Assembly (NCBI GenBank): GCA_900321275.1
Contig: ONVI01000042.1
Coordinates: 1-36,052 of the forward strand
Length of the DNA stretch: 36,052 nt
Reading direction: 5' to 3'
Origin: an uncultured Eubacteriales bacterium
Lineage (GTDB): Bacteria > Bacillota > Clostridia > Oscillospirales > Oscillospiraceae
Below are positions 1-36,052 of the stretch, piece by piece. The notes below the pieces were generated by a model. The model was not told the DNA's origin, made no database searches, and worked only from the letters and a program-made list of their open reading frames with translations. A program made the position numbers and the translations under genes. The stretch's first letter is position 1. Every line of letters starts with the position of its first letter.

Positions 1-11
1 CGTATGAGACG

Positions 12-92
12 TGTTTTGTGCCCTTTGGCACAAAACAGGCAGCGCGCGTTCGCGCGTTGCCTTTTCCATAAAACACAGTGTTTTATGGAAAA
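12..92. repeat. Three back-to-back perfect or near-perfect hairpins
   Basis: Three inverted repeats follow each other with no spacer. The first has arms 12-22 and 27-37 with loop CTTT. The second has arms 38-48 and 51-61, is very GC rich and has one G-T pair. The third has arms 62-76 and 78-92, 15 bp, perfect, separated by a single A. No gene is recognisable in 1-114. Function is unknown; they could be terminators of a gene outside the window, or part of a mobile element end. Confidence 0.6.
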
Positions 93-114
93 ATAGTATG
101 ACAAAACGTAAAAG

Positions 115-149
115 AACGCCCGGCGGATCATCAGGACCGGCCGGGCGTT
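115..149 (-). terminator. Probable terminator of the MBL-fold gene
   Basis: A 10 bp perfect stem pairs 115-124 with 140-149 (AACGCCCGGC / GCCGGGCGTT). On the minus strand it is followed by CTTTTACGTTTTG, a moderate U-rich tract. It lies about 40 nt past the stop of the minus-strand gene that ends at 192. Confidence 0.5.
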
Positions 150-158
150 TGGCTGATG

Positions 159-175
159 GATTATTCAGCGCTTCC
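159..175. repeat. Solitary end of the dispersed ~160 bp repeat
   Basis: GATTATTCAGCGCTTCC matches the right terminal repeat of the copies at 1399, 1698 and 10936 with small differences. No matching interior or left end is seen, so it is a remnant. Confidence 0.4.
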
Positions 176-191
176 TTAGGAAATAGGGTTA

Positions 192-1028
192 CTAAATGGT
201 AATCACGCCCGGCTTGACATCCGGATCGTGGCTGCACAGCACGGCGGCGCAGCCGGGGTCTGCGGCCATGTCCGCAATCCAGCGGAGGCTTTTCCTCTGA
301 AAATCGCGGGCAAAACCAAAGCCGGGCACGATGCTCTCCTGCCAGTTGCGGGGCGAAAAGGCGGCGTCTGCCGTCAGGAGGACAAATCTTCCGCCGCTTC
401 GGATCACGATTGCCGCCTGACCTTCCGTATGCCCGGGCACATTGACCAGCTGTATGCTTTCATCCCCGAACAGATCAATGGCCCAACGGTTCGGCCCGAG
501 CGGAGAACCCCGGTAATACGGGCGCTCCATGGGATATTGAATCCAGAGATTCTGCGGCTGCCGGATCCTGTACACGGTGCGGCAGGACCAATAGTATTCG
601 TATTCCGGCAGGACGATATGCTTCGCCCCGCTCACATGCCTCAGCCCCGCCACATGGTCGACGTCGAGGTGCGTCAGCAGCACATAGTCCAGATCCTCCG
701 GCCCAATGCCCATGCCTGCCAGCCGCTCGTGGATCGCCATCCCGTTCGGCACAAAGGGATGAAAGAGCGCCGCCATTTGCGGCGGAAGGATTGTTGCTGC
801 CGCCTTGGGGTCGTACACGCCCTGGGGACTTATCTCCCGGCACAAGCCGGTGTCCACAAGGATCAGCCCCTTCGGGTGCTCGATCAAATAGGTGAAGACG
901 GGAAGCGTGACCCGGTTTTTATCGGCTGCCGTAAGCTGCTTTGCCGCTTCGATCAGGTCGAGCCGTTTCCCGAAGGGGACGGTCGGATCGACGCGGATGC
1001 TTCCGCACTGCAGAATGTGAATGTTCAT
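192..1028 (-). CDS. MBL-fold metallohydrolase, N-acyl-homoserine-lactonase-like
   Basis: A 278-residue cytoplasmic metallo-beta-lactamase-fold hydrolase. Metal-ligand motifs are in the expected order: HLDVDH at 120-125, PGH at 198-200, TADAA with Asp221, and SHD with His267. The HxDxDH form (rather than HxHxDH) and this length fit the lactonase-like AttM/AiiB group. No signal peptide is seen. The ATG at 1028 is chosen because AAAGGAG stands 6-8 nt upstream; an upstream in-frame ATG at 1064 has no such site. The gene is monocistronic with its own promoter at 1218-1246 and a folded leader of about 180 nt. The substrate may be a lactone but cannot be read from sequence; the lactonase label is family-based. 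Confidence 0.85.
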   Translation of the reverse strand: MNIHILQCGSIRVDPTVPFGKRLDLIEAAKQLTAADKNRVTLPVFTYLIEHPKGLILVDTGLCREISPQGVYDPKAAATILPPQMAALFHPFVPNGMAIHERLAGMGIGPEDLDYVLLTHLDVDHVAGLRHVSGAKHIVLPEYEYYWSCRTVYRIRQPQNLWIQYPMERPYYRGSPLGPNRWAIDLFGDESIQLVNVPGHTEGQAAIVIRSGGRFVLLTADAAFSPRNWQESIVPGFGFARDFQRKSLRWIADMAADPGCAAVLCSHDPDVKPGVITI

Positions 1029-1210
1029 GGAATCTCCTTTTATAAGTAAATCCCCATGCGGCAAGCCTCGCCAGAATAAATAAAAGCTGATTTATGGGGA
1101 TTTACATGTGCATGAAATCCGGTGCCGCGTGAGCGGCGAGGATTTCGCACGCTCAAAAATTACTATAAAGGCGTCAGCTTTTATAGTGAGTCAGATTGCC
1201 CGAAAATCCG
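1029..1210 (-). promoter_or_regulatory. Highly structured 5' leader of the MBL-fold gene
   Basis: Several complementary segments lie between the predicted transcription start and the RBS. 1046-1057 and 1094-1105 form a perfect 12 bp inverted repeat. 1114-1120 pairs with 1140-1146, with an inner stem 1124-1128/1133-1137. 1162-1172 pairs with 1177-1187. In addition 1080-1090 is a perfect complement of 1174-1184, so it can compete with the last stem. Mutually exclusive pairings suggest an attenuator or RNA switch, but the 11 bp pair could also be the terminal repeats of a ~105 bp mobile element. No known riboswitch class is recognised. Confidence 0.45.
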
Positions 1211-1217
1211 ATAATGA

Positions 1218-1246
1218 AGTATAACGAATTATCCCCGCAAAAGCAA
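1218..1246 (-). promoter_or_regulatory. Sigma-A-type promoter for the MBL-fold gene
   Basis: On the minus strand the -35 is TTGCTT (1246-1241) and the -10 is TATACT (1223-1218), with a 17 bp spacer. Start of transcription is expected near 1210. Confidence 0.6.
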
Positions 1247-1398
1247 GAGACCGCCGATCAGCATTTTCGGCCTCATCGACGTGACAAAAACCGCACCGAG
1301 CTTACGCAGGTATTTTGCCCGGCCGCGCGGCAGAAGCGTGGCCGAGCTTCACCCGAACAGTCTTGACAACGCTGTCATACGAAAATAACTGATACTAA
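1247..1398. other. Intergenic stretch with no recognisable gene
   Basis: Between the minus promoter and the first full repeat copy I see no convincing coding frame. A short minus-strand frame is open here without start or RBS; it could be a gene remnant, but I cannot assign it. Confidence 0.3.
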
Positions 1399-1558
1399 GG
1401 AAACGCTGAATAAATCCCCGCGCACATCCTGACGGCGGATTATCTGCCTGACTTTGCCTGAAAAGCTCAAAAAACACAAAGTATTCCGTCGCTTTTCAGG
1501 CTTCGTCAGACAAAAAATCCACTCGTCAGTCTGCACACGTCGATTTAATCAGCGCTTC
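1399..1558. repeat. Dispersed ~160 bp palindromic repeat, copy 1
   Basis: The left end is GGAAACGCTGAATAAATC and the right end GATTTAATCAGCGCTTC, imperfect terminal inverted repeats of about 18 bp. The interior contains a second long dyad (TGACTTTGCCTGAAAAGC against GCTTTTCAGGCTTCGTCA). No protein is encoded. It behaves like a MITE or a large structured RNA element. Confidence 0.75.
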
Positions 1559-1571
1559 GTAAAAAATGCAC

Positions 1572-1600
1572 TTGCGTCTTTCTAGAAAATGAGCTATTAT
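1572..1600 (+). promoter_or_regulatory. Candidate promoter for the thioredoxin-domain gene
   Basis: TTGCGT (1572-1577) and TATTAT (1595-1600) are separated by 17 bp. If used, the transcript would carry repeat copy 2 as a ~160 nt hairpin in its 5' UTR. Confidence 0.4.
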
Positions 1601-1697
1601 GTAAACAAGTAAAGTGCTGTTCGATCTGATAAAGATTGCTTGACCAAGCCGTCTGCCACGATGAGATTCAGGTTAAGGCTGTCAGCTGAAACTCTTG

Positions 1698-1857
1698 GGA
1701 AACGCTGAATAAATCCCCGCGCACATCCTGACGGTGTATTTTCCGCCTGACTTTGCCTGAAAAGCTCGAAATACACAAAGTATTCCATCGCTTTTCAGGC
1801 TTCGTCAGACAAAAAAACGCTCGCCGGTCTGCACGCGTCGATTTCATCAGCGCTTCC
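1698..1857. repeat. Dispersed ~160 bp palindromic repeat, copy 2
   Basis: It has the same ends and interior dyad as copy 1. It is flanked by CTTG directly on both sides (1694-1697 and 1858-1861), a likely 4 bp target duplication. It ends only 26 nt before the downstream start codon. Confidence 0.8.
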
Positions 1858-1883
1858 CTTGATATATGAAAGGAGAAAAACCG

Positions 1884-3209
1884 ATGAACAAACTGATTAC
1901 CTGCATGCTGATCCTTGCGCTTTCCCTGAGCGCTCTCGGCGCTGGCGCCTTTGCGGCGGATGCCGGGACCGTTTCGATGAACTTTGAGGAGGTAGGCCTG
2001 GCGTTTGAGCTTCCGGAAGAGTTTGTCAAGACCAAGGGCATACTTGAGCCCTATCCCATCGGTGAGCTTGCCTCCGGTATCACGTTCATGATGTTTTCCT
2101 ATACTGCCATGACCCCGGATGAACTCAAGGCTCTGGAGGAAAGCGAGGCAATTACCAAGGAGCAGGAAGACGCCCTGGTGAATGCGATGGGCAATTTAGC
2201 CTATGTCTTCTCCATTGACGGCGGCCGAAACGCGGGCGATATTCTGGAAACCCTTCAGATCCCGACCGTCACGGAAGCCGATTTCACCGAAATTGGGAAG
2301 GCCGAGGATGTGACCTTCTACCTGTTCCTGGATAAGGAAACGGACAAGGCGTTTCTCTCGGGTATAGCGCCGGAGTTTGCCGAAGAGTTCACCACGCTCC
2401 AGAGCAAGCTGCCTGAAGTCCTGAAGGCAGGCACGTTCTCGGTTCCCCGTCCCATCGGCAGCGAGCTTGTCGGCCGCGTCCTGCGCTTTGAAACCAAGGA
2501 CATCGACGGCAACCCCGTCAAGAGCGAAGATATCTTCGCTAAAAACGAGATCACCATGGTCAACGTATGGGCGACCTGGTGCGGCCCCTGCCGGAGCGAA
2601 CTGGAAGAGCTGGGCGAGATTGACCGCCGCCTTGCCGCAAAGAACTGCGCCGTCGTCGGTATCTGCATCGACGCAGATGAGGCTAAGGACGAGGCAAAAG
2701 AAATGATGAAGCAATATCGCATGGATTACCTGAACATCCTGCCCTTTGACGATCTGGACGACGCTCTCGCGATTCAGGGTTACCCGACCACCGTATTCGT
2801 CGGCCGTGACGGCACGATCCTTGCGCTTCCTGTCGTTGGCGTTCCCAATGAGCTTTCCTTCTATGAAGAGACGATCGATTCCCTGCTCGCCGGCGAGGCG
2901 CCTGCCGGGAACGACAGCCCCGACGATACCACCACGACCGTCGCCAGCAGCAACGGAAAATACAACGTCCATGTCCGCAACTCCGAAGGCGAGGCGGTCG
3001 AGGGCGTCACGATCCAGTTTTGCTCGGACGAGACCTGCACCCTCGGCAAGACCGACGCGGACGGCCTTGCAAGCTTTGATGCTGCTGAGGGCCAGATCTA
3101 CACCATTCATGTCCTGAAGGTTCCCGAAGGCGTTGAGAAGACCGGCGAAGAGTTCAAGACGCTCGATGTTTACAGCGACATCTACATCGTCCTTCAGAAA
3201 ACCGCTTGA
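1884..3209 (+). CDS. Exported protein with thioredoxin domain and C-terminal prealbumin-like domain
   Basis: A 441-residue protein predicted to act outside the membrane in thiol-disulfide chemistry. Residues 1-25 are a Sec signal peptide ending at AFA-AD. Residues 26-195 form an N-terminal domain I do not recognise. Residues 196-335 are a TlpA/ResA-like thioredoxin fold with WCGPC (active cysteines 233 and 236) and a cis-proline motif YPTT at 300-303. A Ser/Thr-rich linker (344-357) leads to a C-terminal beta domain (359-440) with the NSEGEAVEGVTI and TDADGLASF pattern of carboxypeptidase-regulatory/SpaA-like domains. ATG 1884 has AAAGGAG 8 nt upstream; the in-frame ATG at 1866 lies upstream of that site. 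The gene stands alone. The three-part architecture is unusual for a TlpA-like protein. Confidence 0.85.
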   Translation: MNKLITCMLILALSLSALGAGAFAADAGTVSMNFEEVGLAFELPEEFVKTKGILEPYPIGELASGITFMMFSYTAMTPDELKALEESEAITKEQEDALVNAMGNLAYVFSIDGGRNAGDILETLQIPTVTEADFTEIGKAEDVTFYLFLDKETDKAFLSGIAPEFAEEFTTLQSKLPEVLKAGTFSVPRPIGSELVGRVLRFETKDIDGNPVKSEDIFAKNEITMVNVWATWCGPCRSELEELGEIDRRLAAKNCAVVGICIDADEAKDEAKEMMKQYRMDYLNILPFDDLDDALAIQGYPTTVFVGRDGTILALPVVGVPNELSFYEETIDSLLAGEAPAGNDSPDDTTTTVASSNGKYNVHVRNSEGEAVEGVTIQFCSDETCTLGKTDADGLASFDAAEGQIYTIHVLKVPEGVEKTGEEFKTLDVYSDIYIVLQKTA

Positions 3210-3245
3210 TGAACCTTTGAACTATATACGGATGCTTTGATCAAT

Positions 3246-3284
3246 GGGCTGCGGCGGAGTCGAAAACGCTGCAGCCCAAGCTTT
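3246..3284 (+). terminator. Probable terminator of the thioredoxin-domain gene
   Basis: GGGCTGCGGC (3246-3255) pairs with GCTGCAGCCC (3268-3277), followed by AAGCTTTTCC. The U run is short, so this is moderate. Confidence 0.45.
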
Positions 3285-3352
3285 TCCTGGTTGGAACAGC
3301 TATGGGAAATCACCGGCGGTGCATGTTCATAGAAATATTACATCCCGGGGAC

Positions 3353-3381
3353 TTGACGATAACTGAACGATCGTTTATTAT
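3353..3381 (+). promoter_or_regulatory. Promoter of the TetR gene with a palindromic operator in the spacer
   Basis: -35 TTGACG (3353-3358) and -10 TATTAT (3376-3381) have a 17 bp spacer. The spacer holds TGAACGATCGTTTA, centred on the perfect 10 bp palindrome AACGATCGTT. This is a typical position and form for TetR autoregulation. Confidence 0.75.
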
Positions 3382-3408
3382 AAGGATACTTGGGGGGTGG
3401 AAAGCCTT

Positions 3409-3969
3409 GTGAGAATAAAAGATGAGAATAAGCAGCAGCGGATCAAGGATGCTGTTGTGAGCCTGATCCTGCGCGAGGGGATCAACGGCGCGTCGGTGTC
3501 CAAGATCGCAAGGGAAGCTGGCGTCTCCGCGGCGACGATCTACGTTTACTATAACAGCAAGGAAGACATGCTCACGGAGGTTTTCCGGGAATATGCCATC
3601 GCCCCGTATCGTTATGTGATGCAGCGAATCGATCCGGCCATGGACGGGCGCGCCCTGATCGACGCGATTGTCCGCGGCTGTTACAGCTTTAGCTGTGAGC
3701 ATGAGGAGATTTTCAGCTTCGTGGAGCAGTGCTCCCGCTGTCCCACGCTTTCGGAGAGCGTTTCGGAAGAGGCATGCTCCTGTGATGTTCTGGATCTGAT
3801 TCATGCGTATCAGGCCAGGGGAGTTTTTCGCCCTTACAGCGACTGGAACCTCGGCGCGGTTCTTTTCGCGCCGGTTCGTTTCCTGGCCATGAACCGCAGC
3901 GCGATGGGCGAGGGGGAGGAATCGCTGGCGGAGCTGGTCCGCATGCTGCAGACGCTGTTACTGTATTAA
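3409..3969 (+). CDS. TetR/AcrR family transcriptional regulator
   Basis: A 186-residue one-component regulator. Residues about 10-56 form the TetR DNA-binding domain: ASVSKIAREAGVSAATIYVYY is the helix-turn-helix with the family's YxYYxSKEDML continuation. The rest is a helical ligand-binding domain with several cysteines at about 105-126 (CSRC, CSC), a possible redox or metal feature. GTG 3409 is taken as start because GGGTGG stands 8 nt upstream and the product then begins MRIKDENKQQ; GTG 3397 is the alternative. The promoter carries a palindrome suited to autoregulation, and the downstream neighbour 79 bp away is lon, which it may also control. Confidence 0.85.
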   Translation: MRIKDENKQQRIKDAVVSLILREGINGASVSKIAREAGVSAATIYVYYNSKEDMLTEVFREYAIAPYRYVMQRIDPAMDGRALIDAIVRGCYSFSCEHEEIFSFVEQCSRCPTLSESVSEEACSCDVLDLIHAYQARGVFRPYSDWNLGAVLFAPVRFLAMNRSAMGEGEESLAELVRMLQTLLLY

Positions 3970-4014
3970 TACCCTCCCTGCCCTTCCCGGCAGGGAAAAA
4001 AATATGATGAATGA

Positions 4015-4032
4015 TAAATGAACGTTTAGTTA
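4015..4032 (+). promoter_or_regulatory. Candidate second TetR operator before lon
   Basis: TAAATGAACGTTTAGTTA contains the palindrome AACGTT and shares TGAACG and TTTA with the operator at 3363-3376. It lies just before the lon RBS, so binding could block lon transcription. The half-site spacing differs by two bases, so this is tentative. Confidence 0.35.
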
Positions 4033-4048
4033 AGAAGGAGAATGCAAA

Positions 4049-6346
4049 ATGATAGTTGTCCCGACTTATAATATGATCCTGTCCCCGGACGCCGCGATAT
4101 TTTTCCCGCTGGATCAGCTTCGCCGCAACGCGGGAGCGGGCGGCGTTGCCGTGGGCGAAAAGGTGATCCTCATCGTTGCGAAAGAGAACAAGGGCTATTC
4201 GGAGCTTACGGAAAACGACTTTTATCCCATCGGTGTGAGCGGCAGCATCACGGAGCTGAATCAGCAGGGGTATGCCGTGATCCGTACGCAGTACCGCGTG
4301 AACCTGGAGGATGTGCGAATCTATCCCGACCACACGATGAAGCTGATGACCTCGCGCCGCGCGGAGGATGACGACCTGGACAGCGCCGCCGGGCAGGAAA
4401 AGCTCAGGGCGCTCCTTCGGGAGATGCACAGCTTCGCCGAGGGACTTCCCTGGGCACAGACCGCGGAGTTCTTCATCAACCAGGTGGATTCTCTCGGCAT
4501 GGCCGCCTGCATCATGTCCCCGCTGCTGTCGAACTCCAACGAGGAGCGCTACGCCATTCTCGCCGAAGACAGCAAAGCCAGACGGGCGGAGCTGATCGAA
4601 AAAATGCTGTATGAGTATATTGAGGTCGCGCGCATCACCAACGAGGCCAATTCCTCCCAGCAGCAGGAATACCAGCAGCGTTACAAGGAGGCCGCCATCA
4701 AGCGGCAGATGGAGCATCTTCAAAAGGAACTGGACGACATGCACCCGGAAAATGTGACGGACGTGCAGAAGTTTCAGCAGCGGATTCAGGATTCCGGCAT
4801 GAATGAGACTGCCCGCCGGGAAGCGGAGAAGGTTCTCAACCGTCTGCGCCAGGAGGGGAAGGAGAGCGTGGAGTCCGGCATGCTCTATGACTACCTGGAC
4901 TTCGTGACTACGCTGTCATGGAAGAAGGAGAAGACCGAGCGCATTGATCTTGCAGAGGCGCGCCATATTCTGGATGAGGATCATTATGGCTTGAAAAAGG
5001 TCAAGGACCGCATCATCCAGCAGATCGCCGTCATGAACCTCAAACAGCGGCAATCCGGCTCGATCCTGCTCTTTGTCGGCGCGCCCGGTACGGGCAAGAC
5101 CAGCATCGGAAAGAGCATCGCGCGCGCCCTGGGCCGCCGGTATGTGCGCGTCAGCCTCGGCGGCGTACATGACGAGAGCGATATCCGCGGCCATCGGCGT
5201 ACCTACATCGGCTCCATGCCGGGGCGTATCATGGACGGCATCCACAAGAGCGGCGTGTCCAATCCGGTCATGGTGCTCGACGAGGTGGACAAGCTCTCCG
5301 CGTCCTACAACGGCAGCCCGGCCAGCGCCCTTCTGGAGGTACTTGATCCCGAGCAGAACAACACCTTTACCGACCACTACATGAACGTACCCTATGACCT
5401 GTCCGACGTGCTGTTTATCTGCACGGCCAACAGCCTGGACACCATCCCGCAGCCGCTGCTTGACCGCATGGAGGTCATCCAGTTCCAGGGCTATACGCCG
5501 CTGGAAAAGCAGCGGATCGCGCGGGAGCACCTGATCCCCAAATCCATGGAGGCCATGGGGATCGCCGAGAATCGAATGACGGTCACGGACGAGGCGCTGG
5601 AAACCCTGATTTCCGATTATACCATGGAAGCGGGCGTGCGCGGCCTGCGAAAGCGGATCGATGCGCTGTGCCGCAGTCTCGCCGTGAAGGTCGCCTCCGA
5701 TCCGGACGCGGTAATTGAGGTCACGCCCGAGAGCGTGCGCGAGGAGCTGGATACCCGCCCGATCCGCCATGACAGCATCCTGCCCGAGCCGCAGGAGGGT
5801 GTGGTCACCGGCCTTGCCTGGACGCCGGTGGGCGGCGATATCCTTTACATTGAAACGATGCTCATGCCCGGCAAGGGAGAGCTGATTATCACCGGGCAGC
5901 TCGGCGACGTGATGAAGGAATCCGCCCGCATCGCGCTGAGCCTGGTGAAGAGCCTCTTCCCGCATGAAGCGGAGGTTCTGAACGATCACGACCTGCACAT
6001 CCATGTGCCGGAGGGCGCGGTGCCCAAGGACGGCCCTTCCGCAGGCGTCACGCTGACCACAGCGCTGTCGTCCCTGCTCACCGGGCGCGTGGTCGATCCC
6101 CACATCGCCATGACCGGCGAGGTTGCCCTGCGCGGCGCCGTCACGCCCATCGGGGGATTGCCGGAGAAATTGATGGCCGCCCAGCGCGCCGGGATCACCA
6201 AAGTCTTTATCCCGAAAGAAAACCTTTACGATCTCAAGGATGTGGCGCAGGAGGTCAGAGATAAAATCGAGATCGTCCCGGTCGCCCATATCTGTGAGCT
6301 GCTGGATGCTGTCGGCGTCCTCAAGCCGATGTCGATTGCCGTATAA
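4049..6346 (+). CDS. lon: ATP-dependent Lon protease
   Basis: A 765-residue hexameric AAA+ serine protease that unfolds and degrades cytoplasmic proteins. It has an N-terminal LON substrate domain (about 1-190), a coiled segment (200-275), and an ATPase module with Walker A GAPGTGKT (344-351) and Walker B VMVLDE (407-412). The protease domain has catalytic Ser664 in PKDGPSAG and Lys707 in PEKLMAAQ. The length is normal for LonA. RBS AAGGAG is 8 nt before ATG 4049. It follows the TetR gene on the same strand and probably forms a regulated pair with it, in contrast to the common heat-shock lon context. The N-terminal domain (MIVVPTYNMILSPD) departs from housekeeping LonA, so this may be an accessory Lon. 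Confidence 0.95.
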   Translation: MIVVPTYNMILSPDAAIFFPLDQLRRNAGAGGVAVGEKVILIVAKENKGYSELTENDFYPIGVSGSITELNQQGYAVIRTQYRVNLEDVRIYPDHTMKLMTSRRAEDDDLDSAAGQEKLRALLREMHSFAEGLPWAQTAEFFINQVDSLGMAACIMSPLLSNSNEERYAILAEDSKARRAELIEKMLYEYIEVARITNEANSSQQQEYQQRYKEAAIKRQMEHLQKELDDMHPENVTDVQKFQQRIQDSGMNETARREAEKVLNRLRQEGKESVESGMLYDYLDFVTTLSWKKEKTERIDLAEARHILDEDHYGLKKVKDRIIQQIAVMNLKQRQSGSILLFVGAPGTGKTSIGKSIARALGRRYVRVSLGGVHDESDIRGHRRTYIGSMPGRIMDGIHKSGVSNPVMVLDEVDKLSASYNGSPASALLEVLDPEQNNTFTDHYMNVPYDLSDVLFICTANSLDTIPQPLLDRMEVIQFQGYTPLEKQRIAREHLIPKSMEAMGIAENRMTVTDEALETLISDYTMEAGVRGLRKRIDALCRSLAVKVASDPDAVIEVTPESVREELDTRPIRHDSILPEPQEGVVTGLAWTPVGGDILYIETMLMPGKGELIITGQLGDVMKESARIALSLVKSLFPHEAEVLNDHDLHIHVPEGAVPKDGPSAGVTLTTALSSLLTGRVVDPHIAMTGEVALRGAVTPIGGLPEKLMAAQRAGITKVFIPKENLYDLKDVAQEVRDKIEIVPVAHICELLDAVGVLKPMSIAV

Positions 6347-6350
6347 TTAA

Positions 6351-6408
6351 GGAAACGCTGATTTAATCCCCTCGCCAGTCTGCACACGTCGATTTGTTCA
6401 GCGCTTCC
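6351..6408. repeat. Short internally deleted copy of the dispersed repeat
   Basis: It starts GGAAACGCTGATTTAATC and ends GATTTGTTCAGCGCTTCC, and it keeps only the right-hand interior (CTCGCCAGTCTGCACACG). It starts 4 nt after the lon stop codon. Clear target duplications are not visible. Confidence 0.6.
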
Positions 6409-6420
6409 CAAAAAATACCG

Positions 6421-6466
6421 AAAAGCCCGCCGCGTGTTGTGATGAACAGCATACGGCGGCTTTTTT
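6421..6466 (+). terminator. Terminator downstream of lon
   Basis: AAAAGCCCGCCGCGT pairs, with two bulges, with ACGGCGGCTTTTTT. The run of six T ends at 6466. Confidence 0.65.
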
Positions 6467-6531
6467 GCACATGACCGGAACTGCGCTGTAATACTGTTTT
6501 CCGATGAAAAGAAAGCTTTTAGATGTTTTTC

Positions 6532-6560
6532 TTGCCAGATTACGGATAACGCGATATAAT
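6532..6560 (+). promoter_or_regulatory. Promoter of the exported phosphatase gene
   Basis: TTGCCA (6532-6537) and a perfect TATAAT (6555-6560) are 17 bp apart, 66 bp before the start codon. Confidence 0.75.
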
Positions 6561-6626
6561 AAATATTTGTAAAATGGGTTGTTTGTCGATTGCCAAATCC
6601 GCAATGCATGATGAAGGGGAATCATA

Positions 6627-7826
6627 ATGAAAAGATTTTCTGCGATTCTGTTGCTGACGGCGCTTCTGCTCACGCTCGGCTTTGTGCCGCAGGCTGCGGC
6701 CGATGATAACACGGTGCCGGATATTGAGGCCGGTATTGCCGAAATCAAAAAGCACGGAAACATCATCCTCACCATCGGACCGGCGTCCATGATTGAGCTC
6801 GGCTACGAACCGGCCGATATCGTCTCCGTAAAGATCGGCGAGGAAGAGATGGAGATGCCGATCGGCACAAGCTATTCGGACGTTGATTCCGGCGATGCGA
6901 TCTGCTGCTTTAAACCCAGCGAATCGAAAGGCGTCGATGAGGTTGTACTGGCCATCAATGCCGGTGATCTGACGAGTACGATGGGAATCGCCGAACGCCG
7001 CGACTGCGAAGAGGCGCCCGGATACGAATGGGTATTTGCCGCCGGGATCGAGGAGCCTGTAACGGTTTTGATCTCCATGGCGGAAAAGCAGGGCTATGCG
7101 GACAGATACCTGCTGCACCAGATCAGCGGCAGCCGTACAAATGATCGCGGGGACTACGCGCATCTGAGCGACGCCGAATATGCCAATTTCCGCGCCGTGG
7201 AGACTGCCGGTATGGGAAAAGATACGCTCTTTCGTTCTTCGTCGCCCATTAACCCGGTCATCAACCGCAACAAAGAGGCGGATGAAGCGCTGCTCCGATC
7301 GGCCGGCCGGACAGTAATGAACATGGTCGACAGCGAAGCGGGCATGAAGGAATTTCCCGATTTCAGCCTGTCGTACTATTCGGGGTGCGACGTTATTGCC
7401 CTGAATATGGATATGGACTTTTTTTCCGCAGTTTTTGAAGGAAAGCTGGCAGAGGGCTTTCGCTATCTGGCCTCGCACGACGGACCGTATCTGATCCACT
7501 GCCGGGAGGGGAAGGACCGCACCGGCTTCGCGGTGGGTATTCTGGAGTGCCTGATGGGCGCGGCTGCCGATGAAGTTGTGGAAGACTATATGCTGACCTA
7601 TTATAATTACTACGGCATTGAGCCGGGAACAGAGAACTATGAGCGGATTGCCGCGGGCAATATTGTACCGTCTCTGTCCAAGGCCTTTGAAATCGAGTCA
7701 ATCCGTGCGGAGGGCGTTGATTTGCAAAGCTGCGCGGAGGCTTATCTTGAGCGCATCGGAATGAGCCGGAATGAGATAGAAATGCTGAAAAGCAAGCTCG
7801 GTGAGGACTACGGCGGACTGAGCTGA
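6627..7826 (+). CDS. Exported tyrosine-phosphatase-like protein
   Basis: A 399-residue protein with a Sec signal peptide (about 1-26, cut near AAA-DD) and a C-terminal protein tyrosine/dual-specificity phosphatase fold. The P-loop HCREGKDRTG (291-300) holds nucleophile Cys292 and Arg298 in CX5R spacing, as in the bacterial Y_phosphatase3/DSP-like enzymes that act on phosphotyrosine or phosphoinositides. Residues 43-123 (GNIILTI, then TSYSDVDSGDAI, then VVLAINAGDL) distantly resemble the C-terminal domain of SAM hydroxide adenosyltransferases; this is a weak resemblance by eye. The start ATG has GAAGGGGA upstream. The substrate is unknown. MscS follows 71 bp later with its own RBS, so the two may be co-transcribed. 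Confidence 0.8.
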   Translation: MKRFSAILLLTALLLTLGFVPQAAADDNTVPDIEAGIAEIKKHGNIILTIGPASMIELGYEPADIVSVKIGEEEMEMPIGTSYSDVDSGDAICCFKPSESKGVDEVVLAINAGDLTSTMGIAERRDCEEAPGYEWVFAAGIEEPVTVLISMAEKQGYADRYLLHQISGSRTNDRGDYAHLSDAEYANFRAVETAGMGKDTLFRSSSPINPVINRNKEADEALLRSAGRTVMNMVDSEAGMKEFPDFSLSYYSGCDVIALNMDMDFFSAVFEGKLAEGFRYLASHDGPYLIHCREGKDRTGFAVGILECLMGAAADEVVEDYMLTYYNYYGIEPGTENYERIAAGNIVPSLSKAFEIESIRAEGVDLQSCAEAYLERIGMSRNEIEMLKSKLGEDYGGLS

Positions 7827-7897
7827 TTCCCGGCGGGCGGCAAAAGAGAAAACCAATCGCCCCCGTGCGGGTGCCATCCAATCAAAGGGAGAATCGT

Positions 7898-10800
7898 ATG
7901 AAGAAAATCAAGGATTCCATCCGGAATAAGGAACTCCTGGCGCTTGTGATTACGATTGTGCTCTATTTCCTGATTCGCGTTGTCCTTCTTTTCGTCGGCG
8001 CAAAGTTCAGCGAGACGCGGGAAGACGAGCTGCTTCATCTGAAGATGGATACCCTGATGGAAATCGTATCTGACGGAAACGCGAAAAGAGCCGCAGCGGA
8101 TGCGACGATCTATGAAAATCAGAAAGCCAATGTCAACATGATGACAAATCTTCTGAAGGAGTTTGCCACAAAGGACGGGTATGCGGGGCCGCGTGTGTTT
8201 TCGGACGGCTTTGTGGCGGAATTGCAGGGGGAGCGCGTGATTCTGCCGCGGGAGTATCGGACCTTCGATACGCAGATCACCCGTGAGATGATTGAGAAAG
8301 GCCTTGCATCCGGCAAGATGATGACCGGTTATGCGATAGTAGGAAACGCGGCGCCGGAGGAAGCGGCGCCGGAGGATATGGAGAAAGCGGAAGAAGCCTA
8401 TGTAGACGAGCTTTCCAAATCGTGCTTTCTGTCCTTTGGAAAAATCTCGGAAAACTATGTCTATGTGGATCTGCTGTCGGAGATCGAATACACCGAGTAT
8501 CTGGATCTCGGAAGCTACAATATTTATGAGGCGCTGGAGTCCGCAGACGCCACCTTCGACGGCATCACGGTCGTTATCCGTGATCAGGACGGCGAATTGC
8601 AGCTTCTGAGACAATTCGGGGCGGGCAAACCCTTTGAAAGCCTCGCCGGACTGGGACTGACGAAAGAGCTGCTTTACGCCGAGACGCCGTCCCTGACCAT
8701 TGACGGTCAGGAATATCTCTGCGCCTTTGCGGAGCTTGACAACAGGCGCGGCGAAGAGGAACATCTGCATATCGTACAAATGCTCCCGCGGGTCTCTCTT
8801 AAAGAGCAGATTGCCACGCGGTCGCTGCTGCTCGGCCTTGTGATGGAGATCATCCTGATTTCCATTACGGTCTATGTGACGTCGGTTCAGCGCTACACGG
8901 CGGAGCATGATCTCAGCGAAGAGCAGACAGAGCGCTTCCGTCCGGAAAAGATGCGCAGGCGCATGATAGCCGTCGGGATCCTGAGCGTTGTGCTCACGTT
9001 TGCCGCCGCCCTTCTCATCGAATCGGTGGGGCAGATGTATGTGGAGCTGCGCTACGGAAAAGATACGCTGAATGTCATTTTTGAACAGTATGAAAGCAAA
9101 GACCGGGATCAGAACAGGAGTATCAAAAGAGAAGAGGAGTCCTGGTTTATATACTGTGGAGAAAAGCTTGCGGCGCTTCTGTCCGATTATCCGGAGCTGA
9201 ATACCCGCAGAAAGCTGCAGGAAAGCTGCGATATCCTGGGGATCGACTATATTATGACGTTTGACCCCGAAGGAAGACAGATTCTTTGCAGCCGTGATTA
9301 TGCCGGGTTCAGACTGGATGACGAGACGGATGAAGACATGTATGATTTCCGCCGCCTTCTCCACGGCGTGCCGAGCATTGTACACGAACCGGCAATGAAC
9401 GGCATGACCGGTCTTGTGCGGCAGCTCATCGGCGTGAAGATGCCCGAAGAGAAAACGTCCGGCATGCACGGCGCGCTGCTGATGGCGCTGATGCCGGAGC
9501 GGACGTCCTCACTGTCCGCGTCCTTTGTCAGTGCCGGGACGCAGACACGCGCCTCCGCGCGCGGGACGATTTGCTTCGCTGCGGACGCCGCCACCGGAGA
9601 AATTGTCAAATCCGGCAACCCCGCGATGATCGGCAGGACGATTGCCGAGTGCGGCCTGCCGGAAAGGAGCCTGCGGGACGGCTATATGGATTTCACGCCC
9701 ATCGCGGGCAGCAACTATCTGGTGATTACGAACCGCGACACTGACCACATCTATTACTACGCAGTTGAATCCGGCACCGTGTTTCAGAGTATTATTTTGT
9801 ACGGCCTGGTCGTGTCGCTGCTGTTTGCCCTTGTGCTGGCAATACTTTTGACGTTCCTTTTCAGCGGCTATAGCGAAAAGGCGTTTGAAGAGTGGGCGGC
9901 CATCCGCGCCAGAGGAAAAGAGAAGCGGGCGGAGAAGGCGAAAAAGCAGTCCGAGGCCGACAGCACAAAAAAAGAAAAACGAAGTCTCCCGCAGATACTG
10001 CGGGACAACATCCACTGGTCAGAGAAGCTCCCCAACCAGAAGGTGTCCATCATCCTCCATGCCGGCCTGATCATTCTGATTCTGTGCACGCTGGACGTTC
10101 TGAGCGGGAAAAGCCTTCCGAACGAGAGCTATGACACCATGCTCGGCTTCCTTCTGCACGGCGACTGGATGCGGGGGCTCAATCTCTTCGGCCTGTGCAG
10201 CATCCTCGTCATCATCGCGATCGCGTACCTGGTCAACATCGTCTGCAGCTGGCTGCTGAGACTGTCCGCCGGACTCTTCGCCGGACACGGGGAGACGATC
10301 TGTCGTCTTCTCTACAGCTGCATCAAATATGTCACTGTCATCGGCGCGATTTATTTCAGCCTTGAGTATCTGGGGTTTTCGGCCGGTGCGATCCTTGCCT
10401 CACTCGGCGTGGTATCCCTGGCCCTGTCGCTCGGCGCACAGGATCTGATTGCGGATATTCTGGCGGGACTTGCCGTCGTGTTTGACGGGAGCTTTCATGT
10501 TGGCGACATCGTGAAAATCAACGGGACGTGCGGCACTGTTCTGGAAATCGGCGTGCGCACCACCAATCTGAGAGTCTCGGGCAACAATATCATGGTGATC
10601 AACAACCACGAGATCCGGGACATTCTCAACATGTCCAAGGAACTCTCGGAGTTCAGACTGGAGCTCAGGGTGAATGCCGACGAGTCGCTGCTCCGGCTGG
10701 AGGAGCTTCTGAATCGGGAGCTTCCGTCGATTGGCAGGAAGAACAGCAAAATTGTGGAGGGACCGTATCTCCTCGGCGTGACCAGCCTGAGGGGATGTGA

Positions 10801-10936
10801 GCTCGGTGTTCAACTTCAAATCCTCACGCTGTCGATCGACGCGGTGGTCAAACAGAAGGACAGCTATGATGTCAAGCTCTACCTGAACAGGGAAATCCAC
10901 CTCCTGTTTGAACGGGAGGGAGTCAAACTGTTTTAG
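7898..10936 (+). CDS. Large MscS-family mechanosensitive channel with two extracytoplasmic sensor segments
   Basis: A 1012-residue membrane protein. TM1 is at about 12-35, followed by an extracytoplasmic domain (36-305). TM2 is 308-330 and TM3 355-377. A second extracytoplasmic domain spans 378-628, and TM4 is 629-657. A charged cytoplasmic linker (658-712) precedes TM helices at about 714-736, 762-787 and 809-825. The MscS pore helix and beta domain start near 828 (AILASLGVVSLALSLGAQDL, then FHVGDIVKING and TVLEIGVRTT). The external segments resemble Cache-type sensor folds in layout (long helix after TM, then mixed alpha/beta), which is an inference. ATG 7898 has AAAGGGAG 7 nt upstream. The last base of the TAG stop is the first base of a repeat copy, so the C terminus may have been trimmed or fixed by that insertion. 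Confidence 0.85.
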   Translation: MKKIKDSIRNKELLALVITIVLYFLIRVVLLFVGAKFSETREDELLHLKMDTLMEIVSDGNAKRAAADATIYENQKANVNMMTNLLKEFATKDGYAGPRVFSDGFVAELQGERVILPREYRTFDTQITREMIEKGLASGKMMTGYAIVGNAAPEEAAPEDMEKAEEAYVDELSKSCFLSFGKISENYVYVDLLSEIEYTEYLDLGSYNIYEALESADATFDGITVVIRDQDGELQLLRQFGAGKPFESLAGLGLTKELLYAETPSLTIDGQEYLCAFAELDNRRGEEEHLHIVQMLPRVSLKEQIATRSLLLGLVMEIILISITVYVTSVQRYTAEHDLSEEQTERFRPEKMRRRMIAVGILSVVLTFAAALLIESVGQMYVELRYGKDTLNVIFEQYESKDRDQNRSIKREEESWFIYCGEKLAALLSDYPELNTRRKLQESCDILGIDYIMTFDPEGRQILCSRDYAGFRLDDETDEDMYDFRRLLHGVPSIVHEPAMNGMTGLVRQLIGVKMPEEKTSGMHGALLMALMPERTSSLSASFVSAGTQTRASARGTICFAADAATGEIVKSGNPAMIGRTIAECGLPERSLRDGYMDFTPIAGSNYLVITNRDTDHIYYYAVESGTVFQSIILYGLVVSLLFALVLAILLTFLFSGYSEKAFEEWAAIRARGKEKRAEKAKKQSEADSTKKEKRSLPQILRDNIHWSEKLPNQKVSIILHAGLIILILCTLDVLSGKSLPNESYDTMLGFLLHGDWMRGLNLFGLCSILVIIAIAYLVNIVCSWLLRLSAGLFAGHGETICRLLYSCIKYVTVIGAIYFSLEYLGFSAGAILASLGVVSLALSLGAQDLIADILAGLAVVFDGSFHVGDIVKINGTCGTVLEIGVRTTNLRVSGNNIMVINNHEIRDILNMSKELSEFRLELRVNADESLLRLEELLNRELPSIGRKNSKIVEGPYLLGVTSLRGCELGVQLQILTLSIDAVVKQKDSYDVKLYLNREIHLLFEREGVKLF

Positions 10937-11096
10937 GAAACGCTGAATAAATCCCCGCGCACATCCTGACGGTGCATTTTCCGCCTGACTTTGCCTGAAA
11001 AGCTCGAAATACACAAAGTATTCCTTCACTTTTCAGTTTTCGTCAGACGAAAAATCCGCTCGTCAGTCTGCACACGTCGATTTAATCAGCGCTTCC
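10936..11096. repeat. Dispersed ~160 bp palindromic repeat, copy 3
   Basis: A full-length copy, nearly identical to copies 1 and 2. It starts GGAAACGCTGAATAAATC and ends GATTTAATCAGCGCTTCC. It lies between the MscS gene and cls and supplies the G of the MscS stop codon. TTA flanks both sides. No separate promoter for cls is evident in 11097-11163. Confidence 0.8.
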
Positions 11097-11163
11097 TTAA
11101 AAGACGTCCGGCAGAGGGAATACCCGTACCTTCTCATTATGGATAAACTGAAAGGAGAGCTCT

Positions 11164-12735
11164 ATGGAAAACGAAGGAAATGTAGTAAGACTGGCAAAGC
11201 CTAAGAGAAAAGGACTTTTGAGCCTGGTTTTCAGCAGATTTTTTGTGATCGCTCTGCTCCTTGCGCTTCAGGTCGGGATTATAATTGTCTCCTACATCTT
11301 CTTTATGGACAAGGTTCCGTATCTCGTGGGCATTGTGCGGTTTTTCTCCCTCATCATGGTTCTTTATCTGTTCAACTGCCCGATGGATTCCTCGGCCAAG
11401 CTGACGTGGATGTTCATTATCTCAATAGCCCCCCTGCTGGGAACCGGTTTCCTGTGCTTTACACAGTCAAATCTGGGCCACAGGATGGAGCGGGATATGC
11501 TCAAAAAGCAGATCGACCTGACGCGCAATTCGCTCGAGCAGCCCGAAAACGTCATCCGGGAGCTGGAGCATGACGGCTCCGGCACGGATGATCTCTGCCG
11601 TTATCTCAAGAGAAGCGGCTGCTTCCCGCTGTATGATCAAACCGACGTGACCTACTTCCCTTCGGGTGAGGCAAAGTTCAAAGCCATGCTGGAAGAGATG
11701 GAGAAGGCTGAGAAGTTTATCTTCATGGAATATTTCATCGTGGAAGAGGGCTACATGTGGGGGCGCATCCTCGATGTGCTGACGCGCAAGGTCAAGGAAG
11801 GCGTCGAAGTTCGCGTCATGTACGACGGTATGTGCGAAATGTCGACCCTGCCGGCCAATTACTGGAAGCTTCTGAAAAAGGTGGGCATCAAGTCAAAGCC
11901 GTTCTCTCCGATCAAGCCGTTTGTCTCCACGCATTACAACTACCGCGACCACCGCAAGATCCTTGTCATCGACAACAAGGTGGCCTTCAACGGCGGCGTC
12001 AATCTGGCAGACGAGTATATCAACCGCATCGAGCGCTTCGGCCACTGGAAGGATACAGCCATCATGCTGAAGGGCCCGGCTGTCAGGAGCTTTGCGCTCC
12101 TGTTCCTGCAGATGTGGAACATCGACGAAAAGAATCCGGATTATGACGTCTGGCTGGGCAAAGAAGCGCCGGAGCCGAAGGACGCAAATGGCTATGTCAT
12201 GCCGTACGGCGACAGCCCGCTGGACGAGTACAAGGTCGGCGAGACGGTGTACATGGATATCCTGAACCGCGCCACCGATTACGTGCACATTATGACGCCG
12301 TATCTCATTCTGGACGATGAGCTTGAGACCGCCTTAAAGTATGCCGCGCAGCGAGGCGTGGACGTCAAGATGATCCTGCCGGGGATCCCCGACAAGAAGA
12401 TCGTATACGCCCTTGCGAAGACACATTATATTGAGCTGCTCAAGGCGGGCGTCCAGATCTTTGAGTATACGCCGGGCTTTATCCATGCAAAGGTGTTCGT
12501 CAGCGACGATACAAAGGCTGTGGTCGGCACGATCAACCTCGACTATCGCAGCCTGTATCACCACTTTGAATGCGCGACGTATCTTTACAAAACAGCGTGC
12601 GTCCCGGAAATCGAGAGCGATTTCCGGGAGACGCTGACCAAATGCCGGGAAGTCACGAAGGAGACGCTCAAAAAAGAATCGCTTTTCGTCAAGATCGCGG
12701 GACCGATCGCAAAACTGGTTGCACCGCTGTTGTAA
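11164..12735 (+). CDS. cls: Cardiolipin synthase (phospholipase D family)
   Basis: A 523-residue membrane enzyme that condenses two phosphatidylglycerols to cardiolipin. Two N-terminal TM segments (about 25-47 and 55-72) and a third hydrophobic stretch (81-99) precede two PLD domains. Both HKD motifs are intact: H263, K265, D270 (HRKILVID, then GGVNLADEY) and H441, K443, D448 (HAKVFVSD, then GTINLDYRS). Length and layout match Gram-positive ClsA-type enzymes. RBS AAAGGAGAG is 5-7 nt before ATG 11164. It heads a probable operon with the downstream sensor phosphatase (33 bp gap), the double-glycine protein, an AI-2E family protein and a small protein. Confidence 0.95.
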   Translation: MENEGNVVRLAKPKRKGLLSLVFSRFFVIALLLALQVGIIIVSYIFFMDKVPYLVGIVRFFSLIMVLYLFNCPMDSSAKLTWMFIISIAPLLGTGFLCFTQSNLGHRMERDMLKKQIDLTRNSLEQPENVIRELEHDGSGTDDLCRYLKRSGCFPLYDQTDVTYFPSGEAKFKAMLEEMEKAEKFIFMEYFIVEEGYMWGRILDVLTRKVKEGVEVRVMYDGMCEMSTLPANYWKLLKKVGIKSKPFSPIKPFVSTHYNYRDHRKILVIDNKVAFNGGVNLADEYINRIERFGHWKDTAIMLKGPAVRSFALLFLQMWNIDEKNPDYDVWLGKEAPEPKDANGYVMPYGDSPLDEYKVGETVYMDILNRATDYVHIMTPYLILDDELETALKYAAQRGVDVKMILPGIPDKKIVYALAKTHYIELLKAGVQIFEYTPGFIHAKVFVSDDTKAVVGTINLDYRSLYHHFECATYLYKTACVPEIESDFRETLTKCREVTKETLKKESLFVKIAGPIAKLVAPLL

Positions 12736-12768
12736 TACGCATCAACTGTAGTCAGCGTGGTGAAAAGA

Positions 12769-14466
12769 ATGAAATATAGAGAAAAAATCAAAACAAGGCG
12801 TGGGACGATTGCCGGCAGAAATATCCGCAGTCTGGCTTTTTTGGGGATATTTCTGATCGTCGGCGTATGCTTGATCGCGGGAAAGATTCTCTATGAGCGG
12901 AATATCGAAGTTTACACCAACTACGCCTATTCCGACGCGCATCTGATCGCTGACAGCATCAGCGGCATCACGCCGACCAAGTATCTGGAGACGCAGACCA
13001 AGGACGCTGAATATTACGATATCCGCTATACCTTCATGACGGCGGGCATCTATCAGGATGAGTTCCGGGACTTCTATCTGGTCATTCCCACTGAGGATGA
13101 TTTGATTTACATCAGCGAGATCTATCACAACCTGCCGGAGGGAATGGAAGATCTGTCCAAAGACCAGGCGGACTTTCTGGAGCACAAGGAATACCGCCCC
13201 GGAGAGAAAGAGATCATGATGGATCTGATCAAAAGAGGGCGGGGGGAGCCGGATCGGGAGCTGTTTATGGGTCTGCGGGAGCTCGCGGGCGAGAAGCTTG
13301 CCACTGCGCTCGTTCCCATCCGCGCGATGGACAATGAGGTTCAGGCGCTGGTGGGCGTAGATCTTTCCGTCGCAGCCGTATGGGAATCGCTGATGAACAT
13401 GTATATCATGCTGGCGATCACGATTGTGGTGATTACCTGCGTCGGAATGATTCTCCACTACCGCAATCTTGACCGGACACTGATCCAGCCGATCACTACG
13501 CTGAAGAACGGCACAGATGAGCTCGTGAACAAGCTGGACAGCGAAGAGGCCTTTGTATCCGGCATTCATACCGGCGACGAGCTCGAAGCGCTCGCGCATT
13601 CCATCGAGGAAATGGACCGAAGCCTCAAGCATTATGTCCGGGAGAACACCGCCATCACGGCGGAGCGCGAACGCCTCAATACGGAGCTGGAGCTTGCCGG
13701 CAGCATACAGATGGACATGCTGCCGTGCGACTTCCCACCCTTCCCGGAACGGTCGGAGTTTGATCTTTACGCCAGCATGAACCCGGCCAAGGAGGTCGGC
13801 GGCGACTTCTATGACTTCTTCCTGGTCGATGAGGATCACCTTGCCCTCGTGATCGCGGATGTGTCCGGAAAGGGCATCCCGGGGGCGCTGTTCATGATGA
13901 TGGTAAAGATCATGGTGCAAAACTGCGTCCTTGCCGGGCTCAGTCCGAAGCAGGTCATGGAGCAGGTGAATGAGCAGATCGCCGAGAATAACAGCGAATC
14001 AATGTTTGTGACGGTATGGCTCGGCATTCTGGACATCCCGAGCGGGAAGCTGACCGCGGTGAACGCCGGACATGAGTATCCCATCTTCAAGAAGCCGGGC
14101 GGGTGCTATGAGCTGATCAAGGACAAGCACGGTATGGCCGTCGGCACGATGGAGGGAATCTGCTACCGGGAATACGAAATGCAGTTCGAGCCGGGAAGCA
14201 GCCTTTTCGTGTATTCGGACGGCCTGCCGGAGGCAAACAACAGGGCGGAGGAGCTGTTCGGCATAGCCCGGACGCTTGCGGCGCTGAATGAAAATCCCGA
14301 TCTGTCGCCGGAAGAGACGCTGTGCGCGGTCGAGCGCGCAGTCGATACCTTTGTGGGCGATGCGCCTCAGTTCGATGATCTTACCATGCTGTGCTTTGCC
14401 TATCACGGCGCAGCCGGGCGACCGGAGACGGAGGAGAGAGGAGAGAAAGAAAATGGACAGGAATGA
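12769..14466 (+). CDS. Membrane sensor with HAMP and PP2C/SpoIIE phosphatase domain
   Basis: A 565-residue signalling protein (RsbU/SpoIIE type) that probably dephosphorylates a partner such as an anti-sigma-factor antagonist. TM1 is at 21-41, an extracytoplasmic sensor domain spans 42-208 and TM2 is 210-231. A HAMP linker and coiled coil (232-312) lead to a PPM phosphatase domain at 330-546. Metal-site motifs are GGDFYD (344-349), DVSGKG (364-369), YSDGL (482-486) and FDDLTM (535-540). ATG 12769 is preferred because GTG 12757 and 12760 have no RBS; the site before the ATG (GGTGAAAAG) is itself weak. The tail overlaps the next gene by 14 bp. No anti-sigma partner is in the window. Confidence 0.85.
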   Translation: MKYREKIKTRRGTIAGRNIRSLAFLGIFLIVGVCLIAGKILYERNIEVYTNYAYSDAHLIADSISGITPTKYLETQTKDAEYYDIRYTFMTAGIYQDEFRDFYLVIPTEDDLIYISEIYHNLPEGMEDLSKDQADFLEHKEYRPGEKEIMMDLIKRGRGEPDRELFMGLRELAGEKLATALVPIRAMDNEVQALVGVDLSVAAVWESLMNMYIMLAITIVVITCVGMILHYRNLDRTLIQPITTLKNGTDELVNKLDSEEAFVSGIHTGDELEALAHSIEEMDRSLKHYVRENTAITAERERLNTELELAGSIQMDMLPCDFPPFPERSEFDLYASMNPAKEVGGDFYDFFLVDEDHLALVIADVSGKGIPGALFMMMVKIMVQNCVLAGLSPKQVMEQVNEQIAENNSESMFVTVWLGILDIPSGKLTAVNAGHEYPIFKKPGGCYELIKDKHGMAVGTMEGICYREYEMQFEPGSSLFVYSDGLPEANNRAEELFGIARTLAALNENPDLSPEETLCAVERAVDTFVGDAPQFDDLTMLCFAYHGAAGRPETEERGEKENGQE

Positions 14467-14785
14467 CATGCTTCCGCTTTCCGACGACGAGCTGGAGCTT
14501 GTATCCGGCGGCGCGACCAAAGCCTATCTTGCCGCGGTCGATCTGATGAACGGGAAATACGGAACGGGCGAGGCCTGTCGGCAGAGTCTGACAGACGCGG
14601 GCTTTGACTACTGGAATATTCAGCACATGGCAAACGCGCTGTCTCAGGGCTACGGTCAGGTGGCGCAGGACGTCATCGACGATAAATACGGAATCGGCGC
14701 GGCCAGATTCAAAGCCTTGGCGCAGGCCGGCTATGACCCGAGGCTGGTTCAGCAGATCGTCAACGGTATGCTGCTGGATGACTAA
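14453..14785 (+). CDS. Small secreted protein: double-glycine leader plus two Cpl-7 (CW_7) repeats
   Basis: A 110-residue protein. Residues 1-20 have the form of a double-glycine leader (LSDDELELVSGG at 9-20) as used by C39-peptidase ABC exporters; cleavage after Gly20 would leave 90 residues. The mature part is two tandem repeats, about 24-62 (MNGKYGTGEA, AGFDYWNIQ, NAL) and 68-107 (IDDKYGIGAA, AGYDPRLVQ, VNGML). They match the Cpl-7 lysozyme CW_7 wall-binding repeat (GKYGNG, then AGYDYxxVQ, then VN). There is no catalytic domain. ATG 14453 is chosen because a GAGGAGAGAGGAGAG site precedes it and the leader then begins MDRNDMLPLS. It overlaps the phosphatase gene by 14 bp, which implies translational coupling. 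No peptidase-exporter is in the window. The role is unknown; a muropeptide-binding or bacteriocin-like function is inference. Confidence 0.8.
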   Translation: MDRNDMLPLSDDELELVSGGATKAYLAAVDLMNGKYGTGEACRQSLTDAGFDYWNIQHMANALSQGYGQVAQDVIDDKYGIGAARFKALAQAGYDPRLVQQIVNGMLLDD

Positions 14786-14811
14786 ATATTAAAGGAGAAT
14801 AACGCGAGAAT

Positions 14812-15945
14812 ATGAATAAGCTGTCGGAAAAGAAATGGTATAACGGCGCGGTGGTTGCCTGCATCGGCGTGGCATTCTTCATGCTTCTGGCCAATCTTAA
14901 ATCGGTGTCGTCCGCTGTGGGCTTTTTTCTCGGAAGCTTCAAATCCATCTTCCTTGGCATGATATTTGCCTATGTTCTCAATCCCCTGGCAAGGTTCTTC
15001 TATCACAAGCTGTTTGCCAAAATGAAAGTCGGAGATACACGCTGGTATCTCTCTGTGACGCTGGGGATCCTGACGGCGCTGCTGGCTGTGATTCTTCTGA
15101 TCGGGACACTGATTCCACAGCTGGTACAGAGCATCGCGCTGTTTTCGGAAAACTATGATTCTTATGCAAAAACCCTGATGGAGCTGCTGGAAAAAAGCCC
15201 GCTGCGGTCGGTGATCGACGCGGAAAAGCTCCAGTCGCTTTCGGAGAACGCCTTGACGTCCATTTCCAATTTTGTTCGGGACAATGCCGGAAAAATCCTG
15301 ACAGCGGCGGCGGATTCGGGCAAAGGCATCATCTCTACGGTAATCTCGCTGATTGTCGCGGTGTATCTGCTCATTGACAAAAAACGCGTCATGGCGGGGA
15401 TGTGGCGCTTCGGCAGAGCGGTACTCCCCTTGAAGACGCTCACAAGCATCATGGACTTCTGCCTGCGCTGTGATTCCATCCTGATGAATTATTTGGGGCA
15501 GAGCCTGATGGAATCCCTGATCGTCGGCGCTATCAACGCAATTTTCATGCTTGCCTGCGGGATGCAGTATGTCGGCCTCGTTTCGGTGATCGTTGCCGTG
15601 ACGAATCTGATCCCCAATTTCGGCCCCATCATCGGCGCCGTGATCGGCGGATTCATACTTGTACTCGTCAATCCGCTTCATGCGCTGATGTTCGTCGTCT
15701 TCTGCATCGTTCTCCAGTTCGTGGACGGCTATATCCTGAAGCCGAAGCTCTTCTCCGGCTCTCTCGGCGTATCCGGTCTGCTGATCCTGATTGCAGGCAT
15801 TGTGCTGGGGAACCTCTTCGGCGTGCTGGGGATGCTGCTGTCAATCCCGGCGGCCGCCATCCTGAGCTTTATCTATCACGATTATTTCCTTCCCAATGCG
15901 GAAAAGCGCCGTCGCGAAGAAGAAAAGCAAGGAACACAATCATGA
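14812..15945 (+). CDS. AI-2E family transporter (TqsA/PerM family membrane protein)
   Basis: A 377-residue polytopic membrane protein of the AI-2E_transport family, in which members export autoinducer-2, act as Na+/H+ antiporters or are uncharacterised. Hydrophobic segments include about 13-30, 36-52, 74-96, 168-187, 233-262, 266-296 and 320-350. The family pattern NLIPNFGPIIGAVIGG is at about 266-281 and VLGNLFGVLGMLLSIP near the end. AAAGGAG lies 14 nt upstream of ATG 14812, rather far, so initiation may rely on GCGAG closer by or on coupling with the gene 26 bp upstream. The context suggests an envelope role rather than quorum sensing. The substrate is not predictable. Confidence 0.85.
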   Translation: MNKLSEKKWYNGAVVACIGVAFFMLLANLKSVSSAVGFFLGSFKSIFLGMIFAYVLNPLARFFYHKLFAKMKVGDTRWYLSVTLGILTALLAVILLIGTLIPQLVQSIALFSENYDSYAKTLMELLEKSPLRSVIDAEKLQSLSENALTSISNFVRDNAGKILTAAADSGKGIISTVISLIVAVYLLIDKKRVMAGMWRFGRAVLPLKTLTSIMDFCLRCDSILMNYLGQSLMESLIVGAINAIFMLACGMQYVGLVSVIVAVTNLIPNFGPIIGAVIGGFILVLVNPLHALMFVVFCIVLQFVDGYILKPKLFSGSLGVSGLLILIAGIVLGNLFGVLGMLLSIPAAAILSFIYHDYFLPNAEKRRREEEKQGTQS

Positions 15946-15972
15946 TAACAAAAACAAAACAGGAGGAGAAAA

Positions 15973-16188
15973 ATGGACGAAATGAATATCCGATCGGCCT
16001 TTCTTAAAAATGCGATCGCCAACATCATTGAAAAAGTCATCAATCAGAAAATCGGCTGCCGGACAGAGATCACCTTCAATGACCCGATCCAGATGACCTG
16101 TGACGATGACAAGGCGATGGTCCATCTGAACGTGGATGTGGAGCTGAAAAAGGAGGATCTTGAGAAGCTGCTGAAGAAGTTCCTTTGA
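15973..16188 (+). CDS. Small hypothetical protein at the end of the cls operon
   Basis: A 71-residue soluble, charged protein with no signal peptide. It has a helical N terminus (IRSAFLKNAIANIIEKVINQKIG) and then alternating beta-like segments with acidic residues (MVHLNVDVELKKEDLEKLL). I do not recognise the family. It is supported as a gene by a very strong RBS (AGGAGGAG, 4-6 nt before the ATG), a 27 bp gap from the AI-2E gene and a strong terminator about 95 bp downstream. Confidence 0.7.
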   Translation: MDEMNIRSAFLKNAIANIIEKVINQKIGCRTEITFNDPIQMTCDDDKAMVHLNVDVELKKEDLEKLLKKFL

Positions 16189-16282
16189 GCCGCCGCTGTC
16201 CCTGAATCGTCGGTTCCGGGGTGCCCGTGATCTTCTTGGGTCAGGGCTTTTTGAAGCCATGACTGGCAAAACGTGATAAATG

Positions 16283-16331
16283 AAAAATCTCCCGGCTATC
16301 GGTGAATCAAACCGACAGTCGGGAGATTTTT
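16283..16331. terminator. Strong bidirectional terminator closing the cls operon
   Basis: AAAAATCTCCCG and CGGGAGATTTTT form a perfect 12 bp stem with an inner ATCGGT/ACCGA stem. The A and T flanks let it work on both strands, so it can stop the plus-strand cls operon and the minus-strand bioY-birA operon. Confidence 0.85.
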
Positions 16332-16491
16332 GCGCGACAGTCATGATACGAAGTTTCAACAGAAGGCAGACAAAAATTTGCGAGACAGAGTTGTGTCAGG
16401 CGAGGCAAAGCCCGCAGAGCATAATGGAGATATACGGTCAGGGGCTTTAACGAAGCATGGCGCAATTCTGGCCGCAAAGATTGTCTGGTTT
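16332..16491. other. Intergenic stretch with no supported gene
   Basis: Open frames exist on both strands but lack an RBS, and they continue into the repeat fragment next to it. Nothing recognisable. Confidence 0.3.
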
Positions 16492-17559
16492 CTATTGAAA
16501 GTTAGGGAAGCGCTGATTAAATCGGAGCGTGCGGATTGGCGAGCAGGTTTTTCGGCTGACGAAGCCTGAAAAGCGCAGGAATACTTTGTGTATTTCAAGT
16601 TTTTTGACTTCGCCGGAGCTGAGCTCTTTGATGCTGCCGTCGCCGAGACGGGTGAGAAGAGAATAGTCTTCGTCCAGCCCGACGGCGACAGCGGGAACGG
16701 GTGCTTTTCCGGGGTATAGAATATTGATCTCCTGCCCCAGAAGGAAGGAGCGCTTTTTGTATGCCTCGAAAATCGCGGGATCGTCCGGTTTCGCTGTATA
16801 ATCCATCAGTCGGTCAAGAATGGCCGCCGCAAGCCTGCAGCGTAGCTCCGGGATCTGCTCTCCGCCAAAGGCAGCGCCCGCGATCCCCTGCAGCTCCTCC
16901 GGGAAATTCCCGGCGGGGACATGTGTGTTGACACCGATGCCGATGACGACATAGCGCATCATGCCGCTTTCACAGTCCAGGCTGGCCTCGGTCAGGATGC
17001 CGCAGACCTTCCGATCGTCGATATAAACGTCGTTGACCCATTTGATCCCGGCCGTCCGACCGGACAGCTCTTCTACCGTCTCGGCAACAGCGACGGCGGC
17101 ACAGGCGGTCAGGCGCACGGCTTCCGTCGCGGGCAGGACCGGGTGCAGCAGAAGGCTCAAATAAAGGCCGCTGTCGGCGGGAGAATAGAAGCTGCGCCCC
17201 ATGCGGCCGCGGCCTGCGGTCTGCTCCCCGGCCACAAGCGCAAGACCGGCCTGCGCGCCCTCGGCCGCAAGCCCCTTGAGCACGGTGTTTGTGGAGCTGA
17301 TGATCTTATAAACCTGTATTTTGAGCTCACGGTGCCGCAGATACCGGACAATGCCATCCACGCTCAGCACATCGCTTGCCGAGTGCAGACGATAGCCGCG
17401 GTTGGGCACGGATTCAATCTCATAGCCGTCTTCCCGCAGCTTGCTGATCGACTTCCATATCGCCGTGCGGCTGACCAGAAGACAGCGGGCCAGCTCTTCA
17501 CCCGACACATAGCTGTCGGCATTCTGCCACAGGATGGCAAGCAGCTCGTCGCGCGTCAT
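16492..17559 (-). CDS. birA: Biotin-protein ligase / biotin operon repressor with a repeat-derived C-terminal tail
   Basis: A 355-residue bifunctional BirA. Residues 1-62 are a winged helix (VSRTAIWKSISKLREDGYEI) for operator binding. Residues 80-270 are the ligase domain with GRGRMGR (116-122) for biotinoyl-AMP binding and KWVND (173-177) with the catalytic lysine. Residues 275-318 are the C-terminal SH3-like domain, ending GDGSIKELSSGEV. The last 35 residues (321-355) are unlike any BirA: they are encoded by a half copy of the dispersed repeat (16506-16604) plus 14 bp of flank. ATG 17559 has GGGAGGTG upstream and overlaps the bioY stop as ATGA. The operon is under a BirA box at 18164-18196, so the protein should regulate its own gene. 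Confidence 0.9.
   Translation of the reverse strand: MTRDELLAILWQNADSYVSGEELARCLLVSRTAIWKSISKLREDGYEIESVPNRGYRLHSASDVLSVDGIVRYLRHRELKIQVYKIISSTNTVLKGLAAEGAQAGLALVAGEQTAGRGRMGRSFYSPADSGLYLSLLLHPVLPATEAVRLTACAAVAVAETVEELSGRTAGIKWVNDVYIDDRKVCGILTEASLDCESGMMRYVVIGIGVNTHVPAGNFPEELQGIAGAAFGGEQIPELRCRLAAAILDRLMDYTAKPDDPAIFEAYKKRSFLLGQEINILYPGKAPVPAVAVGLDEDYSLLTRLGDGSIKELSSGEVKKLEIHKVFLRFSGFVSRKTCSPIRTLRFNQRFPNFQ
16506..16604. repeat. Half copy of the dispersed repeat inside the 3' end of birA
   Basis: It starts GGAAGCGCTGATTAAATC (the repeat's right end in reverse complement) and continues through the GACGAAGCCTGAAAAGCG dyad arm to about 16604. There it changes to birA sequence. The other half of the repeat is missing. 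Confidence 0.75.
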
Positions 17560-18113
17560 GCGGTTCGCACCTCCCGGTCGACAAGCGGGGAAAGCCGCCG
17601 CACCAATACGACAGCCAGCGCGATCTTGGCGGCGTCCGGCAGCAGATAGGGCAGCACACACCAGGCCAGCGCCGTGCCGAGGCTGATGGGGCCTGTTTTG
17701 CGGGCATAGACATACATGAACCACGCCGTCCCAAAGGCATAGCAAACCAGAATTCCCACCGCCATCGCGCAGATCAGCACCGGGACGGAACGCCCGAACT
17801 TTTGCACCGCAAGCCCCACAATCAGCGCGGTGAACAGGAAACCGAGAATATAACCGCCTGTCGGCCCCAGCAGGACGGAGATCCCGCCCTTGAAGCCGGA
17901 GAAAACCGGCGCGCCGACCGCGCCCAGCAGAATATAGCACAGGACGGCCCACATGCCGCGCCTGAGACCCAGCAGAGCCGTGACAAGACAAACGGCAAAG
18001 GTCTGCATGGTAAAGGGCACCGTCATCGGGATCGAGATCCAGGAGCAAACGGCGATGAGTGCGACACTCATGGCGATCATGGCAATGTCGCGTGTGGAAA
18101 GCGAACGATTCAT
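17556..18113 (-). CDS. bioY: Biotin transporter substrate-binding component BioY
   Basis: A 185-residue integral membrane S-component that binds biotin and works alone or with an ECF energy-coupling module. About six hydrophobic helices are visible. The family signature region GLRRGMWAVLCYILLGAVGAP and GPTGGYILGFL is present, and the latter is the characteristic BioY motif. ATG 18113 is preceded by GGGAGGATG. It overlaps birA by 4 bp (ATGA). The promoter at 18141-18170 is overlapped by a BirA operator, so biotin availability should control both genes. No ecfA or ecfT is nearby. Confidence 0.95.
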   Translation of the reverse strand: MNRSLSTRDIAMIAMSVALIAVCSWISIPMTVPFTMQTFAVCLVTALLGLRRGMWAVLCYILLGAVGAPVFSGFKGGISVLLGPTGGYILGFLFTALIVGLAVQKFGRSVPVLICAMAVGILVCYAFGTAWFMYVYARKTGPISLGTALAWCVLPYLLPDAAKIALAVVLVRRLSPLVDREVRTA

Positions 18114-18140
18114 AACATCCTCCCAAAGCTTGATGGAAGG

Positions 18141-18196
18141 ATCATAACACAATACGCGAAGGATTGTCAACCGGAAACAAGAAAACAGGTTAACAA
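18141..18196 (-). promoter_or_regulatory. Biotin-regulated promoter: sigma-A hexamers with overlapping BirA box
   Basis: On the minus strand TTGACA (18170-18165) and TATGAT (18146-18141) are 18 bp apart. TTGTTAACC (18196-18188), 15 bp, then GGTTGACAA (18172-18164) forms the BirA operator, with 8 of 9 positions symmetric. The right half-site contains the -35 box, so bound BirA would exclude RNA polymerase. Confidence 0.85.
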
Positions 18197-18274
18197 ACCT
18201 GCGCCTGGAGTACAGGGGGGATCAGCAGACTGAAGCGTTGCGTCATCCAGAGCGAAGTATAAGAGAGAAGAGAA

Positions 18275-18312
18275 CAAAAAATCGGCGATTCCCAAAGCCG
18301 GGAATCGCCGAT
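18275..18312 (-). terminator. Terminator of nagB
   Basis: A perfect 13 bp stem pairs 18281-18293 with 18300-18312 (ATCGGCGATTCCC and its complement). On the minus strand it is followed by six U. It starts 11 nt past the nagB stop. Confidence 0.85.
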
Positions 18313-18323
18313 GAATCTATAGC

Positions 18324-19115
18324 TTACAGTCTCTCGCCCTTTTCGATATCGAGGAAGTATTTATAGGTGTCGACCGTCAGCTCGCCGCAGGCGGCCTCAT
18401 CGCAGGCGATGATCGCCGCGTTGTGAAGCTGCAGCGCGCTGCACGTCCACTTCTGGCTCACGCCGCCCTCGACGGTGGCGGCCAGCGCGCGGGCCTTGTT
18501 GTGGCCGCTGATGAGCACCAGAACCTCCTTGGCGTCGGTCACGGTGCCGATCCCGACGGACAGCGCCTTCGTGGGCACCTTGGAGGGGTCGTTATCAAAG
18601 AAGCGGGAGTTTACGATGATGGTGTCGGTGGTCAGATTGCGCAGACCCGTGCGTGAGGAAAGGGAAGTGTAGGGCTCGTTGAAGGCCAGGTGGCCGTCCA
18701 CGCCGATACCGCCCATGAAAAGGTCAATCCCGCCGTAGGAGGCGATCTTCTCTTCATAGCGCGCGCACTCGGCCTCGGGATCCGCGGCCATGCCGTTGAG
18801 AATGTTGATGTTTTCGGGCTTCATGTCCACCAGGTGGTCAAAGAGATTGTCGTGCATGAAATACCAGTAGCTCTGGTCATGCTCATGGGGCAGACCGACA
18901 TATTCGTCCATATTGAAGGTGACGACATTTGCAAAGCTCAGTTCCCCGGCCTGATTCATGCGCACGAGCTCTTTATATACGCCGATGGGGGAAGAACCGG
19001 TGGGCAGACCAAGAACAAACGGACGGGCTTCCTTGTGCCCGCGGATCTTCGCGGCAATGTAATCGGCGGCCCACTTGCACATCTTATCGTAATTATCCTG
19101 AATAACGACTCTCAT
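18324..19115 (-). CDS. nagB: Glucosamine-6-phosphate deaminase
   Basis: A 263-residue cytosolic enzyme that interconverts GlcN6P with fructose-6-phosphate plus ammonia. The phosphate-binding loop GLPTGSSP is at 36-43, the general base Asp70 in NMDEY, and the signature GIGVDGHLAFNEP (136-148) with Asp140, His142 and Glu147. The length is typical of the hexameric or monomeric NagB group. RBS AAGGAG is 9 nt before ATG 19115. It is monocistronic between its own promoter (19331-19358) and terminator. Its leader contains a glmS-class ribozyme, so GlcN6P should lower its mRNA. That fits feedback on GlcN6P synthesis better than induction of catabolism. No nagA or PTS gene is adjacent. Confidence 0.95.
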   Translation of the reverse strand: MRVVIQDNYDKMCKWAADYIAAKIRGHKEARPFVLGLPTGSSPIGVYKELVRMNQAGELSFANVVTFNMDEYVGLPHEHDQSYWYFMHDNLFDHLVDMKPENINILNGMAADPEAECARYEEKIASYGGIDLFMGGIGVDGHLAFNEPYTSLSSRTGLRNLTTDTIIVNSRFFDNDPSKVPTKALSVGIGTVTDAKEVLVLISGHNKARALAATVEGGVSQKWTCSALQLHNAAIIACDEAACGELTVDTYKYFLDIEKGERL

Positions 19116-19144
19116 GAATGAATACTCCTTATCATTATGTTATT

Positions 19145-19281
19145 CAGTGTCGGGCAAGCCTCTGTTGCAGTTTTGATTCTGCGTTTTCCTCTTGCTCTGA
19201 CGACTCACTGCAAGCCGTGACGGCATCCGCCGAATCTTTCGATCACCGCCAACCTCGTCAACCCATTACGGTCCCGGCGCT
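19145..19281 (-). ncRNA. glmS ribozyme (GlcN6P-activated self-cleaving RNA) upstream of nagB
   Basis: Read on the minus strand, the conserved core elements appear in order. AGCGCC is the cleavage site, cut between 19281 (A) and 19280 (G). GTTGACGAGG follows a short P1, then GATCGAAAGATTCGGCGGATGCC forms the P2/P2.1 core. P3 is CGGCT...AGTCG with a loop CAGTG that pairs with CACTG at the 3' end (19149-19145) as the P3.1 pseudoknot. TCAGAGCAAG pairs with GCTTGC (P4), and AAAACGCAG pairs with CTGC before AACAGAG (P4.1). This matches the full-length architecture of the class, not a fragment. The 3' end lies about 30 nt before the nagB start codon. Confidence 0.93.
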
Positions 19282-19358
19282 AACAGACGCCCCTTAACCT
19301 CCGTGAGGAGTCTGTTTTAAAACAAAACCAATTATAGTGATTTTTAAGAAATTGTCAA
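19282..19358 (-). promoter_or_regulatory. nagB promoter and pre-ribozyme hairpin
   Basis: -35 TTGACA (19358-19353) and -10 TATAAT (19336-19331), both perfect, have a 16 bp spacer. Between the start site and the ribozyme cleavage site, AACAGAC and GTCTGTT close a hairpin (about 19316 to 19282) with an inner CCTC/GAGG stem. It abuts the cleavage site directly. Confidence 0.85.
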
Positions 19359-19413
19359 GAAAAGCGTGTCGCTGTGGTCTGATGCCTGGCATATCAATCA
19401 TGATTTGATTGCC

Positions 19414-19448
19414 GTTTCGCTCGCCCCTTGACGGGGCAACCGCGAAAC
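19414..19448. repeat. Hairpin between the LysR gene and the nagB promoter
   Basis: GTTTCGC (19414-19420) pairs with GCGAAAC (19442-19448), enclosing GCCCC/GGGGC. It has no U tract and its function is unknown; it may reinforce the terminator next to it. Confidence 0.4.
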
Positions 19449-19453
19449 ATGGC

Positions 19454-19497
19454 AAAATTGCTCCCCAACAGATTCAAGAATTGATTGGGGGAGCAAT
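19454..19497 (-). terminator. Terminator overlapping the end of the LysR gene
   Basis: On the minus strand ATTGCTCCCC (19497-19488) pairs with GGGGAGCAAT (19466-19457), followed by a short U tract. The 5' arm lies within the last codons of the LysR frame, so the stop codon is inside the loop. Confidence 0.65.
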
Positions 19498-20454
19498 AAT
19501 ATCCCCGCTCCCCGCCTTGTATTCCTCAAAAAATTCCTTCACCGCCTGAAACAGCTCCATCGTCACGCCGGTGATGCCCGCGTCGCGGTTATAATAGGCG
19601 CAGACGTCCTCAAGATCCGGAAGGTAGGGGAGCGGGAAGATGTAGATGTTTTTGAGATAATCCGCCTGCAGCTCGGGGCCGAGCATGTCCCAGAAAACCT
19701 TTGCGTAGATGAACACGCCGATGCCGGAATTTGCAAGCTGAAAGGCGTTTTCGATGTTTGTCAGCTCACACACAAAGCGCGGGCTGATATCGTAATATTT
19801 CAGATAGCTGCCCAGCGCCCGCCCGCCGGAGGACTGGCGCGGGATCTTGATGAAGGGCGCGGATTCAAAGAAGCTCAGATCGGCGCTCCGGGAGAATTTT
19901 TCCACCTGCTCGTCAAGTCTGTCGCCCGCAAGCGCCGCCATCAGCTCTTTCGGCACAACCAAAAGCTGTTCCTTGCGGCAGAGGGGGATCGACTCAAACT
20001 TGTCCGGTACGCTGCCGAGCGAGCCGATCACAAGATCCACGCCCTCATAGGAGATGGACTTCTGCATCACATCGGGCGATTCCTCACTGAGCTTGACAAA
20101 GGTGTCCGGATGTTCCCTGAGAAAGCGCGGCAGTACCCTGGGCAGAATGGCGCGGGCGATGGTATGCTCGATGCCGAGATGAATATAGTGCGTGCCGCTG
20201 AAGCTCTTGCTCGAGCTCTCCTCAAACTGCTGCTTGAGCTGCAGGATCTCCTTCGCGATGGGCAGGAGCCGCCCGCCGTCCGGGGTCAGACCGAGAGGCC
20301 TGCTGCGGATGAAGAGCGCAGTGTCCAGATCCTCCTCCAGCTTGGCGATCTGTTTGGACAGCGTCTGCTGGGAGATGAACAGATTCTTGGCGGCGGAGGA
20401 AAAGCTTTTCTCCTCAGCCACTGCGATGAAGCTTTTTAAGAGCGTAAAGTCCAT
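19474..20454 (-). CDS. LysR family transcriptional regulator
   Basis: A 326-residue regulator. Residues 1-60 form the LysR winged helix (FTLLKSFIAVAEEKSFSSAAKNLFISQQTLSKQIAKLE, family-typical). Residues 90-310 are the periplasmic-binding-like effector domain. ATG 20454 is preceded by GGAGG at 8 nt; a longer frame to 20478 has no RBS. It is transcribed divergently from the TAXI binding-protein gene with a 309 bp shared region, so it probably controls one or both TAXI promoters. Those promoters share a CAAC-N5-GTTG dyad. The effector is unknown. Confidence 0.9.
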   Translation of the reverse strand: MDFTLLKSFIAVAEEKSFSSAAKNLFISQQTLSKQIAKLEEDLDTALFIRSRPLGLTPDGGRLLPIAKEILQLKQQFEESSSKSFSGTHYIHLGIEHTIARAILPRVLPRFLREHPDTFVKLSEESPDVMQKSISYEGVDLVIGSLGSVPDKFESIPLCRKEQLLVVPKELMAALAGDRLDEQVEKFSRSADLSFFESAPFIKIPRQSSGGRALGSYLKYYDISPRFVCELTNIENAFQLANSGIGVFIYAKVFWDMLGPELQADYLKNIYIFPLPYLPDLEDVCAYYNRDAGITGVTMELFQAVKEFFEEYKAGSGDIIAPPINS

Positions 20455-20647
20455 AACAACTGCCTCCGCGGATTCCATGATGATTTTCCGCCGGGGAGAT
20501 TCTTTCCCGGCGCGGAATGATTTGACAATGCTTAAAAAAGGTGCAATAATGAATGCGCAGTAAACTCGACAAATTCCTTGACCGCTTTGCTATAAAATGC
20601 ATAAAGACGGCGATGGGAATGTAGTCAAAACGGCAAAAAAGAGAAAA

Positions 20648-20686
20648 GGGCTTGCTAAAATCAACTTTTGGTTGTAGTATAACACC
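20648..20686 (+). promoter_or_regulatory. Promoter/operator block A before the lipoprotein TAXI gene
   Basis: This 39 bp block is identical to the one at 22016-22054. It holds TTGCTA, 17 bp, TAGTAT as a possible promoter (or TATAAC as -10). In the spacer is TCAACTTTTGGTTGTA, a dyad suited to a LysR-type regulator. The block is also flanked by AAGGGCTTG (20647-20655) and CAAGCCCTT (20702-20710), a perfect 9 bp inverted repeat not kept in the second copy. Nothing else is recognised in 20455-20763 apart from a GC-rich hairpin near the LysR start. Confidence 0.6.
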
Positions 20687-20763
20687 GATTCAAGCGTAAA
20701 ACAAGCCCTTCAGAAAAAATCCCTTCACATCAAAATCATAATGGATAACGGAGGAACCCCATC

Positions 20764-21714
20764 ATGAAAAAAGGTATTGCGTTTTTGCTTGCTGCCATCA
20801 TGGTATTTGCGCTTTGCGCCTGCGGCAAGACTTCCACGGCGGAACTCAAGTATGCCACCGGCGGTACCTCGGGCACTTATTACGGCTTCAGCGGCGTGAT
20901 CGCCAATGTTCTCAATGAAAAGCTCAAGGACACACTGAACCTGAAGGTTGAGTCCACCGGCGCTTCCAAGGCCAATATCCAGATGCTTGCGTCCGGCGAC
21001 GCGGATATCGCCATCGTGCAGAACGATGTGATGTATTACGCCTACACCGGCACCGACCTCTTCGCGGGCGGCGACCCCATCACCGGCTTCTCTGCTGTCT
21101 GCTCCTGCTATCCGGAGTATGTACAGATCCTCGCAAAGAAGGATATCAAGTCCGTGGAGCAGCTTGCGGGCAAAAACGTCTCCGTCGGCGACGCGGGCAG
21201 CGGCACCGAGTTTAACGCCAAGCAGATCCTCGGCGCGTATAACCTGACCTTCGACGATATCAATGTCTCCAATCAAAGCTTTGCCGACTCTGCCGATGCG
21301 CTGAAAAACGGCACCATCGACGCCGCCTTTGTTGTGGCCGGTTACCCCACCACCGCGGTGACCGAGCTTGCCACCAACTTTGACTTCAACCTCCTCGCCA
21401 TCGACGACGCCCATGCCGCGAAACTCCGGAATGACTACGGCTTCTATTACTATGGCGTGATTCCCGGCGGCACCTACAAGCCGGTTCCGGACGACGTGCC
21501 CGCCGTCGCGGTCATGGCCACCATCGTCGCCTCCAACAAGGTTTCGGCGGATGCGGTCTACGCCTTTGTCAAAGGCCTGTTTGACTATAAAGCCGACATC
21601 ACGGCCGGTCATGTCAAGGGCAATGAACTGGATCTCAGCACCGCCGTCTCCGGCGTCTCCATCCCCTGGCATCCAGGCGCTGAGAAGTTCTACAAAGAAA
21701 AGGGCGTCCTGTAA
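20764..21714 (+). CDS. TAXI-family TRAP solute-binding lipoprotein
   Basis: A 316-residue extracellular substrate-binding protein for a TRAP transporter (TAXI class). The signal peptide ends in a lipobox-like ALCAC, so Cys19 should be lipid-anchored (Cys17 is an alternative). The mature part begins near TAELKYATGGTSGTYYG, the TAXI hallmark, and contains SGDADIAIVQND and GSGTEFNAKQIL. RBS GGAGG is 9 nt before the ATG. It has its own promoter block and terminator (21739-21778) and thus is monocistronic. By eye it shares about nine in ten mature residues with the paralogue at 22136, so the pair comes from a recent duplication. Confidence 0.92.
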   Translation: MKKGIAFLLAAIMVFALCACGKTSTAELKYATGGTSGTYYGFSGVIANVLNEKLKDTLNLKVESTGASKANIQMLASGDADIAIVQNDVMYYAYTGTDLFAGGDPITGFSAVCSCYPEYVQILAKKDIKSVEQLAGKNVSVGDAGSGTEFNAKQILGAYNLTFDDINVSNQSFADSADALKNGTIDAAFVVAGYPTTAVTELATNFDFNLLAIDDAHAAKLRNDYGFYYYGVIPGGTYKPVPDDVPAVAVMATIVASNKVSADAVYAFVKGLFDYKADITAGHVKGNELDLSTAVSGVSIPWHPGAEKFYKEKGVL

Positions 21715-21738
21715 ACGCGTGATCTCCCAAATGCATAT

Positions 21739-21778
21739 AAATCCCCGGCAGATACGATCGTATTTGCCGGGATTTTTT
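21739..21778 (+). terminator. Terminator after the first TAXI gene
   Basis: AAATCCCCGGCA and TGCCGGGATTTTTT form the stem with an inner ATAC/GTAT, ending in six T. It separates the two TAXI genes transcriptionally. Confidence 0.8.
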
Positions 21779-21820
21779 CCGGCATTTTTACGCAGTCGGC
21801 ATTAGCGATAAAAATCTTTA

Positions 21821-21944
21821 GGAAGCGCTGATTAATACTATTATCCGATAGAACAGTTTGAATCTTTCCGACCAGATTTGTGCCGGGCTTCGTTAGCGGA
21901 AAAGATGCCGTCAAGACGTGTGCGGCGATTTGTTCAGCGTTTCC
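21821..21944. repeat. 124 bp relative of the dispersed repeat between the TAXI paralogues
   Basis: Its ends are GGAAGCGCTGATTAAT and CGATTTGTTCAGCGTTTCC, the same terminal repeats as the other copies, but most of the interior is different. It is flanked by a perfect TTTA on both sides (21817-21820 and 21945-21948), supporting insertion as a unit with a 4 bp target duplication. Confidence 0.75.
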
Positions 21945-22015
21945 TTTATTAAAACTTCATAAAACATACAAAGTCGGGACAGTTAAAATTGTCAAAACAG
22001 GAAAAAAGCAAAAAG

Positions 22016-22054
22016 GGGCTTGCTAAAATCAACTTTTGGTTGTAGTATAACACC
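22016..22054 (+). promoter_or_regulatory. Promoter/operator block B before the secreted TAXI gene
   Basis: Identical over 39 bp to 20648-20686, with a further ~28 bp of similar A-rich sequence upstream (GTCAAAAC, then AAAAAAG). It contains the same TCAAC-GTTG dyad. It should drive the TAXI-DUF1850-TRAP operon under the same regulator. Confidence 0.6.
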
Positions 22055-22135
22055 ACAAGGGCGTAAAACATGTCCCGCCTGATCGTTCAAGACAGGGCAA
22101 AGGAAAGCCCAAATCAACATATGGAGGTTCAAAAC

Positions 22136-23089
22136 ATGAAAAAACTTATTGTCATGCTGCTTGCACTCACGATGGTATTCGCGCTGTGCGCTCCCGCCGC
22201 TTTCGCGGGCGCTGCCAAGCTCAACTACGCGACCGGCGGCACTTCCGGCACCTACTACGGCTTCAGCGGCGTGATCGCCAATGTTCTCAATGAGAAGCTG
22301 AAGGACACCCTGAACCTGAAGGTTGAGTCCACCGGCGCTTCCAAGGCCAACATCCAGATGATCGCCTCCGGCGACGCCGATATCGCCATCGTCCAGAACG
22401 ACGTTATGTACTACGCCTACACCGGCACCGACCTCTTCGCAGGCGGCGACCCCATCACCGGCTTCTCCGCGGTCTGCTCCTGCTACCCCGAGTACGTGCA
22501 GATCCTTGCCAAGAAGGACATCACCTCCATCGACCAGCTGGCCGGTAAGAAGGTCTCTGTCGGCGACGCGGGCAGCGGCACCGAGTTCAATGCCAAGCAG
22601 ATCCTCGGCGCTTACGGTCTGAGCTTTGACGACATCAAGGTATCCAACCAGAGCTTTGCCGACTCTGCCGACTCCCTGAAGAACGGCACCATCGACGCCG
22701 CCTTCGTCGTGGCCGGTTACCCCACCACCGCTGTGACCGAGCTCGCCACCAACTTCGATTTCAATCTCCTGCCCATCGACAAGGATCACGCCGACAAGCT
22801 CCAGGCCGACTACGGCTTCTACTACTACGGCACGATCCCCGGCGGCACCTACAAGCCTGTCGCTGACGACGTTCCCGCCGTCGCGGTCATGGCCACCATC
22901 GTCGCCTCCGACAAGGTCTCCGAGGACGTGATCTACGCCTTCGTCAAGGGCCTGTTCGATTACAAGGACGACATCACCGCCGGCCATGTCAAGGGCAATG
23001 AGCTCGACCTCAACACTGCCGTCTCCGGCGTCTCCATCCCCTGGCACGCGGGCGCCGCAAAGTTCTACAGTGAAAACGGCCTGATGTAA
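22136..23089 (+). CDS. TAXI-family TRAP solute-binding protein, secreted form
   Basis: A 317-residue paralogue of the protein at 20764. The signal peptide ends AFA-GAA, a type I cleavage site. The Cys of its paralogue's lipobox is replaced (LCAPAAFAG), so it should not be lipidated at that position. The mature domain has the same TAXI motifs (YATGGTSGTYYG, SGDADIAIVQND). ATG 22136 has GGAGG 8 nt upstream. It is the first gene of an operon with DUF1850 (9 bp) and the TRAP permease. In a Gram-positive cell a non-anchored binding protein would diffuse unless held by the permease, so the two forms may have different roles. Confidence 0.92.
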   Translation: MKKLIVMLLALTMVFALCAPAAFAGAAKLNYATGGTSGTYYGFSGVIANVLNEKLKDTLNLKVESTGASKANIQMIASGDADIAIVQNDVMYYAYTGTDLFAGGDPITGFSAVCSCYPEYVQILAKKDITSIDQLAGKKVSVGDAGSGTEFNAKQILGAYGLSFDDIKVSNQSFADSADSLKNGTIDAAFVVAGYPTTAVTELATNFDFNLLPIDKDHADKLQADYGFYYYGTIPGGTYKPVADDVPAVAVMATIVASDKVSEDVIYAFVKGLFDYKDDITAGHVKGNELDLNTAVSGVSIPWHAGAAKFYSENGLM

Positions 23090-23098
23090 TTCACGGCC

Positions 23099-23578
23099 TT
23101 GAAAAGCAAGCAAAAAACCATGATGGCAGCCGCGGCGATCCTTGTGGTCGCTGCGGCCGCCGTATTAGCTGTTTTTCTTCTGCGCGAGCCGAAGCTCGTT
23201 CTTTCCAACGACGAAACCGGAAAGGTCTATTCGCGGCTCCCGCTCAAGGACGGGGACAGCTTCTCCGTCACCTTCCGCCACAGCGTCAACAAGAGCGACG
23301 TAACCGAAATCTACCAGCGCCGCGGCAGAGAAATCTGGCTCACCGGCTGTGTGTACTACGGCTTCGGCGCAGGCGTGGCGGAGGTTCTGGAGCCCGGTTG
23401 GACGCTGGAAAACGGAGACAACGGCGAGATGATCATCGGCAACATCGAAATGAAAATGAACGATCTGACCTACATCGTCGGGACGGTCTATGACCACATT
23501 CTGGAAATCAATGGGGAAAGGATCGTCCTGAACGACCTGTGCGGGAAGAACGCGAAGGTTCACTTTTCCATCAAGTAA
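23099..23578 (+). CDS. DUF1850 protein of the TRAP-TAXI operon
   Basis: A 159-residue protein with one N-terminal TM or signal anchor (about 8-27) and an external beta-rich domain. The motif FRHSVNKSDVTEIYQ (about 60-74) is typical of DUF1850, a family repeatedly found beside TAXI binding proteins and fused TRAP permeases; its function is not established. The start is taken as TTG 23099, 9 bp after the TAXI stop; ATG 23120 is the alternative, and neither has a clear RBS, so translation may be coupled. It is followed 15 bp later by the permease. Confidence 0.8.
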   Translation: MKSKQKTMMAAAAILVVAAAAVLAVFLLREPKLVLSNDETGKVYSRLPLKDGDSFSVTFRHSVNKSDVTEIYQRRGREIWLTGCVYYGFGAGVAEVLEPGWTLENGDNGEMIIGNIEMKMNDLTYIVGTVYDHILEINGERIVLNDLCGKNAKVHFSIK

Positions 23579-23593
23579 GGAGCGTGTCGGAAT

Positions 23594-25624
23594 ATGCCGG
23601 AATTTGAGAAGAAATACAAGAAAACATCACATGAGATCCATGATGAAGAGCTGATTGAAAAGGACGACTTCGGCTCTACGCCGGAGGAAATCGAAAAGAA
23701 TACCACCGCGGTTCTCGAAAAATATGACCGCGAGGCCAACGTCCGCATCTACAAGGGTATTTCGCGCCGCATCGTGCGCCTGCTCTTTGTCCTGTTCTCG
23801 CTGTACTCGGTTTTCCTTCTGTTCTATCCCGGCGAGATTCGTATGGAGCGCGCTTCCTTCGTGGGCCTGATCGTCCTGCTGGTGTTCATCAACTTTCCTG
23901 CCACGCGTCATCTGCCCAAGAAGGTCAACTTCATTCCCTGGTATGATATTATCCTGATGGCGCTGGCCTTCGTGGCCTACGGTTACTTCGTGCTTAATTA
24001 CCGCGAGATTATCAACCGCGGCATTATGCTCAAGCCCGTCGAGGTCTGGCTGGGCGTGATCGGCATTCTGGTCACCCTGGAAGCCTGCCGCCGCGCTGTC
24101 GGATTCCCGATCGTAATCGTGGCTTCTGTGTTTATCGTCTACGCCATGACGCAGAAGTCCCTGCGCATGAACGTATATAACCTCTTCTACACTGCTGACG
24201 GCATTATCGGCACCCCCATTCGCGCCTGCCTGAACTTCATTGTCCTGTTCGTCATCTTCGGTGCGTTCCTGGACAAGACGGGCATTACCCAGTTCTTTAT
24301 CGAGCTTGCAAACTCCATCGCGGGCGCTTCCTCCGGCGGTCCGGCGAAGGTCGCGGTCATCTCCTCCGCCCTGTGCGGCATGGTGTCCGGTTCCTCTGTC
24401 GGCAACACCGTGACCACCGGCTCCGTCACCATTCCGATGATGAAGAAGACTGGCTACAAGCCCGAGTTTGCCGGCGCGGTCGAGGCCGCGGCCTCCACCG
24501 GCGGGCAGATTATGCCGCCTATTATGGGCGCTGCCGCCTTCCTGATGGTGGAGTACGTCACCATGCCTGACATTGTCGTGAACTACGGCTATATCGCCGT
24601 GCGCGCGATCCTGCCCGCCGTTCTGTACTTCGCGGGTATCTTCATGATGGTACATCTCGAGGCCAAGAAGAACGGCCTGACCGGCATCCCGCGTGAGCAG
24701 CTCCCGCAGTTCTGGCCTCTCTTCTTGAAAAAAGGCTTCCTGCTCCTGCCGCTGGTTGCGCTGGTCTACTTCCTCATGACGCGCACCATGGCCTTTGCCG
24801 CCATCGCCGCGAGCTGCCTTGCCATGGCGGTCAGCATGGTCTTCAAAGAGACCCGCATCATCCGCATCACCTACACCGACGAGACAGGCTACCGCATCGA
24901 CTTCTCCCGCTTTATCGACGCGCTGGAAAACGGCGCCAAGAGCACCCTGACCGTGGGCGTTGCCTGCGCGGTCGCGGGCATTATCGCCTGCGTCATCACA
25001 ACCACCGGCATCGGCTCCTCCCTGATCTCCATCATTATTGGGGCCTCCGGCGGCTATAAGATCGTGGCGCTCTTCCTCACAATGCTCACCTGCATCATCC
25101 TAGGCATGGGCGTCCCCACCACCGCAAACTATGTCATCATGGCCACCACCTGTGCCCCCGTGCTGATCCGCATGGGCATCCCCAGCATCGCGGCGCACAT
25201 GTTCGTGTTCTACTTCGGCATCGTCGCGGATATTACCCCGCCCGTGGCCCTGGCCGCCTACGCCGGCGCCGCCATCGCCCACGGCAGCCCCATGAGGACC
25301 GGTGTCAACGCCACCAAGCTTGCCATCGCCGCCTTTATCATTCCTTACATCCTTGCGCTCAACCCCGCCATGGTCTTTGTCGATACCACCGCGATCGAGG
25401 TTATCGCCATCGTCGTGACTTCCCTGGTCGGTATGTTTGCGCTTTCCATGGCTCTGGAGGGCTTCTACCGCGGCATGCTGCCTCCGGTTCTTCGCATCGT
25501 TGCCGCAGTCGGCGGCCTGATGCTGATTTATCCCGGCACCGTCACCGATATCGTGGGCCTGGTTCTGGTCGGTGTGGTGATTGGGTTCCAGATCATGAAA
25601 GGGAAACAGCTCAAGAAAGCGTAA
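23594..25624 (+). CDS. TRAP transporter permease, 4TM/12TM fusion protein
   Basis: A 676-residue membrane protein that combines the small DctQ-like and large DctM-like TRAP subunits in one chain, powered by an ion gradient. A cytoplasmic charged N terminus (1-55) is followed by about four helices and then the DctM part. The DctM part shows SGSSVGNTVTTGSVTIPMMKK (about 264-284), GGQIMPPIMGAAAFLM and MGVPTTANYVIMATTCAPVL, all family hallmarks. RBS AAGGAG is 11 nt before ATG 23594. It is the last gene of the operon, closed by the terminator at 25678. Substrates of TAXI systems with evidence include glutamate-like compounds and other carboxylates; here unknown. Confidence 0.93.
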   Translation: MPEFEKKYKKTSHEIHDEELIEKDDFGSTPEEIEKNTTAVLEKYDREANVRIYKGISRRIVRLLFVLFSLYSVFLLFYPGEIRMERASFVGLIVLLVFINFPATRHLPKKVNFIPWYDIILMALAFVAYGYFVLNYREIINRGIMLKPVEVWLGVIGILVTLEACRRAVGFPIVIVASVFIVYAMTQKSLRMNVYNLFYTADGIIGTPIRACLNFIVLFVIFGAFLDKTGITQFFIELANSIAGASSGGPAKVAVISSALCGMVSGSSVGNTVTTGSVTIPMMKKTGYKPEFAGAVEAAASTGGQIMPPIMGAAAFLMVEYVTMPDIVVNYGYIAVRAILPAVLYFAGIFMMVHLEAKKNGLTGIPREQLPQFWPLFLKKGFLLLPLVALVYFLMTRTMAFAAIAASCLAMAVSMVFKETRIIRITYTDETGYRIDFSRFIDALENGAKSTLTVGVACAVAGIIACVITTTGIGSSLISIIIGASGGYKIVALFLTMLTCIILGMGVPTTANYVIMATTCAPVLIRMGIPSIAAHMFVFYFGIVADITPPVALAAYAGAAIAHGSPMRTGVNATKLAIAAFIIPYILALNPAMVFVDTTAIEVIAIVVTSLVGMFALSMALEGFYRGMLPPVLRIVAAVGGLMLIYPGTVTDIVGLVLVGVVIGFQIMKGKQLKKA

Positions 25625-25677
25625 TATAGAATAGTGATAACAGAAACGCCGACCGGCGCGGCGGTGTTTCATGCAGC

Positions 25678-25727
25678 GGAAAACTCGCTTTTGGTTCGAA
25701 CCGAAAGCGAGTTTTCCGCCGTTTTTT
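25678..25727 (+). terminator. Terminator of the TRAP operon
   Basis: A 40 nt near-perfect palindrome (25678-25717, one G-U pair) followed by GCCG and six T. A smaller hairpin at about 25643-25670 precedes it. Confidence 0.85.
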
Positions 25728-25784
25728 GCTGACTTTTTGAAATACAGACATGCCTAATAATCGGCTTCCGCGCCATTTCCCGCC

Positions 25785-25813
25785 TTGACTTGCCGCGCCC
25801 GGCGTGGTAAAAT
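25785..25813 (+). promoter_or_regulatory. Promoter of the tRNA-Ser transcription unit
   Basis: TTGACT (25785-25790) and TAAAAT (25808-25813) have a 17 bp GC-rich spacer. The transcript would include the decayed tRNA copy and the true tRNA-Ser, ending at the terminator at 26209-26250. Confidence 0.65.
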
Positions 25814-25837
25814 CACAGCAATTGAACCGACAGCCGA

Positions 25838-26050
25838 ATATCGTCGTTGCCTTCCGAAAGGGAGTTAACATACATGGAGGGTTACCGAAGCGGGGACGTT
25901 TGCGAGCGCCGCCGGGGGCGGATGCAGCGAGCAAAAAGGAGTGGCAGCGGTCAAAATCTTGCGAGCATACAGCGAGCAAAAGATTTCGGGCACCGCAACA
26001 GGACATAACGGGGCGGCCGTGCTGCGCCCCGGTCACGGTTTCCAGCCGTA
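25838..26050 (+). pseudogene. Decayed, interrupted tRNA-Ser copy with duplicated leader
   Basis: 25838-25893 matches 26077-26132 in 56 aligned positions with few changes. It covers a leader hairpin and the first 18 nt of tRNA-Ser (GGAGGGTTACCGAAGCGG). At 26001-26010 the tRNA-like sequence resumes (GGACATAACG, then GGGCGGCC against GGGTGGTC) but without a proper anticodon arm or 3' acceptor. About 107 bp of unrelated sequence lies in between and holds two CAGCGAGCAAAA copies. Confidence 0.5.
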
Positions 26051-26076
26051 TCTAAAAGGAAATCTAAGACAATTTC

Positions 26077-26114
26077 ATATCGTCGTTACCTCCCGTGAGG
26101 GAGTTAACATACAC
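26077..26114 (+). promoter_or_regulatory. Conserved leader hairpin before tRNA-Ser
   Basis: CTCCC-GTGA-GGGAG is a stem closed by a GNRA tetraloop, followed by TTAACATACAC and the tRNA. The upstream copy has CTTCC-GAAA-GGGAG: the stem is kept through a G-U change and the loop is a different GNRA loop. This pattern suggests a folded RNA under selection. Confidence 0.45.
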
Positions 26115-26203
26115 GGAGGGTTACCGAAGCGGTCATAACGGGGTGGTCTTGAAAACCATTAGGGGGAAACCCCACGCGGGTTCGAATCCTGCACCCTCCG
26201 CCA
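26115..26203 (+). tRNA. tRNA-Ser(UGA)
   Basis: The acceptor stem GGAGGGT pairs with ACCCTCC, then discriminator G and an encoded CCA (26201-26203). The anticodon loop CTTGAAA between TGGT and ACCA gives anticodon UGA. The long variable arm (GGGG-GAAA-CCCC) is the class II form expected for serine, and the T arm GCGGG-TTCGAAT-CCTGC is intact. Confidence 0.95.
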
Positions 26204-26208
26204 CAATT

Positions 26209-26250
26209 TGTCCGAAAACTCGTTTTGAGTGCGAGTTTTCGGACATTTTT
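26209..26250 (+). terminator. Terminator of tRNA-Ser
   Basis: TGTCCGAAAACTCG (26209-26222) and CGAGTTTTCGGACA (26232-26245) form a perfect 14 bp stem followed by five T. Confidence 0.85.
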
Positions 26251-26296
26251 GTTTTCATTTTCAGAGTTTCAATGTCAAAAAATGATGAGAGCCATG

Positions 26297-26962
26297 TCAC
26301 ATGGCTTCTATCAGGGCCTTGACTCCCACCAGATTGATCGCTCTCGTCATATTGTAGGCAAGGAAACTCAGCCCCAGCTCCGCTGCGGCTTTTATCTTCC
26401 CCTTGCACAGCAAATAATGTGCGCCTCGGTACCACTTTACCGTTCCAAACGGATGCTCCGAAAGGCACATTCGCTGCTTTAATTTTTCTTTGTCGTCCTG
26501 TATCCGCAGGACGACCTTCTTTTTCGGTACATGTCCCGTGTCCAGTGTGTGGTTGCTGGGACTGATTCGCGCATCAGGCGGGATCTTTTGCACCGGGCCC
26601 GTTAAAACACCAAACATCTTCACCGGTACACAGTTGCTCTCCGGGCCGAAGCTGACCTCTTTCCACTCCGCGTTTGTGCATTTGTCCGTACAGGCTCTGC
26701 ATCGCTCCCTGTCCTTATAGATCAGGCACTTCCCGCGTTTCCGGGAATACCGAAGTTCATGCCCCATCGGACAGATCACATGACCGTCCTCGTCCCGCAG
26801 AAAACAGCTGATCGCTCCTTTGGTCTGCACCTCTACGGAGATTCCCGTCCCCTCATAAATCTTTGGCAGCACGCCCGCCTTTAAGCACTTCTCTATGTCC
26901 TCCCGTTTGCTTGAAGCTCTGTCTTCCTCTGTGATCTCCGCTTCCTCATACCCGATCCCGCT
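26297..26962 (-). pseudogene. C-terminal fragment of an IS1182-family transposase
   Basis: About 220 residues survive of a DDE transposase normally around 450-550 long. The cysteine-rich segment (CPMGHELRYSRKRGKCLIYKDRERCRAC) and the tail (SEHPFGTVKWYRGAHYLLCKGKIKAAAELGLSFLAYNMTRAINLVG, cited here only as a family pattern by its key words EHPFG, KWYRG and NMTRAINLVG) identify it. The N-terminal catalytic half is absent: upstream of about 26962 the frame continues into unrelated sequence before a restriction-type gene remnant. No terminal inverted repeats are visible, so it is an immobile relic beside the tRNA-Ser gene. Confidence 0.8.
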
Positions 26963-27012
26963 CGACTGAACGCAAGTCGTACGTAAAGCAAGAACGTATT
27001 CCCGGAAAGAGA

Positions 27013-27189
27013 ATGACGTTTTTTGTCTTCCAGGGAAACATGTATGAAGAAGAATGCCGCGGCGGATATATCTGGGCGCCGATTGCAAACAAGGATGGAT
27101 TGTCGTTCCACCACTGGGATCGGCTGATGGATATCCGCCAGGGAGACATCATCTTCCACGGATGTGATGGTTTTGTGCAGGCGATCTTT
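27013..27189 (+). pseudogene. 5' remnant of a restriction-type gene with an EVE-like N-terminal domain
   Basis: About 59 residues begin at ATG 27013 with a usable RBS (GGAAAGAGA). They read MTFFVFQGNMYEEECRGG, then YIWAPIANKDG, HHWDRL, DIRQGDIIFHGCDGFVQAI. This pattern resembles the N-terminal domain of HNH-type or modification-dependent restriction proteins (EVE/PUA-like fold); the match is from memory. After QAI the family pattern stops and the sequence turns into the promoter region of the GntR gene, so the rest is deleted. It lies between the transposase relic and the GntR gene. Confidence 0.5.
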
Positions 27190-27192
27190 TAC

Positions 27193-27222
27193 TTGCGTTC
27201 GGATGGCTTTTCGTGCTATACT
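27193..27222 (+). promoter_or_regulatory. Promoter of the first GntR gene
   Basis: TTGCGT (27193-27198) and TATACT (27217-27222) are 18 bp apart, about 40 bp before the chosen start codon. Confidence 0.6.
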
Positions 27223-27260
27223 TTATTGAATACTTACAGGCGGAAAGAGGGTGTGCAGCG

Positions 27261-27989
27261 TTGCAAGAGTATGTTGTCCGACCGCGTGAGGCCGCTCTGG
27301 AAGCACTTCGTGCCTATCTGAGACAAAACAGATTGAAGGCGGGCGATCGCTTGCCCGCAGAGCGGGAAATGTGCGAGATGTGGTCGTGCAACCGCAGTAC
27401 GCTGCGCTCGGCGATCAACCGGCTGGTCAAGAGCGGCGAGTTGGAGGTACGTCCCGGGTCCGGGATCTACTATTCCGGGGACAAATACCGCCGCAAACTG
27501 CAGGGTCTGAAATCCTTCGAAGAGGAGACCACACTGCAGGGACGGCCCCATGAGAGTCGTCTGCTGGCCTTTGAAAAGATCGAGAGCGACAAGCGTCTTT
27601 CCCGCCTTTTCCGGGTCACGCTGGGCACGCAGTTGTGGCATTTGTTGCGCCTCCGTTTTGCAGACGGCAGGGTCCTACAGATCGAGAGCTCATATTTCCT
27701 GGTCGAGCGCTTTCCGGACATCGACCGCTTCGATTTTGCACGAGACTCGCTCTATCGCGTTTTTGAGCAGGAATACGGCGTGGTTCCCACGCAGGGCGAG
27801 GAGCGGATCTCCACCACGCGCGTGGGAGAAGAAGCCGAATTGCTTGAGCTTCCCAATGAGACGCCCATCTTTCGAATCGAGAGCCGGACCTATGATCAGG
27901 ACGGAGCAATGCTGGAATACTGCCGGGTCATGATCCGACCGGACCGGGTCATGCTGATCAGCCGGATGGAAACCCGATTTGCCGAGTGA
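27261..27989 (+). CDS. GntR family regulator with UTRA effector domain (HutC/FarR type), first of two
   Basis: A 242-residue repressor-type regulator. Residues about 10-70 are the GntR winged helix (RLPAEREMCEMWSCNRSTLRSAINRL, RPGSGIYY). Residues about 80-240 are a UTRA domain, which binds small sugar-phosphate or amino-acid-like ligands. TTG 27261 is taken as start because GAGGG lies 9 nt upstream; an earlier GTG at 27213 would overlap the -10 box. A second GntR gene follows 43 bp later and then the ABC importer genes, so it probably controls uptake of their substrate. Confidence 0.85.
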   Translation: MQEYVVRPREAALEALRAYLRQNRLKAGDRLPAEREMCEMWSCNRSTLRSAINRLVKSGELEVRPGSGIYYSGDKYRRKLQGLKSFEEETTLQGRPHESRLLAFEKIESDKRLSRLFRVTLGTQLWHLLRLRFADGRVLQIESSYFLVERFPDIDRFDFARDSLYRVFEQEYGVVPTQGEERISTTRVGEEAELLELPNETPIFRIESRTYDQDGAMLEYCRVMIRPDRVMLISRMETRFAE

Positions 27990-28032
27990 CGCGCATGCCG
28001 CGGCGGCGAATGGAAAGGCGGTGTAAGGTGCT

Positions 28033-28767
28033 TTGAACGAGAAAAAAGTGAATTATCACTCCCCGCTCTATCTTCAACTGCGGGAAGTTATCCGCAGCAA
28101 AATCGAGAGCGGCGAGTATCCGCCCGGCACACCGATTCCCTCCGAGAACGCTCTGGCGGAGACCTACGGGATTCACCGCCTCTCCGTACGCTCCGCGATC
28201 TCCGCGCTGATCTACGAGGGTTTGCTGAAAAGTGTGCAGGGAAAGGGCGTGTACGTCACGAGCAGGAAGGACGAGCGTGATCTTGAGACCATCGGCGGCT
28301 TCAAGCAGACGATGGAGCAGCTCGGCCACAAGAGTTCGGCCAAGATACTCATCAAGGCAACGCGAGAAGCCGGCCCCTATTATGCAAGTCTGCTGAAAAT
28401 CGATCCCCACGACAGCGTGTACTATATCAAGCGCGTTCTCTGCAGCGACGGCGAACCCTACTCGCTCGAAGAGCTGTATATCCCAACGACCGTACTGGAA
28501 AACCTTCCGCAGGTGGATCTCAATGTTTTTTCCATGTATCAGATATATGAATTCTACGGCATCCGCATCTCCCGCGTGTGGGAGCGGCTGGAACTGGAGG
28601 AGCTTGACCCCATGGAGGCGCGTCTGCTGGACATCGACAGTTCCTTTGCCGTGATGAAGTTCCAGGGTCTGAGCTATGATCAGCACGGCCGGATCGTGGA
28701 ATACGCCCGCACTTATACCAGAGGCGATAAGTGCAACTTCAGCGTCCATTACCAAAGAGAAGGATAA
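28033..28767 (+). CDS. GntR family regulator with UTRA effector domain, second of two
   Basis: A 244-residue regulator of the same family as its upstream neighbour but clearly diverged. The winged helix is at about 10-76 (PIPSENALAETYGIHRLSVRSAISALIYEGLL, KGVYV). The UTRA domain starts near 85 (GGFKQTMEQLG) and ends YTRGDKCNFSVHY. The start is TTG 28033 with AAGGTG just upstream. It is terminated at 28795-28830, so the two regulators form a unit separate from the importer. The sugar-amine or glycated-compound ligands of relatives (FrlR, NagR, YvoA) make those substrates plausible here. Confidence 0.88.
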   Translation: MNEKKVNYHSPLYLQLREVIRSKIESGEYPPGTPIPSENALAETYGIHRLSVRSAISALIYEGLLKSVQGKGVYVTSRKDERDLETIGGFKQTMEQLGHKSSAKILIKATREAGPYYASLLKIDPHDSVYYIKRVLCSDGEPYSLEELYIPTTVLENLPQVDLNVFSMYQIYEFYGIRISRVWERLELEELDPMEARLLDIDSSFAVMKFQGLSYDQHGRIVEYARTYTRGDKCNFSVHYQREG

Positions 28768-28794
28768 TTGAATCACGATCGCAGGATCATAACG

Positions 28795-28830
28795 TCGCAC
28801 GGCGGGCTTCGGCTCGCCGTGCGGCATTTT
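28795..28830 (+). terminator. Terminator of the GntR pair
   Basis: CGCACGGCG and CGCCGTGCG form a perfect stem with an inner GC-TTCG-GC tetraloop, followed by GCATTTTATAT. Confidence 0.7.
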
Positions 28831-28848
28831 ATATAATTGTTGTTATTT

Positions 28849-29011
28849 TTTGTACCAATTTAACAATTCGTGTCCGACCGGTCTTTTCGAAGGCGAATGC
28901 TCTGCCTCGGGCGAGCCAAACGAAGTGCTCGAAAGAGCGAAAATATGCCATATTTTGCTGCTTCACAGGCCTTGCGATTGCCGCGCCTGTGTTCCGTCAA
29001 AGTGGTACAAA
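28849..29011 (+). promoter_or_regulatory. Distant inverted half-sites before the ABC importer operon
   Basis: TTTGTACCA (28849-28857) and TGGTACAAA (29003-29011) are a perfect 9 bp inverted pair separated by 145 bp. The second ends 4 nt before the -35 box. They may be operators for one of the GntR proteins, perhaps with DNA looping. Between them lies about 140 bp with no recognisable gene. Confidence 0.4.
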
Positions 29012-29015
29012 GTAA

Positions 29016-29044
29016 TTGACAAGTTATATGGAAAATGCTATAGT
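29016..29044 (+). promoter_or_regulatory. Promoter of the ABC importer operon
   Basis: TTGACA (29016-29021) and TATAGT (29039-29044) have a 17 bp spacer. The RBS and start codon follow about 70 bp later. Confidence 0.8.
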
Positions 29045-29116
29045 CAATTGAGCGTGAGAAACCGCTGAATACTATGGTTCTGCTTTGACGGAGCCGTGAA
29101 AAAAGGAGAGAACGCC

Positions 29117-30811
29117 ATGAAAACCTGGAAGAAGATCCTGCCGCTTTTGCTGGCTTTGCTGATGCTGGCGGGCTGCGGCGCTCCTGCCGCGCAGGAAACG
29201 GTTCCTGTTCCCGCGGCCCCTGCAGACGCCGCGTCTGCCGATACCGCAGAGGACGGCGACTACAAGGTGTTGAATGTCGGCCGTATGGCTGAGCTGTTCG
29301 ACATGGATTCCACGATCGCCACGGAGGCTGACTGCTTGGAGGTTATCTCCGCGATCATCGAACCGCTCTTCGTCACTGCTGCGGACGGCACGCCGGTCAA
29401 CGCGCTGTGCGCATCCTATGAGACGAACGAGGAATCTACCGAGTATGTGTTCCACATTCGTGAGGACGCCAACTGGATGAACGGCGTACCCGTCACGGCG
29501 GACGACTTTGTTTTCGCATGGCGCCGTCTGGTCGATCCCGTGACTGCCTCCGAATACAGCTTCATGATGGAAGTGGCGGCCGTGAAGAACGCAACGCCCA
29601 TCATCAGCGGCGAGCTGCCCATCGAGGAACTCGGCGTCAGCGCTGTGGACAGCAAGACCCTGAAGGTCGAGCTGGATCATCCCGTTTCCTATTTTCTGAA
29701 CCTGATGACATTCCCCAGCTTCTGCCCGATCAACGAGGCCTTTGCCACGGAGCTCGGCAGCGAGTATGCGCTGGGCGCCGACAAGCTGCTCTGCTGCGGC
29801 CCCTTCTACATGTCTGCCTGGGACGTGGGTGGCAACACCTATCAGCTCAAGAAAAACCCCAGCTACTATGACGCGGACAAGGTCAATCTGGACGAAATCA
29901 ATTTCCAGATCATCAAGGATCCGCAGCAGACGATGCTGGCCTATGAAAACGGCACCCTGGACTATGTCCGCCTCTCCGGCGACCAGATCGTGAAGTACCA
30001 GACCATGGACGGCTTTACCCGCATCGAAGAGGGCTATCTGTGGTATCTCTCCCCCAACCTCAATCCGAAGAGCGAGGAGTATTCCTGCGGCCTTGAGAAC
30101 GAAAACCTGCGCATGGCCATCGCACTGAGCTATGACAAGGACGTGATCTGCTATGAGATCCTGCAGGACGGCTCCACGCCCGCCGACTTCGCGATCCCGA
30201 ACCGCCTGGCCATCGGCCCGGACGGCAAGGACTTCCGTGAGACCTCACCGCTCTACCTGCAGACCGACAAGGCCAAGGCCCAGGAGTACTGGGAGGCAGC
30301 CAAGGAAGAGCTCGGTGTGGACGAAGTCACGATCGAGCTTCTCTATGACGACTCCGACTCCACGCCGCTAATTGCCCAGTTCCTGCAGAGCGAGATCGAG
30401 AACAATCTGCCCGGCGTACACATCAACCTCAAATCTCAGCCGAAGAAGAGCCGTACCGAACTGATGCAGAACCGTGAGTATCAGCTCGGCCTGACCCGTT
30501 GGGGCCCGGACTACGCTGACCCGATGACCTATCTGGACATGTGGACGACCGGCTCGACCTACAATTACGGCGAGTGGAGCAATGAGGAATATGACAAGCT
30601 GATCGCGGACGCCAACGGCGATCTTGCCAACCGGTACGAGGAGCGCTGGGAGGCGCTCAAGCAGGCCGAGGCGCTCGTGATGGAGCACGCTGTGATCCTT
30701 CCGGTCTACCAGAAGGGTACCGCCGCCATGGTGCGGCCCGGCATCACCGGTCTGGCCTTCTTCCCCGTCGGTGTGGGAACAATCTACAAAGACGTGGATG
30801 TGAACTTCTGA
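29117..30811 (+). CDS. Peptide-type ABC importer substrate-binding lipoprotein (OppA/DppA family)
   Basis: A 564-residue extracellular binding lipoprotein (SBP_bac_5). The lipobox LAGC at about 18-21 anchors it, followed by an Ala/Pro-rich linker (22-44). The family signature is present (YVFHIREDANWMNGVPVTADDFVFAWRRL, near 107-135). The chain has the usual length and ends in a typical ILPVYQKG and GLAF segment. ATG 29117 has AAAAGGAG 8 nt upstream; a GTG at 29096 is further 5' and lies before that RBS. It leads an operon with two permeases and two ATPases, with a hairpin between it and the permeases that may raise its share of the mRNA. The ligand may be a peptide, an opine or a glycated amino acid. 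Confidence 0.93.
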   Translation: MKTWKKILPLLLALLMLAGCGAPAAQETVPVPAAPADAASADTAEDGDYKVLNVGRMAELFDMDSTIATEADCLEVISAIIEPLFVTAADGTPVNALCASYETNEESTEYVFHIREDANWMNGVPVTADDFVFAWRRLVDPVTASEYSFMMEVAAVKNATPIISGELPIEELGVSAVDSKTLKVELDHPVSYFLNLMTFPSFCPINEAFATELGSEYALGADKLLCCGPFYMSAWDVGGNTYQLKKNPSYYDADKVNLDEINFQIIKDPQQTMLAYENGTLDYVRLSGDQIVKYQTMDGFTRIEEGYLWYLSPNLNPKSEEYSCGLENENLRMAIALSYDKDVICYEILQDGSTPADFAIPNRLAIGPDGKDFRETSPLYLQTDKAKAQEYWEAAKEELGVDEVTIELLYDDSDSTPLIAQFLQSEIENNLPGVHINLKSQPKKSRTELMQNREYQLGLTRWGPDYADPMTYLDMWTTGSTYNYGEWSNEEYDKLIADANGDLANRYEERWEALKQAEALVMEHAVILPVYQKGTAAMVRPGITGLAFFPVGVGTIYKDVDVNF

Positions 30812-30837
30812 TACAAGCATTCATACAGCAAATCCGT

Positions 30838-30878
30838 TAAAGGGCGGCCGCGCTACATCGGTTGCGTGGCCGCCCTTC
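30838..30878 (+). promoter_or_regulatory. Intercistronic hairpin between binding protein and permease genes
   Basis: AAGGGCGGCC and GGCCGCCCTT form a perfect 10 bp stem with a further GC pair set inside. No T run follows, so it is more likely an mRNA stabiliser or partial attenuator than a full terminator. It would allow more binding protein than permease. Confidence 0.6.
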
Positions 30879-30894
30879 GTAAAGGGGAAAAAGT

Positions 30895-31836
30895 ATGTTT
30901 AAGTACGTCCTCAAACGGGTGCTGATTTCGGTGGTCACGGTCCTCATTATTCTCGCCGTTCTCTTTACCATGCTTCACAGCATGCCGGGCAGCCCCTTCA
31001 ACGACGAGAAGATCACCGCGGTGCAGCGGGCAAATCTCGAGGCCAAATACGGCCTGGACAAGCCCCTTCCCGTTCAGTTTGTCAATTATCTCAAGGCCAT
31101 GCTCTCCGGGGATTTCGGCGTTTCCTATGTCATCCAGAAGAATATGCCCATCGCCTCGCTGCTGCGCGCACGCATTATGGTTTCAATCCGCATCGGGGTG
31201 CAGGCGGTGGCGCTCGGCACGCTCATCGGGCTGCTGATGGGGATTGTGGCTGCGATGAAGCGCAACTCCTTCCTGGATACTTTCGCCACGGTGGTCTCCG
31301 TTATCGGCGTTGCCTTTCCCTCCTATGTGTTTGCCATGGCCATGAGTTATTTTATCGGCTTCCGCCTCGGCTGGCTGCCGCTGCTGTACAGCACGGCGGA
31401 CGCCGCGCGCTCGACCGTGATGCCCACGATCTCGCTCAGCATGTTTTCCATGGCTACCGTCGCGCGCTTTGCCCGGACCGAAATGGTGGAGGTCATGAGC
31501 TCGGACTACATGCTGCTGGCCGACTCGAAGGGCATATCGTCGTTTCGGCTGCTCGGCGTACATGGTCTTCGCAATGCGCTGATCCCGATCGTCACGGTGC
31601 TCGCGCCCCTGACGGTCGAGCTGATGACGGGAAGCCTTGTGGTGGAGCAGATTTTTGCGATCCCCGGTATCGGCAGCCTGCTGGTGTCGGCCATCCAGTT
31701 CAACGACTATAACGTCGTGCTGGCGGTGGTGTTCGTTTACAGCATCATGTTCATCTCTGTGATGCTGATTGTGGACATCCTTTACGGTGTGATCGACCCG
31801 CGCATCCGTCTGGCAAAGGAGGATGCTTCAACATGA
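30895..31836 (+). CDS. oppB: Peptide-type ABC importer permease (OppB/DppB family)
   Basis: A 313-residue membrane permease with six predicted helices. The N terminus MFKYVLKRVLISVVTVLIILAVLF is characteristic, with GDFGVSY at about 76-82. The EAA-loop region GLRNALIPIVTVLAPLTVELMTGSLVVEQIFAIPG is at about 225-258 (only the family pattern is meant). RBS AAAGGGG is 7 nt before the ATG. It overlaps the next permease by 4 bp (ATGA). It pairs with OppC to form the channel. Confidence 0.93.
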   Translation: MFKYVLKRVLISVVTVLIILAVLFTMLHSMPGSPFNDEKITAVQRANLEAKYGLDKPLPVQFVNYLKAMLSGDFGVSYVIQKNMPIASLLRARIMVSIRIGVQAVALGTLIGLLMGIVAAMKRNSFLDTFATVVSVIGVAFPSYVFAMAMSYFIGFRLGWLPLLYSTADAARSTVMPTISLSMFSMATVARFARTEMVEVMSSDYMLLADSKGISSFRLLGVHGLRNALIPIVTVLAPLTVELMTGSLVVEQIFAIPGIGSLLVSAIQFNDYNVVLAVVFVYSIMFISVMLIVDILYGVIDPRIRLAKEDAST

Positions 31837-32876
31837 TGACGGCAAAGGAGTATGCCTCTCTCGTAGAGAGAGAGGATTTCGTACCGGCACAGAACCGGGA
31901 TCTCGGCATCGATAAGGTTTACAGTGCACAGAGCTTCTGGAAAGACGCACTTGGCCGCTTCGTCAAAAACCGCGGCGCGGTGTTCGGGCTTGTAATGATC
32001 GTACTTATCGTGGTTATGGCCTTTGCCGGTCCCACGCTGAGCGGTTATGATTACCGCACGCAGGACATGTCTCAGCGTAACCTGCCGCCGCACATCGCGG
32101 GCTGGGAATCCGCGCCGATTTTTTCTGGCGTCTATACCCAGTATGTCAACGGCGAGGCGATCCGCAGCAACGTCTATACCCAGAAGGGAATCGAGGATGT
32201 GACGCACATCTTCGGGACCGACGCCCTTGGCCGCGATCAGTTTGCGCGGACATGGACCGGTACGCGCGTTTCGCTGTATGTGGCGCTGGTGGCCATCCTT
32301 ATCGACACCTTTGTCGGTATGAGCTTCGGGCTGGTCTCCGGCTATTATGGCGGAAAGCTTGACTTCTTCCTCCAGCGAATCGTTGAGATCCTCTCCACGA
32401 TCCCCACGACAGTGATCGTGACGCTTCTGATCGTGGTGATGAAGCCGGGCCTGACCAGCATCACCGTGGCTCTGATGATCACTGAGTGGATTGGCATGAG
32501 CCGCGTGACTCGTGCCCAGACCCTGCGGCTGAAGGAACGGGAATTCGTCCTCGCTTCCCGCACCCTGGGTGAAAGCACCTTTTCGATCATTTTCCGGGAA
32601 ATCCTGCCGAACATCTTCGGCCAGATTATCGTCATGTGCATGATGACGATCCCGAACGCCATCTTCACCGAGGCCTTTCTGGCATTCATCGGCCTGGGCA
32701 TCCCCGCTCCTCTGGCAAGCCTCGGCTCGCTGATCAGCGACGGCTTCAAGTCCATGACCATGTATCCCTTCCTGGTGCTCTTCCCGGTCACGGTGCTGGC
32801 ACTGCTGATGCTGAGCTTCAACCTGATGGCCGACGGCCTGCGCGACGCCTTTGACCCCAAGATGAAGGAGATGTGA
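31833..32876 (+). CDS. oppC: Peptide-type ABC importer permease (OppC/DppC family)
   Basis: A 347-residue permease. It has the N-terminal OppC segment (SFWKDALGRFVKNRGAVFGLVMIVLIVVMA), an external loop with FGTDALGRDQFARTWTGTRVSL, and the EAA loop (FREILPNIFGQIIV, GLGIPAPLASLGSLISDG). The loop between TM1 and TM2 is longer than usual (about 70-125, with AGWESAPIFSGVYTQYVNG), which makes the protein about 40 residues longer than a typical DppC. ATG 31833 overlaps the oppB stop; ATG 31836 is equally possible. The gene ends next to oppD. Confidence 0.93.
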   Translation: MMTAKEYASLVEREDFVPAQNRDLGIDKVYSAQSFWKDALGRFVKNRGAVFGLVMIVLIVVMAFAGPTLSGYDYRTQDMSQRNLPPHIAGWESAPIFSGVYTQYVNGEAIRSNVYTQKGIEDVTHIFGTDALGRDQFARTWTGTRVSLYVALVAILIDTFVGMSFGLVSGYYGGKLDFFLQRIVEILSTIPTTVIVTLLIVVMKPGLTSITVALMITEWIGMSRVTRAQTLRLKEREFVLASRTLGESTFSIIFREILPNIFGQIIVMCMMTIPNAIFTEAFLAFIGLGIPAPLASLGSLISDGFKSMTMYPFLVLFPVTVLALLMLSFNLMADGLRDAFDPKMKEM

Positions 32877-32878
32877 GC

Positions 32879-33952
32879 ATGGAAAAGACATTGACGATCC
32901 GGGATCTCCGTATCTCCTTCCAGGCAAGCGGCGGTACGGTGCGCGCCGTGCGCGGTGTGGATCTGGACCTTTATCAGGGGGAAACGCTCGCCATCGTGGG
33001 CGAGTCCGGCTCCGGCAAAAGCGTGACCGTCAAGGCGATCATGGGAATTGTCAGTTCCAACCAGATTGTTGAAGGCGGGACAATCCTTTATCGTTGCCGG
33101 GAGAAGGATGAATGGACGGAGCGGGATCTTCTGCGTCTGTCCCGCCGCGAGATGCGCCGGCATATCAACGGCACGCATATTGCCATGGTCTTTCAGGACC
33201 CGATGACCTCGCTCGACCCTACGATGACGATCGGCATGCAGCTGATGGAGGGGATGATCCAGCATCTGCACCTGTCCAGAGCGCTGGCCCGCCGCCGGGC
33301 GATCGAGCTGCTGGAGCTCGTCGGCATCCCGGAGGCAGAAAAGCGGATGCGGAACTATCCCCACCAGCTCTCCGGAGGCATGCGTCAGCGCGTGGTCATC
33401 GCCATTGCCCTCTCCTGCAGCCCGGACATTCTGATCTGCGACGAGCCGACGACGGCACTGGACGTTACGATCCAGGCCAAGATCCTGGAACTGATCCAGG
33501 AGATCCAGCGGAAAACCGGCATTTCGGTAATCTATATCACACATGATCTCGGCGTCGTGGCGAAGGTGGCGGACTATGTGGCCGTCATGTATGCCGGGCG
33601 CATTGCGGAAAAAGGCACGGTGGAGGACATTTTCTACGACCCGCGCCATCCCTATACCTGGGGTCTGCTCAGCAGCATGCCGGACATCTCCGATGAAAGC
33701 AGCGAGAGGCTTTACACGATCCCCGGCTCGCCGCCGAGCATGGTAGACCTGCCGGCGGGCGATCCGTTCGCCCCACGCAACGCCTATGCGCTGGAAGCGG
33801 ATTATAAGGCGGAGCCGCCAATGTTTCAAATCAGCCAGACACATTATGCGGCAAGCTGGCTGCTGGACGAGCGCGCGCCCAAGGTGGCGATGCCCGACTC
33901 GCTGCGCCGTCGCATCGAAAGCATGAGGGAAGGAGGAAGAACAGATGGCTGA
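32879..33952 (+). CDS. oppD: ABC importer ATP-binding protein (OppD/DppD family)
   Basis: A 357-residue ATPase. Walker A GESGSGKS is at 41-48, signature LSGGM at 164-168, Walker B ILICDEP at 184-190 and the H-loop ITHD follows. The C-terminal oligopeptide-transporter extension is present ([11 protein letters not shown], then GDPFAPRN). The cysteines that relatives carry in this extension (GCPFAPRC pattern) are replaced by Asp and Asn, so the Fe-S-type site known for some DppD proteins should be absent. ATG 32879 has GAAGGAG at 8 nt; GTG 32873 is too close to that site. Confidence 0.93.
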
Positions 33953-34868
33953 ACACCTTCTTGAAGTGGAGGACCTGAAGCAGTACTTCCGCGTCAGCAA
34001 GAAATTCACGGTCAAGGCGGTGGACGGCGTCTCGTTCTATATCGACGAAGGGGAAACCTATGGCCTTGTGGGCGAGTCCGGTTCCGGTAAGTCGACGATC
34101 GGCCGCTCAATCATTCGTCTCTACACGCCGACCGCGGGCCGCGTTCTCTTCGAGGGCGTGGAAATCTCCGGCCATCTTGGCGCGGCGGAGACGCGGCACC
34201 TGCGCACCCGCATGCAGATGATCTTTCAGGACCCCATGGCCTGTCTCAATCCGCGCAAAAAGGTGGGAGATATTATCGCTCAAGGCCTTGATGTGCATCA
34301 CCTCTATGTCAATGCTGACGAGCGACAGGAAAAAGTCTACCGCATTATGGAGCGCATTGGACTGGACCGGGAGCACGCCAATCGCTATCCCCACCAGTTC
34401 TCCGGCGGCCAGCGCCAACGCATCGGCATCGCCCGCGCGCTGATCATGGAGCCCAAGCTCGTCATTGCCGACGAGCCGATCTCTGCGTTGGACGTCTCGA
34501 TCCAGGCGCAGGTGGTCAACCTGATGAAGGACCTGCAAAAGGAGCTCGGCGCGGCCTATCTGTTCATTGCGCACGATCTGTCCATGGTCAAGTACATCTC
34601 TGACCGCATCGGCGTGCTGCATCTGGGGCATCTGGTGGAGACCGGGACGACGAAGGACATCTTCGATCGTCCGCTGCATCCCTATACGAAGAGCTTGCTC
34701 TCTGCTGTTCCGCACCCGGACCCGCGGGTGGAGAAGCAGCGCACGGCGATCGCCTATGATTACAAAAGCTCCGGCATCGACTATACCAAGGGCAGCTATC
34801 ACGCCGTCAGCGAGACACACAGCGTCCTCGCAACGGACGAGGAATTTGCCCGCTGGTCGGCACGCTGA
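33945..34868 (+). CDS. oppF: ABC importer ATP-binding protein (OppF/DppF family)
   Basis: A 307-residue ATPase that pairs with OppD. Walker A GESGSGKS is at 43-50, signature FSGGQ at 152-156, Walker B LVIADEP at 172-178 and the H-loop IAHD after it. GTTKDIFDRPLHPYTKSLLSAVP is the usual C-terminal region. Like its partner, the C-terminal extension is short and has no cysteine cluster. It overlaps oppD by 8 bp and has GGAGG before the ATG. It is the last gene of the operon, with a terminator 16 bp after the stop. Confidence 0.95.
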   Translation: MAEHLLEVEDLKQYFRVSKKFTVKAVDGVSFYIDEGETYGLVGESGSGKSTIGRSIIRLYTPTAGRVLFEGVEISGHLGAAETRHLRTRMQMIFQDPMACLNPRKKVGDIIAQGLDVHHLYVNADERQEKVYRIMERIGLDREHANRYPHQFSGGQRQRIGIARALIMEPKLVIADEPISALDVSIQAQVVNLMKDLQKELGAAYLFIAHDLSMVKYISDRIGVLHLGHLVETGTTKDIFDRPLHPYTKSLLSAVPHPDPRVEKQRTAIAYDYKSSGIDYTKGSYHAVSETHSVLATDEEFARWSAR

Positions 34869-34884
34869 GGGCAAAACTGGATAG

Positions 34885-34920
34885 AAAAGAAGGCTGACGG
34901 TGCTCCGTCAGCCTTCTTTT
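34885..34920. terminator. Bidirectional terminator between oppF and the SIS gene
   Basis: AAAAGAAGGCTGACGG and CCGTCAGCCTTCTTTT are a perfect 16 bp stem with a 4 nt loop. A and T flanks serve both converging transcripts. Confidence 0.93.
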
Positions 34921-34931
34921 GATTGTGAGGC

Positions 34932-35996
34932 TCAATAATCGAACTGCCTGTAGTAACGTCGGATCGAGAGCGGGTGACGCAGGAATAGCTCCATATAGGC
35001 GTCCACGCGATTGTTGACCGCGTGCATCACGAGATGCGAGATGCTGCCGCGGAACTCCTTTCGAATTCCCTCCAGCTCCAGCTCGGCCGTGTCGATGATC
35101 GTGTAGTTGGCGCAGACACGAGGCAGAAAGCGCGCGACGCGTTCTGCAAGCGGGCGCTGTTCGTCCTCGCCGATGAAGAGCGTGACGGGTGTGTCGGCGA
35201 CGATGATCTCCTGCATGCCGTGGAAGAACTCCTGACAGCTGATAGACTTGGTGCGGATCCACATCTGCTCTTCCCAGTAGCACATGGCGTAGGAGTAGGT
35301 GGCTCCGTACTGGTTGCCCGAGCCGATGAAGTAGTGCGGCAGATCGGGCCGCTCGCGGTGGAAAGCGACTGTCTTTTTCGCGTACTCATATGCCCAGGCG
35401 TCCGCAGCCTTTTCTACCTCTGCCAGCGCGAGGGCGAGATGGGCCTCGATCTCGCAGTTGTACTCCTCATAGGCGGCGAACTCGCCGTTTTTGTACATGA
35501 GATAGTTTGCGACCATATAGAACTTCAGCTGCTCGTTCTTCGGATAGAGGATCAGATAATCCTGCTTGTCCGGCGCGGTCAGCATCGAATCCGGCGTGTC
35601 GATAAAGGCGAAGATCTTGCCTCCGATTTCCCGGACGCGCTCGACGAGCCGCACCATCTCCTTGGTGTTGCCGGAAACCGAGGAATAAATGACCACGGAC
35701 CGTTCGGTAAAGCGGCGGTTGCCGGTGGTGAGAAACTCCGCGGCGTTTTCAACATAGATGGGCAGAGAAGAGCGGCCGCGCATATAGACCTCCACCTGCA
35801 TGGCGGAAGCATAGGTGCCGCCGATGCCGATAAAATAGATCCCGTCAAAGCCCTCCTGCCAGATTTGGTCGATGACCGCCTCAATCTGGGGACGGAGCGC
35901 CAGAGCGCCCTGCACGCTTTCAATTGCTTCTTTTTCATCAAAATTGCGAAGGCAAGGACCCTCTGTCTCCTGCCATTTTTTCGCTTCAAAACTCAT
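34932..35996 (-). CDS. SIS-domain sugar isomerase, FrlB-like (fructosamine deglycase group)
   Basis: A 354-residue cytosolic protein with two SIS domains and no glutaminase domain, so it is not GlmS. The first SIS has GIGGTYASAM (57-66) and SSVSGNTKE (105-113). The second has HYFIGSGNQYGATYSYAM and the FFHGMQEIIV and GEDEQRPLAERVARFL segments that FrlB-type deglycases show as FHGPFEI and EDETRPLAERV. FrlB splits fructosamine 6-phosphates into glucose 6-phosphate and an amino acid. ATG 35996 has AAGGAG 8 nt upstream. It converges on the ABC importer operon and follows another minus-strand gene by 11 bp. A kinase such as FrlD is not visible in the window, so the exact substrate is open. Confidence 0.85.
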   Translation of the reverse strand: MSFEAKKWQETEGPCLRNFDEKEAIESVQGALALRPQIEAVIDQIWQEGFDGIYFIGIGGTYASAMQVEVYMRGRSSLPIYVENAAEFLTTGNRRFTERSVVIYSSVSGNTKEMVRLVERVREIGGKIFAFIDTPDSMLTAPDKQDYLILYPKNEQLKFYMVANYLMYKNGEFAAYEEYNCEIEAHLALALAEVEKAADAWAYEYAKKTVAFHRERPDLPHYFIGSGNQYGATYSYAMCYWEEQMWIRTKSISCQEFFHGMQEIIVADTPVTLFIGEDEQRPLAERVARFLPRVCANYTIIDTAELELEGIRKEFRGSISHLVMHAVNNRVDAYMELFLRHPLSIRRYYRQFDY

Positions 35997-36007
35997 AGTA
36001 CGACTCC

Positions 36008-36052
36008 TTAATAGAATTCTCCGTCCGTCTCCAGTCCGAGGAAGAAACGGAG
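36008..36052 (-). CDS. 3' end of an upstream gene in the SIS operon (partial)
   Basis: The last 14 codons and the TAA stop of a minus-strand frame entering from the right edge (LRFFLGLETDGEFY). The stop lies 11 nt before the SIS start codon and shares its RBS region, so it is likely the preceding gene of the same operon. It is too short to assign. Confidence 0.5.
   Translation of the reverse strand, partial: LRFFLGLETDGEFY

Follow-up and report, generated by a model that had tools for sequence, protein, structure and literature searches.

The glmS ribozyme family (RF00234) is customarily, though not by definition, found in the 5' UTR of glmS. McCown et al. 2011 (RNA 17:728) reportedly counted 463 glmS ribozymes, all but two of them in glmS mRNAs; nagB may be mentioned among these two exceptions. 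Vogler et al. 1989 is said to report that an Escherichia coli glmS mutant obtains glucosamine-6-phosphate (GlcN6P) through the catabolic isomerase. According to the available portion of PMC3997798, RNase J1 of Bacillus subtilis degrades glmS mRNA once the ribozyme has cut it, the sign of control being OFF, and Bacillus mRNAs are shielded from their 5' end by a hairpin there or by a strong Shine-Dalgarno (SD) sequence, even one without a start codon. No ribozyme on nagB was found among literature titles and the opening lines of abstracts, including those pairing a ribozyme with nagB or with the enzyme name, or in the available portions of PMC2258182, PMC11602151, PMC10668854, PMC6171935 and PMC3766115. 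The locus described here departs from the customary context: in a 36,052-nt stretch of DNA from an uncultured Eubacteriales bacterium (the window), the gene downstream of the ribozyme is nagB.

Ribozyme and nagB transcription unit

The minus strand of the window has a match to RF00234 ahead of nagB (Table 1), as the first-pass annotation had proposed. This match covers the full model (positions 1-167, untruncated) and scores 61 bits (cmscan), the gathering score being 37, and it is the sole match in the genome (2.74 Mb assembly, 93% complete). The P3.1 pseudoknot partners named in that annotation are present, and the cleavage site that it gave agrees with the predicted A(-1)/G(1) position. The interval that it delimited, 19116-19358, spans the -35 hexamer to the base preceding the nagB ATG, and its spacing of about 30 nt from the ribozyme to nagB measures 27 nt.

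A leader of approximately 45 nt, counted from a presumed start site, lies between a sigma-70 type promoter and the ribozyme. It includes a hairpin (P0) with an SD-like GGAGG between its two arms. An intrinsic terminator stands directly 3' of nagB, so nagB here looks like a single-gene transcript. On its computable defining features (score, core, and helices including P3.1), this RNA is a member of the glmS ribozyme class with an uncustomary target. After nagB, the minus strand (16492-18113) encodes a BioY-like membrane protein (assigned by eye; unmatched in NCBIfam) and a BirA biotin ligase (TIGR00121). The only tRNA gene detected in the window is a tRNA-Ser (anticodon TGA; 26115-26203, plus strand).

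Table 1. Coordinates of features at the ribozyme-nagB locus of the window
Feature	Position	Strand	Basis
glmS-class ribozyme, predicted to be self-cleaving	19143..19292	-	RF00234, 61 bits, E-value 7.6e-12; covariation across 42 relatives
Sigma-70 type promoter, TTGACA-16 nt-TATAAT	19331..19358	-	Consensus agreement 12/12
P0 hairpin directly 5' of the predicted cleavage site; arms AACAGAC (19316-19310) and GTCTGTT (19288-19282)	19282..19316	-	Covarying stem
SD-like GGAGG without start codon, proposed mRNA stabiliser (STAB-SD-like)	19298..19302	-	Conserved motif
Predicted self-cleavage site, A(-1) 19281 / G(1) 19280	19280..19281	-	Placed by the conserved AGCGCC block
P3.1 pseudoknot, 5' strand CAGTG	19206..19210	-	Covarying helix
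P3.1 pseudoknot, 3' strand CACTG	19145..19149	-	Covarying helix
nagB SD, AAGGAG	19125..19130	-	Sequence
nagB, glucosamine-6-phosphate deaminase/isomerase, 263 aa	18324..19115	-	TIGR00502, 375 bits
Intrinsic terminator 3' of nagB; 14 pairs, 8 G-C, T tail	18281..18312	-	Sequence

The alignment comprises forty-two ribozyme sequences, of which 36 belong to the genus and 6 to other genera of the same family. The core blocks AGCGCC, ACGAGG and TCGAA..TCGG.GG are invariant in all 42. When the Rfam structure plus P3.1 is scored, 98.2% of cells are paired and 17 of the 33 pairs are altered on both sides. On each of five covariation measures the observed value is reached by 0/500 shuffles, with the caveat that kinship alone can let sequences exceed such shuffles even without structure. 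The P3.1 helix covaries as well: both-side changes occur in four of its five pairs and 96% of its cells are paired. With the partner shifted by one to three columns, pairing falls to 33-55%.

NagB and its operon partners

The nagB product scores 375 bits with TIGR00502, for which the cut-off is 237. D, D, H and E are kept, in the NagB of the window and in 151/152 covering stretches, at positions that we take to be catalytic. All 152 covering stretches (at least 70% identity), which are distinct although their source loci overlap in part, have Gly at the residue that aligns with E. coli Arg158; in the five solved relatives displayed, this residue is Arg. Arg158 presumably belongs to the GlcNAc6P allosteric site of E. 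coli-type NagB, and it does not define the family. The E. coli-type allosteric Arg is therefore not kept in the NagB of the window, which is consistent with an enzyme released from the catabolic signal. The same Gly is also present in a group of 70-83% identity, in which the ribozyme was not found in the loci tested. Monomeric Gram-positive NagBs are likewise without allostery, and the Akkermansia NagB is not activated by GlcNAc6P (available portions of PMC9812318 and PMC5902328, respectively). The Km of the Akkermansia enzyme for ammonium is 41 mM, and under physiological conditions it was considered incapable of amination (PMC5902328, same portion). In yeast engineering, a Pyrococcus glucosamine-6-phosphate deaminase was run in the aminating sense at high ammonium (available portion of PMC12385614).

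An acetyltransferase gene and/or glmM is found in 41/51 ribozyme loci of named genomes (described below) and in 25/39 copies from the genus. Gene order in the 51 named loci is ribozyme-nagB-acetyltransferase-glmM in 29 and ribozyme-acetyltransferase-nagB-glmM in seven; in 10, as in the window, nagB stands behind the ribozyme without either of the other two genes. The acetyltransferase (218 aa) is a left-handed beta-helix protein with Pfam hexapeptide repeats and is related to the GlmU C-terminal domain. It matched 21 PDB sequences, the best being the C-terminal part of Sulfolobus 5z09, followed by GlmU chains. The Sulfolobus protein presumably has GlcN1P acetyltransferase activity, and the operon partner is predicted to be a GlmU-like GlcN1P acetyltransferase. 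In the genome of the window, glmM and the acetyltransferase gene lie in a separate unit, where they directly follow a further, distantly related NagB-like gene (L259 1017-3958, G000:C66), the 234-aa product of which scores 144 bits against TIGR00502 and has the altered motifs TELCG and GENCHIGYNEP.

In most relatives, then, the ribozyme-led transcript is a UDP-GlcNAc operon in which nagB is joined by glmM and/or the gene for the GlmU-like acetyltransferase. Because GlmM and the acetyltransferase act between GlcN6P and UDP-GlcNAc and not in GlcNAc breakdown, this operon company points to synthesis. GlmM itself consumes GlcN6P, so a GlcN6P-repressed operon that includes glmM is not under pure synthesis control. 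That NagB here runs toward GlcN6P, with the ribozyme as product feedback, is supported indirectly by the linkage to glmM/acetyltransferase operons; feedback logic and operon company together indicate synthesis and hence an anabolic NagB.

Distribution of the ribozyme

The first-pass annotation had proposed a survey for nagB behind RF00234, and the arrangement recurs in many genomes. RF00234 matches occur in 38/101 genomes drawn from the genus (39 copies in total). A high-scoring NagB type is encoded by 57 of the 101, one as a contig-end fragment, and these include all 38 ribozyme carriers; 0/44 genus genomes without this NagB type have a match. Every one of the 39 copies was inspected: nagB belongs to the unit led by 37 of them, and none leads glmS. 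The two copies without nagB lead acetyltransferase-glmM (G088:C18) and glmM alone (G083:C124), and G083 carries a second, nagB-linked ribozyme. Twelve of the 19 genus genomes with the NagB type and no initial match were rechecked (11 loci plus G074). G045 was the one positive, its ribozyme being severed by a contig end and additional to the 38 above; the other 11 have no ribozyme within the ≤1.5 kb searched. Both the genus draw and the family draw sample larger groups, and the counts are lower bounds because stricter filters lose weak matches.

In the family draw, 45/300 genomes have a match (best score 102.5 bits). Among 40 copies inspected, glmS is the gene led in 34 and nagB in six, the six being spread over five further genera. 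Other family hits in G000, G027, G077 and G229 were examined apart, and G135 was left out. G229, from a further genus, scores below the Rfam threshold, apparently owing to a long insert; the model built here gives a full ribozyme (145 bits) upstream of its nagB. In the class draw, matches occur in 148/391 genomes, some with two. Ninety class loci (the 30 best-scoring and 60 nearly all from the low-scoring end) comprise 85 that lead glmS (15 with glmM upstream), two that lead nagB, one that leads acetyltransferase-glmM (L412) and two that are unclear.

Named genomes were scanned by NagB alignment, and a model (R1) built from the 42 sequences was applied to the best 80 of at least 586 loci. A ribozyme is found upstream of nagB in 51 of these 80. 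For 26/80 loci the title refers to a ruminant host or to a site in the ruminant gut; among the remaining 54, 37 have RUG or RUI labels, which we take to denote rumen series. Ruminococcaceae bacterium YRB3002 (L266) and Ruminococcaceae bacterium P7 (L301), neither of which is marked as a MAG or as uncultured, carry the ribozyme-nagB arrangement; both are presumably rumen isolates.

The cassette proteins of other genera are 86-98% identical to those of this genus, and in a locus from another family (L407) the values are 91%, 94% and 90%. GlmS is only 49-56% identical between genomes sharing the 86-98% cassette. These identity values weakly suggest lateral transfer of the nagB cassette.

Several loci differ in other ways. 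One of the two ribozyme-led nagB genes of the class draw, in G580 (L398 587-2917), looks broken after approximately 110 residues and is followed by a 581-aa transposase-like frame. No glmS, nagB, glmM or acetyltransferase gene is found in the 2.6 kb behind the RF00234 matches of L418 (G618) and L437 (G535), the two unclear class loci. Two RF00234 copies per genome are present in G600 (C39 2273-2521 and 3851-4098, approximately 1.3 kb apart) and G743 (C1 and C2). In L270 (22-4610), glmS is directly upstream of ribozyme-acetyltransferase-nagB-glmM on the same strand, such that the ribozyme lies between both routes. A ribozyme-led glmS in G670 (L420 454-1593, reverse complement) is without the N-terminal glutaminase domain and could encode an ammonia-dependent GlmS, and L449 (G554) has 0/3 glutaminase motifs in the 3 kb examined. 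These two loci are a further hint that the ribozyme may go with GlcN6P synthases that use ammonia.

glmS and its neighbourhood

The first-pass annotation suggested that NagB replaces or backs up GlmS. Replacement of a lost glmS does not hold as a general statement. The genome of the window has a good glmS (780 bits), and glmS is found in 39 of 50 ribozyme-nagB genomes, P7 and YRB3002 included (38 exceed the cut-off and one is a C-terminal half; the 50 genomes derive from the 51 ribozyme loci, with L294 left out). In the genus, absence of glmS shows no association with the ribozyme (7/38 with versus 15/63 without; P = 0.62, contig-end fragments being scored as present). Backing up fits these data, and parallel ammonia route fits as a better description of NagB. 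As for a ribozyme on the glmS of this genome, the gene is present and has no RF00234 match. Absence of glmS was also considered as support for NagB sufficiency and set aside, as among these incomplete assemblies it is just as frequent in one group as in the other. G229 (100% complete) has an intact ribozyme-nagB and no glmS match whatever, and G077 (94%) likewise has no glmS match; as single cases of ribozyme-nagB without glmS these are suggestive only. Some other family genomes have neither glmS nor the high-scoring NagB type.

The surroundings of glmS were compared in 21 hand-picked regions. Eighteen come from 17 ribozyme-nagB genomes; the others are from G100 (the same NagB type, no ribozyme found) and from G022 and G031 (without this NagB). 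Genes found in these regions are those for a type III glutamine synthetase (17), a second glutamine synthetase (11), an ANTAR regulator (11) and an ammonium transporter (9), together with pyrG (12), guaA (10) and gltB (9). The names pyrG, guaA, gltB, ammonium transporter and type III synthetase are putative assignments from sequence features; in the genome of the window, the glnA and ANTAR identities were confirmed by Pfam. A glutamine synthetase gene is present in 18/18 regions from ribozyme-nagB genomes and in neither G022 nor G031. In 34 control regions around ribozyme-led glmS (approximately 1 kb upstream and ≤9 kb downstream), a glutamine synthetase gene is found in 0/34 within 3 kb and in one within 5 kb. 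Across 30 genus loci, the type III gene is beside glmS in 13/14 ribozyme-positive versus 2/16 ribozyme-negative cases (P = 2e-5, a value that ignores relatedness).

Because glmS adjoins glutamine synthetase, ammonium transport, glutamate synthase and ANTAR genes in the regions examined, it appears to belong to a nitrogen-limitation set. Ammonia is abundant in the rumen. We infer that glmS serves when nitrogen is scarce and NagB when ammonia is plentiful.

ANTAR targets consist of two neighbouring hexaloop hairpins with A1 and G4 in the loop, which overlap a terminator. A scan of the glmS regions for such dual hairpins gave 19, with 4-20 in shuffles, and thus no excess. The glmS leader of this genome has a strong terminator hairpin (z -3.9) with one 7-bp AACGAC ANTAR-like hexaloop hairpin in its 5' arm. 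Nine glmS loci compared with Rfam gave sub-threshold hits only and no known element. In this genome (L036, approximately 7755-7880, minus strand), a promoter-like TTGACA/TATACT is followed by the terminator ahead of the glmS ribosome site, and the leader, beside glnA and the ANTAR regulator gene, is attenuator-like. Other terminator-like hairpins were seen by eye at the corresponding glmS-leader position in L053, L056 and L059.

The 5' element and the sign of control

The nagB-linked leaders number 91 (94 minus three duplicates; L339 and L323, in which the core is absent from the expected place, were dropped). SD-like GGAGG or AAGGAG is present in 77 of them (shuffled mean 10.3, maximum 21), and in 74 of these 77 it is 14-19 nt before the cut. 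A start codon rarely follows: ATG is found in 6/77, and any of ATG, GTG and TTG in 16/77. The 5-bp closing stem of P0 is complete in 66/91 leaders (shuffled mean 5.9, maximum 12), with covarying pair sets such as AACAG/CTGTT, AATAG/CTATT and ATCGG/CCGAT. Ahead of glmS-linked ribozymes, an SD-like motif occurs in 29/34 leaders at 21-27 nt, with ATG behind it in 16/29, and by the same measure P0 is not found there (mean stem 3.3 versus 4.1 shuffled). P0 is therefore not class-wide. The SD-like motif is common to nagB- and glmS-linked ribozymes, and so the sign of control is probably shared.

RNase J is encoded in 3/3 genomes tested (that of the window, P7 and YRB3002). P0 and the mostly start-less SD look like an mRNA stabiliser that the predicted cleavage would remove, which favours OFF. 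Since the cut would take away the protector and expose a 5'-OH, OFF is the simplest reading. In glmS-linked leaders (G286:C3, G255:C8 and G386:C1), CGCAG and GGAGGA look complementary, by eye, to CTGCG and TCCTCC directly 3' of the ribozyme; this is possibly a long-range pairing or alternative structure.

Proposed model and alternatives

Our model for this locus is the following. At low GlcN6P, P0 and the start-less SD would shield the 5' end of the full-length mRNA, and NagB would be made. Working in the aminating direction, NagB would convert fructose-6-phosphate and free ammonia to GlcN6P, which GlmM and the acetyltransferase (encoded in the nagB operon in most relatives and elsewhere in the genome here) would draw to UDP-GlcNAc. 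At high GlcN6P, self-cleavage at 19281/19280 would remove the protective 5' segment and leave a 5'-OH mRNA exposed to RNase J. The glutamine-dependent route, glmS, would lie outside ribozyme control as part of the nitrogen-limitation set. The basis of this model is the ribozyme, its linkage, the operons, the conserved 5' element and the glmS neighbourhood; from these we infer cleavage, the OFF sign, the direction of NagB and nitrogen control of glmS. We put the probability of this main reading (nagB mRNA under OFF feedback by a GlcN6P ribozyme, an aminating NagB, and glmS in a nitrogen-limitation set) at roughly two in three.

A wider reading is more tentative, and we would give it slightly less than even odds. 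Many Clostridia, many of them from the ruminant gut, would have two GlcN6P synthases chosen by nitrogen (compare AsnA/AsnB and GDH/GOGAT). One would be the ammonia-using NagB, under ribozyme feedback and encoded in a mobile nagB-acetyltransferase-glmM cassette. The other would be the glutamine-using GlmS, which would have lost the ribozyme and become part of the glutamine synthetase/ammonium transport/ANTAR set. The ribozyme would act by cutting off a 5' stabiliser made of P0 and the start-less SD.

Another explanation, which we consider unlikely, is that NagB is still catabolic and serves peptidoglycan or GlcNAc recycling via NagA, with the ribozyme clamping nagB, glmM and the acetyltransferase gene OFF, for example as a GlcN6P reserve or by reading other hexose phosphates. 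This genome does have nagA, as do many in the genus (a match in 88/101, of which 78 exceed the cut-off), and in G074, where a 79% identical NagB of the same type has no ribozyme hit, nagA is approximately 1 kb from nagB. In addition, NagB, GlmM and the acetyltransferase are all downstream of GlcN6P, most ribozyme-nagB genomes retain glmS, and amination by NagB can be weak (available portion of PMC5902328). However, a substrate that represses its own deaminase would exert positive feedback on GlcN6P, nagA and nagB are on different contigs in this genome, and the allosteric residue that answers to the catabolic signal is missing from NagB.

The remaining alternatives concern the ribozyme itself. 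It is quite improbable that cleavage is an ON switch, in which GlcN6P would free the mRNA from a 5' leader masking the nagB SD and so raise the GlcN6P-using genes. In the window, leader ACTCCT (19311-19306) is complementary by eye to AGGAGT (19129-19124), but across 42 named loci in which nagB comes first the leader/ribosome-site complement averages 4.6 versus 4.4 in shuffles, and CTCCT, ACTCC or TCTCC occurs in 1/42 leaders. The SD-like element ahead of glmS-linked ribozymes and the OFF sign through RNase J1 in B. subtilis (available portion of PMC3997798) argue against it as well. G088:C18, G083:C124 and class locus L412, in which glmM or acetyltransferase-glmM is led without nagB, would suit a ribozyme whose true target is glmM and the acetyltransferase gene (pathway feedback), with nagB an operon rider. 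This is very improbable given that nagB alone of the three is under the ribozyme in the window and in 10/51 named loci, and that 37/39 genus copies include it. That the ribozyme is a decayed remnant is extremely improbable: its 61 bits are below many glmS-linked copies, the highest score in the family being 102.5, but the core blocks are invariant in 42 relatives and compensatory changes are found in the helices and P3.1.

Comparison with known systems

If the main reading is true, the glmS ribozyme would be a GlcN6P sensor that tracks whichever enzyme makes GlcN6P and not a glmS accessory. NagB would be a natural case of a "catabolic" deaminase reversed as a regulated biosynthetic enzyme, cell-wall precursor supply would be coupled to ammonia, and this ribozyme class could switch mRNA decay through loss of a 5' stabiliser.

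The B. subtilis-type glmS ribozyme resembles the present one in its RF00234 model, core, P3.1 pseudoknot, 5' UTR position and the presence of RNase J. It differs in leading glmS, whereas the ribozyme here leads nagB (with an acetyltransferase gene and/or glmM in most relatives) and has a covarying P0 around a mostly start-less SD-like motif 5' of the cut. As in the Bacillus STAB-SD (available portion of PMC3997798), a strong SD is near the 5' end and a start codon is unnecessary; here, however, the putative stabiliser is positioned for removal by ribozyme cleavage. NagB belongs to the same family (TIGR00502) as the enzyme of catabolic nagAB operons. Unlike in those operons, nagB in this genome is not beside nagA, it is part of UDP-GlcNAc operons in relatives, and its product has Gly at the Arg158 position. 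Finally, the proposed supply of GlcN6P by NagB from fructose-6-phosphate and ammonia resembles the route of the E. coli glmS mutant; that was a laboratory mutant, whereas here it would be the wild-type, feedback-controlled state.
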